A stretch of 64,000 nt of DNA from Verrucomicrobium spinosum DSM 4136 = JCM 18804. Lineage in GTDB: Bacteria; Verrucomicrobiota; Verrucomicrobiia; Verrucomicrobiales; Verrucomicrobiaceae. The DNA is taken from the NCBI RefSeq assembly GCF_000172155.1, contig NZ_ABIZ01000001.1, positions 558,001 to 622,000 on the forward strand, given 5' to 3'. Both the position numbers and the translations under genes were made by a program. Below are positions 1 through 64,000 of this stretch, one piece after another. The notes beneath the pieces are model-generated. The model saw nothing but the letters and a program-made list of their open reading frames with translations. It did no database searches and was not told where the DNA came from. Each line of letters begins with the position of its first letter. Within the stretch, counting starts at the first letter, position 1.

Positions 1-112
1 AGATGGCGATCAGGGCGTGATCAATGACGTTCTGCTGGCCAATGATGACTTTGGCGATCTCGGCACGCGCATCAGAGAGCGCAGCCTTCACGGTTTCGAG
101 GGTTTCAGTCAT
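1..112 (-). CDS. MoxR-family AAA+ ATPase, N-terminal fragment
   Basis: Reading leftwards from an ATG at 112, the first 37 codons run open to the window edge. They contain an IIGQQNVIDHALIAI stretch, which matches the conserved N-terminal helix of MoxR ATPases (consensus viGqeevi..lliall) just before the Walker A loop. MoxR proteins are AAA+ chaperones that usually work with a DUF58 and a VWA-domain partner to insert cofactors or assemble envelope complexes. The Walker motifs lie outside the window, so the call rests on this one segment. The partners would be expected to the left. Confidence 0.75.
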   Translation of the reverse strand, partial: MTETLETVKAALSDARAEIAKVIIGQQNVIDHALIAI

Positions 113-447
113 GGCGAAAATTCAGGCCTGAGGGCGGACCGTTGGCAGGGTGACTTCATGCCTGCCGGATGACAAGCACAAGTCGCTCAGTGCACCCAGT
201 TTCTCCGTGTCACCACATCGGTCAACTAAAGGTGCAACGTGCGGGTGCAAAATTCGCCAGGGTTGCGGGCCGGTGTTAGGGAGGCGTTTTGACGCTAGCA
301 CTGCCGCTGCACCGGTAGGAGGTCGTCTTTGCCTCCGGTAGGTCCGCGCAGGAGGGCTCTGGCCTGCGGGTGCCGGGTCGTCATCTTGGGGAAGGGCGGC
401 ACGATGCACTCTGGTTCCAGCGTTGTTCCTCTGCACTCGATGTCGAT
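113..447. other. Gap without a supported gene
   Basis: About 335 bases between the MoxR start and the gene remnant. Short open frames exist on both strands, but they are rich in Arg, Pro and Ser in the way of chance frames in GC-rich DNA and show no recognisable motif. The stretch next to 112 should carry the MoxR promoter, but I see no convincing -35/-10 pair. Confidence 0.5.
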
Positions 448-781
448 CTATGAATGGTACTTCTTGTGGCGATGCAGGATGAACTCGGTGCAGGGAAACA
501 GCCGGCCCCGATTGGATTCCGGCTCTTCGTAGTCTTCGACCGGGCCGTAGTCATACAGGTTACTGGCTCTGCAGAAAGAGCACACGACCATCCTCGAGTT
601 CGATGAAGCACCCCGGTCCTTCATCACTCCTCTCGCTCACTTTAAAGGCGCGTCGGGCACATTGGGAAGTGGATGCCAGCAGTCCATGGGCCTTCAGGGC
701 AGTTGGATCGAGGTCCTTTGTTTTAGGACCTAGCGAACCAAAGGGCGTGCTGTTTCCTGGGCTCAGGATCACAGTGGCCAT
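448..781 (-). pseudogene. Frameshifted small hypothetical protein gene
   Basis: Read leftwards, a 73-codon frame starting at 781 ends ...CFIELEDGRVLFLQSQ and stops at a TAA near 562. One base on, the next frame carries on without a break as LYDYGPVEDYEEPESNRG...FPCTEFILHRHKKYHS and stops at 448-450. Removing a single A at the junction joins them as ...FLQSQYLYDYGPVE..., one acidic protein of about 110 residues. The two halves fit each other in composition, and both differ from the chance frames around them. This suggests either a recent one-base insertion in a real gene or a sequencing error. I do not recognise a function. Confidence 0.55.
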
Positions 782-981
782 CGTCGATTCACAACAGGAT
801 GCAAGGAGCGCTGCCGATGTAGCCTGGAAATGCAGACCCCAGCGGCTTCTTCAGGCGCGCTCATTCCGAGGTCAGCAGCCCCGTCGAATGAATTATTTCA
901 TTGGCAAAGAAATTTCTCCAGCCAATGTAGGATTGACGAGGCGGGGCTCGGGTCGCAGCGTGGGGAAAGCCCTTGGATAAG

Positions 982-1704
982 ATGAAATTCCTGCTCCGCA
1001 CCCTCACCCTGACCATGTTGTCCGTATGCGGGGTGGGGTGCCGGGATTCTTCCGGAGCCAGCGGGCTCGGTCCCAGTCCCGGCAGTGCTCATCACTATCG
1101 CATCAGCCAGCCAGCCCCCGAAGAGGTGGCTGACTCCGCATCAGCGTTGCTGGCCTCCTGCGACGCTGCGGGCATTCCTCTGCGGGACGCTTTGGTGAGC
1201 ACACCCCGGGAGGGGGCGATCGAGACCCTCCTGCAGCGTCCAGTCCACCCTTCCGTACACAATTGGTTCGTCTGGATGGATGGCCTGGGATTGCCGGAAA
1301 GAGTGCGACGTCCCTTGGAGTTTCCACCTGGGGCGGCATTCCTTCCAAGAACTGGAGTCCGTGACCTGGCCAAGCAGTCTTCAACTGAGTTGCTTGGAGC
1401 GCCCGGCTTTGAAGGGAGTCAGCTCGTTCCCGTCTCAGGCATGTTGGCCACGGTGAGCGTGGAGTGCGATCCGGCGAGCCCGCTGTACGGGGCGGTGGTG
1501 GCCTCGTCAGAGCGGGGGTGGAACGGGGCACAGTTCTACCCCAGTCTCGTGGCCTATCTGAATTTTCTGCGAGCTTGCGTTCAGGAAGAGGCCCTCATCT
1601 GGGACGGGGACCGGGACATGCTGGTGGTGGACTTCCAGAAACTGCGGGTGATCGAGGGGGAGCTAGGCGTGACCTCTGCCTTCCCGGCGGGTGGCGACGA
1701 GTGA
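982..1704 (+). CDS. Secreted or lipoprotein hypothetical protein
   Basis: 240 residues from the ATG at 982; a TTG three codons upstream is a less likely start. The N-terminus has a basic start, a hydrophobic stretch and a CGVGC run resembling a weak lipobox, so export is likely and lipidation possible, although the -3 residue is not the usual Leu. The rest is a globular Trp- and Pro-containing protein. A YPSLVAYLNFLRAC segment near the C-terminus resembles the helix of SMI1/KNR4 (SUKH) proteins, but too weakly for a call. No operon partner is evident, because the next gene converges from the other strand. Confidence 0.6.
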   Translation: MKFLLRTLTLTMLSVCGVGCRDSSGASGLGPSPGSAHHYRISQPAPEEVADSASALLASCDAAGIPLRDALVSTPREGAIETLLQRPVHPSVHNWFVWMDGLGLPERVRRPLEFPPGAAFLPRTGVRDLAKQSSTELLGAPGFEGSQLVPVSGMLATVSVECDPASPLYGAVVASSERGWNGAQFYPSLVAYLNFLRACVQEEALIWDGDRDMLVVDFQKLRVIEGELGVTSAFPAGGDE

Positions 1705-1730
1705 TCCATCGGGTGCATCTCCCGGCACAA

Positions 1731-1765
1731 AGAAAAAGCGCGAATCCGTTGCCGGATTCGCGCTT
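1731..1765 (-). terminator. Intrinsic terminator of ilvC
   Basis: A perfect 13-bp stem (AAGCGCGAATCCG at 1736-1748, its complement at 1753-1765) with a 4-base loop. On the minus strand the stem is followed by a TTTTTCTTT run. It lies 58 bases past the ilvC stop and in the right orientation. The gene at 982-1704 converges on it and may share it. Confidence 0.85.
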
Positions 1766-1822
1766 AAAAATGAATGAGAGTCTTGTGCGAAGGAGAAGTG
1801 ATCGGGTGGACCGATTCTCTTC

Positions 1823-2851
1823 TTATTCGTAGCTGGCCTGGGAACCGCCGATTTCGCGCTTCTTGACCCAGCTCATCAGACTGCGGAGGCGGCCACCGAC
1901 TTCTTCGATCTGGTGAGCTTCGCCTTCTTTACGCAGACGGTTGAAGTTGGGCTGGCCAGCGTTGTATTCGTCGGTCCATTCCTTGGCAAACTCGCCGCTC
2001 TGGATGCGCTTGAGCTGGGCGCGCATGTTTTCCTTCACGTGTGCGTCGATGATCTTCGGGCCCACCGTGACGTCGCCGTACTCGGCGGTCTCGGAGATGG
2101 AGAAGCGCATGCCGGCGATGCCGGATTCAAACATGAGGTCCACGATGAGCTTCAACTCGTGCAAGCACTCGAAGTAGGCCATCTCTGGCTGATAGCCGGC
2201 TTCCACCAGGGTCTCAAAGCCTGCCTTCACCAGGGCGGTGGTGCCACCGCAAAGCACAACCTGCTCACCGAAGAGGTCGGTTTCGGTTTCTTCCTTGAAA
2301 GTCGTTTCAAACACACCGCCGCGGGTGCCGCCGATGCCCTTGGCCCAGGCGAGCGCGATTTCCGTGGCGTTGCCGGACTTGTCCTGATAGATGGCGATGA
2401 GCGTGGGCACGCCCTTGCCTTCCGTGTACTGACGGCGTACGAGGTGACCAGGGCCTTTGGGGGCCACCATGATCACGTTCACGTTTTCAGGAGGAGTGAT
2501 GGTCTTGAAGTGAACGGCGAAACCGTGGCTGAAAAGGAGGGTTTTGCCTTCGGTCAGGTTCGGAGCCACGTCGGCGTTGTACACCTTCGGAATCACGGTG
2601 TCTGGCACGGCGATCATGATAACGTCCGCTTCCTTCACGGCTTCTGCGGTGTCCAGCACCTTAAAACCACGCTGTTCCGCCACGGCGCGGGACTTGGAGC
2701 CGGGATAGAGGCCCACGATGACATTGACGCCGCTTTCCTTGAGGTTAAGGGCGTGGGCGTGGCCTTGGGAGCCGAAGCCGATGACGGCGCAGGTCTTGCC
2801 CTTGAGAGGCTCAAGACTGGCGTCGGATTCCGTGTAGATTTTAGCTGCCAT
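1823..2851 (-). CDS. ilvC: Ketol-acid reductoisomerase (NADP+)
   Basis: 342 residues, the class I length. It catalyses the Mg2+- and NADPH-dependent isomeroreduction of acetolactate or acetohydroxybutyrate, the second common step of valine, leucine and isoleucine synthesis, in the cytosol. The nucleotide-binding loop GFGSQGHA is at residues 25-32, and a loop with Ser/Lys (PGSKS, 50-54) after the second strand fits NADP binding. The catalytic His is in FSHGF (H109), followed by [10 protein letters not shown] (131-140). The metal ligands are the Asp and Glu of TDLFGEQ (D192, E196), plus the [12 protein letters not shown] segment in the all-helical C-terminal knot domain. It has its own terminator and is transcribed alone; no ilvBN is visible next to it. 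Confidence 0.97.
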
Positions 2852-3063
2852 GATGGTCGTGGTTTTGGATTAGAAGGGCGCGTAGTCTGCGGCATGCTGG
2901 GCGGGGCGTCAAACGGAAAGGCAGATCTGAAAACAGGCGCTTTTGGCAGGGAATCGAGGGTCCAGAGAGGATGTCCTGCGCGAAAATTAGCCAAAAACGC
3001 GTCCAAAGGGGCCCGAATGGGGGACGCCGTGCGAAACATTTGCATGCCCGGTGCCCTTTCTCT

Positions 3064-3093
3064 TTGACGCCCCGGCATCGACCAGCGTAGGCT
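3064..3093 (+). promoter_or_regulatory. Candidate sigma-70 promoter of the FKBP gene
   Basis: TTGACG (3064-3069), 18 bases, TAGGCT (3088-3093). The -10 ends only 10 bases before the ATG at 3104, so the predicted mRNA would have a leader of a few bases at most and no room for a Shine-Dalgarno site. Confidence 0.45.
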
Positions 3094-3103
3094 CTCCGCT
3101 CTT

Positions 3104-3850
3104 ATGAAGGTTTCCCTCCTGTTGCCCCTCATCGCTCTTTCCTTGGCCGCTCCGCTTCGGGCTCAGGAAACGAAATCCGCCGAAGCCAAACCCGCCGAAA
3201 CTGCCGCCGCACCCGCACCTGTGATTGACGCCGCCCTCCTCGAAAAAGTCAGCTATTTCTATGGCACCCAGATGGGTGGCCAATTCCAAGAGATGGGTGT
3301 GCAGATCAACGTGGACTCCCTGGCCGCTGGTGTGAAAGACGCCATCGACAAGAAGGAGCCCAAGTACTCCCGCGAAGAGCTCATGGCCACCATGGGCCAG
3401 TTCGAGCAGGCCATGAATGCCAAGATGCAGAAGGAAATGGGCGAGGCCGCCACCAAGAACAGCCAGGAAGGCGAAAAATTCCTCGCTGAAAATGGCAAGC
3501 GCGCCGGTGTGACGACGACCCCCAGTGGTCTGCAGTATGAGGTGATCAAGAAGGCTGAAGGAGCCAAGCCCAAGGCTGAAGACGTCGTGACCGTGCACTA
3601 TGTGGGCACGCTCATCAACGGCACTGAGTTCGACAGCTCCATCAAGCGTGGTGAGCCTGCCAACTTCCCCCTCAACCAGGTGATCGCGGGCTGGACGGAA
3701 GGTCTGCAACTCATGACCGTGGGTTCCAAGTACAAGCTCTTCGTTCCCTCCAAGCTGGCTTACGGTGAGCAGGGCTCCCCCCGCGCCATTGGGCCCAACT
3801 CCACTCTCATCTTTGAAGTGGAGCTTCTGAAGATCGGTGCTGAGCAGTAA
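3104..3850 (+). CDS. FKBP-type peptidyl-prolyl isomerase, periplasmic (Mip/FkpA-like)
   Basis: 248 residues. A Sec signal peptide (about 1-20, ending LRAQ) points to the periplasm or outer membrane. Residues about 45-135 are a charged helical region resembling the FKBP_N dimerisation domain, preceded by an Ala/Pro-rich linker. Residues about 140-246 are the FKBP catalytic domain, recognisable from VTVHYVGTLINGTEFDSS, the VIAGWTEGLQLMTVG segment containing the active-site Trp, and LAYGEQG..IGPNSTLIFEVELL. The architecture is that of Mip/FkpA foldases, which help fold exported proteins. It is a single-gene unit with a candidate promoter close to its start. Confidence 0.93.
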   Translation: MKVSLLLPLIALSLAAPLRAQETKSAEAKPAETAAAPAPVIDAALLEKVSYFYGTQMGGQFQEMGVQINVDSLAAGVKDAIDKKEPKYSREELMATMGQFEQAMNAKMQKEMGEAATKNSQEGEKFLAENGKRAGVTTTPSGLQYEVIKKAEGAKPKAEDVVTVHYVGTLINGTEFDSSIKRGEPANFPLNQVIAGWTEGLQLMTVGSKYKLFVPSKLAYGEQGSPRAIGPNSTLIFEVELLKIGAEQ

Positions 3851-3886
3851 GCTTCGGCATCCTTTGTCCGGCAAGAATTGCTCACG

Positions 3887-4417
3887 ATGAAGGGTTGGAA
3901 GAGACGCATGGCGCGTGTATTCCTCCCTATGATCAAAAAAGTTCACCAGTGGATCCTGTGGCTACCCCACAAGGTTCACTGGTTTTTTGTGCTCCTGACC
4001 GCGCTTCTCATCCCCTGGCTGACCCGGGATGCGGCCAAGCCGGGCGAGTGGTATCCGTTCTCGAACTTTCCGATGTACTCCTCCTTCGAGAAGCAGGCGT
4101 ACTACGTGTACGTCACGGATCTTGAAGACCGGCCGGTGGCCCTCTACCCCACTTTTGGGAACTGGACGTCCGGGGTGAAGAAGATCTTCGACAACTACTT
4201 CAAGGCTGAGGCGAAGGCCCTGAAGAAGCCTTCCAAGAAACTCACCGCCGAGGAGGCGCGCCCGGCGGGAGATGCCACGTTGAAGCAACTCAAAGAGACG
4301 GGCCGCTATCCGGACGAAGTGAAGAAATACGCCGGATTCCGGCTCTACAAGGTGGACATCTCTCTGGATGACCACGGGAAGATTGTGAAGGAAACCAGCC
4401 TCGTGGGGCAGAACTGA
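3887..4417 (+). CDS. Membrane-anchored hypothetical protein
   Basis: 176 residues from ATG 3887. A basic N-terminus precedes one hydrophobic segment (about 25-43, HWFFVLLTALLIPWL), followed by a hydrophilic, lysine-rich domain that probably faces the periplasm and contains NFPMYSSFEKQAYYVYVTDLED. The stop is 5 bases before the start of the next gene, a multispanning HTTM-like protein, so the two are probably co-translated and may form a complex. I know no function for it, but proteins of this size with a YPFSNFPMYS motif seem to accompany HTTM-like proteins. Confidence 0.7.
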   Translation: MKGWKRRMARVFLPMIKKVHQWILWLPHKVHWFFVLLTALLIPWLTRDAAKPGEWYPFSNFPMYSSFEKQAYYVYVTDLEDRPVALYPTFGNWTSGVKKIFDNYFKAEAKALKKPSKKLTAEEARPAGDATLKQLKETGRYPDEVKKYAGFRLYKVDISLDDHGKIVKETSLVGQN

Positions 4418-4422
4418 AAGGC

Positions 4423-5517
4423 ATGGAAGAGAGATCGAACACCGCCCTGGCACCCGCCAGCTTTTGGCAGAGACTGCGTCATTGCTGGTTTGGGTACGAG
4501 CCCATGCGGCACCACTGGTGGGAGGCCTTCCTCATGCGGGTGGGAGTGGCGCTCATCGTCTGGCCCACCATCGGGGGCTCCTCCCGTTTCACCAGCCAGC
4601 CCGTGCCTCACGGCATGGCTGCGCCCGGGTGGAACTTTGCCGCGGCAGACGGGGGCAGTTTCCTCACCCGCATCCTCCCAGGTTTGGATTTTACCTGGAT
4701 CGGGAGTGAAAAGCTGATCAAGGGGACACTCTTCACCCTCGACCTTCCGGGGTTTCCCGCTTGGGACGTCACCATGCTCACCCTCTGGGCGCTGTCCCTG
4801 GCGCTATACGCTCTCGGTGTGTTCCCAGTTATCACCATTGTGCCCGCCCTTGTGGCGAGTGTGGCGCATGGGGTTCTTGGAAACTCCCAAGGGGCCATCG
4901 GACACACCACGCAGATCGTTTCCGTGACCCTGCTGGCCATCTGGCTGGCAGCGGTGTGGGGGCATCTTTGCCAGGTGTTTGGCTGGCGGCGGCCCCATGG
5001 CCTGCGTCAGGACCAGATGGAGCTGGACTGGGCCCGCCAGTCGATCATGGCCACCTATGTAGCCTCCGCCCTCACCAAGGTGTATGAAAGCGGCGGCAAC
5101 TGGATGGCTGACACGCCCTACTTTGGGCTGCAGATCGCCAAATCCACGGGCATGGCGTACTACACCCACCTCGTCCCGCCTGACAATGCCGCGTGGCTGG
5201 CGCAGTATTTTGTGGACCACCCCCTTGTGGCCCAGATTGCTCTGGGGGCGGGGCTTCCGCTGGAGCTGTTCGCTTTCTTCGCCTTGCTCAACCGGCGCAT
5301 CGCGCTGGTGTATGGGCTGGCCCTCATCACCTTCCATCAGACCGTTACGGAGGTCATGAATCTGGGCTTCCTCTATCACAAGCAACTCCTTCTGGTGCTG
5401 TTCGTGAACCCGGTGTTCTGGGCGTGGGTGGCAGGGGACTGGGTGCGGCGTCGTTTTGGCCCTGGGTCTGGCCCGGTTCGCTCTGCCAAGTCCCTGTCTG
5501 CGGCGGAGTCATGCTGA
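4423..5517 (+). CDS. Multispanning HTTM-like membrane protein
   Basis: 364 residues with at least seven hydrophobic segments, among them VGVALIVWPTIGG, MLTLWALSLALYALGVF, VSVTLLAIWLAAVWG and LALITFHQTVTEVMNLGF. Aromatic-rich loops and the ALTKVYESGGNWM segment in the middle resemble HTTM/vitamin-K-gamma-carboxylase-like membrane proteins, whose bacterial members are mostly of unknown function. It follows the membrane-anchored gene by 5 bases and overlaps the rluE-like gene by 7 bases (ATGCTGA), so the three form one transcription unit. The catalytic residues of true gamma-carboxylase were not identifiable, so only the fold family is suggested. Confidence 0.65.
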   Translation: MEERSNTALAPASFWQRLRHCWFGYEPMRHHWWEAFLMRVGVALIVWPTIGGSSRFTSQPVPHGMAAPGWNFAAADGGSFLTRILPGLDFTWIGSEKLIKGTLFTLDLPGFPAWDVTMLTLWALSLALYALGVFPVITIVPALVASVAHGVLGNSQGAIGHTTQIVSVTLLAIWLAAVWGHLCQVFGWRRPHGLRQDQMELDWARQSIMATYVASALTKVYESGGNWMADTPYFGLQIAKSTGMAYYTHLVPPDNAAWLAQYFVDHPLVAQIALGAGLPLELFAFFALLNRRIALVYGLALITFHQTVTEVMNLGFLYHKQLLLVLFVNPVFWAWVAGDWVRRRFGPGSGPVRSAKSLSAAESC

Positions 5518-6080
5518 TCGCCATCCACAAGCCCTACGGCGTGCTCTCCCAGTTCACAAAAGAGCACCCCTCCCATCGGACGCTGGCAGAGTTTGGACTG
5601 CCCGCCGGTGTGTATCCCATTGGTCGATTGGATTCCGATTCGGAAGGGTTGCTCTTGCTGAGCGATGAAGCCCGGTGGAACCAGCAATTGCTTCATCCCA
5701 CCAGGGGACATGAGCGAACCTATCATGTGCAGGTCGAGGGCATCCCCACCGCGGAGGCGATCACCCGTCTCACGCGTGGCGTCCAGTTGCCGGACTTTTA
5801 CACCCTGGCCTGCAAGGTGCAGCTGCTGGAACCCGCGCCGTTGTACCCAGCCCGGGTGCCGCCGATCCGGGAGCGTAAATCCATCCCGACCTCCTGGCTG
5901 GCGATGAAACTGGTGGAAGGCAAAAATCGTCAGGTGCGCCGCATGACGGCCGCTGTGGGATATCCCACCCTGCGCCTCATCAGGGCTGCGATGGGCAGGC
6001 TGGAACTGGCAAGGCTGGATCTCGAACCCGGGAAATGGCAGGAGCTGACTGAGGGGCAGATCAAGCTGTTGTTGGCGTGA
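5511..6080 (+). CDS. rluE: Ribosomal large subunit pseudouridine synthase, RluE type
   Basis: 189 residues from ATG 5511, which overlaps the upstream stop; the frame is open further upstream, but homology begins here with LIAIHKPYGVLSQF. It belongs to the RsuA family and lacks an S4 domain, as RluE does. It isomerises a uridine in 23S rRNA (U2457 in E. coli). The catalytic Asp lies in PIGRLDSDSEGLLLLS (motif II), and the C-terminal VEGKNRQVRRMTAAVGYPTLRLIR motif is also typical. The paralogues RluB and RluF are longer and carry S4 domains. Translational coupling to a membrane protein gene is unusual for this enzyme and may only reflect compact packing. Confidence 0.9.
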   Translation: MLIAIHKPYGVLSQFTKEHPSHRTLAEFGLPAGVYPIGRLDSDSEGLLLLSDEARWNQQLLHPTRGHERTYHVQVEGIPTAEAITRLTRGVQLPDFYTLACKVQLLEPAPLYPARVPPIRERKSIPTSWLAMKLVEGKNRQVRRMTAAVGYPTLRLIRAAMGRLELARLDLEPGKWQELTEGQIKLLLA

Positions 6081-6137
6081 CTGAGTCAGCGTCCTGTAGA
6101 TGGTCTGTGCCAGAACCCGCGGCCAACCGCCCTGGGT

Positions 6138-6204
6138 TGTAGGGCGACCGCCCCGGTTGCCTCAGTCAGGGATGGAGCGTGGCAAGCGGAGCGCTTGCCC
6201 TACA
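6138..6204. repeat. Imperfect inverted repeat with TGTAGGGC ends
   Basis: Two 25-base arms (6138-6162 and 6180-6204) begin with TGTAGGGC in opposite orientation and agree at roughly 18 of 25 positions. They lie in the 200-base gap between convergent genes. There is no T-tract, so it looks more like a small dispersed extragenic element than a terminator. Confidence 0.5.
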
Positions 6205-6280
6205 GCGCCACGGGCGAGGTTGGCTTTTGCAAGGCACCATTGGACGTGCCGCGACCTGCAATCAAGACGACGCACCCAAC

Positions 6281-8776
6281 TTAGCGGCGGAATGCACGCT
6301 TGAACGGATCCGCCACGTTGGTGCGCCACCAGTTGGGCTCATCATCGTCGCCATCGCTGCTTTGACCACTGCTACTGCGGGAGGACCGCTTGCGGGCTGG
6401 GGCAGACCAGTCGGACTTGTCGTCCATGCCGCTCAAGCCGAGGGCGGCAACGGTGGCGCTGTCGAGCTGACCATTGGGCTGGAGACCGTTGGCGGACTGG
6501 AAGCTCACAATGGCCTTATGCGTGCCTTGACCCACTTTGCCATCCACGGGGGCCTTGTAGTGGCTCTTCTGTTTGAGCGCGGCCTGGGCCTCAAAGAGGA
6601 GGTAAGCGCGTCCATTCTTGGAATAGGCGTTGAAAGAGGAGCCCGCAAAGATCTGGTCAAGATTCCAGTACCCATCGGGTGGCGGTGCCGGTGCCGGATG
6701 CGAAGGGGGGTGAGTCCCGTATGCGATCGGGCTGGAGAGCACCGGCGTCGGCATGGCGGTGGTCGAGCCGGGGGCTACAGTGGTACCAGGGGCCTGGGGA
6801 GCTACGGATCCGGTGGAGGTGAGATCTTGAAGCGGAGGTGGGGTTGCGGCAGCAGGGGCAGTGGGCCTCATCGCTTCCGGTGTGGGCACAGGCGCGACAG
6901 GGGCCGCGGTGCCGTGGCTGGCAGTTCCCGCAGGGCCGGAAGGCGGGGCAGCGGGCGGTTGATCTGCCGGGTCCACAGAAGGCAGGGCTGTTGGCGGACG
7001 GGACGCCACCGGGGGTGGGGCTGCCGGTTGATGTGTCGGGAGCGTCGCGGATGGAGTGGCTCCTGCCGGAGGGGTATCTGGCCGTGAGGCCATTCCCGAG
7101 GCTGGGGGCGAGGGATTTGTCCGTGGGGCCTGGCTGTACGGGGGATCCGGTACATGGGCCACCACCACAGGGGGCTGAGGGGCGGTCTTCACAAAGGTGA
7201 AGGACTGTTGACGCTGCTGATTGCGGGTGATCTCAAGGGGGATGCTCTTAAACTCCCCGGCATAGCGCATGCTCACCTCATAGAGGCCCACGGGAAGGGA
7301 CAGTGTTTTCGGCGTTTCGCCCCGCAGTTTGGGAGCAGACTCGTCATTTGCGAGCTGCACCTCGTAAGGCACGCCATCAGGATCACTTGAAAGAAGCAGG
7401 GAACCGTGGCTTTGCGCCAGCTTCACCAGTCCAGAGCTGGTCTTTTGTCCGGCCTGCAGGTCCAGTTCGACGGTCTGGGGCTCGAAGCCGTCCGCTGCGA
7501 TCTTGGCGGAGTAGTGCCCGGGCTTCAGTCCGGTAAAAAGTGCAGGAGTGTTCTTTGTTTGTCCATCCAGGGAAACAACGGCCCCAGCCGGATCAGACTC
7601 CATCGCGAGCTGGGCAGGCCGGTTCATCCACCACCATGCGCCACCCGCGCCCGTGGCACCGAGCAGAAGAACCAATGTAGAAGCCAATGGCACCCAGGAT
7701 CGCTTCGGCTCGGTTAGTGCAGATGGAGTCGTGGAGGGTGCTCGATCCTGCCGGACCTGGATGGACCGGGGGCCATCTGTTTTCACTCGCACGCCTGCCA
7801 TGATGCCATCCGTCCGCGCAGACAGGCCTAGCCGACGGGCCAGCTCGCCAGCGGATTGTGGCCGTTTGGCCGGGTCTTTATTCAGACATGCGGCGATGGC
7901 GTCTTCCCAATCGCGAGGGATGTCCTCTGCCGCCTGGATTTCCAGTTCTTCCCGGCGCTGCCTCACTGAGGGGGCATTTTTCGCCGTGATCTGCATTGAG
8001 ATGTCGCCGCTGTAGAAAGGCGGTTTCCCGGAGAGCAGTTCATAAAGGGTCGCACCCACGGAATAGATGTCATCCGTGGGCTTGGGGCGATCTCCCATGG
8101 CCTGCTGGGGGCTCATGTAGAGGAGCGTGCCGCTCGTGTTCGCCCGCATCATGCTCAGGCGGCTCATGGTATCAGAGACACTCCGGGCAATGCCAAAGTC
8201 AGTAATCTTCACCTGCGACTCGATGTTCACCATCAAGTTCGCGGGCTTAAGGTCGCGGTGCACCAGCCGACGCTGCAAATGCGCATAGTCCAGAGCATCG
8301 CACATTTGTGCCAGCCACGGGGCGAGATCGTCCACGGCAAAGACGTGCTGGTTCTGGGTGAGCCGCATTTCCGAAAGGCTCTTGCCATTCACGTACTCCA
8401 TGCTGATTGCCGCCGCCTCGTCGTCATCCACGAAGTCGTAAATGCGCACAATATTGGGGTGGGCCAACTCGAGCCCGCGGCGGGTCTCATCCTTGAGCTC
8501 CTTCAGCGCCACAGGATCGGCACCAATGACATCGGGCAGGAATTTTAGTGCGACATGTCTGTCCAGCTTGGTGTCATCTGCCAGCCATACCACGCCCATG
8601 CCACCGCGGCCGAGCACGCGCTGTAGGCGGTAGCGGTTGAACACCAGCGTTCCACTTCCCGGGATCTTGATGGTGTTCAAGAACTCCAGTTCGGCAGACG
8701 GCACCTCAGCCGCCACTTCCGTGGGCGTCCGCGGAATCGTAGCACTGAGATTGAGCGTGTCTTCGTGGGGGTTCAT
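6281..8776 (-). CDS. Membrane Ser/Thr protein kinase with PEGA and peptidoglycan-binding-like tail
   Basis: 831 residues. The cytosolic kinase domain spans about 48-320: glycine loop LGRGGMGVV (55-63), ATP-binding Lys in VALKFL (K78), HRDLKPAN (173-180), DFG (193-195) and the SGTLLYMSPQQA activation segment. All catalytic residues are present, so it should be active. One membrane helix follows at about 365-388. Outside it are PEGA-like repeats (LAMESDPAGAVVSLDGQ, SHGSLLLSSDPDGVPYEV), a long Pro/Ala/Thr-rich stalk, and near the end a putative peptidoglycan-binding-like module (GQGTHKAIVSFQSANGLQPNGQLDSATVAALG, in part). This suggests a sensor reading the cell wall. An AAGGAA ribosome site precedes the ATG. 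The pseudokinase-FHA gene lies upstream on the same strand. Confidence 0.92.
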   Translation of the reverse strand: MNPHEDTLNLSATIPRTPTEVAAEVPSAELEFLNTIKIPGSGTLVFNRYRLQRVLGRGGMGVVWLADDTKLDRHVALKFLPDVIGADPVALKELKDETRRGLELAHPNIVRIYDFVDDDEAAAISMEYVNGKSLSEMRLTQNQHVFAVDDLAPWLAQMCDALDYAHLQRRLVHRDLKPANLMVNIESQVKITDFGIARSVSDTMSRLSMMRANTSGTLLYMSPQQAMGDRPKPTDDIYSVGATLYELLSGKPPFYSGDISMQITAKNAPSVRQRREELEIQAAEDIPRDWEDAIAACLNKDPAKRPQSAGELARRLGLSARTDGIMAGVRVKTDGPRSIQVRQDRAPSTTPSALTEPKRSWVPLASTLVLLLGATGAGGAWWWMNRPAQLAMESDPAGAVVSLDGQTKNTPALFTGLKPGHYSAKIAADGFEPQTVELDLQAGQKTSSGLVKLAQSHGSLLLSSDPDGVPYEVQLANDESAPKLRGETPKTLSLPVGLYEVSMRYAGEFKSIPLEITRNQQRQQSFTFVKTAPQPPVVVAHVPDPPYSQAPRTNPSPPASGMASRPDTPPAGATPSATLPTHQPAAPPPVASRPPTALPSVDPADQPPAAPPSGPAGTASHGTAAPVAPVPTPEAMRPTAPAAATPPPLQDLTSTGSVAPQAPGTTVAPGSTTAMPTPVLSSPIAYGTHPPSHPAPAPPPDGYWNLDQIFAGSSFNAYSKNGRAYLLFEAQAALKQKSHYKAPVDGKVGQGTHKAIVSFQSANGLQPNGQLDSATVAALGLSGMDDKSDWSAPARKRSSRSSSGQSSDGDDDEPNWWRTNVADPFKRAFRR

Positions 8777-9027
8777 GATTCCTTCATGAGAAGGTTGCAG
8801 CCAGAAAGACTACCCTCCTTTCGTTTCCATGTCATCCTAAAGTGTTACTCGGGCTTCCGCAAATGCTCCAGTTCGATACGAATGAAACACGCGTGTGGAT
8901 GTACCGCATCCCGGGGCAGGAGAATTGAAGTGCGCATAGCGGTGGTGAAGAGAAACTACCTGGTTCATTCAGCCCTCTGTCGGCGGAAGACCGGCTTACC
9001 CCGATCAACCTGCAGAGTGACAGTGGG

Positions 9028-10782
9028 TCAGCCTCTGGAGGTTGGGGTTTCGTTGCCTGTCAGGGAGTACCCGAGCACCCGGTACCCATAGGGGCCAAAG
9101 CGGAGTTTGTCTCCGTCGCGCAGCAGCAGCAGCTCATGGGGCAAGGTGGGAGTGTCCATGTTTCCCGCCCGTGAGAAGACGCTGGCGGCGATGGGTTCGA
9201 GCCAGAACTGTCCGGCCAGCCGGTGAATGCGAGCGGCGGGCACGGCACCGGCCTCGGCGCGGAACCAAGGTCGGCCGGACTTGGAGAAATGCAGGCCCAC
9301 ATCACTGAGGACCATGGCGGCCTCACAGAGCAGCACGCCGCTGCCGCCGGCGCGGACGATCACCGCGCCCCCCAGCGGAGACTCGTTTTCCTGTTCCCAC
9401 TCCAGGACCTCCCGTTTCTCGGGATAGTCTGTAGGCATGGCACGCACCTCCACGGGGTATTCACCCGCGAGCAAAAAGTTGAGTGGCGCTGTAGCTTCAG
9501 CCACCTGCACGACAGGGGCGTCGTTGACCACGCTGGGATTCACAGCGCTGCTTTCCTGCAGGCGCAGCTTTTCCCCGATCTGGCGAATTCTGGTCTGGGT
9601 CCGGCTGATGCGACGAGAGCGCCCGTCGTTCACATTCGAGCGGGGGCGGAACTGGGCCACGAAGTCAGCGTCCGCAGCAGACCGCCCTAAGGTGAGGCCG
9701 TCATCCGCCACCAGGGCGAAGATGGGGGCGTCTTCGTGATCCGGCACCAGGCGAAGGCGCAGTGTAGGGCGCATCGCCTGGGCGGCTTCTTTCTCCGTCG
9801 GCTTCACCGCCACGGGGGGGCAAGCTGGGGTGGGCGGCTCTGGAGGCCTGGCCGGAAGGGGGGGCGGCTGGGCCACACGGATGGTGACGGCCAGCGGGTT
9901 CACGGGATTGATCTCCTCCGGCTGGGTGCGGGTAACCGTGACCGTCATCGTTCGCAACCGTTCCGTGTGGGCAGCGATGCTCGGGCTCATGGAGATCCCG
10001 AAAAAGTCATCCATAAAGGACTTGGCGCTGACAAAGCCCGCCCGCCCCTCGCTCGTAAGGGCCCGGCGCAGCAGCACGTTCTGCTGGGAGGTGAGCTGGG
10101 GCACGGGCTGATAGCGGGCGTTGCCGCCACGCATGGACTGGGGCTGGCCCAGCAAGTCGCAACACAGCGCGGCCAGGGGCAGCACGTAGTCGTGTGTATC
10201 CTTCGGGATGGGGTCCGTCGCGGCCGCTTTGAAGTCAGCCACGTTGAACTGCATGGTGGCCATGGGATCAAAGGACGGCACGTCCGAGCCCGTTGCCTCA
10301 AAGGAGGGCACATCCGGTGCCGGGATCCGGGGCAGCCCCAGGCGCGGGTCCACAAAGAGATTGGCTGCGTCCAGCGCCAGGCGGGGCCAGCCCAGAGTGG
10401 TTGCTGCCTCACAAGCCTCGGTGATCAGGCGCAGGAACGCCTCCACCTCTTCCATGGAAAGGGCCTGTCGTTGCTGGAGCAACTCCTTGAGGCTGAACTC
10501 TCCGGGGAATTCGGAAACCATCCATTGGAAATCCTGTTCCAGTCGAAAATCAAGCGCCCGGCATAGCAATGCCACCGGAGGGCGGCTCATGGCCTCCACC
10601 ACACGACGCTGACGCTCCAGGGAGGCACGGCCCACAGGGCTGGCATAGTCACAAAAACTCAGGATAAACTGTTCAGGCGTGCCGCTTGTGCCCTGCACCA
10701 CGTACCGCTGGTGGGTGGCCGAAATGGATGGCAGCCGGGCGGTGACTTGGTATTTGTTGTCGAGGAACTGGTCGAGGGTCAT
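9028..10782 (-). CDS. Pseudokinase-like protein with C-terminal FHA domain
   Basis: 584 residues from the ATG at 10782; ATGs at 10800 and 10833 are alternatives. Residues about 8-280 follow the layout of a Ser/Thr kinase (DNKYQVTARLP start, a WMVSEFPGEFSLKELL hinge, helical C-lobe), but I find no glycine loop, no HRD and no DFG, so it is probably a pseudokinase. After a Pro-rich linker, residues about 355-455 look like an FHA domain: LTLGRS, then SRRISRTQTRIRQIG, then an Asn in the SAVNPSVVND segment, the usual GR..S.xxH/R..N pattern for binding phosphothreonine. The kinase gene lies 251 bases downstream on the same strand, so this protein may be its substrate or adaptor. Neither domain was checked by profile search. 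Confidence 0.65.
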   Translation of the reverse strand: MTLDQFLDNKYQVTARLPSISATHQRYVVQGTSGTPEQFILSFCDYASPVGRASLERQRRVVEAMSRPPVALLCRALDFRLEQDFQWMVSEFPGEFSLKELLQQRQALSMEEVEAFLRLITEACEAATTLGWPRLALDAANLFVDPRLGLPRIPAPDVPSFEATGSDVPSFDPMATMQFNVADFKAAATDPIPKDTHDYVLPLAALCCDLLGQPQSMRGGNARYQPVPQLTSQQNVLLRRALTSEGRAGFVSAKSFMDDFFGISMSPSIAAHTERLRTMTVTVTRTQPEEINPVNPLAVTIRVAQPPPLPARPPEPPTPACPPVAVKPTEKEAAQAMRPTLRLRLVPDHEDAPIFALVADDGLTLGRSAADADFVAQFRPRSNVNDGRSRRISRTQTRIRQIGEKLRLQESSAVNPSVVNDAPVVQVAEATAPLNFLLAGEYPVEVRAMPTDYPEKREVLEWEQENESPLGGAVIVRAGGSGVLLCEAAMVLSDVGLHFSKSGRPWFRAEAGAVPAARIHRLAGQFWLEPIAASVFSRAGNMDTPTLPHELLLLRDGDKLRFGPYGYRVLGYSLTGNETPTSRG

Positions 10783-10946
10783 GGCGGACGGCTGCAGCAT
10801 AAACAAAGGGCCAGTGCTGTCGAGCCGACACACTGCCGCCTTTGCATGTCAATTCGTGCGCCCTTGTGACAGGGGAACCGGAGAAAAGTTTGTTTTTGCA
10901 GCTATTTATTTGGGGCCGGTGCGGGAAAGGCCGCTCCGGCTCCCTC

Positions 10947-12419
10947 TCACGCCAGGATTTCCTTCATTAATCGACCATCCCCGGTGGGGCCGATGAGACG
11001 TTGGTTCAAGCCCTGATAGCGGTAGCTGAACTTGTGGGCATCGAAGCCGAGCTGGTGCAGCAGGGTCGTCTGTAGATCACGGATGGTGTATTTCCCTTCC
11101 ACCACATCGTAGCCCAGCTCATCCGTCGCCCCATGGACGATGCCGCCTTTGATCCCGCCGCCGGCCATCCACATGGTGAAGCAGTTGGGGTGGTGGTCGC
11201 GTCCCAGATAGGTGCTGCCGCCCCGGGCCTCGTTCATGGGGGTGCGCCCGAACTCGCCTCCCCACACCACGAGCGTGTTTTCCAGCAGGCCGCGTTGTTT
11301 GAGGTCGGTGATCAGCGCCGCGCAGGCCTGGTCCACGTCCCGGCATTTCTGCGGGAACTTGTTCACGAGATCGTCGCCTTTGCCCGTGCCATGAATGTCC
11401 CAGCCCCAGTCAAAAAGCTGGACATACCGCACCCCGTTCTCCACCAGCCGACGGGCCAGCAGGCAGTTGTTGGCAAAGGAGCCTTCGCCTGGCTTCGCGC
11501 CATACAGATTGCGTACGGACTCTGGTTCCTTCTGAATGTCGAACACCTCTGGCACGGCCGTTTGCATGCGGTAGGCCAGCTCATACTGGGAGATGCGGGT
11601 GAGGGTCTCGGGGTCACCCAGTTCCGCAGCCTCCAGCTGATTCAATCGCCCCAGCGCATCCAGGCTGCGACGGCGGGAGTCGCGGGCCATTCCTTCCGGG
11701 TTCTTGGAAAACAGGATGGGCTCGCCCGTGGTGCGGCACTGCACGCCCTGATAGACGGAGGGGAGGAAACCACTGTTCCACAAGCTTTTGCCTCCAGTGG
11801 GGTCTGTCCCTCCAGAGAGCAGCACGACAAAGCCCGGCAGATCCAGGTTCTCACTGCCCAGCCCGTAAGTGACCCAGGAGCCGATGGAGGCACCTCCAGC
11901 GCGCATGTCGCCCGTGTGGACAAAGAGCTCCGCCGGGGCGTGATTGAACTGGTCCGTGTTCATGGACTTCACCAGGGCGACCTCGTCCACGATCTTGGTG
12001 AAATGGGGGAACATATCGCTCACCCATGCACCGCTCTGCCCATACTGTTTGAACTTGTACGGGGAGCCCAGCATCTTTGGCCGCCCCTTGATGAAGGCAA
12101 AGCGTTTGCCGGCGAACAGGGAGTCCGGGCAGTCCTGCATGTGCAGCTCATTGAGCTTCGGCTTGTAGTCGAAAAGGTCCAGTGTCGGAGGAGCACCAGA
12201 CATGTGCAGGTAGATGACCGATCTGGCCTTAGCCGGGAGCGGAGCTTGATGAGGGAGCAGGGGATTCTCCGGCAGCGACATGCCGCCCGCTGCGGGTGCG
12301 GCGGAGGAGAGGCCGGGAAGCATGCCCTGCAGGGCCATGGCACCGAGGCCAAGACCGGACTGCCCCAGGAAGGTGCGCCGGGTGGCAAGGCGGGCGCTTG
12401 CGAGATGGAAGGGGTTCAT
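10947..12419 (-). CDS. DUF1501 protein, Tat-exported
   Basis: 490 residues. The N-terminus carries a twin-arginine signal (RRTFLGQ followed by a hydrophobic stretch ending in Ala-rich residues), so it is probably exported folded. The body is the DUF1501 family: VIYLHMSGAPPTLDLFDYKP at the start, FGRTPMNEA.GGSTYLGRDHHPNCFTMWMAGGGIKGG near the end, and DLQTTLLHQLGFDAHKFSYRYQG at the C-terminus. The fold is related to alkaline phosphatase/sulfatase enzymes, but the activity is unknown. It starts 11 bases after the PSCyt1 gene, with which it forms a cassette typical of Planctomycetes and Verrucomicrobia. A paralogue is at 20551-22008. Confidence 0.9.
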   Translation of the reverse strand: MNPFHLASARLATRRTFLGQSGLGLGAMALQGMLPGLSSAAPAAGGMSLPENPLLPHQAPLPAKARSVIYLHMSGAPPTLDLFDYKPKLNELHMQDCPDSLFAGKRFAFIKGRPKMLGSPYKFKQYGQSGAWVSDMFPHFTKIVDEVALVKSMNTDQFNHAPAELFVHTGDMRAGGASIGSWVTYGLGSENLDLPGFVVLLSGGTDPTGGKSLWNSGFLPSVYQGVQCRTTGEPILFSKNPEGMARDSRRRSLDALGRLNQLEAAELGDPETLTRISQYELAYRMQTAVPEVFDIQKEPESVRNLYGAKPGEGSFANNCLLARRLVENGVRYVQLFDWGWDIHGTGKGDDLVNKFPQKCRDVDQACAALITDLKQRGLLENTLVVWGGEFGRTPMNEARGGSTYLGRDHHPNCFTMWMAGGGIKGGIVHGATDELGYDVVEGKYTIRDLQTTLLHQLGFDAHKFSYRYQGLNQRLIGPTGDGRLMKEILA

Positions 12420-12430
12420 GGAAATAGAGA

Positions 12431-15400
12431 TCAGCCTTTGGTGAGGACACCGTCCAGGTTGAGCAACACATTGGCAACCATCGTCCAGACAGCCGCCTCG
12501 GCAGGATCACTGCCGGCCGGGATTTCACCGGCGAGGCGGGCAGCATCGGCGGGAGCGGATTTCAAGTGGGCCAGTTCATCCCGGTGGAAGTCGAGGAGCG
12601 CAGTGATTTGCTCCGCACTGGCAGGACGCACAAGGCTGAGCTCCAAGCCATAGCGGATGCGCGCCTCCGGGGTGGTCCCGCCTTCGCGGATGAGACGCCG
12701 TCCCAGGGACTGGGCCATCTCGAAGTAGGCCGGGTCATTCAGCGTGACGAAGGCTTGCAGGGGCGTGTTGGTGGGCAGCCGACGCAGCGTGGCGTTCTCC
12801 CGGCTGGGGGCATCGAAGGTGGCCATGCTGGGGTACGGCACAGTGCGCCGCCAGAAGGTGTAGAGGCCGCGGCGGTAGCGGTCCTCGCCGTTGCTCGTCT
12901 CCCAGGTGCGCTGGCCGTTGAAGGCGGCGCGCCACAGTCCGTCGGGCTGTGGGGGGAAGACGCTGGGGCCGCCCAGCTTGTGGCTCATCAGGCCGGAGAG
13001 CGTCAGCGCCTGGTCGCGCACCTGCTCGGCATCCAGGCGGCGGCGCTGGTAGTGGGAAAGCAGCACATTGCGCGGGTCCTTGGTCCGGGCCAGCTCAGAA
13101 GGCTTCGACGACTGCCGGTAGGTGCTGCTCATGATCATGGTCTTGAGCAGGGCCTTCACATCCCAGTTCAGGTCCATGAACTCCACGGCCAGCCAGTCGA
13201 GCAGTTCCGGGTTCGAGGGGAGGGTGCCCTGGGTGCCGAAGTCCTCCTCTGTCTCCACAATCCCGCGGCCAAAGAGCTGCGCCCAGAAGCGGTTCACCGT
13301 CACGCGGGCCGTCAGGGGGTTTTCCCGGCTCATGAGCCACTCCGCCACCGCGAGGCGGTTGATGCGGCTCGAGGCCGGCGCGGGGTTGAAGCTCTTCAGC
13401 AGCGCGGGCTGCACAGGGTCTCCGGGGTTCAGGAAATTGCCTTTGACCAGGAAGTGGGACTGGCGCTGCTTGCCCGCCTCCAGGTCCTTCATCACGGGAA
13501 GCGGCACGGGTTTGCCCGCCGTCTGCATTTCGTTTTGCTTCTTCTCCAGATCGGTGCGGATCCGGGCGTACACCCCAGAGCGATCCTTGTACCAGTCCAG
13601 CAGCTCCGCCTGGCTCTTCGCATCGCGGTTGGCAGACGGGATGGCCAGGAGGTCCTGGATGCGGGCCGGCATGACTGGTTGTGGGGTGGGATCGGTGGTG
13701 ATGGAGAGGCGATACCGCCCCAGCACGTGCTTGCTGCCATGGAGCTGGGCCAGACTGATCTGCAAACGAGTCGGAGTGCCCTTGGTGCCCACGGGCGCTG
13801 AGGTCACGAACTGCGCGGTGTGCGCCTGGCCCAGCTGCGGACTCACCCCCCAGCCGCTGTCAGGCTTGCCGTCGATGGCTTGGGCGACGGTGAAGCCGTT
13901 CTGCTCGAAGTCGGCTGTTGCTTCCTTAAACCGAATATCCACCGGACCGCCCACGGGCAGGGTGGTGCTGGGTTGGGGGGCGGAGGCTTCGTCGCGATGA
14001 AAGACCTCCTTGCGACCTGCATCCAGGGCCACCACCTGGAAACCCGCCGTGCGGGAGCCGGTATTGCCGTCCGTCCGGTTCCACACCACGATGGAGTCCA
14101 CCGGCACCTCTTGCTTGAGATCCACTTCCCACCAGGGATCATCTTGCTGGGAGCAGTGGCTGACGGATTTCTTTGCATAGTCGCCATCTGTGTTGCCATC
14201 CGCCGCCAGCTTGGCCGATCCTTCAAATCCGGTGGAGGATTGCGTGGCAAGCCCTGTGGGAGCCAGGTTCCGCCCTGCGGAGAAAACTTGCACCTCTGCC
14301 AGATGCAGAATGCGGGACTTGCCCGGCAGGGTGACGCGGACGAAGCGGGCTTTGGGGCGGCTCTTTTCGGGCATCGCGGGTTCGGCGGACACCTTGAGCT
14401 CGCTGAGCACAAAGTTGCCTGCCCCCGAGTGGCCGGGGCCCTTGCCTGGCAACCGGTCATCAGGCAGGGCTTCGACGCGGATGCCAGTGATGCCTCCTGG
14501 AACCACGGCCTCCAGAAGGTGGGTGTCAGACACTACAGCTCCTGCCAGGAGGGAGTGGTCCGGCTGCTTTGCCAGGGGCGCTCCTTTTTCGGAACGGGCG
14601 GCGGTGAGTTCTACCGGTTGCCAGCGGGTGGGTTGTTTCATCGTGGCCTCCCAGGCCGCCAGCTCTTCTGTGAGTGCGGGCGGGGCCGGCGCCTTCAACT
14701 GAGTTTCCAGTGCCAGGATCTCCTTCTGCAGCTTCTCCATGCGCTTGCGCTGCGCGGGGTCGGCTACGGCCAGGGTGGGGGTCTCGTCCGCCTTGTCGTT
14801 GTCAGCGGTCTGGTTGAAGATGGCGAAGAACTCGTAGTACTCCTGCTGCGTGATGGGGTCGAACTTGTGCGTGTGGCATTGCGCACAGCCCAAGGTGAGC
14901 CCCATCCACACCTGCATGGTGGTGCCGATGCGGTCTTTCACCGCGGCCACCCGGAACTCCTCGTCATCCGTACCGCCTTCGGTGTTGGTCATCGTGTTCC
15001 GATGAAACGCGGTGGCAATCAACTGCTCCTGGGTCGGGTTCTTCAGAAGATCGCCCGCCAGTTGATCCCGGGTGAACTGGTCATAGGGCTGGTTGCGATT
15101 GAAGGCGTTGATCACCCAGTCACGATACGGCCAGATGTTCAGCCGCAGAGGGTCACTGCCGTAGCCGGCAGAGTCGGCATAGCGGGCCAGATCGAGCCAG
15201 ACGCGGGCCCAGCGTTCGCCGTAGGCCGGTTGGGCCAGGTAGTGGTCCACCATGCGCTCGTAGGCATCGGGGCGCTGGTCCTCCACAAAACGCTTCACTT
15301 CGGCCGGAGAAGGTGGCAGGCCGGTGAGGTCCAGGGCGAGTCGGCGGATGAGCGTGTGACGGTCTGCTTCCGGGGCAGGAGCCAGGCCTTGGGCTTTGAG

Positions 15401-15910
15401 GTGCTTCTGCACGAACGCATCAACGGGAGCCACCACAGCGCTGGGCGGAGTGGGCTTCACCGGTTTCTGGAAAGCCCAGTGTTCTGCATAGGGAGCACCC
15501 TGGTTGATCCATTTTTTCATCACCTCGATCTCGCGGGAGGTGAGGGCGTGCCCTTCCTTCGGCGGAGGCATGACCTCATCGGGATCCGTGGTCAGGATCC
15601 GTGCCATGATGTCACTGGCTCCGGCATCGCCGGGCTTGATGGCATGCACGCCATCCCGGTCCTTGATGGCTTCGTCACGCAGATCCAGCCGCAGCTTCGC
15701 TTTGCGGGAGCCTTCATCCGCGCCGTGGCAGTGGTAGCACTTGGCGGAGATGATCGGGCGCACATCCTTGTTGAAATCCACCACCGCCGGGACGGGCTGG
15801 TTTTTGAAGACATCACCATGCGGATTCTCCTCGGCCAGGGCGAGAACGGGTGCTCCCAGCAGGGCCAGGGGGAGCAAACGGCAGAGGGGGGCGGGTCGGG
15901 CGGAGCTCAT
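12431..15910 (-). CDS. PSCyt1-DUF1549-F5/8C-DUF1553 secreted cytochrome-like protein
   Basis: 1159 residues with a Sec signal peptide. Order: PSCyt1 haem-binding domain with CYHCH (58-62); DUF1549 (about 160-390), including LDLTGLPPSP, YGERWARVWLDLARYADSAGYG and a second CAQCH; a galactose-binding F5/8 type C-like domain (about 540-690: ATQSSTGFEGSAKLAADGNTDG, WWEVDLKQEVPVDSIVVWNR); DUF1553 (about 840-1120: NPLTARVTVNRFWAQLFGRGIVETEEDFG, YRQSS, NTPLQAFVTLNDP). These Planctomycete cytochrome proteins are proposed to act in degrading or binding complex polysaccharides, but the reaction is not known. It forms a two-gene unit with the DUF1501 protein. The F5/8C insertion makes it about 250 residues longer than the paralogue at 22051-24744. 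Confidence 0.9.
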   Translation of the reverse strand: MSSARPAPLCRLLPLALLGAPVLALAEENPHGDVFKNQPVPAVVDFNKDVRPIISAKCYHCHGADEGSRKAKLRLDLRDEAIKDRDGVHAIKPGDAGASDIMARILTTDPDEVMPPPKEGHALTSREIEVMKKWINQGAPYAEHWAFQKPVKPTPPSAVVAPVDAFVQKHLKAQGLAPAPEADRHTLIRRLALDLTGLPPSPAEVKRFVEDQRPDAYERMVDHYLAQPAYGERWARVWLDLARYADSAGYGSDPLRLNIWPYRDWVINAFNRNQPYDQFTRDQLAGDLLKNPTQEQLIATAFHRNTMTNTEGGTDDEEFRVAAVKDRIGTTMQVWMGLTLGCAQCHTHKFDPITQQEYYEFFAIFNQTADNDKADETPTLAVADPAQRKRMEKLQKEILALETQLKAPAPPALTEELAAWEATMKQPTRWQPVELTAARSEKGAPLAKQPDHSLLAGAVVSDTHLLEAVVPGGITGIRVEALPDDRLPGKGPGHSGAGNFVLSELKVSAEPAMPEKSRPKARFVRVTLPGKSRILHLAEVQVFSAGRNLAPTGLATQSSTGFEGSAKLAADGNTDGDYAKKSVSHCSQQDDPWWEVDLKQEVPVDSIVVWNRTDGNTGSRTAGFQVVALDAGRKEVFHRDEASAPQPSTTLPVGGPVDIRFKEATADFEQNGFTVAQAIDGKPDSGWGVSPQLGQAHTAQFVTSAPVGTKGTPTRLQISLAQLHGSKHVLGRYRLSITTDPTPQPVMPARIQDLLAIPSANRDAKSQAELLDWYKDRSGVYARIRTDLEKKQNEMQTAGKPVPLPVMKDLEAGKQRQSHFLVKGNFLNPGDPVQPALLKSFNPAPASSRINRLAVAEWLMSRENPLTARVTVNRFWAQLFGRGIVETEEDFGTQGTLPSNPELLDWLAVEFMDLNWDVKALLKTMIMSSTYRQSSKPSELARTKDPRNVLLSHYQRRRLDAEQVRDQALTLSGLMSHKLGGPSVFPPQPDGLWRAAFNGQRTWETSNGEDRYRRGLYTFWRRTVPYPSMATFDAPSRENATLRRLPTNTPLQAFVTLNDPAYFEMAQSLGRRLIREGGTTPEARIRYGLELSLVRPASAEQITALLDFHRDELAHLKSAPADAARLAGEIPAGSDPAEAAVWTMVANVLLNLDGVLTKG

Positions 15911-16068
15911 GCGCGCTGAAAGAAGCTTATAAGGGGCCTGAAGGGGCGAACTATCATCTGAACAAATGTCCCCAGCAGACCAATTGTAACGAAGAAATGG
16001 ACTCTTTTTTAGCCCGACTTGGCGGACTCGCGGTCGATTTGGGCTATTTTCGGCCGCTTGACGCGCTG

Positions 16069-18066
16069 CAACCCTTGATTTTGCGAGGGTCCGTTTCCAA
16101 AACGGCTTGTAGTGAAGACCTTGGTGGTTGCACTGTCGTTTTGCTGGCTACCTTCTTGGGCCATCATGTTCCTGCGTTGCACCAAACGGCTCAAGGATGG
16201 CAAAGAACACCTTTACTGGAGCATCGTCGAAAGCAGGCGTGTCAGCCCGCGTCAGGTGGTCCAGAGGCATGTGCTTTATCTGGGCGAACTCAACGGCCGC
16301 CAGGAGGCTTCCTGGCGCAAGACCATCGAACTCTTCGGCCAGGATGAAGGGGCCCCTCAGCAGGTGGCTCTCTTTGCCGAGGAACATGCCCCCAAGCATG
16401 TCGGCGTCGATGAGTTCCCCGTGGTGCAACTGCGCCTTCATGCCATGCGCCTGGAACGTCCCCGCCAGTGGGGAGCCTGCTGGCTGGCCTGCCAGCTGTG
16501 GGAGCAGTTGCTCCTGGCGGACTTCTGGCAGGAGCGTCTGCCGCCCAGCCGAGAAGGCACCCGCTGGGATCTGGTGCTCCAGACCCTCGTGCTCTACCGG
16601 CTCATCGAACCGGGCAGTGAATGGCGGCTGCACCGCCATTGGTTTGACCAGACGGCCATCGCCGACCTGCTGGACGCAGACTTTGTCCTGGCTGAGATCC
16701 ACCGTCTCTACGAGTGCCATGACAAGATCCTGGCTCACAAACGGTCCTTGTTTGATCATCTGACTCAACGCTGGCGCGACCTCTTTGGCGTCCGGTACGA
16801 GGTGCTGCTCTACGACCTCACCAGCACTTATTTTGAGTGCGCCCCCCCTGACAACCCCACGGGCCTGCGCCGCTTTGGCTACAGCCGTGACAAGCGCAGC
16901 GACTGTGTGCAGGTGGTCATTGCCCTCATTGTCACCCCCGAGGGCTTTCCCCTGGCCTATGAAGTGCTGCCGGGTAACACGGCGGACAAGACCACGCTCA
17001 AAGCCTTCCTGGCAAAGATCGAAGACCAGTACGGCCAGGCCGATCGCATCTGGGTCATGGACCGGGGCATCCCCACCGAAGAGACCCTTGAGCAGATGCG
17101 TCAGAGCACGCCACCGGTGAGCTATCTGGTGGGGACTCCCAAAGGACGCTTGAGCAAGCTGGAGGAGTCCCTGGCCCAGCAGCCCTGGCAGCAAGCCCGA
17201 CCCCAGGTGCGCGTCAAACTGCTGCCTCATGAAGGGGAGACTTATGTGCTGGCCCAGAGTGAGGACCGCGTGGCCAAAGAACGCTCCATGCGCCGCCGCC
17301 GGTTGCGCAAGTACCTTGATGCCCTCCAAGGGTTGCGCCAGCGCAAGCGTCCCCTCACGCGCGACGCCATGCATGAAGCGTTGGGAGCCGCCAAAAAAGA
17401 AGCGGGACGCGATGCTCGCTTTGTCAAAGTCAGCGTACAGTTGCAGCCCGCCAAAGAAGAGGGCAAAGCCAAAGCCAAAGCCAAAGCCAAAGGCAAGAGC
17501 AAGCAACTGGCGACTTTGAGCTGGCAGCTGGACCGCAAAACATTGCGCGAAGCGTGGCGGCGGGAGGGAAGGTATCTGCTGCGCACCAATCTGACGGCCA
17601 CCGATCCTGCGCGACTCTGGGAGTATTACCTGCAACTGGTGGAAGTGGAGCAGGCGTTCAAAGAGCTGAAGCATGACTTGGGGATCCGTCCGGTGCATCA
17701 CCAGCACGATCATCGCATCGAGGCGCACATCTTCGTGTCATTCCTGGCGTACTGCCTGCAGGTGACGCTCAAGGCGCGCTTGAAGCTGACGGCCAGCGGG
17801 CTGACACCGCGCAGTGTGCTGGAGAAGTTTGCGACGGTGCAGATGCTTGATGTGCATCTGCCCACGACCGATGGGCGGGAGGTGGTGATGAGCCGCTACA
17901 CGCAGCCCTCCAAAGAGATGCAGCTGTTGCTCGACCAGCTCAAGATGACGCTGCCTGAGCAGGCTCCGCCTAAAATCACTGGTTGATACCCAATGAAGAA
18001 AGGTCGCGAAATGGCCTCAGATGTAGTGAAGACCTTTTGAGGTCAATGTCGCAAAATCAAGGGTTG
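16069..18066 (+). mobile_element. IS1634-type (IS4 superfamily) insertion sequence
   Basis: About 2.0 kb carrying one transposase gene. The ends are perfect 18-bp inverted repeats (CAACCCTTGATTTTGCGA at 16069-16086, its complement at 18049-18066). I see no target duplication in the flanking bases. Inside the ends is a 15-base direct repeat, TGTAGTGAAGACCTT, at 16108-16122 and 18022-18036. The element sits in the gap behind the PSCyt1 gene and breaks no recognisable gene. Confidence 0.85.
16166..17986 (+). CDS. IS1634-family DDE transposase
   Basis: 606 residues from the ATG at 16166, where the typical start MFLRCTKRLKDGKEHLYWSI begins; an in-frame GTG at 16112 would add 18 hydrophobic residues and is less likely. 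RNase H-like catalytic residues: Asp in LLYDLTSTYFE (D217), Asp in IWVMDRGIP (D299) and Glu in YLQLVEVEQAFKELK (E495), the Y-x2-L-x3-E-x6-K signature of the IS4 superfamily. A Lys/Ala run is encoded by a short in-frame hexanucleotide repeat at about 17464-17491, which could slip. The frame is intact, so the element may still be active. Confidence 0.93.
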   Translation: MFLRCTKRLKDGKEHLYWSIVESRRVSPRQVVQRHVLYLGELNGRQEASWRKTIELFGQDEGAPQQVALFAEEHAPKHVGVDEFPVVQLRLHAMRLERPRQWGACWLACQLWEQLLLADFWQERLPPSREGTRWDLVLQTLVLYRLIEPGSEWRLHRHWFDQTAIADLLDADFVLAEIHRLYECHDKILAHKRSLFDHLTQRWRDLFGVRYEVLLYDLTSTYFECAPPDNPTGLRRFGYSRDKRSDCVQVVIALIVTPEGFPLAYEVLPGNTADKTTLKAFLAKIEDQYGQADRIWVMDRGIPTEETLEQMRQSTPPVSYLVGTPKGRLSKLEESLAQQPWQQARPQVRVKLLPHEGETYVLAQSEDRVAKERSMRRRRLRKYLDALQGLRQRKRPLTRDAMHEALGAAKKEAGRDARFVKVSVQLQPAKEEGKAKAKAKAKGKSKQLATLSWQLDRKTLREAWRREGRYLLRTNLTATDPARLWEYYLQLVEVEQAFKELKHDLGIRPVHHQHDHRIEAHIFVSFLAYCLQVTLKARLKLTASGLTPRSVLEKFATVQMLDVHLPTTDGREVVMSRYTQPSKEMQLLLDQLKMTLPEQAPPKITG

Positions 18067-18833
18067 GAGGATCACTGGACCCGCCAGTCCGCTAAGTCGG
18101 GTTAGGTACGTGGGGACTGGGGCAGCCTTTGACGGTCTCTGATTCACTTCTGCACGGATAGTCTCAATCCCTGGAGTAAATGGGCATTTTAAGCCCAGAG
18201 GGACTGGCGGGGATTCCTTTGGTTCCTGAACCGCATGATGACCATCAGCGGCTTGGGAAGACATGATCTCCGGAACTTCGGCAAGACTCTGCGCCGTCGT
18301 TGCTTGTCCCTCGCCAGACCAAGTCACCCATCCCGGCCGCCCGCGCCTGAAGGCATTCTGACGAAGGCATCCACAAGCTTCCCTGCCGCCCCGCCGCAGA
18401 CGCAACTCGTGGCTGCGTTTGTCAAAACGCGGTCAGGGTCGTTGCTTGTCCCTCGCCAGACCAAGCCATCCACCGGGGTCGCCTGCTCGTGAAGCATTCT
18501 GACGAAGGCATCCACGAGCTTCCCTGCCACCGCTCCGCAGACGCAACTCGTGGCTGCGTTTGTCAAAACGCGGTCAGCTGCGTGCTCCGGATGAGAGCTT
18601 CGAATTGAGTTCTATTTAACGTGCAAAATTCCAATGATGGCTTGCCGTCCCAGATGGCTGTCGTTGCGCCATCTGGATCATTGTTTGAGCTCTGTTGGAG
18701 TTCCATTGTTGCACAATCGAAATCCAAAGTGGCGACCGCGCAACGTGTTTGCCGGGCATTTTAGTTTACGCCGTTGGCGTGGAGTTGCTCGCCAAGTCGC
18801 CAGCACTATCCCAACTCCTCATGAACATCGCTT
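18067..18833. other. Gap with repeats and no supported gene
   Basis: About 770 bases between the IS and a DUF805 gene. It holds the tandem repeat at 18298-18578, and around 18690-18790 a stretch resembling the repeat at 41493-41777: both carry TTGGAGTTCCAT, GTGGCGACCGC and ACGCCGTTGGCGTG in the same order. The frames across it are repetitive translations of the repeats, not proteins I can support. Confidence 0.6.
18298..18578. repeat. Two tandem copies of a ~141-bp repeat
   Basis: CGTTGCTTGTCCCTCGCCAG begins at 18298 and again at 18440, and GTCAAAACGCGGTCAG recurs at 18421 and 18562, giving a period of 141-142 bases. The middle of the unit is more diverged (the copies differ around CCGGCCGCCC and CCGGGGTCGC) than its edges. 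The minus strand reads through both copies as a repeated TNAATSCVCG..AGKLVDAFVRM frame, which I regard as incidental. Confidence 0.8.
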
Positions 18834-19502
18834 CTAAGTTTCATTTCTCGCCCGCTTTGGAGCAGGTCCGTATGAATTGGCGCCCTCAGACCCAGGATAG
18901 GTTCCAATAATAAGTGAAATGAGCGGGCCTGCGAATGGAATCAGACTTAGCAAGACCAGCCAACCAGACATGTTGCAATCTCGCCAACGTTTGGCTTGTA
19001 TGGCGAAAGAAGACCAGATCAGCACTGGAAAGAGGCAACTTGCCACAAGCCAAGAGGGCACAGTCCATTCAGAATCGCGATCCAAGAAGGAAACACTGGC
19101 CCAACGAACCATCAAGTTGAGCGTTGCCAGAGTGACAAAGGATTGAAGCGCGTAGGCCAACCAGTAGGGTGCGCGAGAAACACGTCCTGAGAACGATAGC
19201 AGAAGCTGAACGACTGAGAATGTGTATCGTGACCTGCACCACACTGCGGTGATGAACATGGCCAGGAAGAATGTGGCGCACACCGAGAGGATGCCCTTCA
19301 ACTTGAGCCAAAGGAAGATGAAGTCGCGTGGGTCTGCCTGCCAGAACGGCAAATCCCCGATTCCGATCGCCAGTAGCGACATGCCGAGCAGCCCAAGCCA
19401 AAATCTGCCATGAAGGCCGCGTGTCGTAAAAGCGATTGCCAGAACGAAAATGCAAAACGCAATTTGAGGCAGATAGAAGAGGTATTGAATTCCTGAACTC
19501 AT
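18834..19502 (-). CDS. DUF805-family membrane protein
   Basis: 222 residues with about six hydrophobic segments. The second half is recognisable DUF805: SFSGRVSRAPYWLAYALQSF at the entry and AKRWRDCNMSGWLVLLSLIPFAGPLISLIIGTYPGSEGANSYGP at the exit (given only in part as a motif). The first half adds two to three extra helices before the DUF805 core. The function of the family is unknown. It lies 130 bases after a paralogue on the same strand, consistent with tandem duplication. Confidence 0.8.
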   Translation of the reverse strand: MSSGIQYLFYLPQIAFCIFVLAIAFTTRGLHGRFWLGLLGMSLLAIGIGDLPFWQADPRDFIFLWLKLKGILSVCATFFLAMFITAVWCRSRYTFSVVQLLLSFSGRVSRAPYWLAYALQSFVTLATLNLMVRWASVSFLDRDSEWTVPSWLVASCLFPVLIWSSFAIQAKRWRDCNMSGWLVLLSLIPFAGPLISLIIGTYPGSEGANSYGPAPKRARNET

Positions 19503-19632
19503 CGGAGGACGTAATGGGGAGGGGTGGCAGTCCCGCTGTCAGTGTTTTCTAAAGAGCTTGCTGGCAGGTCCACGGTGGCTCTTCCGGCAGGAACAGGTGA
19601 GCGGACGTAGATGCCCAAGTGTACGGGAGCGA

Positions 19633-20349
19633 CTATGCGGACAACGTCTGGTTGTCTTTTGTTGGCTGCCATGGGTCTTCGACATGAGGGTGCCCATAAG
19701 ACGGGCCATGCACGTTTTCTCCATCTGATCCAGGGAGCGATCCTATGATTGCAGTGGCGACCGCGCCCACCCCAGGAACAAAGATCAACAGTGAGAGCCA
19801 GCCGGATCTACCGATGTCATGCAAACGCTTCACGTGGATCGAAAGGGTCACCCACACCAGGACAGGAATGGGAAGGGAGGCGGCAATCCAAGCTGGCCAG
19901 AAATTCAGCGTCCCGTTCCCGGGAGCCTTTTGATGATACGGGAGATTCTCCATAGTAATCGCGATATTGCCTCCCGCATACAGAAGCAGAAGGAAAGTCA
20001 TCCAGAAAATGGAACGTGGCAGGCGCCCTGAAAGCCTGAAGAGTTCGTTCACGGAGATGCTGCGCATGCGCTTGTCGGCCCACAGCGAAACGAGAAACAT
20101 TCCCAGGCAGAAATAGCCGTAAAACAGTGTCAGAGAAGCCACGATAGACCAGGGCAAATCAGGAAAGTACGACTCGCGGTTTGCAAGCAGTGTTGCTCCC
20201 AAGTTCATCACTCGGCAACCTGCGAAGGCGATTAGCCACTGCTTCCCTGCGACGCGCGCCGTTAATGCGGCAACCACAAACAGAATATTCAGTGCGATGA
20301 AAGGACCAAACTCCAAGGCCCAAAGCTGAAAGGACATGTCGGATTCCAT
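19633..20349 (-). CDS. DUF805-family membrane protein (paralogue)
   Basis: 238 residues with the same layout as the next gene downstream: two to three N-terminal helices, then the DUF805 core entered by LFRLSGRLPRSIFW and closed by VKRLHDIGRSGWLSLLIF...GSLPGSDGENVHGP, the most conserved family motif. A short Pro/His tail follows. An ATG four codons in (20337) is an equally good start. The two genes have diverged considerably but keep length, order and orientation. No function can be given. Confidence 0.82.
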   Translation of the reverse strand: MESDMSFQLWALEFGPFIALNILFVVAALTARVAGKQWLIAFAGCRVMNLGATLLANRESYFPDLPWSIVASLTLFYGYFCLGMFLVSLWADKRMRSISVNELFRLSGRLPRSIFWMTFLLLLYAGGNIAITMENLPYHQKAPGNGTLNFWPAWIAASLPIPVLVWVTLSIHVKRLHDIGRSGWLSLLIFVPGVGAVATAIIGSLPGSDGENVHGPSYGHPHVEDPWQPTKDNQTLSA

Positions 20350-20550
20350 GAAAGATAGGCAAAAGCCAACCAGGCGAAAAGCAGCGTGACCGGTGCTGCT
20401 TCAGCTGAGGGGGCAGATCAAGTTAAATACACTATCACGTGGCGCAAGATAAAACGCCACAGAGAACATGATCCGAATCTGACACCCATTCTCCGCACTC
20501 CGGTTCTGCTGAGTGGGGAGCAGCGGAGTTTTGAACGCAATCCAACGCTC

Positions 20551-22008
20551 TTACGCCAGCAGTTCCGTCACCACCCTGGCCTCGGCGTTTTCCACGAGCA
20601 CTTGATCGGTGCCGTTGCGCTTGTAGCTCAGCTTTTTCGGATCAAGACCAAACAGGTGGAGGAGGGTGGCGTGGTAGTCATAGTGGTTGACCACATTCTC
20701 CACGGCATGGTGGCCGAACTCATCGGTGGCACCGTGGACGTACCCGCCTTTGAAGCCGCCGCCGGCGACCCACATGCTGAACCCATAGGTGTTGTGGTCA
20801 CGGCCAACCTTGCTGCGGTCGTTCTTGCCGCCCGCGCGGTTTTGGATGACGGGCAGGCGGCCCATTTCTCCGCCCCAATGAACGACGGTGCTGTCCAGCA
20901 GGCCACGGTCCTTGAGATCAATGACGAGGGCGGCGGCGGGCTTGTCCACGTATTTGCAGGCAGCAGGGAGGCCGGTGCCGATAGAGGCGTGGTGGTCCCA
21001 GGTCTGGTTGCCGGTGAAGAGACTCACAAAGCGCACGCCGCGTTCCACGAGACGGCGGGCGATGAGGCAACGGGTGCCAAACTCCTGGGTGGCGGGATCA
21101 TCAATGCCGTAGAGTTTCCTTGTACCCTCACTCTCCTTGCTGATGTCGAGGGCCTCCTTGGCCGCGGTCTGCATGCGGGCGGCCAGTTCAAAGCTCTGAA
21201 TGCGGGCCTCAAGATCGAACTCGCCCGGCCGGCGGGCCAGGTGCTCTTGATTCAGCTGGCCGAGGAAACCGAGGTAGCGGTCCTGGGCCTCGCCGCGGAG
21301 GGACATGGGGGCGTCGAGATTGAGGATGCGGGGCTCACGAGGACGGATGACAGTGCCTTGGTAGAGGGAAGGCAGCCAGCCGTTGGACCAGTTGTCCACC
21401 CCCAAGACGGGCACGCCGCGGGGGTCGGTGAGGGCCACATAGGCAGGCAGGTCCTGGTTCTCGGAGCCAAGCCCGTAGGTCACCCAGCTCCCCAGGGTGG
21501 GGCGGCCGCCCACGATGCGGCCGTTCATAAGGGCATAGATGGACTGGCCGTGATTGTTCACCCCGGTGTGCATGGAGCGGATGAGCGTGATGTCATCGGC
21601 GATGCTGCCCATGTGCGGCACGAGTTCCGACATCTCCATGCCGCTCTGGCCGTGCTTTTTGAACTTCCATGGGCTGCCCATCATTTCCAGGCTGGCACCG
21701 GCGGCGTCATCCTGCTTGATCTCACCGGTGTAGCTCTTGCCGTCGTGTTTGGTGAGCTCGGGTTTGGGGTCAAAGAGATCGATGTGGCTGGGGCCGCCCT
21801 GCATGAACATGGAGATCATGGCCCTGGCCTGCGGCGGCTTGTGGGCGGGCTTGGCCAGGAGGTCGAAGTGCTGGGTCTTGAGCCGCTCGCTGGAGGCCAG
21901 CAGGCCTTCTTGCTTCAACAACCAGGCCAGGGCCACGGAACCGATGCCGTAGGCGTTCGAGGAAAGAAAGTGGCGGCGGGAGAAGGGGTTGCAGGCTCCA
22001 GAGTTCAT
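20551..22008 (-). CDS. DUF1501 protein, Tat-exported (second cassette)
   Basis: 485 residues. An RRHFL twin-arginine signal near the start is followed by the DUF1501 body: ARAMISMFMQGGPSHIDLFDPKP, GSWVTYGLGSENQDLPAYVAL, GEMGRLPVIQNRAGGKN, RDHNTYGFSMWVAGGGFKGG and HATLLHLFGLDPKKLSYKRNG. It is the paralogue of 10947-12419 and like it lies directly downstream (42 bases) of a PSCyt1-DUF1549-DUF1553 gene. It is probably periplasmic; the activity is unknown. Confidence 0.9.
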   Translation of the reverse strand: MNSGACNPFSRRHFLSSNAYGIGSVALAWLLKQEGLLASSERLKTQHFDLLAKPAHKPPQARAMISMFMQGGPSHIDLFDPKPELTKHDGKSYTGEIKQDDAAGASLEMMGSPWKFKKHGQSGMEMSELVPHMGSIADDITLIRSMHTGVNNHGQSIYALMNGRIVGGRPTLGSWVTYGLGSENQDLPAYVALTDPRGVPVLGVDNWSNGWLPSLYQGTVIRPREPRILNLDAPMSLRGEAQDRYLGFLGQLNQEHLARRPGEFDLEARIQSFELAARMQTAAKEALDISKESEGTRKLYGIDDPATQEFGTRCLIARRLVERGVRFVSLFTGNQTWDHHASIGTGLPAACKYVDKPAAALVIDLKDRGLLDSTVVHWGGEMGRLPVIQNRAGGKNDRSKVGRDHNTYGFSMWVAGGGFKGGYVHGATDEFGHHAVENVVNHYDYHATLLHLFGLDPKKLSYKRNGTDQVLVENAEARVVTELLA

Positions 22009-22050
22009 GGGGCGAAGGACAGAAAAACGGCGTTCCAGGGGAGTGATCGG

Positions 22051-24744
22051 TCAGTCAACGTAGAGGAATTCATTCGCGCTCATGAGCGCGTGGCAGAGGG
22101 CCGCGAGGCTGAGCAGTGCCGGATCTGCATAGGTCTTGGAGGGTGGTCCCACGGCGTATTCCAGCGGGGCGGGATGTTCCTTGTAAAAGCCCATCTGGGC
22201 TGTCACAAATTCCACGGCGCGCGTGGTTTCCTCCGGCACGGCCGGGCGGCCGTAAGCCAGTTCATAGGCGCGGCGTACCTGGGCGGGCACATCGGCAGGG
22301 CGTTCCTTTTGCAGGCGGGTGGCGAAGAGCTGTGCATACTCGCGCATGGATCCATTGTTCATGAGCAACAAAGACTGCGGGCTCACCGTGGTGCGGGGGC
22401 GCTCCGCACAGTTTGGCTCCATCATAGTGGGAGCATCGAAGGTCTCCAGCATGCCCAAGGGCCGGGTGCGGCGGGCCTGGATGTAAATGCTGCGCCGGTA
22501 TTCCTCGCCTTTCAGCGGGATGATCTTGCCGGTCTGCCGCCCTGCCGTGTCGGCGGTGTCGATCCCCACCACCACCTGGCCTTCTTCGTTGTACATGATC
22601 GGCACAGGCGGGCCGAACATCTTGGGGGTGAGCTTGCCTGCCACGGTGATCATGGCGTCCCGCAGAGATTCGGCCTCCAGCCGGCGCACGTTCATGCGGC
22701 CCACCAGGGCATTGTCGGGGTCGAGTTGTTCTTTCCTAGGATCGCGTGTGGAGGTCTGGCGGTAGGCATGGCTGGTCATGATGAGCCGGTGGAGCTTCTT
22801 CAGGCTCCAGCCTTCCTTCATGAAGCGGTCTGCCAGCCAGTCCAGCAGTTCGGGATGACTCGGTCGCTGTCCCAGATGGCCAAAGTCTCCGGCGCTGGTG
22901 ACGATGCCGCGGCCAAAGTGGTGCATCCACACGCGGTTGACCATCACGCGGGCCAGCAGGGGGTGGGTACCGTCGGTGAGCGACTGGGCGAATGCCAGGC
23001 GGCGTCCGCTGGTGGGCAGGCTGTTGTTTTTAACCGGGACATCCACATTCCGGCTGCCGCCCAGGATGGTGAGATCTCCCGGGGTCACCGCTTTCTTGGG
23101 CTGGTCGGGATCGCCCCGGTGGAAGATGTAAGTCACCGGCACCGTGGCCCCCACAGGCTCGGTCAGGGCCTGGACGAACTCCTCCTTTGGTTTCTTCGCC
23201 CGCACAGCAGCGGCAGCATCGGCCATGGTTTTCAGCTCGGCGGCGTGTTTGGTCTTGTAGGTCGTGTCGTAGAGATAGAGCGATCCGCCGCTGAGCTTGT
23301 TGATGCTCGGGTGTTGGGCCAGCAGCTTCACCTGCTCCGGCGAGCGTTTCTTGACCTCTGTTTTGTAGGCGGTACGCAGCGGGTCACGCAGGGCCTCTTC
23401 ACGTTTGGCGAGTTCCTTCTCCAGGGTGGCGTCAATGAACTCGGCCTGCCTGGCAAGGCGGATGTCGTCCAGCTTCTTCGCCTCCACCTCAATGGCGGCG
23501 GCCTCCGCGCGTTGTGCGTCACTCATGAGGGAGACAAGGCGGGCGTTGGGGGCCTTCCACTTCTTCCAGTCCAGAGCGGGTTCGAGGAGGGCACGGATGC
23601 GGTGGTAGTCCGCATGAGTGATGGGGTCATAACGGTGGTCATGACACTGGGCGCAGTCGATGGTCATGCCATAGAGGGCGCTGCCCATGATTTTGATGGT
23701 GTCGGCCAGCACCGCATTGCGGGAGGTCTTGTCGTCCATGGTGCCGGTGCCGTCGGCAGCCATGCGCAGGAAGCCTGTGGCGGCCAGCTTTTCAGCAGCG
23801 TCCGCAGAGAGGTTGCGATAGGGCTGTGGGACCATTTCATCACCAGCGAGTTGTTCGCGGATGAACTGGTCAAAGGGTTTGTCCTGGTTCAAGGACTTGA
23901 TGACATAGTCACGGAAGCGGAAGGCATGCAGGCGCTCGGTGTCTTTTTCCGTGTAGCCGTCTGAGTCGGAATAACCTGCTACATCCAGCCAGTGGCGTCC
24001 CCAACGCTCGCCATAGTGAGGCGACTCCAGCAGGCGGGTGATGAGCCTGTCATAGGCACCTGGCCGGGTGTCGGCCTCATAGGCGGCCACCTCCTCGGGG
24101 GAGGGCGGCAGGCCGGTCAGGTCAAACGTGGCGCGTCGCACCAGAGAGGCGGGGGTGGTTTCGGGAGACAACTCCAGGCCCTGCTGGCGCAGGTGATAGA
24201 GCAAAAAGGCGTCGATGGGGTTCTCCACCTCTGGCCCCATGTCCGGCACGCGTGGCGACTGGATGGGCTGGAAGGCCCACCAGGCGCGCTCCTCGTCCGT
24301 GAAAGCGTACTCTGGTCCCAGTTTCTCCGGTTCCGGCCGGGCGGTGTTCGCGCCCTGATTGACCCACTCCTCCAGGATGGCGATTTCTGGTTGGCTTAGC
24401 TTTTTGGCCCCTTTGGGCATCTCGCCTGATTTTAGCATTTCCAGGAGGAGGCTTTCATGGGCCTTGCCGGGTACGATTGCCGGTCCCGTGTCACCCCCTT
24501 GGGCGAGGAAGCGACGCAGCCGCACGTCAAGGCCTCCTTTGACTTCGCCGTCCTCGCCATGGCAGTGAAAGCAATGCGCCTTCAAGACCGGGCGCACGTC
24601 CTTCTCATAAGTCAGGCGTTGGTCTGGGCGGAACTCCGGTGCAGGGGCCGCAGCCTGGAGCAGCGATCCAGCCAGACTGGAGGCCGCCACGGCGGCGAGC
24701 ACGAAGTTCTGGCGATGACGAAGGGGGAGGAGAGACGGGGACAT
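22051..24744 (-). CDS. PSCyt1-DUF1549-DUF1553 secreted cytochrome-like protein (second cassette)
   Basis: 897 residues from the ATG at 24744; ATGs at 24753 and 24762 are in frame. It has a Sec signal peptide, then PSCyt1 with the haem motif CFHCH (58-62), DUF1549 (LTGLPPSPEEVAAYEAD, YGERWGRHWLDVAGYSDSDG, a second CAQCH in TIDCAQCHDHRYDPITHADY) and DUF1553 (HPLLARVMVNRVWMHHFGRGIVTSAGDFG, ARRTRPLGMLETFDAP, VSPQSLLLMNN). It lacks the F5/8C-like domain of the first cassette but has a charged helical stretch (about 400-480) between the two DUFs. It forms a unit with the DUF1501 gene. Confidence 0.9.
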   Translation of the reverse strand: MSPSLLPLRHRQNFVLAAVAASSLAGSLLQAAAPAPEFRPDQRLTYEKDVRPVLKAHCFHCHGEDGEVKGGLDVRLRRFLAQGGDTGPAIVPGKAHESLLLEMLKSGEMPKGAKKLSQPEIAILEEWVNQGANTARPEPEKLGPEYAFTDEERAWWAFQPIQSPRVPDMGPEVENPIDAFLLYHLRQQGLELSPETTPASLVRRATFDLTGLPPSPEEVAAYEADTRPGAYDRLITRLLESPHYGERWGRHWLDVAGYSDSDGYTEKDTERLHAFRFRDYVIKSLNQDKPFDQFIREQLAGDEMVPQPYRNLSADAAEKLAATGFLRMAADGTGTMDDKTSRNAVLADTIKIMGSALYGMTIDCAQCHDHRYDPITHADYHRIRALLEPALDWKKWKAPNARLVSLMSDAQRAEAAAIEVEAKKLDDIRLARQAEFIDATLEKELAKREEALRDPLRTAYKTEVKKRSPEQVKLLAQHPSINKLSGGSLYLYDTTYKTKHAAELKTMADAAAAVRAKKPKEEFVQALTEPVGATVPVTYIFHRGDPDQPKKAVTPGDLTILGGSRNVDVPVKNNSLPTSGRRLAFAQSLTDGTHPLLARVMVNRVWMHHFGRGIVTSAGDFGHLGQRPSHPELLDWLADRFMKEGWSLKKLHRLIMTSHAYRQTSTRDPRKEQLDPDNALVGRMNVRRLEAESLRDAMITVAGKLTPKMFGPPVPIMYNEEGQVVVGIDTADTAGRQTGKIIPLKGEEYRRSIYIQARRTRPLGMLETFDAPTMMEPNCAERPRTTVSPQSLLLMNNGSMREYAQLFATRLQKERPADVPAQVRRAYELAYGRPAVPEETTRAVEFVTAQMGFYKEHPAPLEYAVGPPSKTYADPALLSLAALCHALMSANEFLYVD

Positions 24745-24918
24745 GAACGCCATGGGCCACATGGCCCGATGCGTTCAACTACGACCCTCCCATCGCGCTC
24801 TTTCCGCAGGGCTTGGAAACGGCCCTGGATTGACAATCTTTTTAAGAAAGCGGTACTTTTATGTCTCCTTTGGCGACTGCCTTAGGAGAGAGGGGGCAAA
24901 ACTTGCCTCCGAAATGCA

Positions 24919-27462
24919 TCAGTCCAGCTTCATCGGCGGCGGCGGGGCCAGCTTGATCGGAGTCGTCTTTTCCTGTGGGTCTTCGACCGGAATGGCCCGC
25001 TGCACCGTGGAGCCGTCTTCCAGCACGGGTTCGGCCCGCAGCACGGGTTGCACCGTGTTGTAAGGGTCGGCTCCCAGCACAGTGAGCCCCTTCATGCGAA
25101 CAGGGGAGACGTTGGCCACCTCCGGTGCCTGGGTGACGAGTTGCTCCTGGATGGTGGCGGAGCCGAGCCCGGCAATGTCATCGCGCAGTTCGCCGTTGCG
25201 GTGCAGGTCGCAAAACACATCGAAGTTGGACCGCTGGCGCAGGGCCTCGCGGTAGGTGTTGCGGACGGCGCGGATTTTGCCGGTGGCCGGGTCAGGGATC
25301 TTGTCGTAGCAGGTGTCCAGTGCACGCAGTCCGCTGCGGCGGCACACTTCCACCATCTGCATGTCGTGGGGCGGGAGAATTTCCTCCGGCTTGTAGTCCT
25401 TGATGGAGGCATTCATCACGTCCGCCCACATGGGCAGGGCCACCTTGTTGCTGAAGGCCCCTTCATAGATCTGTTTCTGCTGGTCGAACCCGCACCACAC
25501 ACCGCAGGTTACTGCGCTGGTGTACCCCACAAACCAAAGGTCCTTGAACTCATAGTGAGTGCCCGTCTTGCCTGCGGCAGGGAAGTCCTTGAGACCGTAG
25601 TCGTCGTAAGCCTTCTTGCCCGTGCCCTGGCGGAGTGCGTCCACCAGGCAGGAGTGGGTCTGATAAGCGGCCACTTCATCCATGGCCTCCGTCAGCACTT
25701 CTTCATCCTGCTTCACCTGGAAGATCACATTGCCGCCGTGGTCGGTGATGCGGTGGATGATGGAAATCTTCTTGGGACGCATGCCTTTGTTCGCGAAGGC
25801 GCTGTAGGCCAGACACATCTCGTCCAATTTCACCTCGCTGGCTCCGAGGAAGGAGCTGGGGTAATCGCGAAGCGGGGATTTGATGCCAGCTCTCGTGACG
25901 AGGTCCTTCACTGCGGGCAGTCCCAGTTCAAGTCCCAGACGGGCGGTGGCGGCCGTGCGGCTCTGGCTCAGGGCTTCGCGGGCGGAGATGCTGGTGCCAT
26001 ACACCAGGCGGGCATCCTGCTCCGTGCCCCACTCTCCCAGAATGCCCTGAAGGCCGCCGATCATCACGTAGCGGTTGTCCAGCGGGCCATCCTTCAGGCG
26101 CTGGGGAGGGAAGTAGTCCGGGCTCTGGAATGCCGTGGCATACACAAAGGGGAGGAAGGCCGTCCCGGCAGGGCGGCGGGACTGCACCGCACGGTTGAAC
26201 ATGCTGTCCACAAAGTCACGCCCGCCCACCATGGCCAGCACGCCGCCATCGCGGTTGTCGATCGCCAGCACCGCCGTCTGGAGGTATTCCGGTTGGGGTT
26301 TGGGCGTGTCTTCTGGAATGGTCTTGGCGTTGATCCTCTTCTTGTACTCCTCCAGCAGGGCGCGGTAGTAGGAGAAGGTCTGGTGTTTGTAGCCCGGGGT
26401 GCTTTCCACCTCCTCCATGCGTGTCTTGACAGAAGCCTCGGCCGTCCGCTGGAGCTGGCCATCGATGGAGGTGTAGATGTTGAACCCGCCGATTTGGGCC
26501 GCCTCCTCACCAATGATGGCGATGGCCTGCTGGCGGATTTCTTCATAGACGTAGCTCAGGCGATTGTCCGTGGTGCGGGGGGAGGTCACTACCGGCTGGG
26601 CGGAGAAAGTGTCGCGCTCATCCTTTGAGATGTAGCCCTCCTCGTACATGCGATCCAGCACGTGGTTGCGGGACTTCTTGGAGCGCTCTGGGTGGCGCAG
26701 GGGCTGCAGATTGTTGGGACTCTTGATCAGGCCGCAGAGGGTGGCGCTTTCCAGCAGGGTGATGTCGCGCACTTCCTTGCCAAAGTAGCCTTTGGAGGCC
26801 GCCTGGATGCCATAGAAACCGGCACCAAAGTAAATGCGGTTCAAGTACATCTCCAGGATCTCGGACTTGGAGTATTTCTTCTCGATGCGCTCGGCTGCGA
26901 ACCACTCCACGATCTTGCGTTGATAGCGGGAGTTCTTGTCGGTCGTCTCCATCTTCTTCAGGTCGAAGGCGCCACGCGCCAGCTGCTGCGTAATGGTGCT
27001 TGCGCCCTGATTCTCTTCGCCCGCCTTGTAGTTCAGCCAAATGGCGCGCAGGATGCCCATCACATCCACACCACTGTGCTGGAAGAACCGGGAGTCTTCC
27101 GCGGAGGTGAGGGCCTGGATGAAGTGCATCGGCACGTCATCCACCTTGATGGGCGTGCGGTTTTGCACGTAGATCTTGCCCAGTTCCTCCCCCTTGCGGT
27201 CCATGATGCGGCTGGCGACTTCGATCTTCTGGAGATCTGTGATGTCCAGGGACTCGGCCTGCTCCTGAAGCGGGGCTAGGATGGCCATGATCATGCCGAA
27301 GGCGGTCACACCGATGATGAGCGTCACCACCACGAGTGCGCCGAACCATCCGCGCTTGTAGATCGGCACCCGCCGCCGGACGTTGCCCCCCTTGCCCGGT
27401 GGGCGGGGAGACTTGCTCTTCATCAAGCTGCGGGCAATGGGATTGACTTCCTGATCGGACAT
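24919..27462 (-). CDS. Class A penicillin-binding protein with degenerate transpeptidase site
   Basis: 847 residues. A basic cytosolic tail and one membrane helix (about 40-62) precede a GT51 glycosyltransferase domain with intact motifs: EDSRFFQHSGVD, QGASTITQQLARGAF, AERIEKKYSKSEILEMYLNRIYFGAGFYGIQAAS. It should polymerise lipid II into glycan strands. The transpeptidase fold follows, but where SxxK is expected the sequence is GTAFLPFVY (T434, L437), and SxN reads SRT (501-503). Only KTG (632-634) is kept. Cross-linking and beta-lactam binding at this site are therefore doubtful. It is divergent from midA, with overlapping promoters. Confidence 0.92.
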   Translation of the reverse strand: MSDQEVNPIARSLMKSKSPRPPGKGGNVRRRVPIYKRGWFGALVVVTLIIGVTAFGMIMAILAPLQEQAESLDITDLQKIEVASRIMDRKGEELGKIYVQNRTPIKVDDVPMHFIQALTSAEDSRFFQHSGVDVMGILRAIWLNYKAGEENQGASTITQQLARGAFDLKKMETTDKNSRYQRKIVEWFAAERIEKKYSKSEILEMYLNRIYFGAGFYGIQAASKGYFGKEVRDITLLESATLCGLIKSPNNLQPLRHPERSKKSRNHVLDRMYEEGYISKDERDTFSAQPVVTSPRTTDNRLSYVYEEIRQQAIAIIGEEAAQIGGFNIYTSIDGQLQRTAEASVKTRMEEVESTPGYKHQTFSYYRALLEEYKKRINAKTIPEDTPKPQPEYLQTAVLAIDNRDGGVLAMVGGRDFVDSMFNRAVQSRRPAGTAFLPFVYATAFQSPDYFPPQRLKDGPLDNRYVMIGGLQGILGEWGTEQDARLVYGTSISAREALSQSRTAATARLGLELGLPAVKDLVTRAGIKSPLRDYPSSFLGASEVKLDEMCLAYSAFANKGMRPKKISIIHRITDHGGNVIFQVKQDEEVLTEAMDEVAAYQTHSCLVDALRQGTGKKAYDDYGLKDFPAAGKTGTHYEFKDLWFVGYTSAVTCGVWCGFDQQKQIYEGAFSNKVALPMWADVMNASIKDYKPEEILPPHDMQMVEVCRRSGLRALDTCYDKIPDPATGKIRAVRNTYREALRQRSNFDVFCDLHRNGELRDDIAGLGSATIQEQLVTQAPEVANVSPVRMKGLTVLGADPYNTVQPVLRAEPVLEDGSTVQRAIPVEDPQEKTTPIKLAPPPPMKLD

Positions 27463-27470
27463 TTCGGCAG

Positions 27471-27499
27471 TTTACGTTGAGGGGAGAAAGCAGTATAGC
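27471..27499 (+). promoter_or_regulatory. Candidate midA promoter, overlapping a divergent PBP promoter
   Basis: Plus strand: TTTACG (27471-27476), 17 bases, TATAGC (27494-27499), then 13 bases to the midA ATG. On the minus strand TATACT (27492-27497) overlaps it and could be the -10 of the PBP gene, with a poor -35 (TTCGCC) 17 bases upstream. The two polymerases would exclude each other. Confidence 0.5.
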
Positions 27500-27512
27500 G
27501 GCCAAATCTCAC

Positions 27513-28685
27513 ATGGCGAATGCAATCCCTCGGGTCCCGGAACTGCTTCTTGAACGGCTGGCCAGTGCCCCGGGAAAGGTTGCCCCCTGGGCGGAGGTGA
27601 TGCAACTCGCTCTGTATGAGCCACTCGTGGGATACTATCGCCAGGGGGTGCGCCGGATCGGGCGGGGCGGCGATTTCTACACCAGTGTCAGCGTGGGCCC
27701 GCTCTACGGTGAATTGCTCGCGGAACATGCCACTGGCGTGTGGACAGCCGCGGGGTGTCCGGAGCGGTTCGCCGTCCTTGAGCAGGGGGCGCATGATGGC
27801 ACACTGGCCCGGGACTTGGTGGAAGCCGTGCACCGTCATCACCCGGAACTGGCGGTCAGTCTCAGGTACGTCATCATTGAGCCCGATGAGACCCTTCGGG
27901 AGGCTCAGCAGGCCCGTTTGGGGCCGGAGTTTGCGGCTCATCTGAGCCACGCCGCGACTTGGGCGGAAGTCCCGGAAGTTCAGGGACTCCTGATCTGCAA
28001 TGAGTTGCTGGATGCCTTTGCCGTTCATCGGATCGAGTTCACCTCCGAGGGGTGGAAGGAGCTGCATGTGACCACCCGTGGGGATGGGGCGTTCGAGTTT
28101 GTGCAGGGGCCGCCCTCTACACCGGGCCTGCAGGTCGAGCTGGAGCGCCTTGGCAACGATTTCCCCATTGGCTTTGTCACTGAGCTGAATGTGGCCATGC
28201 TGGGCTGGTTGGCAGAAGTCTCGCAGAGCGCCTTCACTGGCGAGATCCTGCTGGCTGACTACGGGCATGCTGCCAGGGAGTACTACATTCCAGAACGCAA
28301 TGGCGGGACCCTCCGGCGCTACTGTCAACACCGGACAGATGACCGGGTGCTGGAGAATCTCGGCGAGGCCGACCTTACGGCCCATGTGAACTTCACCCGT
28401 CTCGCAGAGCAGGCCGTTGCGCTGGGAATGACGGTGATGGAATTCATTGAGCAGGGCCGCTTTCTCACGCACGTTGCGGCGCACTTGCTCCGTCGGCCTG
28501 GGTTTTCACCGGATCCCGCCTGGCTGCGCCAGTTTCAAACGCTCACCCATCCCGGGCACCTCGGTCACGCCTTCCACATCCTTGCGCTTCAGAAAGGCGG
28601 CTGGGAAAGCAAGGCAGAGCCTGACGCGGGCCGCCGGGCGGCTGCGTTGCGCAGACTTGGCATGGAGTCCGCTCCCATCCACTAG
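27513..28685 (+). CDS. MidA/NDUFAF7-family SAM-dependent methyltransferase
   Basis: 390 residues from the ATG at 27513; an earlier in-frame start is less likely because it overlaps the promoter. Features of PF02636: PWAEVMQLALYEPLVGYYRQG and GRGGDFYTSVSVGPLYGELLAE at the start, the SAM-binding VLEQGAHDGTLARDLVEA, the acidic-end VIIEPDETLREAQQARL, and LLICNELLDAFAVHRIEF. The mitochondrial homologue methylates an arginine of NDUFS2 in complex I assembly; the bacterial substrate is not established. It lies 10 bases before psd, so the two are co-transcribed. Confidence 0.88.
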   Translation: MANAIPRVPELLLERLASAPGKVAPWAEVMQLALYEPLVGYYRQGVRRIGRGGDFYTSVSVGPLYGELLAEHATGVWTAAGCPERFAVLEQGAHDGTLARDLVEAVHRHHPELAVSLRYVIIEPDETLREAQQARLGPEFAAHLSHAATWAEVPEVQGLLICNELLDAFAVHRIEFTSEGWKELHVTTRGDGAFEFVQGPPSTPGLQVELERLGNDFPIGFVTELNVAMLGWLAEVSQSAFTGEILLADYGHAAREYYIPERNGGTLRRYCQHRTDDRVLENLGEADLTAHVNFTRLAEQAVALGMTVMEFIEQGRFLTHVAAHLLRRPGFSPDPAWLRQFQTLTHPGHLGHAFHILALQKGGWESKAEPDAGRRAAALRRLGMESAPIH

Positions 28686-28695
28686 AACCCATTGC

Positions 28696-29601
28696 ATGTC
28701 AGAGCCAGTCACTTACTACAACCGCTATACCCGTCAGACAGAGACCGAGACCATCTATGGTGAAGGATTCTTGCGCTGGGCTTACGAAAAGCCCCTGGGG
28801 CGGGTCGCCGTGTGGGTGCTGGTGAAGCGATCCCTTTTCTCCAAGTGGTATGGCCGCCGCATGAGCCAGTGGAAGAGCCGGCAGCGGGTGCAGCCCTTCG
28901 TCGAGAAGTATCACATCTCCGTGGAGGAGATGGCGGGCGATCCGCAGCGGTTTCCCAGTTTCAACGCCTTCTTCGCCCGGCGCCTCAAGCCAGAGGCCCG
29001 GCCCATCACACCCGAGCCAGAAGACGTGGCCTTTCCCGCGGATGGCCGGCACTTTGCCATCCCGGACATCGGCACCAACGACGGCATCTTCGTCAAAGGC
29101 GTGTCGTTCAACCTTACGGCCCTGCTGGGCGATGCCGCCCTGGCGGAGAAGTACCTGCGAGGATCCCTGCTGATCTCCCGACTGTGCCCGGTGGACTACC
29201 ACCGCTTCCATTTTCCGGTGGGTGGGCTCCCCGGCAGGGCCCGGCTCATCAATGGCCCCCTCTATTCGGTGAGCCCCATCGCCCTGAGGCAGCGACCCAC
29301 GCTCTTGTGGGAGAACAAGCGATACATTACGGTGGTGAAGACTAGGGCGTTCGGCGAGGTGCTGTGTCTTGAGATCGGTGCGACCTGTGTGGGCTCCACC
29401 CACCAGACCTACCGTCTCGGCTCAGAGGTGGCCAAGGGAGAAGAGAAGGGGTATTTCACCTTCGGCGGCTCCTGCGTCATCACGATCTTTGAACCTGGCC
29501 GGATCAAGTTTTCCCCTGACCTGCTTGAGCAGAGCAGCAAGGGCATCGAGATGTATGCCCGGATGGGGGACGTCATGGCCACAAAGACCATGACGCCCTG
29601 A
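28696..29601 (+). CDS. psd: Phosphatidylserine decarboxylase
   Basis: 301 residues from ATG 28696. It makes phosphatidylethanolamine from phosphatidylserine at the membrane. It is a pyruvoyl enzyme that cleaves itself at a conserved Gly-Ser-Thr: here VGST (usually LGST) in EIGATCVGSTHQ, near residue 235. FPSFNAFFARRLKPEARPI and LCPVDYHRFHFPVGG are the other conserved blocks. It belongs to the soluble, longer-N-terminus group without a signal anchor. It follows midA by 10 bases; no pssA is next to it. Confidence 0.95.
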   Translation: MSEPVTYYNRYTRQTETETIYGEGFLRWAYEKPLGRVAVWVLVKRSLFSKWYGRRMSQWKSRQRVQPFVEKYHISVEEMAGDPQRFPSFNAFFARRLKPEARPITPEPEDVAFPADGRHFAIPDIGTNDGIFVKGVSFNLTALLGDAALAEKYLRGSLLISRLCPVDYHRFHFPVGGLPGRARLINGPLYSVSPIALRQRPTLLWENKRYITVVKTRAFGEVLCLEIGATCVGSTHQTYRLGSEVAKGEEKGYFTFGGSCVITIFEPGRIKFSPDLLEQSSKGIEMYARMGDVMATKTMTP

Positions 29602-29624
29602 GTTCGCTGAAATCGCCAAGTCGC

Positions 29625-30395
29625 CTACGGGATATAGCGGGAGCCGGTGTCAGTCTCCTCCTGTGGTGAGTGCACTGAGCCCGGCGCGATGAGCGAGCGC
29701 AGCTCCGCGACCTCGGCGCGGAGGGCTGCCACTTCCTGCTCCATGCGCCCGCGCCAGTCCGCGTCGTACACAGCTGCTGGCGAGGCTGTCGCCGCCGCTA
29801 CGGCGAGGCTTGGCGCGCTGAAAACACCGGGTTCCACCAAGCCGGACAGCAGATGGGCAAAGGTCACCGTCTTGCGCCCGCCGCCGGGGGCAAATTGCAC
29901 TGCCAGGGGGTGGCTAGGGTAGTCGATGAGTTTGTGCAGCTCATGTTCCACAGCAGGAATGTCAGCAAAGGCGTGGAGCCGCTCCGTCCGCTGACGCAGC
30001 TCGCCAGAAGTCTGCACCCCGCGCAGCATCAGGACCGCCAGGAGGGCGATGCCGGGTTTGGTCAAGAAGCCAAACTTGGTGCCCAGCGTGTGTTTGTACT
30101 TCTGCACCCGAGCGCCCACCAGGGTGAGCTGCAGGACATAGCCGCGGCGTTTCAGGCCGTCCAGCGCCTCCAGCACGGTGTCCTCATCGTAGCGCACCAC
30201 CGGCTCGCGATTGGTGGTCTGGTTGCAGGCGTTGACCAGGGCATTCAGGGTCAGAGGATAGGCCTCGGGGGTGGTGCCCTCCTTCTCAATCAAGCAGCCC
30301 AGCACCCGGACCTGCTCTGCGGTGAGGGGGATGAGCGTCGGGGCTTCGACTTGGGATTCAGCTTCAGAGGCGGTGGGGTCGGTGTCCATGTCCAT
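29625..30395 (-). CDS. yceH: YceH family protein (DUF480)
   Basis: 256 residues. Two winged-helix-like units make up the DUF480 fold: PLTAEQVRVLGCLIEKEGTTPEAYPLTLNALVNACNQ...REPVV at the start (in part) and GIALLAVLMLRGVQTSGELRQRTERLHAF for the second. The C-terminus ends in a heptad-like stretch, MEQEVAALRAEVAELRSLI, which probably forms a coiled coil. The function is not known. It lies 14 bases after the LysR gene stop on the same strand, so it may be co-transcribed with the regulator. Confidence 0.9.
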   Translation of the reverse strand: MDMDTDPTASEAESQVEAPTLIPLTAEQVRVLGCLIEKEGTTPEAYPLTLNALVNACNQTTNREPVVRYDEDTVLEALDGLKRRGYVLQLTLVGARVQKYKHTLGTKFGFLTKPGIALLAVLMLRGVQTSGELRQRTERLHAFADIPAVEHELHKLIDYPSHPLAVQFAPGGGRKTVTFAHLLSGLVEPGVFSAPSLAVAAATASPAAVYDADWRGRMEQEVAALRAEVAELRSLIAPGSVHSPQEETDTGSRYIP

Positions 30396-30409
30396 GGTGA
30401 GTTGCGAGT

Positions 30410-31339
30410 CTAGCTAAAGAGCACTCCTTCGATCAAGTCCTGGATGTGTTTTGGCAACGTATGGGTGCGACGGGTGACCATGACGATCTGCCGCTCAAAC
30501 CGCCGGGGTAGCGGCACCCGCTGGAGAGCCTTCTTTCTGGGATACGCCGCCAGGGCGCGACGCGGCACCCAACTTGCCCCCAACCCCATCGCGACGAGCT
30601 GAATGAGGATCTCGAAGTTGTCCAGCTCCATGGCCGGAGTGTGGGGGTAGTGCTGCTCCTTGAGCCAGCCTGCCAGCTTCTGTCCAGTATGGCTCTGCTG
30701 GCTGAGGTGCATCCAGGTCTGGCGATCGAGCCACGCCTGGAGCGTCGCTGCGGGCCAGGGAGGAGGGCCCGGCGGAAGGGTAGCCTGGGCCCCGACGATG
30801 AGCTCAAACTCATCGGCGAAGCTATGCTGCACCTGAAGCGCGGCATTGATTTTCTCCGGAGCCGTCAGGATCGCGATGTCCAGGCGGTGATCCAGCAAAG
30901 CCGTGAGCAGCCCCGATCCGGCCTCGTGTGAGACTTGCATGCGCACTTCCGGCGAGTTGCGGTGAAATGGCAGCAGGATGCCCGGCAGAGAGGCCAGCCC
31001 GACGGAGCGGGAGAAACCGACCCGGACTGTTTTGGCGGCATCCACATGTTCTTCCCGAAACCTTCGCAACCCGGTTTCCAGGGCTCCATTGAGCTGGCGG
31101 GCTTCTGCCAGCAGGGCGTATCCAGCCTCCGTCAGCGTGACCCTGCGGGTGGTGCGCTCCAGCAACGTCACGCCCAAGCGGTGCTCCATGCCCTGAATCT
31201 GGCGCGTCACTGCGCTCTGGGAAATGCCCGCGAGCTCCGCCGCGCGGGTGAAGCCCCCTTGTGTCGCCACCAATTCGAACAGGTGCATGGAGTAGAGGTC
31301 CACGGGCCGGGTGGAAAGGTATTCATGCCTCATACGCAT
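30410..31339 (-). CDS. LysR-family transcriptional regulator
   Basis: 309 residues; the ATG two codons in (31333) is an alternative start. The N-terminal winged helix-turn-helix (about 17-75) reads LFELVATQGGFTRAAELAGISQSAVTRQIQGMEHRLGVTLLERT (in part), typical of LysR. The C-terminal part (about 95-300) is a periplasmic-binding-protein-like effector domain. Such regulators usually act on themselves and on a divergent gene; here the divergent neighbour is the small ferredoxin at 31446, with a gap of about 106 bases. The effector cannot be inferred. Confidence 0.92.
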   Translation of the reverse strand: MRMRHEYLSTRPVDLYSMHLFELVATQGGFTRAAELAGISQSAVTRQIQGMEHRLGVTLLERTTRRVTLTEAGYALLAEARQLNGALETGLRRFREEHVDAAKTVRVGFSRSVGLASLPGILLPFHRNSPEVRMQVSHEAGSGLLTALLDHRLDIAILTAPEKINAALQVQHSFADEFELIVGAQATLPPGPPPWPAATLQAWLDRQTWMHLSQQSHTGQKLAGWLKEQHYPHTPAMELDNFEILIQLVAMGLGASWVPRRALAAYPRKKALQRVPLPRRFERQIVMVTRRTHTLPKHIQDLIEGVLFS

Positions 31340-31445
31340 GAATGTATGACATTAATGAATTTCTAGCAACGGGAAGCGCGTGGGAGACTTCAGAAGGCAA
31401 ACTTCAAAATTCAAACCTCAAACTTCATTTCAACTCCCGCGAGTC

Positions 31446-31682
31446 ATGCCCAACCCTCATTCCAAAGCTCCTGCCAACCACCAAGGCCCTTACTACGTGG
31501 ACACCGACTGTATCGACTGCCACGGCTGCCGGGAGATCGCACCCCGGCACTTCGGCCTCGATGAGGACACGGGCCTGTCCTATGTGATGCGGCAGCCAGA
31601 GACCGCGGAGGAAAAGGAAATCGTGAACGAGGCCATGAACCACTGCCCGACGGAGTCCATTGGGATCGATGGGGAGGAGTAG
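31446..31682 (+). CDS. Single-cluster ferredoxin
   Basis: 78 residues from ATG 31446, with a Cys-x2-Cys-x2-Cys...Cys-Pro pattern (DCIDCHGCREIAP, then NHCPTESI near the C-terminus), which binds one [4Fe-4S] cluster. An Asp/Glu-rich middle segment suits it as an electron carrier in the cytosol. An ATG 22 codons upstream exists but adds residues not seen in the family. It is divergent from the LysR gene and followed by a REP block. A weak hairpin (CCAGAC/GTCTGG) follows it without a T-tract. Confidence 0.9.
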   Translation: MPNPHSKAPANHQGPYYVDTDCIDCHGCREIAPRHFGLDEDTGLSYVMRQPETAEEKEIVNEAMNHCPTESIGIDGEE

Positions 31683-31738
31683 GGAGAGAGACGCCAGACT
31701 GCCAGACTTGAGGTCTGGGGTGGGGCATGTGCGACAGC

Positions 31739-31791
31739 GTAGCGCAGATTGTCAATCTGCTGTGCCGCCGATTGGCAATCGGCATCAGTCG
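31739..31791 (+). repeat. REP block, left copy
   Basis: 53 bases containing two short palindromes, one based on GCAGATTG/CAATCTGC (imperfect in this copy) and one on CCGATTGGCAATCGG. The reverse complement at 32574-32626 differs at only 2 positions. The last codons and stop of the RAYT gene lie inside it. Confidence 0.85.
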
Positions 31792-32507
31792 ATTGTCTCC
31801 TGATCACCTTTCCCGGCATTCCGGCAGGCACTTCCCCAAGGCCATTCATCAGCGGACTCGCATAGCCTCCCCTTTACAGGATTCTGCCGGACGTATTCTT
31901 TGATCCGGGCCATTTCTTCGTCACTGCGAATCCAATGATCGTATGACTCCGGTTGCCAGAAACTCTCTCCGGTTTTTCCAATAAGTTTGTTCGCCTCACG
32001 GGCGATCAACCGCTTTCGACTGTGTAAAATGGAACTGAGCGAATGGTTGGCCAGAGGGAGCAGCACGAGATGAATGTGGTTGGGCATGATCACCCACTCA
32101 TCCAGCTCATACCGAATTCCGTTGAAGTGTTTCAGGGCTTCAACCGCCATCTGAGCGACCTCAGGCCTTTGCAGCCAGCAGGCACCGGCCCCCTGATCCA
32201 AGTAACGCTCAATCATCCGCTGCCTGGCCTTCTTTCGTTCTGAGGCAGTAAGCCCCCGGCTTTCGCCACCGACTTCATGCCTGCTATTTTCGAGCTCGAA
32301 CTCCAACTTGGCCAACACGGATGTCGGCAAAGAATCCGCCAGTCGAAATGTCACAAAGTACCAAGCACCTTCCCGCTTCACATGGGGGAGGTATCCTCGC
32401 GTATGTATGCCAGAAAGCAGAGGCGGCAGCTGCTCGGGGGCCTTTCCTTGAATCCGCATCTGGAAGCGAATGCGGTCAAGTTGCTTGGATTCATCTGGGT
32501 GATCCAT
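31785..32507 (-). CDS. REP-associated tyrosine transposase (RAYT, IS200-like Y1)
   Basis: 240 residues. The HUH motif is at PNHIHLVLL (H144, H146) and the catalytic Tyr in PESYDHWIR (Y189), with the RRLIAREANKLIG-like region between them. N-terminal YLPHVKREGAWYFVTFRLADSLP is typical of RAYTs. These proteins nick single-stranded DNA at REP hairpins and are single-copy, vertically kept relatives of IS200 transposases. The gene is framed by two nearly identical inverted REP blocks 53 bases long, and its stop codon lies within the left one. The frame is intact. Confidence 0.93.
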   Translation of the reverse strand: MDHPDESKQLDRIRFQMRIQGKAPEQLPPLLSGIHTRGYLPHVKREGAWYFVTFRLADSLPTSVLAKLEFELENSRHEVGGESRGLTASERKKARQRMIERYLDQGAGACWLQRPEVAQMAVEALKHFNGIRYELDEWVIMPNHIHLVLLPLANHSLSSILHSRKRLIAREANKLIGKTGESFWQPESYDHWIRSDEEMARIKEYVRQNPVKGRLCESADEWPWGSACRNAGKGDQETID

Positions 32508-32573
32508 GGCAAAAAGTAGTGAGGCCTGGGACGGTTTCGAGCGTTATTTCGCCGAAACATCTCACAGGCCTCG

Positions 32574-32626
32574 CGACTGATGCCGATTGCCAATCTGCGG
32601 CACAGCAGATTGCCAATCTGCGCTAC
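32574..32626 (-). repeat. REP block, right copy (inverted)
   Basis: Reverse-complement partner of 31739-31791, with the same two palindromes, 66 bases upstream of the RAYT start codon. It separates the transposase from the M3 peptidase gene. Confidence 0.85.
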
Positions 32627-32649
32627 CAGATGATTTCCCGTGAAGCGGC

Positions 32650-34755
32650 TCAAGCAAGCCCCGCGCGCACGAGCAGCGCATCCGGATCGGGATCGCGGCC
32701 CATGAAGTCGCGGAAGAGCTTCGCGGGATCTTCGCTGTTGCCTTTGCTGAGGATGCAGTCACGCAGGGAGCGACCGACCACGGGGTTGAGCACGCCTTCG
32801 TGCTGGAAGCGGGTGAAGGCATCCGCATCGAGCACCTCGGCCCACTTGTAGCTGTAGTAGCTGGCGGCGTAGCCGACGGGGCTGCTGAAGAGGTGGCCAA
32901 AGCGGCGGGCCATCGTGGGCGGGCGCGTCTCGGTGGGGAAGGTGTAGTCGTTGACGATGCGGCGGGTGAGCGCGTCGAGATCGGCGGCCTGCTCCGTGGC
33001 GTAGTGCATGTGGAGTTCGAGGTCCAACTTGCCAAAGGAGAGCTGGCGCATCATCGCCACGGCACTCATGTAGTTGCGCGCGGCGAACATCTTCTTGAAG
33101 AGAACGTCCGGGATCCGCTCGCCGGTCTCGTGGTGTTTGGCAAAGAAGTCGAGGCTCTCCCGCTCCCAGCAGAAGTTTTCCATGAGCTGGGACGGCAGTT
33201 CCACGAAGTCCCAGGCCACGTTCACGCCGTTCATGCTCGGGATTTCCACGGTACCCAGGAGCTGGTGCAGCAGGTGGCCAAACTCATGGAACACGGTGCA
33301 CACCTCATCATGCGTGAGGAGGCCGGGCTTGCCTTCTACCAGCGGGGACATGTTGCCGCACATCAGACCCAGGTGGGGTCGGCGCTCGCGACCGCTGTCA
33401 CCGGGCCAGCCGCCTTTGAGATAGTTCATCCAGGCGCCGCCACGTTTGGAATCGCGCGGGTGCCAGTCGGCGTAGAAGCTGCCGGTGTGCACGCCTTCCT
33501 TGTTGCGCACTTCGTAGAGCTTCACCTCAGGATGCCAGACTTCCACCGGCGAGCCAGCGTCAGCGTCGGCCGGAGTCTGGCCCACGGGGTGAAACACCGA
33601 GGGGCGCTCTGTGATGGTGATTTCAAACAACCGCTCGGCCAGCTTGAACATGCCGTCCAGCACGCCCACGACGGGGAAGTACGGGCGGAGCTCCTCGGAA
33701 TCGAATTCATAACGCTCCTGGCGGCGTTTCTCGCTCCAGAAGGCGATTTCCCAGGGTTCGAGGAGTTTGACATCCGAGCCGGTCTGGTCCGCCTTGTATT
33801 CCTGAAGGTCCACGACCTCCCGGTCAAAGGTCTGCTTCACACGGGCGTGCAGGCGCTCCGTGAACTGCAGGGCGGTGGCGCCGGTCTTGGCCATGCGGCG
33901 CTCCAGGATGTAGTCTGCAAAATTGGCCTTGCCCAGCAGTTGGGCCTTTTCATGGCGCAGGCGCAGGATCGTCCAGATGAGATCCGTGTTGTCGTATTGG
34001 CCGCCGTTGCCGATGGAGCAGCTGCCGGTCCAGACCTGCTTGCGGATGGCGTCGTCTTCCAGGTGTTCCATCACGGGGATGATGGACGGAGCCTTGAGCG
34101 TGAGACGGTACTTGGGGGATTCCTCGCTGCCGAGTCCTTTGGCCAGGGCATCAGCTTTGGCAGCGGCCAGGGCGGTTTCGGGCAGCCCCTTGAGCTTCTC
34201 AGCATCGTCGAACACCAGCTCCCAGGCGTTCGTGGAGTCGAGCACGTTCTCTGAATACTTCTGGGTGGCCTGGGAGAGCTCAGACTCCAGTTCCTCAAGG
34301 CGCTTTTTCTTCTCGGCAGGCAGTTCCGCACCATGCTGGCGGAAGTAGGCGAGCGTCTCATCCAGCGTACGGCGACGCAGGCCGGTCAGGCCACGGGCTT
34401 CATCTGTGTTGCTGTAGGTGAGGATGAGGTCCCAAAGCTCGCTGTTGAGCGGGATCTTGGCAAAGAACGCGCTGACCTTCGGCAGCATGCCGTTGTGAGC
34501 CTCCCGCAGGGCGGGGGAGTCACAGACGGACACCAGGTGGGTCACCAGACCCCAGGACTCATTCAGCCCACGAAGGGCCTCTTCGTAACCCAGCATCACG
34601 CTTTCGAAGGTGAGGCCACCGCGCTGCTGCCCGATCACGGCACTGAGCCGGGTCTCCGCTTCCTCGAGCGCCTTGGTGATGTCAGGCTCAACCGCCTCCG
34701 GGGAGAGGGTGGACCAGCGGACATAAAACGAGTCGTCGAGGAAGGGATGGGACAT
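32650..34755 (-). CDS. prlC: M3-family oligopeptidase (oligopeptidase A type)
   Basis: 701 residues. Zinc motif HEFGHLLHQLLG (HExxH; the third ligand Glu lies about 25 residues on, within the WDFVELPSQLMENF segment) and the SFYADWHPRDSKRGGAWMNYL block are those of M3A peptidases. PrlC degrades short peptides, including cleaved signal peptides, in the cytosol. Length and collinearity over the whole protein fit OpdA/PrlC rather than PepF. The gene starts 68 bases before the serA stop and is on the same strand, so it may be co-transcribed. Confidence 0.93.
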   Translation of the reverse strand: MSHPFLDDSFYVRWSTLSPEAVEPDITKALEEAETRLSAVIGQQRGGLTFESVMLGYEEALRGLNESWGLVTHLVSVCDSPALREAHNGMLPKVSAFFAKIPLNSELWDLILTYSNTDEARGLTGLRRRTLDETLAYFRQHGAELPAEKKKRLEELESELSQATQKYSENVLDSTNAWELVFDDAEKLKGLPETALAAAKADALAKGLGSEESPKYRLTLKAPSIIPVMEHLEDDAIRKQVWTGSCSIGNGGQYDNTDLIWTILRLRHEKAQLLGKANFADYILERRMAKTGATALQFTERLHARVKQTFDREVVDLQEYKADQTGSDVKLLEPWEIAFWSEKRRQERYEFDSEELRPYFPVVGVLDGMFKLAERLFEITITERPSVFHPVGQTPADADAGSPVEVWHPEVKLYEVRNKEGVHTGSFYADWHPRDSKRGGAWMNYLKGGWPGDSGRERRPHLGLMCGNMSPLVEGKPGLLTHDEVCTVFHEFGHLLHQLLGTVEIPSMNGVNVAWDFVELPSQLMENFCWERESLDFFAKHHETGERIPDVLFKKMFAARNYMSAVAMMRQLSFGKLDLELHMHYATEQAADLDALTRRIVNDYTFPTETRPPTMARRFGHLFSSPVGYAASYYSYKWAEVLDADAFTRFQHEGVLNPVVGRSLRDCILSKGNSEDPAKLFRDFMGRDPDPDALLVRAGLA

Positions 34756-34823
34756 GGTGAGGGGTGCCGGCTGAACCGGCAGGGCAGGAGAGGACGGAAA
34801 AACGGAGCAGGGACTGTGCAGGA

Positions 34824-36428
34824 TTACGAATCCAGCACCATGCAGTACACTCTTTTCACGCCGGGGATGGTTTCCAGATCCTTGATCACGACGTCAGCCG
34901 GGGCGGTGTCGAGGGTGAGCAGCGTCATTGCCGTGCCGCCCTCTTCGTTGCGGCTCAGGGACATGTTGGCGATGTTCACCTGGTGCTGGCCGAGGATCGT
35001 GCCGTAGGCACCGATCATGCCGGGGCGGTCGTCATTTTCCAGCAGCAGGAGCGTGCCTTCCGGCTTGGCTTCCACGCGGCGGCCGTTGATCTTCACGATG
35101 CGGGGATCGCCACCGAAGAAGGTGCCGGCGATGACGGCAGTCTGGTCGCCCGAGCCCACCTGCACCTCAATGAGGTCTGTGAACTCCGTCGGTCCGGGCA
35201 CGCGGCTTTCCGTGAAGCGCAGGCCGAGGTTTTCGGCCGTGCCGATTGCGTTGATGAGGTTGACCTGATCGGCACCGATGGGCTTCTCAAGGTAGCCTTT
35301 CAGCACGCCGCGCGAGACGAGCGTCGTGTCCATCTCACCCAGCTTGCCACTGTAGTTCACACGCAGTTTCTCGGCGCGGGCAGGAGCGATCTGGGAAATG
35401 AGGCGGCCCAGGATCTCACCGAAACGAAGGGCCGGCCCGATGGCGGCGAGCGTCCTGGGATCCACGTTGGGCATGTTCACCGCGTTCACCACGGTGCCTT
35501 CCAGAAGGTTGGCCTTCACCTGCTCGGCGATTTCAATCCCCACCGACTCCTGGGCTTCATCCGTGGAGGCGCCGAGGTGCGGGGTGAAGACCACGTTCGG
35601 GGCCTTCAGCAGGGGGTAGTCTGCGGGCGGGGGCTCCACTTCGTACACGTCCAGAGCTGCACCGGCCACGTGACCTTCTTCCAGGAGCTTGGCCAGGGCG
35701 TTGTCATCCACCAGACCACCGCGGGCGCAGTTGATGATTCGGACACCCTTCTTGATCTTGCGCATGCGCTCTTCATTGAGCATGTGCTTGGTCTCGGGCG
35801 TGAGTGGCATGTGCATTGTAATGAAGTCCGCGTCTTTCACGGCGTCATCCAGATTGTCGGCCAGCTCCACCTTGAGCATCTCGGCGCGGTTGGCGCTGAG
35901 GTAGGGGTCATAGGCCACCACGCGCATGCCGAAAGCCTGGGCGCGCTTGGCGAACTCTGCACCGATGCGGCCCATGCCAAGCACGGCGAGGGTCTTCTTG
36001 TTGAGCTCGGTCCCCTGGAAGGTCTTGCGGTCAAACTTGCCGCTCGCCACGTTGGCGTGGGCCTGGGGGATCTTGCGGGCCAGGGAGGTCATGAGGGCAA
36101 AGGCATGCTCCGCGGTCGAAATGGTGTTGCCGCCAGGGGTGTTCATCACCACCACGCCGCGCTTCGAAGCGGCCGGGACGTCGATGTTGTCCACGCCCAC
36201 GCCCGCGCGACCGATGACTTTCAGGTTCGGGGCGGCTTCCATGACCTTGGCGGTCACCTTCACGCCGCTGCGCACCACGATCGCATTTGCATCCTTGGCT
36301 GCCTCGCAGAAGTCGGACTCTTTTTTCAGGCCAAGGTTCACGACGACTTCGAAGGACGGCTCCGCCTGGAGCAAATCAATGCCGGTCTGCGAAATGGGAT
36401 CAGCAACGAGGATGTGGAATTTGGCCAT
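34824..36428 (-). CDS. serA: D-3-phosphoglycerate dehydrogenase
   Basis: 534 residues from the ATG at 36428; the frame is open further up, but homology begins at MAKFHILVADPISQTGI. It oxidises 3-phosphoglycerate with NAD+ in the first step of serine synthesis. Rossmann loop GMGRIGAEFAKRA, and catalytic Arg (NCARGGLVDD), Glu (ALDVYEVEP) and His (FTPHLGAST) are present. An intervening substrate-binding domain and a C-terminal ACT domain (LLLLENDDRPGMIGAYGTILG) make it the long type I form, usually feedback-inhibited by serine. TTGAGT (36461-36466), 16 bases and TACGCT (36439-36444) on the minus strand make a candidate promoter ending 10 bases before the ATG. Confidence 0.96.
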   Translation of the reverse strand: MAKFHILVADPISQTGIDLLQAEPSFEVVVNLGLKKESDFCEAAKDANAIVVRSGVKVTAKVMEAAPNLKVIGRAGVGVDNIDVPAASKRGVVVMNTPGGNTISTAEHAFALMTSLARKIPQAHANVASGKFDRKTFQGTELNKKTLAVLGMGRIGAEFAKRAQAFGMRVVAYDPYLSANRAEMLKVELADNLDDAVKDADFITMHMPLTPETKHMLNEERMRKIKKGVRIINCARGGLVDDNALAKLLEEGHVAGAALDVYEVEPPPADYPLLKAPNVVFTPHLGASTDEAQESVGIEIAEQVKANLLEGTVVNAVNMPNVDPRTLAAIGPALRFGEILGRLISQIAPARAEKLRVNYSGKLGEMDTTLVSRGVLKGYLEKPIGADQVNLINAIGTAENLGLRFTESRVPGPTEFTDLIEVQVGSGDQTAVIAGTFFGGDPRIVKINGRRVEAKPEGTLLLLENDDRPGMIGAYGTILGQHQVNIANMSLSRNEEGGTAMTLLTLDTAPADVVIKDLETIPGVKRVYCMVLDS

Positions 36429-36593
36429 AGGGACGCTCAGCGTAGCACGGACCGCAGGGCACTCAAGCGACGAGTGAATCTCCGGGATGAACCCAACGGG
36501 CTGTTCGGGTGAGCAGGCGGGAGGCGGGGTGGTGGTGCCGGAACGCAGATTCAAGCTTGTTCATCCTGCGGTTCTCTGGAATAATTCCGAGCC

Positions 36594-37076
36594 ATGAGTT
36601 CGTTTTTCCTTTGCAGAATGGCGCTGGCGGTTGGGGTGCTGGCTGGCATTTTGGGACTCCTGCCGGTCTCAGGAGCCGAGCCTGCCGATGGGCAAAAAGC
36701 TGCTACTCCGACGGAAATGCTGGCCTTCTTTGATGACACGAAGGAGGCGGTGTTCACCGAGTGGTCAGACCTCGACACAGACACTCAGGCCTGGTCCAAA
36801 CACACGAAGGACAGTTACGCACCCATCCGCAATGAGGGGAGGGTGCAGGGCGGGGCCAGCCAGTATCGCAAGGTGTTTAAGAAAAAGCTTCCGGGCATGA
36901 CCGTGTGGTGTCGTACGGCCGAGTCGGAGGTGGCCCACAAGTCGAACAATGTGAGTCTGCTGAAGAAAGGCTACGTCCTGGTGCGGTTGCAGGTCTTCGT
37001 GGATACGGAGGGGGCTGCCCGTTTTCAGGGGCTATGGGTCAAAGTGGCGGAGCCGCCAACCGATGCCGCAGGTTGA
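36594..37076 (+). CDS. Secreted hypothetical protein
   Basis: 160 residues. A Sec-like signal peptide (about 1-28, LAVGVLAGILGLLPVSGAEP) is followed by a small, Lys/Thr/Val-rich domain (FKKKLPGMTVWCRTAESEVAHKSNN, then LLKKGYVLVRLQVFVDTEG, in part). I recognise no family. It lies between serA (divergent) and the ATP-grasp-like gene (convergent), so it is a unit of its own. AATAAT, 11 bases before the ATG, may belong to its -10 region. Confidence 0.6.
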   Translation: MSSFFLCRMALAVGVLAGILGLLPVSGAEPADGQKAATPTEMLAFFDDTKEAVFTEWSDLDTDTQAWSKHTKDSYAPIRNEGRVQGGASQYRKVFKKKLPGMTVWCRTAESEVAHKSNNVSLLKKGYVLVRLQVFVDTEGAARFQGLWVKVAEPPTDAAG

Positions 37077-37100
37077 CCGTGGAACGGGAAGCGGGCGTGC

Positions 37101-38444
37101 CTACCTGGCTTTGCAGGGGATCATCACCCCATCCCGCATGCCGTGCAGCAGCTTCTTGTCTGCGGGCACGATCGTGGCCAGCACGCCGCCGAGTGTCACC
37201 TCGCCATGGTGGGCAAAGTAGTAGGGGCAGAGCCGGGCGCGACACTGCATGGGGACGATGCGACCGCTGGCCTGGTCATGCCTGGGGTGGGTGAGCACCC
37301 TGGCCCGGTGAAACCTCTGGAGCAGGTAGGGATTGCCGGGATACGAGTCCAGAGCCTCGTCGATTGCCTCGGCCCACTCGTCCTGGGGCAGATCGTGGCC
37401 TATCTTCACCCCGCGGGAACCCCAGCTCTTCTCTGACCAGCCGCTGATTTTTACGACCAATTCGCGCTCCCGGCTGCCGAATCGTTTCATCTCCTGCCAG
37501 TCGTGAATGCCCAGGCGCGGCCATTCCGCGTGCAGGGGCAGCGGGGTGGGATCGAGGGTCCAACCGTAGGGTATCGACTCCTTCAGGAGCTGGAGGTGGT
37601 CTGGGGTCAGCGCTGCCTCCCACCACCGGCGCAGGGCGGGCGACCAGAAGAGGGCCAGCCAGAGTTTCTCCTCCAGATAAGGTTTCATGGGAGGCGTGAA
37701 GCGCAACTCGCCAGCCTCCGCCATGCTCAGCAGCGCCTCGGCGTGTTCCACGTTGTCGGTGTCCCACAGCTCGAAGAAGCGGTACACATCCTTGCCCTGA
37801 AGATCTCGTGGTTGGATGGACCAGGGGTTGAGGACCCGCCGTCCTCCCCCGTCACGAGCATTGAGCTGAGCGGTCAGCCAGGCCATCTCCGGTTCGTAGT
37901 CTGCGGCTTCGCGGGAGACGAGGATGTCATGATCAGGGAAGACGCGGTCAAAGCCATCCATCATGCCGGCGGGACCGCCCAGCACGTCCTCGCCGATGGC
38001 GGAGTAAGTCTGGCCCATCCATCCGGTGAGACCGATCCCTCCCGGCAGGTTGTCCAGCTCGGTGATGCTGAGGCCGGTTTCCGTCCACACCAGATCCGGG
38101 CGGATCACCCGGGGTAGGGCGTCCTTCCAGCGCGAGTTGCGGCCCAGGGCGACCATGCGCTCCGGTTTGCCCTGATCGAGAACACGCGCCACCCATTGGA
38201 GGGAAGGGGTGTCCACAGCCTCCTGGTAGAGGCGGTTGCACGCCGCCTGAAACGCGGCCGTGGCCGGACCGAGTGCATGAATGCGCTTCACCACATCTGC
38301 CGGCAGCGGCAGGGCAGAGGGGGATACCTGCCAGTCCTTGTCCCGGAACATGCCGCCCTCCGGCATGGCTGCCCGCACCGCTTTCACGCGGTTAAGCTGC
38401 TCGGATTCAGGGGAGGCGAGTTCCTCCAAAAGGGGCGGATTCAT
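37101..38444 (-). CDS. ATP-grasp-like hypothetical protein
   Basis: 447 residues from the ATG at 38444; longer frames upstream carry no homology-like sequence. The middle reads RPDLVWTETGLSITELDNLPGGIGLTGWMG, a pattern of the region before the ATP-grasp fold in glutathionylspermidine-synthase-like proteins. Near residue 340, ELVVKISGWSEKSWGSRGVKIGHDLP followed by YLLQRFHRARVL resembles the ATP-binding Lys, glycine loop and Q-E/R strand of ATP-grasp. The family and substrate are not known to me. Without a structure prediction this is only a fold suggestion. Confidence 0.45.
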   Translation of the reverse strand: MNPPLLEELASPESEQLNRVKAVRAAMPEGGMFRDKDWQVSPSALPLPADVVKRIHALGPATAAFQAACNRLYQEAVDTPSLQWVARVLDQGKPERMVALGRNSRWKDALPRVIRPDLVWTETGLSITELDNLPGGIGLTGWMGQTYSAIGEDVLGGPAGMMDGFDRVFPDHDILVSREAADYEPEMAWLTAQLNARDGGGRRVLNPWSIQPRDLQGKDVYRFFELWDTDNVEHAEALLSMAEAGELRFTPPMKPYLEEKLWLALFWSPALRRWWEAALTPDHLQLLKESIPYGWTLDPTPLPLHAEWPRLGIHDWQEMKRFGSRERELVVKISGWSEKSWGSRGVKIGHDLPQDEWAEAIDEALDSYPGNPYLLQRFHRARVLTHPRHDQASGRIVPMQCRARLCPYYFAHHGEVTLGGVLATIVPADKKLLHGMRDGVMIPCKAR

Positions 38445-38544
38445 GCAAAGGGGCCGACTGGGCACGCACCTAATAAACGACTCCCGTGGTGTCAAACGAT
38501 GCTTCCACTTGACGGGGCGGCGCATCACTGCTCCTCCATCGCGC

Positions 38545-39231
38545 ATGTTGCACCGCCTCACCACCGTCTTTTCGGCACTTGCCGCCACCATGCTGCTTTC
38601 CTCGTGCCTGGATTACGAAGAGGACATGGTGATTCACAAGGACCTTTCAGGCGAGGCTCTCGTCACCATCAACCTGCCGGACTCCCTGGTGTCCAAGTAT
38701 GATGCCATCCAGGCCGAGTTTGCCCCGGCGAAGATCCAGAAGCGTTTTGAAGATCTGGACGGCGTGACGCTGGTGTCCTACGAAGTGAGCGCAGACCGCA
38801 AGCCGGTGGCCAAGCTGAAGCTGAAGTTCAAGTCGATCGACAAGCTCAATGAAGCCATCGCCAAGAATGCACCTGCCGCCATCGTGGCCGGGGTCTTCAC
38901 GGTGAAGAAGGAGGGGGGCAAGACCACCATCGAACGCAAGCTCGGTCAGGGGGAGCCGAAGGCCGAGCTGGGCGACTTCAACTATGTGCAGTACAAGACT
39001 CACTTTGATGGCACCATCGGGGGCACCAATTCCGGCTTCTACAACAGCCACGGCCAGGATGTGCGCTTCCGCTACAAGCTGACGGAGGTGCTGAGCAACA
39101 AGCCCTCACAAGTGACCAGCATCGTGAACCCCAAGCCTTGGGCGATCATCTTGTTTTGCATTGCCGTGCTTGGAGGAGCCGCCTTTTACGGTTGGAAACT
39201 TCTCGGAAAAAAGAAGGTGGTCGTGCGTTGA
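38545..39231 (+). CDS. Putative lipoprotein with C-terminal membrane helix
   Basis: 228 residues from the ATG at 38545. The N-terminus LAATMLLSSCLDYEED has a lipobox (LSSC, Cys19 or so), so it is probably lipidated and sits in the inner or outer membrane. The body alternates beta-strand-like stretches (MVIHKDLSGEALVTINLPDSLV). A hydrophobic helix (WAIILFCIAVLGGAAFYGW) and a basic tail end it, which is unusual for a lipoprotein and suggests double anchoring. The function is unknown. The DUF485-actP pair follows on the same strand. Confidence 0.7.
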   Translation: MLHRLTTVFSALAATMLLSSCLDYEEDMVIHKDLSGEALVTINLPDSLVSKYDAIQAEFAPAKIQKRFEDLDGVTLVSYEVSADRKPVAKLKLKFKSIDKLNEAIAKNAPAAIVAGVFTVKKEGGKTTIERKLGQGEPKAELGDFNYVQYKTHFDGTIGGTNSGFYNSHGQDVRFRYKLTEVLSNKPSQVTSIVNPKPWAIILFCIAVLGGAAFYGWKLLGKKKVVVR

Positions 39232-39322
39232 GTCGCACCTGCTTGCATCTGGCTAAGATGCCCGCAGATTGCCGCAATTCCGCGCTTGCCACGGCGTATG
39301 AGGATACCCTAGCCTCTGCGCC

Positions 39323-39661
39323 ATGCCTTCGGAGAACCCAAATGTCCACAAGACGGCTGCCCCTGAGTGGGACAGCATTGCCGCCCGCCCCGCTTTTCAG
39401 GAACTGCTTCGCGTGAAGACGCGTTTCCTGACGAAGATGACGGTGTTTTTCCTGATCTACTTTTTTGCGCTGCCCATCTCCGTGGGTTGGTTCCCGGAGT
39501 TCATGAAGAAGGAGGTTCTGGGCAAGGTGAACCTGGCCTACCTCTTCGCACTGTCGCAGTTCTTCATGGCCTGGATCCTGGCGGCTCTCTATGTCCGCCA
39601 GGCGGGCAAGTGGGACAAGATGAATGCCGCCTTGCTGGCCGAGGCGCATCTTGAGAAATAA
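39323..39661 (+). CDS. yjcH: DUF485 membrane protein (YjcH-like)
   Basis: 112 residues with two membrane helices (about 40-60 and 70-90) preceded by PAFQELLRVKTRFLTKMTVFF, the DUF485 signature. In many bacteria it is encoded directly before the acetate permease ActP, as here (54 bases), and is thought to help that transporter, but its own role is not proven. TTGCCA (39286-39291), 18 bases and TAGCCT (39310-39315) form a candidate promoter ending 7 bases before the ATG. Confidence 0.88.
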   Translation: MPSENPNVHKTAAPEWDSIAARPAFQELLRVKTRFLTKMTVFFLIYFFALPISVGWFPEFMKKEVLGKVNLAYLFALSQFFMAWILAALYVRQAGKWDKMNAALLAEAHLEK

Positions 39662-39715
39662 TCTGGCCCCTGGTCCTTCCTCACCTCACTTCTCCCTTCC
39701 GATCCTCTCTCACTC

Positions 39716-41368
39716 ATGAGCGTCCTCTCCCTCTTCCTGGCCCAGGCGGCCAGTGCCAGTGCCAGCCCTGCCCCAGCCCACACGGGCGGTGTTAATTACA
39801 CCGCTCTGGGCATGTTCCTCGTCTTCGTGGTTCTCACTCTGGTCATCACGTTCTTCAGTGCCCGCAAGGCCACAGGCTCCGCCGCTTACTTTGCTGCCGG
39901 CCGCAGCATCACCGGCTGGCAAAACGGTCTGGCCGTGGCGGGCGACTACATGAGTGCCGCCAGCTTCCTGGGCATCTCCGGCATGATCTGCTTCCTGGGT
40001 TATGACGGCTTCATGTATTCCGTCGGGTTCCTGGTGGCCTATCTCACCGTGCTTTTCCTGGTGGCGGAGCCGCTGCGCAACGCGGGCAAGTACACGATGG
40101 CCGACCTGCTGGCCTATCGTCTGAGCCCCCGCCCGGTCCGGGCTATGGCCTCGCTGAGCACCATCACGGTCTCCACCTTTTACATGATCGCCCAGATGGT
40201 GGGTGCCGGGGTGATCATCAAGAGCCTGCTCGGCCTGAGTTTCGCTCCTGCAGTGATCGGGGTGGGTGTGCTCATGCTGGTGTACGTGGTCTTTGGCGGC
40301 ATGCTCGCCACCACCTGGGTTCAGATCATCAAGGCGGTGCTCCTCATGGCTGGTGCTTTCTTCCTCAGCTACCTGGTGCTCCAGCATCACGGCTTCAGCC
40401 TGGCGAACTTCTTTGACCACGTCTCGCGTGCTGACTACGGCGGCTCTGCTGCGCCCAAGAACCTGCTGGAACCCGGTCTGAAGTATGGTGTCATCGCGGC
40501 GGGCCCCTGGGGGCCGCTTGATCTGGTCTCCCTGGCCATGGGCCTGGTGTTGGGCACCGCCGGCCTGCCGCACATTCTCGTGCGCTTCTACACCGTGCCG
40601 GACGCCAAGACCGCCCGCTCCAGCGTGGTCTGGGCCATGGCCATCATCGGGGTGTTCTACATCCTCACCACGTTCTTTGGATTCGGAGCTGCCACCATTC
40701 TTGAGAAATCCGCCATCACCACGGCGGCAGGCAAGCCTGACACCAACATGGTGGCACCCATTCTGGCGCTGGCCCTTGGTGGGAACCTGTTCTTCGCCTT
40801 CATCAGTGCGGTGGCCTTCGCTACGATTCTCGCCGTGGTGGCTGGCCTCACCATGAGCGCTTCCACCTCGTTCGCCCATGACTTCTACACGAACGTGATC
40901 CATCATGGCAAAGAGAAGACCGCAGGTGAGGAAGTGCGCGTGGCGCGCATCACGGCCTTCGTGGTGGGGGCGGTCAGTATTGGGATTGCCATCGGTCTTG
41001 GACCAGAGGTGAATGCCGCGTTCCTCGTTGGGCTGGCGTTCGCCGTCGCGGCCTCTGCCAACCTGCCGGTGATCCTCTTCTCCGTCTTCTGGAAGCGCTT
41101 TAACACCGCCGGTGCCGTGTGCGGCCTGGTGGGGGGGCTTGCCTCCTCGATCTTGCTGATCCTGCTCAGCCCGAGTGGCATCTTTGGCAAGGCAGGGGCC
41201 ATCTTCCCGTTGGACAACCCGGGCATCGTGAGCATTCCGCTGGGTTTCCTCGCGGCGTATCTGGGCACCGTGCTCACCAAGGCAGACCCGGAAGCCGCGG
41301 CCAAATTTGCTGAACTCAAGGTTCGCGCCCACACCGGCCTGGGTGCCGAGAAGGGCGGCGGTCACTGA
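39716..41368 (+). CDS. actP: Cation/acetate symporter
   Basis: 550 residues with about 13 hydrophobic segments, sodium:solute symporter family. FSARKATGSAAYFAAGRSITGWQNG and VAGDYMSAASFLGISGMI are the characteristic N-terminal blocks of ActP, which takes up acetate and glyoxylate with sodium or protons. GLVLGTAGLPHILVRFYTVPDAKTARSSV (about 275-305) is a second family block. It is encoded directly after the DUF485 gene as in E. coli yjcH-actP, but no acs is next to it here. An intrinsic terminator follows at 41405-41436. Confidence 0.94.
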   Translation: MSVLSLFLAQAASASASPAPAHTGGVNYTALGMFLVFVVLTLVITFFSARKATGSAAYFAAGRSITGWQNGLAVAGDYMSAASFLGISGMICFLGYDGFMYSVGFLVAYLTVLFLVAEPLRNAGKYTMADLLAYRLSPRPVRAMASLSTITVSTFYMIAQMVGAGVIIKSLLGLSFAPAVIGVGVLMLVYVVFGGMLATTWVQIIKAVLLMAGAFFLSYLVLQHHGFSLANFFDHVSRADYGGSAAPKNLLEPGLKYGVIAAGPWGPLDLVSLAMGLVLGTAGLPHILVRFYTVPDAKTARSSVVWAMAIIGVFYILTTFFGFGAATILEKSAITTAAGKPDTNMVAPILALALGGNLFFAFISAVAFATILAVVAGLTMSASTSFAHDFYTNVIHHGKEKTAGEEVRVARITAFVVGAVSIGIAIGLGPEVNAAFLVGLAFAVAASANLPVILFSVFWKRFNTAGAVCGLVGGLASSILLILLSPSGIFGKAGAIFPLDNPGIVSIPLGFLAAYLGTVLTKADPEAAAKFAELKVRAHTGLGAEKGGGH

Positions 41369-41404
41369 TTTTGTCCGCAGATTGTTCTGGAGAGCCACTT
41401 CAAA

Positions 41405-41436
41405 GGCTGGATGTCGCAAGGCATCCAGCCTTTTTT
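41405..41436 (+). terminator. Intrinsic terminator of actP
   Basis: GGCTGGATG (41405-41413) pairs with CATCCAGCC (41422-41430), followed by six T. It lies 36 bases past the actP stop. Confidence 0.9.
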
Positions 41437-41492
41437 GCGATGCATGAGGTTTGTTTCCGCGTACCGCGTGAACTTGCTGGCCATCTGTGTGG

Positions 41493-41777
41493 AGGCTTCA
41501 CGCCAACGGCGTGGTACAAGTCAGCCCAGTGTCAGGCGAGGCACGAGCCGCCACCCTGGGTCCACGGGCACGTGAACCGGAACTCCGAAGTGAGTTCTAC
41601 AAACCGCGACCGCATCCCTGAGGTGTTCACCGCATGCAGGATGGCCGTCTCCGGGTGATCTGGACGGTCTGTTGAACTCCCTTGGAGTTCCATCGCAACC
41701 TCGCGCAACCCGGGGTGGCGACCGCTTCGCGGTCTGACCCCGGGCTCTTATGTATCACGCCGTTGGCGTGAGGGGTA
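41493..41777. repeat. Dispersed element with imperfect long inverted repeat
   Basis: Near its ends CACGCCAACGGCGTG (41499-41513) and CACGCCGTTGGCGTG (41756-41770) face each other, and inner segments (GGAACTCCGAAGTGAGTTC against GAACTCCCTTGGAGTTCC) also pair. The right half (TTGGAGTTCCAT..GGTGGCGACCGC..ACGCCGTTGGCGTG) recurs in order near 18690-18790. This points to a non-coding mobile or extragenic repeat family. Confidence 0.6.
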
Positions 41778-41846
41778 AGGCCTATTTCTTGAACGCAAGG
41801 ATGGCTTCCTCGTGCCAGCGACCAGGGACTACGCCAACTCGTGCGT

Positions 41847-41889
41847 CCAAGGAGCGGCGGTTGTGGAAGCACAAACCGCCGCTCCTTGG
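41847..41889. repeat. GC-rich hairpin
   Basis: CCAAGGAGCGGCGGTT (41847-41862) pairs perfectly with 41874-41889 around an 11-base loop. There is no T-tract on either side, so it is probably an extragenic repeat, although it could slow polymerase coming from the lipoprotein gene. Confidence 0.6.
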
Positions 41890-41908
41890 GGTGACTCAGT
41901 AGGCTGTG

Positions 41909-42310
41909 TTACTTCCCCGCCTCGTAGTTCTTCTCGGAAACAATGCGGTCGTGATCATAGACCCGTTCGCGGTAGAGGAGGCCGGCTTCGGTCCACTCGC
42001 GGTTCTTGCCCACGCGTTCGCCTTTGACAAAGTCGGTCTCGGCCAGGGGCTTGCCGTTGGGGTGCCACTCCTTCACGGTGCCTTCGTAGTAGCCGTTCTT
42101 GATCGGGTACTCCGCCTTCAACTTGCCGTCCTTGTAGTAGTCTTTGGAAATCCCCGTGAAGGCCTTGCCGGTTTTGGGATCGGCAAAGGCGTTGTTGAGG
42201 TACTTCAGATCCTTGTACGGCAGTTCCTTGGGCTTTTCACAGGAGGGGAGCCCCAGGGCCAGACCCAGGCCAACGAGGCAGGTGAGCAGGATGGGAAGGC
42301 GGCGCGTCAT
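41909..42310 (-). CDS. Lipoprotein with MORN-like repeats
   Basis: 133 residues. A signal peptide ends in LPSC, a plausible lipobox (Cys24). The rest consists of MORN-like beta-hairpin units: DYYKDGKLKAEYPIKNGYYEGTVKEWHPNGKPLAETDFV (in part) with the Gly-x-Tyr/Trp-Pro-Asn-Gly pattern, as in the proteins often annotated 'YwqK-family antitoxin'. There is no toxin gene beside it, so that label would be misleading; an envelope-bound role is more likely. It lies 21 bases after the glycosyltransferase fusion gene. Confidence 0.8.
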   Translation of the reverse strand: MTRRLPILLTCLVGLGLALGLPSCEKPKELPYKDLKYLNNAFADPKTGKAFTGISKDYYKDGKLKAEYPIKNGYYEGTVKEWHPNGKPLAETDFVKGERVGKNREWTEAGLLYRERVYDHDRIVSEKNYEAGK

Positions 42311-42331
42311 GCCGACTAGTTCACAGAAATC

Positions 42332-44911
42332 TCAGCGCGAATCAAGCGCCGTCGCAGGGACGTGCAGATCGCGGGACTGCCAAGAGGGTGTCTGCTTGGC
42401 GGTGATGGGCATCAGACCGACCTCTTTGGCCGCCTGGAGGGCGGCAGCATTGAACCGTCGTGTGACAAGAAAGCTGCCAAGTAACAGGATGAAGTAGGGC
42501 ACCACCATGGAAAGCAGGAGGAGCCCTCCTCCCCAATTCAGATAGCACACGAGAATCAGAGAAAGGTAAAACAACGCGGAGAACAAGGGGATGCCGGGGC
42601 TCCACGTCGCAGCTTTCACGCGAGTGAGGCATTTGCCGCCCCCATGATATTCGGTCACGGTCACGAAGCGAAGCCGGGTGCCCGAGTCCGCGAAGCTGCC
42701 ATCCCACAGGCTCCAGTCCCCGGCGGGGCGGCAGCGCAGGTCGTAGGTCTCCTGCAACTCTTTGGCAAAGGCTTCCAGCCAGGCCTCGCGGCCCACCCCG
42801 TCAGCACTCCAGAAGACGAACTCTGTGCGTTCAGGTGTCTCAGGCGCGAAGGTCAACGGTGCTGTTTTCCACGGCCATTGCAGTTTGCCCTTGGGCAGGG
42901 CGCGGTAGCGCATCATGCCCCGCAGTCGGGCCCAGTCGCGGACCACCGGTTGGATGAAACAAAGCGTCCACAACAGGGCCCGGTGCCGCCAGGTGTGGGA
43001 GATGAGCATGAAGTCATTCATGGCAGCGCGCTTGTTGGCCACCCGGAGGGACAACACGAGCATGACGGCCGGGATTCCCAGCCAGGCGAGGTGCAGAAAA
43101 CCCAGGGGCAGGGCGGCAATACAACCCGCCAGCCAGGGCAGGCCGCTCATCCAGTGCGCCAGAGTGTCGCCATTGCCGCTGTAGATGCACTGGAAGGGCG
43201 CCAGCCCATGGGTGCCAAAGTGAATGTGCTGCCGTTCCAGATCACCGTGATAGGTGTCATCCCCATAGATGGCACCCCGCCAGCGAGCCCCGCCCAGCCA
43301 GGCGAAACGCTTGGGGAAATGGCCGATCAAGAGCGCCTCAGCCAGACCGTACCCAGTCTGTTGACGAAGGTAGGCGCTGACGGTGAAGCGGCGGTGATGC
43401 CAGACCACGGCCGCAGGAACGAAACGCAGCCTCCCGCCTTGTTCCTGAAGACGCCAGCAGACGTCCACATCATCGCCAGCCGTGGTGAATTCCACACGGA
43501 ATCCACCGATGGCTTCGAGGGAGGCTTTGCGGATGGCCAGGTTGCAGCCGGGCAGGTGCTCCGCTTCTTCGTTGCCCATCAGCACATGGGCTGGGGCTCC
43601 GGGAGCGGCAGCCACACAGGCCTCGGTGAGATTGCGGGGCGGCGGCGGCAGGTTGGGCCCGCCCGCAGCCACCCAGGAGGGCTCGTCGAAGGCCGGGGCC
43701 AGGCACTTCAGCCAGTCTTCGTCGGGAATGCAGTCATCATCCGTGTAGGCCAGGATTTCCCCGCTGGCCAGGCGCATGCCGTGATTCCGCGCAGCGCTGA
43801 GGCCACCCGGAGGCTGGTGATGATACTTCACGTACGGGAACTCCCGGGCGATTTCGGAGGTCTCGTCCGTGGAACCATCGTCGATGACCAGGACTTCGTA
43901 GTTGGCATACGTCTGCGTGCCGAGGGCGACCAGACAGTTCCGCAGCGTGGCGGAGCCGTTGCGGGTGCAGACGATGACGGAGATCCGGGGATGTGAGGCG
44001 GGTGTCTCAGCGGGCGCGGCAGCGAGCGCTTCTGAAGCCAGCTTGGGCCGGCGGTCACGTGTCACCAGGCCAAACTCCCATGCCGTGACTTCCTCGCCTC
44101 CGCGGTGCCACTCGTCTGTGAAGGAGAACCAGAAGTTGCCCGCTACAGCCGAGCGTTGCACGGTCTCTTGCTGCCATTGCAGAGCCCGGGCCTGGGCGGC
44201 CTCGCCATGCGTTTTGGAATCGAGCCCGAACTCCGAAATGACCAGGGGCTTGCCATCAGCCAGGATCTGGAGCCGCTTCAAGTAGGCCGCGAACCGATCC
44301 ACGTTCTCCAGGAAGACGTTAAAGGCCACAAAATCGGCATTTCTCGGGACGAGATACTCGGTGGACGGATAGCTGGCGTAGGCGACAGGGAGGTCCGGGG
44401 CCTCTGTCTTGACCGCGGAGATGAGCTTTTCCAGAAAGCGCCGGACGGGCTCCGGTCGCATCCAGCGCACCAGCGTTTTTTCGATCTCATTGCCCACCAG
44501 GAGCCCCGCCACCACCGGATCAGTGCCAAAACGGCGGGCAGCATCCTGCACCCGGGCGATCGCCTCTGCCTGGATGGCGGGATCACTCAGAAAGTCCACA
44601 TGCTGGGTCCACGGGACACCCACGAGCAGGCGAAGTCCGTGATCACGGGCCGCCTGGAGGACTGTCCCGGTGGGAAGCTCATAAACACGTACCGTGTTGA
44701 AGCCCAGTTCCGCCATCTTGCGGAAGTCATCCTGCAACCGAGCCTCCTCGGGCCAGGGCTGGCTCTGGGCGTTGGGCTTGAAAGGGCCATAGGTCGCGCC
44801 GCGCAGGTACACCTTGGCCCCCGTTGCTTCCCGGAACCACCGGCCGGAGACCCGCCATGCTCCTGACCCGGATTGGGCCGTGCAAGGTGGGGAGGACGGG
44901 GGGCAAAGCAT
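42332..44911 (-). CDS. Glycoside hydrolase-like / GT2 glycosyltransferase fusion, membrane protein
   Basis: 859 residues from the ATG at 44911; a longer frame starts at 44989. Residues about 30-300 look like a clan-A (beta/alpha)8 glycosidase: VYLRGATYGPF, FNTVRVYELP, LLVGNEIEKTLV (acid/base Glu) and PLVISEFGLDS (nucleophile Glu). Residues about 305-560 are GT2: ISVIVCTRNGS, EVLVIDDGSTDET, LAYTDDDCIPDEDW, then GDDVDVCWRLQEQGG. Two to four membrane helices follow (ALPLGFLHLAWLGIPAVMLVL; LFYLSLILVCYLNWGGGLLLL). It may make and trim or transfer a beta-glucan or envelope polysaccharide, as NdvB-type GH17-GT2 proteins do. The substrate is not known. Confidence 0.82.
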   Translation of the reverse strand: MLCPPSSPPCTAQSGSGAWRVSGRWFREATGAKVYLRGATYGPFKPNAQSQPWPEEARLQDDFRKMAELGFNTVRVYELPTGTVLQAARDHGLRLLVGVPWTQHVDFLSDPAIQAEAIARVQDAARRFGTDPVVAGLLVGNEIEKTLVRWMRPEPVRRFLEKLISAVKTEAPDLPVAYASYPSTEYLVPRNADFVAFNVFLENVDRFAAYLKRLQILADGKPLVISEFGLDSKTHGEAAQARALQWQQETVQRSAVAGNFWFSFTDEWHRGGEEVTAWEFGLVTRDRRPKLASEALAAAPAETPASHPRISVIVCTRNGSATLRNCLVALGTQTYANYEVLVIDDGSTDETSEIAREFPYVKYHHQPPGGLSAARNHGMRLASGEILAYTDDDCIPDEDWLKCLAPAFDEPSWVAAGGPNLPPPPRNLTEACVAAAPGAPAHVLMGNEEAEHLPGCNLAIRKASLEAIGGFRVEFTTAGDDVDVCWRLQEQGGRLRFVPAAVVWHHRRFTVSAYLRQQTGYGLAEALLIGHFPKRFAWLGGARWRGAIYGDDTYHGDLERQHIHFGTHGLAPFQCIYSGNGDTLAHWMSGLPWLAGCIAALPLGFLHLAWLGIPAVMLVLSLRVANKRAAMNDFMLISHTWRHRALLWTLCFIQPVVRDWARLRGMMRYRALPKGKLQWPWKTAPLTFAPETPERTEFVFWSADGVGREAWLEAFAKELQETYDLRCRPAGDWSLWDGSFADSGTRLRFVTVTEYHGGGKCLTRVKAATWSPGIPLFSALFYLSLILVCYLNWGGGLLLLSMVVPYFILLLGSFLVTRRFNAAALQAAKEVGLMPITAKQTPSWQSRDLHVPATALDSR

Positions 44912-45075
44912 CTCGATTCTCAGGTAGGGGGTGCGGGATTCTACAGATAGACGAGTAACTCTGCGGACGCATTCGGCAATCTCTTGCACGCGCGGGCAGT
45001 TTTTTGGCCGCCTCCGCCGCTCAATGACCAGTTCGGCCTTCTGACTTTACAATTTGACCGTCAGCCCGCTAGAAC

Positions 45076-46812
45076 ATGCGGATGCACCGATGCTTTCTCC
45101 CCCTGCTGGCGATTCCGCTGGCCACCAGCCTGGCTGTGGCTGCGGACGGTCCCACCACCCCGAATCCCGGTCTGCGCTACCACTACGATGTGCCGAAGGC
45201 AGACCCACCCCAGATCATCAAGGTGGATCTGTGCGTGTACGGAGGCACCCCGGCTGGCATCGGTGCGGCGGTGCAGGCCCGCCGCCTGGGCAAGACCGCC
45301 GCGTTGGCAGTCCATCGCCGCCACGTGGGGGGGCTCACTTCCGCAGGGCTCACGGCGGTGGACCTGGGCAAAAAGGAGTCCATTGGCGGCATGGCTGCCG
45401 AATTCCTCAACCGGATGGGCAAGTGGAGCGGCTTCCGCTCGGGCGACGCAGAGAACGTTTTCCGCGCCATGTTGAAGGAGGCGGATGTGCCTGTGTACTA
45501 TGAGCACCGCCTGTCCAAGGTGGTGAAGGACGGCAACCGCATCACGGCGCTGGAGTTTGAGAACGGCAACCGGATCGAGGCCAAGTGTTTCGTGGATGCC
45601 ACCTATGAGGGCGATCTCTTTGCCGGGGCGGGTGTCTCCTACCATGTAGGGCGTGAGGACAACTCCGTGTACGGCGAGACGGTGAACGGCTACTTTGTGG
45701 CGGACAAGCACCAGTTCCGTTTTGATGTGGACCCTTATGTGAAGGCTGGGGACCCTTCCAGCGGACTGTTGCCCGGCATTCAGCCCGGGCCGCCGCGTCC
45801 TGCCGGCTCAGGTGACAAGTGGGTGCAGGCCTACAACTTCCGCATGTGGCTGACGAAGGCCGACCAGGGCATCGCGTACCCCAAGCCTGCCAACTACAAC
45901 CGGGATGATTATGCGCTGCTGCTGCGCTACATCACGACGCAGCCGGATTTCCCGTGGGATTTCACGTACAAGTACGGCCCCATCAAACTGAACCTGGGCG
46001 ACTGCAATAACGCCGGCCCTGTCTCCACGGACTTCATCGGCGGCAGCAACGAGTGGCCAGAGGCTGATCAGGCCAGGCGCGAAAAGATCTTCCAGGCGCA
46101 TGTGACCTACCAGCAGGGCATGATGTGGTTCCTCGCCAATGACGAGGCGGTGCCGCAGCGGCTCCGTGACTTTGTGAAGACATTCGGCCTGCCCAAGGAC
46201 CAGTTTCCTGAAACTGGCGGCTGGCCGCATGAGCTCTATGTGCGTGAAGGGCGCCGCATGATCTCAGACTACGTGATGACCGAGCACAACTGCACAGGCA
46301 AGGTGGTGCCGGAAGACAGCGTGGGCCTGGCGAGCTACACCATGGATTCCCACCACACCTCCCGCGTCGTGGTGGACGGTTTCGTGAAAGCGGAAGGGAA
46401 TGTGGAGAAGCCCACCCCGGCCCCCTACCCGGTGAGCTATCGTGCGATGGTGCCCAAGGAGAGCGAGTGCAACAACCTCCTCGTGGGCGTCTGCGTCTCC
46501 AGTTCCCACATTGCCTACGGCAGCATCCGCATGGAGCCCGTGTTCCTGCTGCTGGGCCAGTCGGCGGCCACGGCGGCTTCCATCGCCATCGATGACGGCC
46601 TGACGGTGCAGAAGGTGCCCTACGCCAAGCTGCGTGAACGTCTCCTGAAGGATCACCAGATCCTGGACTGGACCCTGGAGATGCAAGCCAAGGCGGTCGC
46701 TGCTGAGAAGGAGCGGAAGGAGAAGGAAAAGGCCAAGGCGGCCCAGTCGAAGGCGGAGGGCAAGAAGGGGGCCACCAAGGAGAAGACCCCGGCCCCCGGT
46801 CCCGCGAACTGA
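45076..46812 (+). CDS. Secreted FAD-dependent oxidoreductase
   Basis: 578 residues; the Met two codons in (45082) is an alternative start. A Sec signal peptide (ending AVAAD) is followed by the FAD_oxidored domain (PF12831-like): VDLCVYGGTPAGIGAAVQARRLGK as the dinucleotide loop, VGGLTSAGLTAVDLG, and FVDATYEGDLFAGAGVSYHVGRE. The C-terminal part ends in MEPVFLLLGQSAATAASIAI and a Lys/Glu-rich tail. Such proteins are abundant in Planctomycetes and Verrucomicrobia and are thought to oxidise plant or algal sugars, but the substrate is unknown. TTTACA (45046-45051), 18 bases, TAGAAC (45070-45075) directly abuts the ATG. Confidence 0.88.
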   Translation: MRMHRCFLPLLAIPLATSLAVAADGPTTPNPGLRYHYDVPKADPPQIIKVDLCVYGGTPAGIGAAVQARRLGKTAALAVHRRHVGGLTSAGLTAVDLGKKESIGGMAAEFLNRMGKWSGFRSGDAENVFRAMLKEADVPVYYEHRLSKVVKDGNRITALEFENGNRIEAKCFVDATYEGDLFAGAGVSYHVGREDNSVYGETVNGYFVADKHQFRFDVDPYVKAGDPSSGLLPGIQPGPPRPAGSGDKWVQAYNFRMWLTKADQGIAYPKPANYNRDDYALLLRYITTQPDFPWDFTYKYGPIKLNLGDCNNAGPVSTDFIGGSNEWPEADQARREKIFQAHVTYQQGMMWFLANDEAVPQRLRDFVKTFGLPKDQFPETGGWPHELYVREGRRMISDYVMTEHNCTGKVVPEDSVGLASYTMDSHHTSRVVVDGFVKAEGNVEKPTPAPYPVSYRAMVPKESECNNLLVGVCVSSSHIAYGSIRMEPVFLLLGQSAATAASIAIDDGLTVQKVPYAKLRERLLKDHQILDWTLEMQAKAVAAEKERKEKEKAKAAQSKAEGKKGATKEKTPAPGPAN

Positions 46813-46848
46813 TCCGGGCACGCATTGATCTCATCCAACCACGAAAAA

Positions 46849-46872
46849 GGGAGGCCGGAGCCTCCCTTTTTT
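46849..46872 (+). terminator. Intrinsic terminator, possibly bidirectional
   Basis: GGGAGGC (46849-46855) pairs with GCCTCCC (46860-46866) around CGGA, followed by six T and preceded by five A. It ends the FAD oxidoreductase gene and could also serve the convergent sigma-factor gene. Confidence 0.9.
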
Positions 46873-46906
46873 GATAGGTTGAGATCGTTGCCAGGATCGG
46901 GCCTGG

Positions 46907-47539
46907 TTAGATTCGGCGCTTGATCACCTGCTCAAGTCTTTGCACGCCGCGGCGGATGCGGGCCTTCACCGTGCCGAGTGGCTCGTTGAGACGTTCCGCG
47001 ATCTCGCTCTGGGTCAGCCCGCCGAAGTAGGCCATCTGGATGGCTTCACGCTGTTCAGGCGTGAGTTCCAGGACGGCGCTTTGCACCGCAGCGTCGCTTT
47101 CCTTGGCGATGAGGACATCGCTGGTGTCATCCACGAATTCTGGCTGGGCCGTGCGGGACTCCGATTCGAAGTCGTCATTGAGCCGGCTACGACGCTGTTT
47201 GGCGCGGATCCGGTCAATGGCGCGGTTGCGGGCCATCGTGGTCACCCAGGTCAGGGGTTTACCCTTGGTAGGCTCATAAAGGTGGGCTTTCTGCCAAATC
47301 TGGACGAGAACCTCCTGCATGATGTCCTCGGTGTCCTGGTGGTCGTTCAGGACGCGGTGGATGGTGGAATAGAGCAGGCCACTGAACTTCTTATAGAAGA
47401 ACTGGAAGGCGGCGACATCGCGTTGGCCGATGCGCTGAAGCAGGGCCATATCCGCATCGACTTCCTCAGCGGTAGGGGCAGCCGGAGCAGCAGAGGTTGT
47501 GTTCCGAGTGCGACGGTTCGTTGCAATCATCGTTTTCAC
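46907..47539 (-). CDS. ECF-type RNA polymerase sigma factor
   Basis: 210 residues. Region 2: AFQFFYKKFSGLLYSTIHRVLNDHQDTEDIMQEVLVQIWQ (in part) and TWVTTMARNRAIDRIRAKQRR, the -10-binding segment. Region 4: LTPEQREAIQMAYFGGLTQSEIAERLNEPLGTVKARIRRGVQRL (in part), the -35-binding helix-turn-helix. There is no sigma1 or sigma3, so it is group 4. No anti-sigma gene is adjacent. The Ala/Thr-rich N-terminal 30 residues are atypical. The region before the ATG carries four TTGTCTA-like boxes, which suggests specific regulation. Confidence 0.93.
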   Translation of the reverse strand: MKTMIATNRRTRNTTSAAPAAPTAEEVDADMALLQRIGQRDVAAFQFFYKKFSGLLYSTIHRVLNDHQDTEDIMQEVLVQIWQKAHLYEPTKGKPLTWVTTMARNRAIDRIRAKQRRSRLNDDFESESRTAQPEFVDDTSDVLIAKESDAAVQSAVLELTPEQREAIQMAYFGGLTQSEIAERLNEPLGTVKARIRRGVQRLEQVIKRRI

Positions 47540-47566
47540 AATGACAACATCTCACGTGTTGAGCTT

Positions 47567-47634
47567 TTGTCTACAATATTTTTATCGCCGTCTATGATTT
47601 GTCTATTAAACGGATTGCCCCTTTCGGTTGTCTA
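47567..47634 (-). promoter_or_regulatory. Four TTGTCTA boxes upstream of the sigma-factor gene
   Basis: TTGTCTA at 47567-47573, 47599-47605 and 47628-47634, plus the variant CCGTCTA at 47588-47594, all in one orientation (TAGACAA in the gene's direction). Starts are 21, 11 and 29 bases apart, close to whole helical turns for the first two. They lie 28-95 bases before the ATG in AT-rich DNA. Confidence 0.5.
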
Positions 47635-47653
47635 AGCTGCCTGTTTTCTGCCT

Positions 47654-48787
47654 TTACTTGGGCAAGTGGAACAGGTCTTTACATCCAATACGCTCCGCCA
47701 TCCGCAAAGGACGTCGCATTGCTTCCGCCATGCGCTGGGCTTCCTCCTGGCCCCGCAGGTCCTGGCAGCGGGGGTGGGCCTCTGAAGCGGCGATGTGCCC
47801 CAGAAGGGTGAGCACGTGGGCGGTGCTGTGTTTGTAGGCGGAGGCGCTCATCTTCTCGTCGAGGCGGAATACCAGGTCCTCGAAGGACTGGATGGCCTCA
47901 AAGACCTTGTACACCCGGGTGTCGAAGCGGCCCGTGCCGGTCTTGAACTGCTTTTCCGCCACACTGTCGAGCAGCCACATGTCCTTGGCCGCGCAGATGA
48001 GCGGGCAGGCGCTGACGCCGGCCCCGATGAGCAGCGGCAGCCCGAGCCGGATGGCGGTGCAGATCCCAAAGTCATCCCCACTGTGTGGAGCGAAGTCCAG
48101 CTTCAGGGATTTGCACATGGCGGCCCAGTAGAGGAAGTGCGGCTCATCCAGGGTGGAGATTTTGCCGCCGACGAATTTAGGGTGCTTGGCCAGCTCATGA
48201 AGCAGCCAGGGCTCGTAGGGAGTGGCCCAGGGGACAAAGGAAGGCTCCAGCGCGTGGACAATGCCGGGGCGGATGAGGTGCTCGGCCAGCTCAAAATAGG
48301 CATCCCGTCGGGCCTCGGTGCCCAGGGAGTTGAGGGTGCGGGAGGTCATGAGCATGACCTCGCAGTTGCCGTGCTCCTGCACGGCATCGATCATGGGGAA
48401 GTAACGCTCCGCCTTGAAGTCGTTGTGGCCGAGGTCCTTGCCGGTGACGCCGGCGATGAAGCGCTGGTCGGGGAAGGCGGCACGGAACCGCAGGAGGACT
48501 TCGCGGTACTCCTCCAAGGTCAGGTCAAAGATGTAGCCGGTGTCCGCATTGAGCACGAAGTCGATTTCCACGCCATAGCGAGCAGCGCAGCGGCGCATCC
48601 AGTCGATGCTGCGGACGAAGCCGTCCCAGTCAGGCTTCTGGTCCTGAAAGGGGAGCAGGGCGGCTACGCAGAGGCGAGCCTTGGTGGAGTGATCCACCAG
48701 CTCTTCCTCGCTGGTCCAGGCCCAGACCGTGTCGCTCCAGGGTGTGGAGGGTTTCAGGTCGGCGGGGTCGTGAATAAGGGCGCTCAT
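47654..48787 (-). CDS. Dihydrodipicolinate-synthase-like (DapA/NanA superfamily) protein
   Basis: 377 residues from the ATG at 48787; the frame upstream to 48964 has no family-like sequence. It is a TIM barrel with DFVLNADTGYIFDLTLEEYREVLL, RFIAGVTGKDLGH and FVGGKISTLDEPHFLYWAAMCKSL, where the Lys after Gly-Gly would be the Schiff-base residue. Longer than DapA (about 290). Proteins of this kind are annotated as DapA-family (DUF993-like) and may be aldolases for sugar acids; the substrate is unknown. It is divergent from the DUF47 gene and downstream of nothing on its strand. Confidence 0.75.
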   Translation of the reverse strand: MSALIHDPADLKPSTPWSDTVWAWTSEEELVDHSTKARLCVAALLPFQDQKPDWDGFVRSIDWMRRCAARYGVEIDFVLNADTGYIFDLTLEEYREVLLRFRAAFPDQRFIAGVTGKDLGHNDFKAERYFPMIDAVQEHGNCEVMLMTSRTLNSLGTEARRDAYFELAEHLIRPGIVHALEPSFVPWATPYEPWLLHELAKHPKFVGGKISTLDEPHFLYWAAMCKSLKLDFAPHSGDDFGICTAIRLGLPLLIGAGVSACPLICAAKDMWLLDSVAEKQFKTGTGRFDTRVYKVFEAIQSFEDLVFRLDEKMSASAYKHSTAHVLTLLGHIAASEAHPRCQDLRGQEEAQRMAEAMRRPLRMAERIGCKDLFHLPK

Positions 48788-49006
48788 GCGGGTGCTGGGT
48801 GGAGAGGAACGGTGGCGTGTGGGGTCCATCCTCTCCAGTCCGATTTTTATGTCAACGTCGGGGGCATCTTGTGGCGGAGTCGGGCGTCTTCTTTGTGCTA
48901 GCTGGGCCGACTTTGTCCAGATTCGCGAGAGTCTAAGGCAAATCGAACTTGCCAAGAACGTCACCTAATGTCACTTGACGGGCTCTCAGGCCTTATCCCC
49001 TCCCGC

Positions 49007-49636
49007 ATGTTCAGCAGTCTCTTCAAACGCGACGACACGTTCTACACTTTGCTGGAGGCCAGTGCCGCGGAAGCGCGCAACTGCGCAATCCTTCTGAAAG
49101 ATGTGATGGCCCACATGGGTGCCGACACCAGCTCCCAGCTCGATGCGATCCATCAGAGCCGGCGCAAGCACAAGCGCCTGACCCAGGAGGTAACGGAGCG
49201 TCTGTGCAAGACCTTCATCACCCCGCTGGACCGTGAGGACATCGAGCATCTTAGCAGTGCTCTGCACAAGATCCCCAAGACGGTGGAAAAGATTGCAGAA
49301 CGCCTCGCGCTCTGCCCCGTGCAGTACGCCAACGACATCGTTTCCCGCCAGATCAACCTGCTGGACCTGGGCACGGTGGAAGTGGTGAACATGGTGGGTG
49401 CCCTGCGCAAGAAGGCTGGCATGGAGCACATCCAGGACATGCAGGACCGTCTGCAGCATATTGAGGGGGATGGCGACAAGATGCTCATGGATCTGTTGCG
49501 CCAGCTCTACAACGGCAAGGCCGACCCGATCGAGGTGCTGATCCTCAAAGACCTCTACGAACTCCTGGAGCGCGCGATCGACCGGTGCCGCGACGCCGGG
49601 AACGTGGTCTTCCAAGTGGTGCTGAAGTACTCCTGA
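49007..49636 (+). CDS. DUF47 PhoU-like protein
   Basis: 209 residues from the ATG at 49007; an earlier ATG at 48968 is possible. All-helical PhoU-type fold: SRRKHKRLTQEVTERLCKTFITPLDREDIEHLSSALHKIPKTVEKIAER (in part), then ILKDLYELLERAIDRCRDAGNVV near the end, the usual metal-ligand ERAiD..eda segment. DUF47 proteins are encoded beside PiT phosphate permeases and are thought to control them. Here the permease starts 16 bases on. It is cytosolic. Confidence 0.9.
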   Translation: MFSSLFKRDDTFYTLLEASAAEARNCAILLKDVMAHMGADTSSQLDAIHQSRRKHKRLTQEVTERLCKTFITPLDREDIEHLSSALHKIPKTVEKIAERLALCPVQYANDIVSRQINLLDLGTVEVVNMVGALRKKAGMEHIQDMQDRLQHIEGDGDKMLMDLLRQLYNGKADPIEVLILKDLYELLERAIDRCRDAGNVVFQVVLKYS

Positions 49637-49652
49637 TCCGCCACTCCCGCCC

Positions 49653-50699
49653 ATGCTGACGCTTTTCCTCTGCGTACTCATCGCAGCGCTGGCCTTCGAG
49701 TACATCAACGGCTTCCACGATGCGGCGAACGCCATCGCCACGGTGGTGTCCACCAAGGTGCTGACACCCCGGCAGGCCATCATGCTGGCGGCGGTGTGCA
49801 ATCTTTTTGGGGCGCTCATGGGTACCGCCGTCGCCAAGGCGGTGGGCAAGGACTTCGTGGACGTGAGTGCTGTGACCATGGCCACAGTGCTGGCCGCCCT
49901 GCTCGGTGCCATCATCTGGAATTTGATCACCTGGTGGTTCGGCATCCCATCCAGCTCCAGCCATGCGCTGGTGGGTGGGCTCTGCGGTGCGGGGATCGCT
50001 TCCTCACCCAAAGGGTGGGATGTGCTGCTCTGGGGCACGGGCCTTTGGCCCAAATTGATCAAGCCCATGATCCTGTCTCCACTGATCGGCTTCATCCTGG
50101 GAGCCATCATCATGTTGCTGCTCAATTTGTCGCTCTTCAAGGCACAGCCCTCCTGGATCAATCGGGTCTTCGGTCGTCTGCAGATTGTGAGTGCTGCCTT
50201 CATGGGCCTGAGTCACGGGACCAATGATGCGCAAAAGACCATGGGGATCATCGCACTGGCGATGTACACCGGCACACAAGCGGGGGCTTTCAATGAACTG
50301 CCCGGCTGGCTGGGCTTCCTGAAGTCGGAGAAATTTGAGATCCCCCCTTGGGTAGTGATTGTCTGCGCCATCACCATGTTTGCCGGCACGGCAGGCGGTG
50401 GCTGGCGCATCATCAAGACCATGGGCCACAAGATGGTGAAGCTGATGCCGGTGCACGGCTTTGCTGCCGAGACCACCGCGGCGGTTATCATTCAGTCTGC
50501 CAGCCACATGGGCATCCCCCTTTCCACCACGCACGTCATCTCCACCAGCATCATGGGCGTGGGGGCCACCCGCCGTCTGAGCGCGGTAAAGTGGGGCATC
50601 GTGCACCGCATCGTCTGGGCCTGGGTGCTGACCCTGCCCATCACGGGCATCCTCGGCTACTGGCTGCTGAAGCTGCTGGATGTCTTCGGTTTCCATTGA
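49653..50699 (+). CDS. pit: PiT-family inorganic phosphate permease
   Basis: 348 residues with about 10 membrane helices. The N-terminal PiT repeat FEYINGFHDAANAIATVVSTKVLTPRQAIM and the internal copy GLSHGTNDAQKTMGIIAL, each with the conserved GxxNDxxN-like Asp/Asn pair, give the symmetry of the family. It takes up metal-phosphate with protons. It is 16 bases after the DUF47 gene, which probably regulates it. LKLIPVHGFAAETTA-like (LMPVHGFAAETTAAVIIQSASHMGIPLSTTHV, in part) is the second signature. Confidence 0.94.
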   Translation: MLTLFLCVLIAALAFEYINGFHDAANAIATVVSTKVLTPRQAIMLAAVCNLFGALMGTAVAKAVGKDFVDVSAVTMATVLAALLGAIIWNLITWWFGIPSSSSHALVGGLCGAGIASSPKGWDVLLWGTGLWPKLIKPMILSPLIGFILGAIIMLLLNLSLFKAQPSWINRVFGRLQIVSAAFMGLSHGTNDAQKTMGIIALAMYTGTQAGAFNELPGWLGFLKSEKFEIPPWVVIVCAITMFAGTAGGGWRIIKTMGHKMVKLMPVHGFAAETTAAVIIQSASHMGIPLSTTHVISTSIMGVGATRRLSAVKWGIVHRIVWAWVLTLPITGILGYWLLKLLDVFGFH

Positions 50700-50796
50700 T
50701 CTCGAAGTCGGATCGATCAGGTGAGGGTTGATCCGACACGTTTGTATCATTCTCCGGCCTTGCAGGCGGAGGCGGACCTTGTTCAAGTTGAGGCGC

Positions 50797-51912
50797 ATGT
50801 CTGCCGCCCTGCCTTGGTACGCTGTTGAGAACATCGACGAGATTCCGTCGCCCTCCCTGCTGGTCTATCCGGACCGGATCGAGGAGAATTTGCGGCGGAT
50901 GATCGCCATGGTGGGAGATGTGCAGCGGCTGCGTCCGCACATGAAGACCCACAAGATGCCGGATGTGATCAAGCTGCACCTCGCGCTAGGCATCACGAAG
51001 TTCAAATGCGCCACCATCGCTGAGGCGGAAATGACGGCCGAAGCCGGGGCCAAGGACATTCTGTTGGCCTATCCGCTCGTCGGGCCAAACATCGCGCGTT
51101 TCTTGAAGTTGAAGCGGCAGTATCCGCAGACGCGGTTCTGCGCGGTGGCAGACGATGCGGATGCGGCTCGTGCGCTCTCCGCCGCGGCGGGGAAGGAAGG
51201 TGTGACGGTGGAAGTGATGCTAGAGGTGAATTGCGGCATGGCCCGCACGGGCATCGCGCCCGGCGAAGGAGCAATCCAGCTCTATCAATTACTCGCCACC
51301 CTGCCGAACGTGCAGGTGGCTGGGATCCATGCCTACGATGGCCACATTCACGATCACGATTTGGCGGCCCGTACGTCCGGAGTGGAAGTGGCGTATCAAC
51401 CTGTGGAAGCCTTGCGGGATCGTCTGCTGGCGCTGGGCTTGAGCGTACCGCACTATGTGGTGAGCGGCACGCCCACGTTTGGCATCCATGCCCGGCGGGG
51501 TTCCTATGAATGCAGCCCCGGCACCTGCGTGGTCTGGGACTGGGGTTATGGCACGAAGCATCCGGATCTCGACTTCCTGCACGCGGCGCTGGTGGTGACG
51601 CGGGTGATCAGTAAACCGGCTCCCGAGCGGTTGACTTTGGACCTGGGGCACAAGGCGATCGCTGCCGAGAATCCGCATCCCAGAGTTTATCTCCTGAACC
51701 TGCCCGATGCCAAAGCGGTGATGCACAGCGAGGAACACCTGGCCGTGGAGACCCCGCTGGCGGGTGATTTCCCCGTGGGCAGCGTCGTGTACGGCGTGCC
51801 CTGGCACATTTGCCCCACCGTGGCGCTGCACTCCCATGCTTTTGTCGTGCGGGGCGGCCGCGCGGATGGCACCTGGAAGGTGGCGGGCCGGGAGCGGGTA
51901 ATCACAGTTTAG
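50797..51912 (+). CDS. D-threonine aldolase-like PLP enzyme
   Basis: 371 residues from the ATG at 50797. Alanine-racemase-like N-terminal barrel with the PLP Lys in RLRPHMKTHKMPDV, then VEVMLEVNCGMARTGI and the C-terminal D-serine-dehydratase-like domain with HSEEHLAVE and VPWHICPTVALHSHAFVV, where the His and Cys bind a metal. Such enzymes split D-threonine (and D-beta-hydroxy-amino acids) to glycine and acetaldehyde or deaminate D-serine; sequence alone does not tell which. The dipeptidase gene follows by 24 bases and is likely co-transcribed. Confidence 0.88.
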   Translation: MSAALPWYAVENIDEIPSPSLLVYPDRIEENLRRMIAMVGDVQRLRPHMKTHKMPDVIKLHLALGITKFKCATIAEAEMTAEAGAKDILLAYPLVGPNIARFLKLKRQYPQTRFCAVADDADAARALSAAAGKEGVTVEVMLEVNCGMARTGIAPGEGAIQLYQLLATLPNVQVAGIHAYDGHIHDHDLAARTSGVEVAYQPVEALRDRLLALGLSVPHYVVSGTPTFGIHARRGSYECSPGTCVVWDWGYGTKHPDLDFLHAALVVTRVISKPAPERLTLDLGHKAIAAENPHPRVYLLNLPDAKAVMHSEEHLAVETPLAGDFPVGSVVYGVPWHICPTVALHSHAFVVRGGRADGTWKVAGRERVITV

Positions 51913-51936
51913 CATCAGGCATCATTCTTCAGTAGC

Positions 51937-53016
51937 ATGAGCACACATTTCATCTTCGACGCCCATCTTGATCTCTCCATGAATGCCATGGAGTGGAACC
52001 GTGATTTGACTCGTCCCATTGAGGAAATCCGCCGCCGGGAGCAGGGCAAGACGGACATGAAGGATCGCGGTAACGGGGTGGTGTGCTTCCCGGAGATGCG
52101 ACGGGGTCGGATCGGGATCTGTGTGGCCACTCAGATCGCTCGTTATGTGAAGGAGACCAATCCCTTCCCCGGCTGGCATTCCCCGGAGATTGCCTGGGCG
52201 ATGACGCAGGCGCAGCTCGCTTGGTATCGGGCGATGGAGGAGAAGGGGGAGATGAAGCAGATCCGCACCGCCGGAGAGCTCAAAGCGATGGCGGATCTCT
52301 GGATGGGAGAACCGCCGGCCGATGCGCCGATTGGCTACATCCTCAGCCTGGAAGGGGCGGACTCCATGATCACCCTGGGGCATCTGGAGCGCTCCTATTC
52401 CGACGGTTTGCGCGCCCTGGGGCCCGCCCACTATGGCGTAGGGACGTACTCTCCTGGAACCGAGGCGGAAGGTCCGCTCACCGCCAAAGGCCGGGAGCTG
52501 GTGAAGGAGATGGACCGCCTGGGCATCATCATGGATGCCACGCACCTGACCGACGAGGCTTTCTGGGAGGCGGTCGAGTTGTTTCAAGGACCCGTGTGGG
52601 CCAGTCATCAGAACTGCCGCGCCCTGGTGCCGGCCCAGCGACAGTTCACGGATGAGCAGCTCAAGCATCTTATTGACCGCGGCGGCGTGATCGGTGCCGC
52701 CCTGGACGCCTGGATGATGGTGCCGGGCTGGATCAAGTTCAAAACTCGGCCAGAAGACGCCGGGGTGAACCTGCAGCACATGGTGGATCACATCGATCAC
52801 GTCTGCCAGCTCGCGGGGAATTCCCTGCATGCCGGCGTGGGTACGGATTTGGACGGCGGCTTCGGTCGCGAGCAGGCCCCTATGGACCTGGAAACCATCG
52901 CGGATCTGCAAAAGGTACCCCCAATGCTGGCCGCCAGAGGCTACTCCGAGAACGACATTGCCAACATCATGCACGGGAATTTCCTGCGGTTCTTGGAGAA
53001 GAATTTGCCGGCCTAA
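51937..53016 (+). CDS. M19-family membrane-type (renal) dipeptidase
   Basis: 359 residues. Metal ligands: HLD in FDAHLDLSM, Glu in LSLEGADSM, His in MDATHLTDEAF and His in ASHQNCRALVP, then Asp in GVGTDLDGGFG. All are at the places expected for a binuclear zinc peptidase of family M19. There is no signal peptide, so it is cytosolic. M19 enzymes accept dipeptides with a D-residue at the second position, which agrees with the D-amino-acid enzyme encoded just upstream. It ends 49 bases before the antitoxin gene. Confidence 0.92.
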   Translation: MSTHFIFDAHLDLSMNAMEWNRDLTRPIEEIRRREQGKTDMKDRGNGVVCFPEMRRGRIGICVATQIARYVKETNPFPGWHSPEIAWAMTQAQLAWYRAMEEKGEMKQIRTAGELKAMADLWMGEPPADAPIGYILSLEGADSMITLGHLERSYSDGLRALGPAHYGVGTYSPGTEAEGPLTAKGRELVKEMDRLGIIMDATHLTDEAFWEAVELFQGPVWASHQNCRALVPAQRQFTDEQLKHLIDRGGVIGAALDAWMMVPGWIKFKTRPEDAGVNLQHMVDHIDHVCQLAGNSLHAGVGTDLDGGFGREQAPMDLETIADLQKVPPMLAARGYSENDIANIMHGNFLRFLEKNLPA

Positions 53017-53031
53017 GTCCAATTGCCGCAC

Positions 53032-53060
53032 TTGACCAAGTACTTGGTCCGAAATATAGT
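53032..53060 (+). promoter_or_regulatory. Promoter and palindromic operator of the toxin-antitoxin pair
   Basis: TTGACC (53032-53037), 17 bases, TATAGT (53055-53060). A perfect 16-bp palindrome, GACCAAGTACTTGGTC (53034-53049), covers the -35 and half the spacer, which is where an autoregulating antitoxin would bind. The -10 ends 5 bases before the ATG at 53066, so the message would be leaderless. Confidence 0.75.
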
Positions 53061-53065
53061 CCGGT

Positions 53066-53314
53066 ATGACCACTGTCAATCTTCATGAGCTCAAAGCGCA
53101 TCTGTCTGAGTATGCGCGGAGGGTAAAGAGCGGTGAAACGGTGGTCGTGTGCGAACGGAATAAGCCGATCGGCGAGTTTCGACCGCTTCCGACGGCCGCT
53201 TCCCGCCTGAGGCCGGCACCCGGACTGTTTCGCGGCCAAATCCAAGTGACCGATGACTTTTTTTTGGTGAATGACGAGCTGGCAGCTTCCTTCGAGGAGG
53301 GTGGCGCGGAGTAA
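53066..53314 (+). CDS. Phd/YefM-family antitoxin
   Basis: 82 residues. The N-terminal Phd/YefM fold MTTVNLHELKAHLSEYARRVKSGETVVVCERNKPIGEFRPL (in part) is the DNA-binding and dimer half; the Asp/Glu-rich C-terminus (FFLVNDELAASFEEGGAE) would wrap the toxin. It lies 21 bases before the PIN toxin gene and behind a strong promoter with a palindrome. The start is the ATG at 53066; no ribosome site precedes it, consistent with leaderless translation. Confidence 0.92.
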   Translation: MTTVNLHELKAHLSEYARRVKSGETVVVCERNKPIGEFRPLPTAASRLRPAPGLFRGQIQVTDDFFLVNDELAASFEEGGAE

Positions 53315-53335
53315 ATAGTTCAGCGATAGAAGCTT

Positions 53336-53722
53336 GTGAAACTTCTTTTGGATACGTGTGCCGCGCTTTGGTACTGGGCAGGAGACGCAAGACTCTCCAG
53401 CAAGGCAATCTCTGCCCTGAGCGATCCAGAGAACGAGGTGGTATTCCACCAAGTTTCCTACCTTGAGATAACTTTGAGGCATTCGCTGGGAAAACTTCCA
53501 ATGGCTGAGCCTCCCGGGGCCTTGGTTCCCAAAGCCATAAAAGCTTATGGAATCGACTATGCCGTTTTGTCTAATCGAGACATTCAAGGCTTGGAACAAC
53601 TGCCGTTTCATCATCGTGATCCTTTTGACCGCCTCTTGATTTCGCACGCTCGACACAAAGGGTTGGTCATTGTCTCCGCTGATGAGGAGATGCCGAAATA
53701 CGACGTGTCCGTGCTGTGGTAG
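53336..53722 (+). CDS. PIN-domain toxin (VapC-like ribonuclease)
   Basis: 128 residues from a GTG start. Acidic residues of the PIN site: Asp6 in LLLDTCAALW, Glu in SYLEITLRHSLGK, Asp in RDPFDRLLISHARHKG and the Asp in VSADEEMPKYDV. PIN toxins cut RNA, usually tRNA or rRNA, and stop translation until the antitoxin covers them. The pair sits between the dipeptidase and aldolase genes, with its own promoter, so it probably moved into a formerly continuous catabolic cluster. Confidence 0.92.
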   Translation: MKLLLDTCAALWYWAGDARLSSKAISALSDPENEVVFHQVSYLEITLRHSLGKLPMAEPPGALVPKAIKAYGIDYAVLSNRDIQGLEQLPFHHRDPFDRLLISHARHKGLVIVSADEEMPKYDVSVLW

Positions 53723-53748
53723 ATGATTGACTAGCTCGAATAGGTACC

Positions 53749-54522
53749 ATGCGCACTTCCAACATCCTTGCCAAACTCCGCACTGGCGGTGTGGCCCGGG
53801 TCTGCTCGACCGGGGCGGCCATCCAGTCATTCCCTCAGCATGCGCAGCGGGCCGGATTTGATGCAGTGGTGTTGGACGGCGAACATCGTCCCTGGCATGC
53901 GGGGGATGTCTCGTTGATGCTGGCCCAGGCGAAGCTGGCGAATGTGGACACCTTGTGGAGGACGCCCTCGGTCGAGCCGGTGGCGTTGTCGCGAGTGTTG
54001 GAGGACGGAGCTACAGGCGTCATGGTGCCGATGGTGGAGACTGTGGAGCAGGCGGCCGCGGTGGTGGCTGCCGCCAAGCATCCGCCGCTTGGCAATCGTG
54101 GACTGGATGGCTCGTGGGTCGATGGCGATTTCGGCGCGCATGCCAAGGATGCCTATGTGGCACATGCCTTGGCGGAGACCTTGGTGGTGCTGATGATCGA
54201 ATCCCCGCAAGGCGTGGCCAATGCGGAGGCTATCGCGGCTTTGCCGGGTGTGGACGTGTTGTTCATTGGCCCAGGGGACTTGTCATTGCGGTTGGGCTGC
54301 AAGCCGTCGCTTCAGGAAACAAAAATGCGTAGTGCCGTGGAGACGGTGGCCGCGGCGTGTGCGAGGCAGGGGAAGTGCTTGGGGCATCCCGCCAAGAGCG
54401 CGGATGATGCGCGGGAGGTGATCGGCATGGGGGCGCGATTCGTAATGATGGGCAGCGAAGGCCAGGCCGTGCAGCAGCATTTGCAGGCGTGCAAAGGGAT
54501 GCTGGATGGGGCGGGAGTGTGA
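53749..54522 (+). CDS. HpcH/HpaI-family class II aldolase
   Basis: 257 residues. TIM barrel of 2,4-dihydroxyhept-2-ene-dioate aldolase type: FDAVVLDGEHRPWHAGDV, LWRTPSVEPVALSRVLEDGATGVMVPMVET (in part), MIESPQGVANAEAIAALPGV (metal-binding Glu) and LFIGPGDLSLRLG (metal-binding Asp). Such aldolases cleave hydroxy-keto acids to pyruvate and an aldehyde, using a divalent metal. The gene is 26 bases after the toxin gene and probably belongs with the D-amino-acid and dipeptide genes further up. Confidence 0.9.
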   Translation: MRTSNILAKLRTGGVARVCSTGAAIQSFPQHAQRAGFDAVVLDGEHRPWHAGDVSLMLAQAKLANVDTLWRTPSVEPVALSRVLEDGATGVMVPMVETVEQAAAVVAAAKHPPLGNRGLDGSWVDGDFGAHAKDAYVAHALAETLVVLMIESPQGVANAEAIAALPGVDVLFIGPGDLSLRLGCKPSLQETKMRSAVETVAAACARQGKCLGHPAKSADDAREVIGMGARFVMMGSEGQAVQQHLQACKGMLDGAGV

Positions 54523-54894
54523 GGTGGAGTGGATGTGGTGGACGCGGCGAAATGGGCCTACCGCTCCGCGGTAGAGTTGGCTCCTGCAGCCCCATGGGTG
54601 GTCCTCGCTACGCCCGGCCGACCCATGGCTACGCATGGTGAACCCTCAGGGTTCGATATGTCACGAGATGGAGCTGGTGGGTTGAATTTCAGCGCTCCTG
54701 CTTTTTGACGAGAAATGAAAGATTCCGTATTCCTGTATTGAACCCGGAGGGTTCGCCATGAGTAGCCATGGGTGAAGGGAGCGTAGCGATCGCAACCCAT
54801 GGAAATGGTTGGGGCGAATCTACCGCGGAGCGGTAAGCCCATCGCGTGGCATGCCCCTGAGGATGGCCATGCGCGATAGGCATCTCTTTCCCCA
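54523..54894. other. Gap filled by a long inverted repeat
   Basis: About 370 bases between convergent genes, most of it the inverted repeat at 54552-54842. I see no protein-coding frame and no clear T-tract terminator. Confidence 0.7.
54552..54842. repeat. MITE-like long inverted repeat
   Basis: Two 107-base arms (54552-54658 and 54736-54842) pair along their length at roughly three-quarters identity around a 77-base centre. Blocks include TACCGCTCCGCGGTAG, CGCTACGC, ACCCATGGCTAC and GAACCCTC.GGGTTC. It carries no gene. Confidence 0.75.
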
Positions 54895-56493
54895 TCACCC
54901 CAGCTTTCCCGTCAGCACACCCCGGGCATCCGTGGGATTGGGTTTCATCCGGTTCATGCTGTTGACGAAAGCGATCTTCACGGTGTCGTTCTCAAAGGTG
55001 GCGGTGATGAAATCGTGATGGGGTGTTTCGTAGTACCGCCATTGCATCTCTAGGGTCTTCTCGTCCTTCCAGGCGGCGCTGGAGGCGATCTTGAACGGCG
55101 TGCCCGCAGGGGAGGCCCCACCGGAGATGAGGCGCGGCGGGGTGCCGGGCAGGCCGGTTTCCCCCTTCACCCAGGAGCCGACACCGCAGGTGACGACGTG
55201 TTCCTTCCCGCCCGCTTGAGCGGTGAAAACGCACTGTCCGCCCTCGATCTTGAACTGCACCTTCTCAATGCCGAGGCTGTTGGTTTCCAGGGCATACGTC
55301 TTGCCGCTGATCCCTGCCGGATCTGAAGACGCCTTCTTGCCCACCAGGGGAGGCAGGGCCAGCGCGCCCAACGTACTCTTCAAGCGCTGCTCAGCCTCGG
55401 GATTGGCGGGGAGCGTAGCGTCCTTCTTCAGGGCGGGGAGCAGATGTTCCCAGATGAGATCCAGCTGACCCTGCATGCTGGGGCTCTCGCTATTGATGGC
55501 AATCACCGTTTCCTGCTCGGGAAGAAGAATGGTGAATTGGCCGAAAGCTCCGTCGCCGCGGTAGGCACCGTGTTGACTGCGCCAGAACTGGTAGGCGTAG
55601 CCCTGGAGCCAGTCGTTCTGCTCCTTCGGCCGGGTCGGCTTGGCGGGCTCGGGCTGCTGGATCTTGAAGCTGGTTGCCTCCTCGATCCACGATGCGGGCA
55701 GGATCTGTTTCCGCTGCCACTGGCCTTTTTGGAGGAAGAGCTGGCCAAACTTGGCGAGGGCTCCGGTGGGAACGCTCAAGCCCCAGCCTCCGGTGTTGAT
55801 CCCCTTGGGGCAGCTCTCCCACGTGGGAGCCTGGATGGCGAGGGGCTCGAAGAGGCGCGGGGTGAGGTATTGCAGGATGGGCTGCCCTACCAGCTTTTGT
55901 ACAATGGCGGAGCACATGTAGGTGGCGGCACTGTTGTACATGAACACCGTGCCAGGCTGGTGGGTGATGGGCTGGGCCAGGAAGGTTCGCACCCAGTGGT
56001 CGGACTTCACCACTGCCTGGGTGGGCTCCTTCTCATTGCCAACAGACATGGTGAGCAGGTCCTTCACCGTCAGGGCTGCAAGGTTGTCGCTCACGGTGGC
56101 CGGCAGGTCATCGGGGAAAAAGGAAACCACCTTGTCCGTGACCTTGAGCCGGCCTTCTGCCACGGCAAAGCCGACGGCGGTGGAGGTGAAGCTCTTGCTC
56201 ATGGAGTACAGCGTGTGGCGCAGGTCCGGGGCGTAAGGATCCCACCAGCCTTCGGCGATCACGTGCCCGCGCCGCGCCATCACGAAGCCGTGCATCTCAT
56301 GATTGCTTGTCGCCAGGGCGTCAAAGAAGGCCTGGATGCTGGCGCTGGATACGCCCTGCGCCTCTGGCGTGCTGCGGGGGAGTGCCGTGAAGGTTGCCTT
56401 GGACTCAGCGAAGAGGACGGCGCTGGGTGCCCAGGAAATAGCGGCGAGACCGGAGCCCAGTTGCTTGAGGAAAGTGCGTCGGGAGGCGTGCAT
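54895..56493 (-). CDS. Beta-lactamase-fold serine hydrolase, exported
   Basis: 532 residues. The N-terminus SRRTFLKQLGSGLAA resembles a Tat signal. The class C beta-lactamase/esterase fold follows: SxxK as SMSK in LYSMSKSFTSTAVGFAVAEG, Tyr motif YNS in FMYNSAATYMCSAIVQKLVG and a C-terminal HGAYRGDGAFGQFTILLPEQ. An extra C-terminal domain (about 390-532) with DTVKIAFVNSMNRMKP may bind substrate. Real substrates (peptides, esters, wall fragments) are unknown. It is divergent from a second such gene, with only 77 bases between starts. Confidence 0.88.
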   Translation of the reverse strand: MHASRRTFLKQLGSGLAAISWAPSAVLFAESKATFTALPRSTPEAQGVSSASIQAFFDALATSNHEMHGFVMARRGHVIAEGWWDPYAPDLRHTLYSMSKSFTSTAVGFAVAEGRLKVTDKVVSFFPDDLPATVSDNLAALTVKDLLTMSVGNEKEPTQAVVKSDHWVRTFLAQPITHQPGTVFMYNSAATYMCSAIVQKLVGQPILQYLTPRLFEPLAIQAPTWESCPKGINTGGWGLSVPTGALAKFGQLFLQKGQWQRKQILPASWIEEATSFKIQQPEPAKPTRPKEQNDWLQGYAYQFWRSQHGAYRGDGAFGQFTILLPEQETVIAINSESPSMQGQLDLIWEHLLPALKKDATLPANPEAEQRLKSTLGALALPPLVGKKASSDPAGISGKTYALETNSLGIEKVQFKIEGGQCVFTAQAGGKEHVVTCGVGSWVKGETGLPGTPPRLISGGASPAGTPFKIASSAAWKDEKTLEMQWRYYETPHHDFITATFENDTVKIAFVNSMNRMKPNPTDARGVLTGKLG

Positions 56494-56570
56494 GGCCCCG
56501 AGGATGGGCAGAATTTCATCTGAACCTCAAGTGAATAAATGCTTCCCTGGAGCGTATCCTCGCCCTCCTC

Positions 56571-57824
56571 ATGTTTTCCCATCGCCTCTCAATCCCAAGC
56601 CTGGTGCTGTGCACTGGTGCGCTTATCCTCTCTCCCATCGTCCCCGCCGCAGAAGACTATTTCCCGCCACCGGACAGCCAGGGAGGCTGGCGGACGCTGG
56701 AGACGACGGACGAGATTCGCGACAAGGCGGGCATGGATCTGGCCAAGCTGGAGCAGGCCTATGCGTTCACGGAGCGGTGCAGCCAGAACGGTGGGCTGCT
56801 CGTGGTGCGCAAGGGCTACCTGGTCTTTGAAAAGTACTTCGGCCGGGCTCATCGCAATGCCAATCCCGACATGGCTTCCACCGGCAAGGCGTACACCAGC
56901 ATCGCCTGCGGCATCATGCTGAATGAGTTCAAGGACAAGATTCCGGAGGGGCTGGATACGAAAGTCTTCACGGAGAAATACCTGCCTGAAGCCTTGCCGC
57001 TGAACGATCCGCGCAAGGCGGACATCAAGCTGGGCCAACTGCTCTGCATGACCGCTGGGTACTGGGGAGAGGGGCAGGCCCCGTCTGGTTACGTGATGGG
57101 CAAGTCCACGCCGCTCAAACCTGTGCCGGGCCAGAACATCAAAGACCTGGACCAGTCATCACTGAAGGTGCCGCTCTGGACGGATCCGGGGGCTGGCTAT
57201 TCCTATTCATCTCCCGCTCCGCATATTGCCTCGATTGTGCTGCGTCACGTGACCGGGATGGAACTTCAAGATTACATCCGCAAGCGCCTGGGAGATCCCA
57301 TGGGCTGGGAGTCGTGGGGATATTGCCTGCATCGTGGCGACTACGACATGCCGCATGCCAATGGCGCGGGCAGCATCGCCGTGCACGCCACGGATGCGTT
57401 GCGCTTCGGCTACTGCCTCCTGCGCGAGGGCCGTTGGGGAAATCAGCAGCTGGTACCAGCCGAGTACATCAAGCTCTGTCAGCAGGCGTCGCCGTACAAT
57501 CCGCACACGCCGTTCTCGCTGCAGTTCGAGCACAATGCCGACGGGCACGTGGTGGGAGCACCCCGGGACGCCTTCTATAAATCCGGGGCGGGAGGTTTCG
57601 GTATCTTTGTGGTGCCTTCACTGGATCTGGTGATCTACAAGCTGGGTGGCAAAGACGGCCAGTACGATCCCGCACTCACCGGGCTGCCGCAGCCGTTCCA
57701 GTACGATGGTTCGAGAGATAACTGGCAGCCTGTTCCCCGGACGGGATTTCATGAGGGCAGCATGGGAGGAGATGACGGCCTGCGACGCGTGCTGGAGATG
57801 GTCGCGGCCGCCATCCGCGGGTGA
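56571..57824 (+). CDS. Beta-lactamase-fold serine hydrolase, exported (second)
   Basis: 417 residues. Sec signal peptide ending IVPAAED. SxxK as STGK in DMASTGKAYTSIACGIML, Tyr motif YSY in GAGYSYSSPAPHIASIVLRHVTG, and a SGAGGFGIFVVPSLDLVIYKLGG C-terminal block. It shares the fold but little sequence with the divergent neighbour, so they are distant paralogues. TATCCT, 10 bases before the ATG, may be its -10. A strong hairpin ends the gene at 57857-57897. Confidence 0.88.
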   Translation: MFSHRLSIPSLVLCTGALILSPIVPAAEDYFPPPDSQGGWRTLETTDEIRDKAGMDLAKLEQAYAFTERCSQNGGLLVVRKGYLVFEKYFGRAHRNANPDMASTGKAYTSIACGIMLNEFKDKIPEGLDTKVFTEKYLPEALPLNDPRKADIKLGQLLCMTAGYWGEGQAPSGYVMGKSTPLKPVPGQNIKDLDQSSLKVPLWTDPGAGYSYSSPAPHIASIVLRHVTGMELQDYIRKRLGDPMGWESWGYCLHRGDYDMPHANGAGSIAVHATDALRFGYCLLREGRWGNQQLVPAEYIKLCQQASPYNPHTPFSLQFEHNADGHVVGAPRDAFYKSGAGGFGIFVVPSLDLVIYKLGGKDGQYDPALTGLPQPFQYDGSRDNWQPVPRTGFHEGSMGGDDGLRRVLEMVAAAIRG

Positions 57825-57856
57825 AACTGAACAAAGGACGACTCAATTTCTGACAA

Positions 57857-57897
57857 GCCCGGCTGGAAGGACCTCGAAGGGTTCCTTCCAGCCGGGC
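57857..57897 (+). terminator. Strong hairpin between convergent genes
   Basis: GCCCGGCTGGAAGGA (57857-57871) pairs perfectly with 57883-57897. The T-tract is poor (ATCATTGT), so it may work with both converging genes rather than as a classical terminator. Confidence 0.6.
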
Positions 57898-57898
57898 A

Positions 57899-58483
57899 TC
57901 ATTGTCGCAGGAAGTGCTTCCAGTCCCGCACGTCGTGGACGTTGCGGATGAGCAGCGTCACGGGCACGGCCTTGGGAGTCACCGGAGGGCGTTGCAAACG
58001 CAAGCCCGCCTCCTGGGGCAGGCGGTCAGCCTTCCGGGTATTGATTTTCCGGTCAGCCAGCACGCAGTTTTCCCAGGACGAAGCCCCACCCCGGGACCGG
58101 GGCACGACGTGGTCGATGTTGCCTTCGTTCCGGGCCAGCTTGCGCCCCGTGTACTGGCAGACGCCGCCATCCCGTTCCCAGATGCCCCGGGCGGTGAAGC
58201 TGGGGCGATGGAGCGGGACTTTGTCGTAACGGGCGGCCACCACCACGGTCGGCACACGGACAGGGCCGTGGGTTGTCTTGACGGATTGGTCGCCGTCGCG
58301 AACGGGCAGCTTGAGCCACTGCTCCCAGGTCACGGGGACGATCGACTGGTCATCCTGGACGTCGAGGCCGGTGGCGGCTCCGGTGGAAAGCATGCAGAAG
58401 GCTTCGGCAGGAGTCTTGACGTGGATGGCCTGCCAGCATCGGTTCAGCACCAGCACGGTGCTCTTGTTCAGGATGTCAGACAT
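57899..58483 (-). CDS. HNH endonuclease-like protein
   Basis: 194 residues from the ATG at 58483. The N-terminal half starts with STVLVLNRCWQAIHVKTPAEAF, a conserved lead-in of this family. The HNH site is in the C-terminal half: CQYTGRKL, NIDHVVPRSRGGASSWENCVLADRKIN, then a Lys/Arg-rich tail. It is a ββα-metal nuclease fold; of the zinc-finger Cys pairs only one Cys remains. Standalone HNH proteins act in DNA repair, restriction or phage packaging. It lies downstream of the RlaP-like gene on the same strand. Confidence 0.88.
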   Translation of the reverse strand: MSDILNKSTVLVLNRCWQAIHVKTPAEAFCMLSTGAATGLDVQDDQSIVPVTWEQWLKLPVRDGDQSVKTTHGPVRVPTVVVAARYDKVPLHRPSFTARGIWERDGGVCQYTGRKLARNEGNIDHVVPRSRGGASSWENCVLADRKINTRKADRLPQEAGLRLQRPPVTPKAVPVTLLIRNVHDVRDWKHFLRQ

Positions 58484-58538
58484 AATCGAAAGGGGGAAAG
58501 GGGAGGGGAATGAATAAGTGATTTCATGAACCAAGAAA

Positions 58539-58555
58539 GCCCGGCTGAACCGGGC
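58539..58555 (-). terminator. Weak terminator after the RlaP-like gene
   Basis: GCCCGG/CCGGGC stem (58539-58544 and 58550-58555) followed on the minus strand by TTTCTT. A second GC-rich hairpin (58575-58611) lies just before it. The HNH gene behind it may thus be expressed less, or from its own promoter. Confidence 0.4.
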
Positions 58556-58639
58556 GGATTGGGGAGACGGGTTTCCGTCCGCCCTGCGCGGGGGGGCGCG
58601 AGGGCGGACGGTGGTTTTGGGGGAGGAGTAGGCCGACGT

Positions 58640-59440
58640 CTAGGCGGCCAGGGCGTGCAGGCGGAAGAAGGCATCAAGCTCGTCCACATCCCCCGAAACA
58701 TCCGTGGGATGATTCAGGGCATCCAGACGCACCAGCTCCAGTTCCACGAACTGGGACAGCACCTCCACCGGCGGGGCCGCAGAGAGCTCTTTGGCGCTCT
58801 GCTTCCGGGCCACCAGCTCTGCCACGGCCTCGCGGACGTCGGCTTCATCCAGCACCGCGTTCACCAGCTCCTGGAAGAGCATGGGGACCGGGGACTGGAA
58901 GCGCTCGATCCAGCGGCAGGCCAGCAGCGGGCGCAGCACATAGAGATACTTCTTCAAGCTCACCATGTCGCGGCCGCGCAGGTAGTCGCGGTAGTTGCCG
59001 AAAGCCATGTGCAGGTAGTGCACGAAGCACTTCTTGGGCGAGTAGAACTCCTCGGAGAGAGCGCGGAACTGTTCGAGGAACGCGGGATCGCTCCAGTACA
59101 CCATGGGCGAGCGCAGCCACTCCATGAGGGAGGGGTTGCTCTTGCGCAGCAGACGCAGAGCCTTCCGCAGCTCCCAACCGCTCACATCCAGCTCCTCGCT
59201 GATGGGCAGCTCGATCACATCGCGCTTTTCATCAACGGAAAGGTACCAGTCGCGCTCGTGGACATAGAGGAAGCGCACGTCGTAGTCGCTGTCCGGGGAG
59301 GCGAAACCCCAGGCGCGGCTGCCGCTTTCGCAGGCGTAGAGCACGCGCACACCGCGGCGGAACTCGAGATCCTGCAGCGTGTTCTGCACGCGTCTGACAA
59401 CTCCTGGATCGAGGGCGGAGGGGAAGGGTTTCAAAGTCAT
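58640..59440 (-). CDS. RlaP-like (COG3541) nucleotidyltransferase
   Basis: 266 residues from the ATG at 59440; the frame above it is not family-like. Pol-beta fold motif GSRAWGFASPDSDYDVRFLYVHE, with G-S and D-x-D metal ligands, then ELRKALRLLRKSNPSLMEWLRSP and LFQELVNAVLDEADVREAV as the helical C-terminal part. Members occur in RNA-repair gene sets (hence RlaP) and in phages; the nucleotide and acceptor are not established. It is followed by the HNH gene. An inverted repeat (ATGTTAT...ATAACAT, 59557-59589) lies upstream. Confidence 0.85.
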   Translation of the reverse strand: MTLKPFPSALDPGVVRRVQNTLQDLEFRRGVRVLYACESGSRAWGFASPDSDYDVRFLYVHERDWYLSVDEKRDVIELPISEELDVSGWELRKALRLLRKSNPSLMEWLRSPMVYWSDPAFLEQFRALSEEFYSPKKCFVHYLHMAFGNYRDYLRGRDMVSLKKYLYVLRPLLACRWIERFQSPVPMLFQELVNAVLDEADVREAVAELVARKQSAKELSAAPPVEVLSQFVELELVRLDALNHPTDVSGDVDELDAFFRLHALAA

Positions 59441-59892
59441 GGGAGGGGAGGTTGAGGAGAGGGAGAAAGGGGCCGGAGAAATCCGGAGGGAGGGGCGGGC
59501 ACTAAGTATGGAGTGCAAAAAAGACAGGGCAGGAAATGGGCGCAGACTTACCCCTGATGTTATCGTCCAAGTTACAAAGACAATAACATTGACAGCCGTT
59601 GCTCGTGGGCGACCCTGGTGGCCGCACCGGCATTGGACATCTCGGCGTGAGACTGGATAAGGCTGGTGACCCGGGTGTTGCCCCGCCGTCAGTTGGAGCT
59701 GGCGGCAGGACGATGGCTACCCTGTCAGGAAGTGGGAGAGTGTTTTAGAAGAAGGTGGGCCTCCGATCTGGTTGAGGGTGGTCTGGTTTTGGTTCTGGGG
59801 GGGGTAATCAGTGGAAAGACAGGGCGGAAAACAAAAAACCCTGCCGGCCTTATCAGGGCGGGCAGGGTTCAGAAAAACTATGGATCAATCCA
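59441..59892. other. Gap with an inverted repeat upstream of the RlaP-like gene
   Basis: About 450 bases. It holds the palindromic pair ATGTTAT (59557-59563) and ATAACAT (59583-59589), the only AT-rich stretch nearby and a possible operator or promoter region of the RlaP-like gene. The small-ORF terminator is at 59837-59869. No supported gene. Confidence 0.55.
59837..59869 (-). terminator. Terminator of the small ORF
   Basis: AACCCTGCC (59837-59845) pairs with GGCAGGGTT (59861-59869); on the minus strand a TTTTTTGTTTT run follows. It lies 23 bases past the stop of the 53-residue ORF and has no other gene to serve. Confidence 0.8.
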
Positions 59893-60054
59893 TCAGATCT
59901 GAATCTGCCTGCCGGTTCCTTCGTGCGCTGCCTGTTTGCTACCGTCGCAGGTGAGCACGACAAGTCGGACGACCGGAATGGCCTGGAACATGCCGGAACG
60001 CGTCAGCCAGGAGGCTGCAGGCGTTGCGTAGGTGCTGTTCCAGTTGGAGTTCAT
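59893..60054 (-). CDS. Small 53-residue hypothetical protein
   Basis: ATG at 60054, TGA at 59893. It begins MNSNWNSTYATPAASW, continues with a mixed hydrophobic middle (GMFQAIPVVRLVVLTCDGSK) and ends GTGRQIQI. There is no membrane segment or Cys pair. It is too short for ordinary gene finding, but it sits exactly between a promoter with a palindromic operator (60076-60110) and a terminator (59837-59869), so the transcript is real or was. It could be a small regulator or toxin, or part of a structured RNA. No family is recognised and the ribosome site is poor. Confidence 0.55.
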   Translation of the reverse strand: MNSNWNSTYATPAASWLTRSGMFQAIPVVRLVVLTCDGSKQAAHEGTGRQIQI

Positions 60055-60075
60055 GAGGCGGGATGAAGTTGCCGG

Positions 60076-60104
60076 AGAGTAAGTGGAGTGAATAAGTTGG
60101 TCAA
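60076..60104 (-). promoter_or_regulatory. Candidate promoter of the small ORF
   Basis: On the minus strand TTGACC (60099-60104), 17 bases, TACTCT (60076-60081), then 21 bases to the ATG. The -35 lies in the palindrome at 60091-60110. Confidence 0.6.
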
Positions 60105-60110
60105 CTTATT
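60091..60110. promoter_or_regulatory. Palindromic operator
   Basis: AATAAGTTGGTCAACTTATT: 9-base arms around a 2-base centre, covering the -35 of the small-ORF promoter. This arrangement suggests repression by a dimeric protein. Confidence 0.6.
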
Positions 60111-60276
60111 TTGATGTTATTTTCAGGCGGTGAACCATGTGATTTGCCCGGGTGGGCAGGGTCAGAATTTTCTTTAGGCAGACTGTGGGAAGGTCCGGGG
60201 TGCCGATGAAATGAGGGAAATGTGCTGCTGGGGCATTCTCGCGACAATCACCCATATCGCCCGGTCTCTGCCTGCC

Positions 60277-63200
60277 ATGACTCCCTCCAAGTTCCTCCTC
60301 CTCTGTTCAGCCGTCCTGTTTCCGGCAGGAAATCCCTGGTTGTCAGCCGCCCCGTTGACTTGGGATGTGGATCCCGGCACGTCCGAGGTGCAGGACGGCG
60401 GGGGCAACTGGCTGGATGCCAATCGCTGGCTCAGCGGGGGATCCAACCAGAACTGGGCAGACGGGAACGATGCCCTGTTTGGTGGCGGCTCAGGGCTTGC
60501 CGGGACCGTGACCCTGGCGGCACCCGTGATCGCCGGCTCTCTCACTTTTAATGCTGCGGGCAGCGGCACCTATACGTTGTCTGGCAGCACCCTCACTCTT
60601 TCGACGGGCAATGTGGTGGTGAATGTGAATGCGACCATCAACTCCATCCTTGCGGGCAGCGCGGGCCTGACCAAGACGGGTGCTGGTGTGTTGACCCTGG
60701 GAGGGGCAGGCGCAAACACTTACACGGGGCTCACCACCATCTCTGAGGGCGGGCTCAACCTTAACAAGACGTCTGGAAATGCAGTTGGTGGCGACATTGC
60801 CATTACAAACGGCGGTCGTTTGCAGATGACGCTGGCCAACCAGGTTGCCGACACCGCTGCCATTACCATGAGTGGTGCCACCAGCGTGTTCAATGGCACA
60901 GCCGTGAATGGCGGACAGAGCAACCAGGGGGAGACCTTCGCAAGCCTGACCGTCACTGGGGGCGCTGTGAACTCCGGCAACGGGGTAAATGGCTTTGTGG
61001 TGACGGGGGCAACGACGATGACCGGTGGTGCCGGTAACACGATCTTCGTGGGCAACAGCGGCATGACCTACACGACAAACAGCCTGAGCCTGACCAACAT
61101 CAACTCGGTGGCAGGTGGAAATGTGGCCGCCGTCAACACGTTCACCGTTTACGGTAATACTGCGACACGCATCAGCAGCCTGTTTGTCGGGAACGGTGGC
61201 ATCACGCTGAACAACAGCCGGATCAATCTTCGCAAGGGCTCGGTCGGGACGGCGGGTGCCAAGGGCAGTCGGCTTGTCCTGGACGGGGACATCACTACCA
61301 CCGGGACGTCTGCCTCCTTCATCACGCTGGACACAGCGGCAAGCGCCGAAGGGGTTGCCGATCTTGAACTGAGCAGCACCAGTGCGGCGGTGACCCGCAC
61401 CTTTAACATCGGCGGGGGCGGTGCGAACCTCACCATCGATGTGAGGGTCACCAACGGAGCCTCTGCGGCGGCAGGCATCCTGAAGCAGGGGGCCGGACAG
61501 CTGACTTTCTCAGGCGATGCTGCCTACACTGGGATCACCACCATCAGGGAAGGCATCCTGGCGGTGGCGGGGTCGGGAGGCAAGTTGTCTGGCACGAGCG
61601 CTGTGGTGGTGTCGGGCGGAGGCACATTGCATGTGGGTAGCGGGACTGCGACATCCAGCCTGAACAATGGGATCGCCAACAGGATCAATCCCGCGGCCTC
61701 GCTGGCTCTGGGCGGTGCCGATGCCTCTGGGGGAAATGTGATCCTGGCGGCCGCTGCGATCGGCAACACTCACGCCCAAAGCTTTAGTCAGCTTTCCATC
61801 GGGACGGGCGTTCACAGCATCGCCTCCAATGCCGCCACGGGAACCAACACGCTGACCTTCGATGGGGCTGCTGCCTCTGTCTATACCCGCAGTGCCGGAG
61901 GGTATGTGAATTTTGGGAACCAGGCAGGCTTTGGCGTCGCTTTCACCAACGCGGCCACGGGCAGCTCGGTGGCGGGAACTGCAGCGGATGCCGTGCTGAT
62001 AGGGGCTACGATGAACAACCGGACGGATTTTGTGACGGCGGCGGCAGGGACTTTGGTGGCAGCGACCTACACAAGCACGGGTGCTTCCACTTGGATGACG
62101 GGCAAGAACATGGACGTCACCGGGGATGTGACGACGGGTGCGGGCGATGCGGGCGTCAACAGCCTGCGGTTCAATGACGCAACGGCTCGCTCAGTCACGC
62201 TTGACGGCACGCAGACTCTGACCAGCGGGATGATCCTCAATACGGCCAACGTGGGAGCACGGGACAACATCATCACGGGCGGGGTGCTGAAAGGGGCTGC
62301 AGGCGGTGATCTGCTGGTCATTCAAAACAACGCCAGCGGTCTGCTGACGATCAGTTCTGACATTCAGGATAACGGCAGTGCCACGGCACTGACCAAGGTC
62401 GGGGCGGGGGTGCTGGTCATGAGTGGCACCAATACCTACACGGGCACCACCTATGTCTTGGAGGGCACGCTTCGCACTGCTGGGGTGGCAAGCCTCGGTG
62501 CAGGGAACCTGCTCCTGAATGGCGGCGTATATGAGTCGAACGGCACCTTTGACCGCTCCCTTGGCACGGGGGACAATCAGGTGCAGATCACCGGAGGCGT
62601 ATCCGGATTCAGCGCCTTCGGGGGCAGCCTCACCATCAATCTGGGTGGGGCGGGCGGCACCATTGTCTGGGGGACGTCTTCCTTTCAACCCAGCACGCTG
62701 GTTTTGAATGGCTCCACCGCCAACGCGTCGCTCGATCTGTTGAATGGACTGGACCTGAATGGAGCGGTCAGGACCATCAGCGTTGGTGCCAATGTGGCCA
62801 CGCTTTCAGGACAGATCAGCAACACCGGGGCCGCGGGAAGTGCGGGGCTGACGAAGACGGGAACTGGTGCGCTGCTGATTTCCAGTGCGAACTCGTATGA
62901 TGGCGTGACCACCATCACGGCAGGTGCGCTTCAGGCCGGTCACAATCAGGCGTTTGGCACCAGCACCGTGGTGCTCGCAGGAGGCGAGTTGCAGGCAAGT
63001 GGTGGAGCTCGGGTGCTGGGAAATCAGGTGAGAGTGACGGCCAGCAGCACCATCAGCGGAAGCAATGCCCTGACGCTCAATGGCACCCTCACCAATGGCT
63101 CCACCACGCCCTCGCTGACGAACAGCCTTACCTCAGGAAATGTCCTGACCCTCAATGGCAACGTCTATCTCTCAGAGGACAATACGACCACGGGCCGCTA

Positions 63201-64000
63201 CCTCCAGATTTTGGGATCCGGCAGCACGGTGATCAACGGCGTGATTGCCAACAACAGCCTGGGCAACAGCACCGCCACAGGCCTGTTCCTAAACGGGGGA
63301 CGGCTTCAACTGACGGCTGATAACACCTACACCGGCCGCACGCTGGTGGCCAACGGTCCGCTGGTCATCACCAGAGACAGGAACTTGGGAATCGCTGAAT
63401 CCACGCCGCTGACTGATGCCATCATTCTCGCAGTGTCTTCCAAGCTGCGGATCGAAGGGACCTTTGCGCTGGATGTGAACCGTTCCATCGGCATTGGAAA
63501 CTCTTCTGGTGGGGCGGCTACGGGCACCATCGAGGTGGCAGCGGGGCAGACCTTCACCGTTGGAGGAACCATCACGAACCGCACCGTCAATGTTGACGGG
63601 AGCGCCATAAACACCTCAGTGAATGGGCCGAGTGTGGGCAGTTTGACCAAGGCCGACAGCGGCAGACTGGTGCTCTCTGGCAACAACACCTATTCAGGGC
63701 TCACGACGGTCAGCAACGGCATCCTCCTGCTTCGCCATGGGAACGCGCTGGGGACCACGGAGGCGGGCACCACTGTAGGCGGAGGTGCATCCCTACAGCT
63801 CGCTGGAGACATCACCGTCGGGGCGGAGGCGCTTACGATCAACGGCAGCGGGCTGGGCGGTGTGGGCGCGTTGCGCAATGCAGAAGGAAACAACACCTGG
63901 GGAGGCTTGATCACCCTTGGGGGCACCAGCACCCGGATTAATTCTGACCTCGGGACATTGACTTTGGATGTTGCATCCGGCGACGCCATCGTCAACACGG
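60277..64000 (+). CDS. Giant autotransporter-type beta-strand repeat protein, N-terminal part
   Basis: At least 1241 residues, open at the window edge. A signal peptide (KFLLLCSAVLFPAGNPWLSAA) is followed by LTWDVDPGTSEVQDGGGNWLDANRWLSG, the usual entry of these proteins, then repeats of the autotransporter-associated beta-strand motif (PATR): LTKTGAGVLTLGGAGANTYTGLTTISEGGL, VGAGVLVMSGTNTYTGTTYVLEGTL, LTKTGTGALLISSANSYDGVTTI, LTKADSGRLVLSGNNTYSGLTTVSNG (quoted in part), spaced irregularly. The composition is Gly, Thr, Ser and Asn with almost no Cys. It should form a long beta-helix on the cell surface; the C-terminal barrel or sorting tail is beyond the window. Minus-strand frames here are shadows. 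Confidence 0.92.
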   Translation, partial: MTPSKFLLLCSAVLFPAGNPWLSAAPLTWDVDPGTSEVQDGGGNWLDANRWLSGGSNQNWADGNDALFGGGSGLAGTVTLAAPVIAGSLTFNAAGSGTYTLSGSTLTLSTGNVVVNVNATINSILAGSAGLTKTGAGVLTLGGAGANTYTGLTTISEGGLNLNKTSGNAVGGDIAITNGGRLQMTLANQVADTAAITMSGATSVFNGTAVNGGQSNQGETFASLTVTGGAVNSGNGVNGFVVTGATTMTGGAGNTIFVGNSGMTYTTNSLSLTNINSVAGGNVAAVNTFTVYGNTATRISSLFVGNGGITLNNSRINLRKGSVGTAGAKGSRLVLDGDITTTGTSASFITLDTAASAEGVADLELSSTSAAVTRTFNIGGGGANLTIDVRVTNGASAAAGILKQGAGQLTFSGDAAYTGITTIREGILAVAGSGGKLSGTSAVVVSGGGTLHVGSGTATSSLNNGIANRINPAASLALGGADASGGNVILAAAAIGNTHAQSFSQLSIGTGVHSIASNAATGTNTLTFDGAAASVYTRSAGGYVNFGNQAGFGVAFTNAATGSSVAGTAADAVLIGATMNNRTDFVTAAAGTLVAATYTSTGASTWMTGKNMDVTGDVTTGAGDAGVNSLRFNDATARSVTLDGTQTLTSGMILNTANVGARDNIITGGVLKGAAGGDLLVIQNNASGLLTISSDIQDNGSATALTKVGAGVLVMSGTNTYTGTTYVLEGTLRTAGVASLGAGNLLLNGGVYESNGTFDRSLGTGDNQVQITGGVSGFSAFGGSLTINLGGAGGTIVWGTSSFQPSTLVLNGSTANASLDLLNGLDLNGAVRTISVGANVATLSGQISNTGAAGSAGLTKTGTGALLISSANSYDGVTTITAGALQAGHNQAFGTSTVVLAGGELQASGGARVLGNQVRVTASSTISGSNALTLNGTLTNGSTTPSLTNSLTSGNVLTLNGNVYLSEDNTTTGRYLQILGSGSTVINGVIANNSLGNSTATGLFLNGGRLQLTADNTYTGRTLVANGPLVITRDRNLGIAESTPLTDAIILAVSSKLRIEGTFALDVNRSIGIGNSSGGAATGTIEVAAGQTFTVGGTITNRTVNVDGSAINTSVNGPSVGSLTKADSGRLVLSGNNTYSGLTTVSNGILLLRHGNALGTTEAGTTVGGGASLQLAGDITVGAEALTINGSGLGGVGALRNAEGNNTWGGLITLGGTSTRINSDLGTLTLDVASGDAIVNT

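Follow-up and report, generated by a model that had tools for sequence, protein, structure and literature searches.

The window (the whole 64,000-nucleotide stretch of Verrucomicrobium spinosum DSM 4136 DNA analysed here) encodes a class A penicillin-binding protein (PBP), A1, in which both the serine and the lysine of the SxxK motif are replaced. Comparison of its homologues indicates that A1 is an old and real variant of the class A PBPs, clade-wide in two orders, and that its cross-linking half has probably been repurposed and not simply left to decay. Class A PBPs are the textbook bifunctional targets of penicillin, and the serine and lysine of their SxxK motif are treated as fixed; a natural, clade-wide exception would show that polymerisation and cross-linking are separable inside one protein.

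Architecture of A1 and register of its motifs

The features of the window referred to below are as follows:
24919..27462, minus strand: class A PBP gene A1, 847 aa
26647..27192, minus strand: GT51 glycosyltransferase domain, residues 91-272 (PF00912, E 1.8e-60)
25513..26274, minus strand: transpeptidase-fold (TP) domain, residues 397-650 (PF00905, E 4.4e-13)
26152..26163, minus strand: T434-A-F-L437 at the SxxK position
26020..26079, minus strand: residues 462-481, a stretch specific to the clade, in the place of the W/Y-x-P-x-N element of other class A PBPs
25954..25962, minus strand: S501-R-T503 at the SxN position
25561..25569, minus strand: K632-T-G634, the third motif (KTG), its K and G invariant in 129/129 A1 rows
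25552..25554, minus strand: clade-specific Y637, after KTGT, Tyr in 121/129 A1 rows
27513..28685, plus strand: divergent neighbour, Methyltransf_28 SAM-dependent methyltransferase (PF02636, E 2.5e-55)

A1 joins a GT51 domain to a TP fold, as judged by PF00912, PF00905, a structural model and a fold search, and thus belongs to the class A PBPs. The TP domain scores 49.6 bits against PF00905 (cut-off 22.1), which places it in this fold with a weaker match than that of the GT51 domain. Against the PBP1A family model TIGR02074, nearly all of which is covered, A1 scores 476.4 bits, below the cut-off of 508.75; against TIGR02070, the model for MtgA-type monofunctional glycosyltransferases, the score is 108.5 bits (cut-off 182.65). 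An AlphaFold model of A1 made with 50 sequences has a mean pLDDT of 84.8 and a pTM of 0.79, the TP domain being mostly confident and residues 469-486 falling below pLDDT 50. A second, weaker model made with seven A1 sequences has a mean pLDDT of 71.3, with residues 463-488 below 50. The best Foldseek match of the A1 model is E. coli PBP1b (5hlb, E 3.6e-41).

An earlier note on this DNA had reported Ser to Thr and Lys to Leu at the SxxK position, and was right to the base, since T-A-F-L occupies codons 434-437 exactly. The alignment to a PBP1A structure that it proposed holds the same register, with SxxK replaced: phmmer sets 'rrpagtaflpfvya' of A1 opposite 'krqpgssfkpfiys' of the PBP1A chain 4oon, and an intact paralogue of the same genome reads RPIGSTVKPFIY at the T-A-F-L site. 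The alignments to PBP1A chains, together with the genome's own paralogue, leave the register no freedom. SRT (501-503) and KTG (632-634) likewise lie where the note had placed them. Measured against an SxxK acyltransferase, A1 of the window has Thr434 for the serine, Leu437 for the lysine and SRT for SxN, and retains KTG. The only other SxxK tetrads in A1, at residues 12 and 542, are poorly conserved (2% and 9% of 129 orthologue rows), which excludes a shifted and conserved motif elsewhere in the protein. A sequencing error is excluded by the orthologues, as Thr434 is present in 119/126 distinct proteins and the lysine is absent at 437 in 103/126. The GT51 motifs, described in the note as intact, are so throughout the clade, with E122, K183 and E186 invariant in 123/123 orthologues; E122 and E186 we take to be catalytic from E. 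coli PBP1b.

A1 is like the bifunctional class A PBPs (PBP1A family, E. coli PBP1b and PBP1A) in architecture, GT51 motifs and TP fold, but differs from them in TxxL, in SRT, in a Gly-rich EWG stretch in place of W/YxPxN and in Y637 after KTGT. N463, G473 and E477 occur in 100% of the 129 A1 rows and are clade-specific with respect to 96 control proteins. Y637 (94% of A1 rows) is found in a fraction of 0.00 of these controls, most of which have N, Q, D or S. Conversely, P480 and N482, present in 99% and 96% of the controls, are lost in A1, with the adjoining W478 kept.

Distribution and history of the replaced SxxK

Orthologues of A1, at least 49% identical, were found in 68/68 genomes of the window's family, some of them cut by contig ends. 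Of 387 genomes drawn evenly from the phylum, 52 matched A1 at E <= 1e-110; at this threshold A1 was found in 44 of the 45 genomes listed for its own order and in 8 further genomes of the class, whose families all fall in one second order. Within this second order about 105/117 genomes have an A1-type match, as judged by E-value (1.5e-131 or better), 8 of the remainder have only weaker matches and 4 have none at E <= 1e-90. Named loci connect the order with a Spartobacteria record that has A1 (L158, identical to L047). Two further records, L160 (titled Akkermansia sp.) and L165 (titled Akkermansiaceae), also contain A1; their nearest relatives among the loci compared are in family f2 of the window's own order. 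Another record, L157, is titled Akkermansia muciniphila, but its PBP shares 81-83% identity with loci from the family of the window, and for this reason the label is probably wrong.

When 30 genomes of the phylum without A1 were picked, 24 had no GT51 match at all, so that part of the phylum seems to have neither class A PBPs nor monofunctional glycosyltransferases. Among the seven PVC species analysed in PMC8406291, Akkermansia alone has a class A PBP that could be identified; the available text of that paper contains no discussion of class A PBP motifs that we could find.

The motif states were taken from 126 distinct A1 proteins, and other counts refer to 123 orthologues or 129 A1 rows. The orthologue comparison in Verrucomicrobiota proposed earlier shows that the oddity noted in a single protein, although real, is actually the state of a clade, the replacement of SxxK being common to most members. 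At residues 434 and 437, 102 of the 126 proteins are TxxX, 17 TxxK, 6 SxxK and 1 SxxL; 119 proteins thus have Thr at residue 434 and 7 have Ser, no other residue occurring there in any of the 129 rows, while Lys437 is kept in 23 and otherwise replaced by any of ten residue types. All seven Ser434 proteins belong to a single genus (code g224). One of them, L141, has Leu for the lysine (SxxL) and represents the fourth possible combination. The TxxK proteins come from several genera of families f6 and f86; SKN is present in 17/17 and KTG in 16/17, the remaining one having KSG.

The second motif has a narrower history than the earlier note implied. SRT does replace SxN in A1 of the window, but this is confined to its close relatives and is not general: residue 503 is Asn in 102 of 123 orthologues, Ile in 15, Thr in 5 and Val in 1. 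Both S and N of SxN are present in 53/126 orthologues, namely in 23/23 members with Lys437 against 30/103 without it (raw Fisher p 7e-11). Coupling between loss of Lys437 and erosion of SxN is nevertheless not claimed, because ancestry confounds this comparison and SxN differs in 0 of 5 independent tree pairs.

By contrast with A1, the Ser and Lys of SxxK are unchanged in 96/96 other class A PBPs aligned, from records that name many phyla. The 80 loci listed in a genome-wide scan include 73 class A PBPs outside A1 that could be read, and 73/73 keep both. Among verrucomicrobial genomes, SxxK, SxN and KTG are intact in 23/23 non-A1 class A proteins (20 A2 loci and three proteins of the window's own genome), and four more (L236-L239) also keep the Ser and Lys. 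A2 (G000:C1:5563549-5565501), from the same genome, is the best-matching class A paralogue of A1, at 40% identity, and is unlike it in that all three motifs are intact.

In a tree built with the motif columns left out, g224 (100/100) is nested among the TxxK members of its family (100/100), and two changes between Thr and Ser at residue 434 suffice, also when an outgroup is added. An arrangement in which the Thr rows form a single clade, with the Ser genus basal, is rejected by the AU test (p 5.5e-5, for a group picked after the first tree had been inspected) and occurs in 0/200 bootstrap trees. When 16 other class A PBPs serve as the outgroup, A1 forms one clade (100/99; 100% of bootstrap trees), A2 is its sister clade (both together 100/99) and residue 434 is Ser outside A1. 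An earlier, quickly made tree with 110 rows, for which two very long branches of paralogues served as the root, had left A1 and A2 in open forks; on that tree A1 would need 2 changes. Thr434 is encoded by ACN, and each of the seven Ser residues by AGC, which a single step separates from ACC. The simplest reading is that Ser gave way to Thr once, on the stem of A1, and that g224 went back to Ser once; many parallel Ser to Thr changes within A1 would cost more steps than the two required. The history of Lys437 involves at least six changes, for whose direction the tree gives no single reading.

Role of the transpeptidase half

The TP domain of A1 is under strong purifying selection, with an omega of 0.021-0.085 in 19/20 close pairs (the remaining pair is saturated); for the intact paralogue A2 the range is 0.011-0.121 (4 pairs). 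The TP half of A1 is somewhat freer than the GT half, since its omega is the higher in 13 of the 18 pairs in which both values are finite; the same is seen in 3/4 A2 pairs.

The explanation that we favour, with confidence a little better than even, is that A1 in the window's lineage is a glycan polymerase whose TP domain has lost SxxK chemistry but persists as a module for binding or control, cross-linking being left to other enzymes. A1 would be a membrane-anchored peptidoglycan glycosyltransferase, the GT51 half of which most probably polymerises lipid II normally. In the window lineage the TP half is predicted to be without SxxK acyl-enzyme chemistry, because the general-base lysine is gone, the threonine nucleophile is hindered and the Asn of SxN is lost. 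Most likely, the TP fold and its pocket would be selected to bind nascent peptide stems or a partner without formation of an acyl-enzyme, and the bound module would then guide or gate the polymerase. The strands made by A1 would be handed over for cross-linking to the intact class A paralogue, class B PBPs or YkuD LD-transpeptidases. The earlier proposal of a glycan polymerase with an altered transpeptidase and a need for partners fits this picture; its plain 'dead', however, is too simple in view of the hydroxyl at 434, the Lys and Gly of KTG, the constraint on the domain, its fixed residues, the 17 TxxK members with SKN and the Ser genus.

An always-kept hydroxyl at 434 and KTG Lys are more than a binding-only pocket requires. 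They raise the alternative of altered catalysis, in which Thr434 would act as nucleophile, with the KTG Lys or clade-specific residues (Y637, E477) as base, perhaps on another donor and blind to beta-lactams. We regard this as unlikely but credible, and as most plausible in the TxxK members. The hydroxyl and Lys632, both present in 129/129 rows, argue for it, as do the near-complete motif sets of TxxK proteins across several genera, the strong purifying selection and the clade-specific residues. The ten non-Lys residue types at 437, however, leave most members without a base there, and of the 103 proteins without this Lys, 23 no longer have Asn503 and 50 no longer have Ser501. We know of no SxxK-fold enzyme with a threonine nucleophile. 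Judged by motifs, genus g224 with its SxxK looks catalytic, as do the TxxK members in which SKN is complete; the window form would be non-catalytic by SxxK chemistry, and altered Thr chemistry appears least unlikely in the 17 TxxK members.

A rather doubtful proposal treats A1 as a lineage of threonine-nucleophile transpeptidases. The threonine would have arisen once on the stem, members with TxxK, SKN and KTG would still cross-link, or catalyse a related acyl transfer, by means of Thr and largely shielded from beta-lactams, other lineages would have lost the Lys and converted the site to a pocket, and g224 would have gone back to Ser. If true, the clade would offer a natural series from serine PBP to threonine PBP to pseudo-transpeptidase, and back.

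It is improbable that the TP domain is a pure scaffold, that is, a spacer with a ligand-free pocket that folds or places the GT domain. A class B PBP with an inactivated Ser is still structural, according to the available text of PMC5656894, and the GT residues of A1 are intact, but the pocket motifs of A1 are among its fixed residues. Moreover, six degenerate class B proteins of the family have the KTG Lys replaced in 6/6 and the Ser in 4/6, whereas A1 keeps the Lys and the 434 hydroxyl in 129/129 rows; A1, which never replaces this Lys, is therefore unlike an abandoned site. An artefact of sequencing or alignment, or a decaying pseudogene that lost its function recently, has a negligible chance of being correct given Thr in 119/126 orthologues, the fixed register and an omega far below 1, with nothing found in its favour; the orthologues and selection rule out the pseudogene reading.

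If the TP domain of A1 is inactive, the activity expected to be shared is that of the MtgA-type monofunctional glycosyltransferases, from which A1 differs in retaining a full TP domain under selection. According to the available text of the two papers, C. difficile PBP1 S487A (PMC12539705) and B. subtilis PBP2B S309A (PMC5656894) have a role without TP chemistry; these are engineered laboratory proteins, whereas the state of A1 is natural, old and clade-wide. In the same part of PMC12539705, C. difficile PBP1 lacking TPase activity still builds septa and growth requires that activity, so that a TP domain cannot in general be inactivated at no cost. A class A PBP with a replaced SxxK was not found in the available text of PMC5147048 and PMC6273383, and no such family was found described in the open-licence literature, outside which most subscription papers lie. 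The exception spans two orders, one of its loci carries the title Akkermansia sp., and A1 opens a test both of a TP role beyond cross-linking and of threonine use in the SxxK fold; its SxxK, TxxK, TxxX and SxxL members provide a natural comparison set. Annotation of A1 members as 'transpeptidase' or 'penicillin-binding' may mislead.

Paralogues, partners and neighbourhood

The window genome (8.22 Mb, single contig) has four GT51 matches and eight TP-domain matches, the latter comprising four class A and four class B proteins. Among the four class A proteins SxxK is missing in A1 only; three of the class B proteins have intact motifs and one (B4) is degenerate. PMC4803751 gives V. spinosum three PBPs of class A and four of class B; in the available text of that paper we found no comment on motifs. 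At least two GT51 matches are present in 23/24 A1-bearing genomes searched. The exception (G394, 97% complete) has a single match, and an assembly gap may account for the missing second one. YkuD (LD-transpeptidase-type) matches number 5-18 in each of the 24/24 A1-bearing genomes, with 18 in the window genome.

B4 (G000:C1:4692802-4694364; L008, L252) is a degenerate class B transpeptidase with ASFM for SxxK and FSG for KTG. Five further genomes of the family contain relatives of it (L253-L257, 926-961 aa) that are likewise without the Lys of SxxK and have Arg for the Lys of KTG. B4 matches at E <= 1e-40 are found in 61/67 family genomes. Among the best 30 B4 loci, 6, each from a different genome, have a degenerate SxxK, and the Ser and Lys persist in the other 24; B4 was rejected as a partner of A1.

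Both orders contain loci in which, as in the window, A1 and a Methyltransf_28-like gene are placed head to head. Of 16 other loci, 8 show this arrangement (L158, L159, L165, L240, L242, L245, L246 and L247), with a PF02636 match in 3/3 of those scanned; a functional link between A1 and this neighbour is possible.
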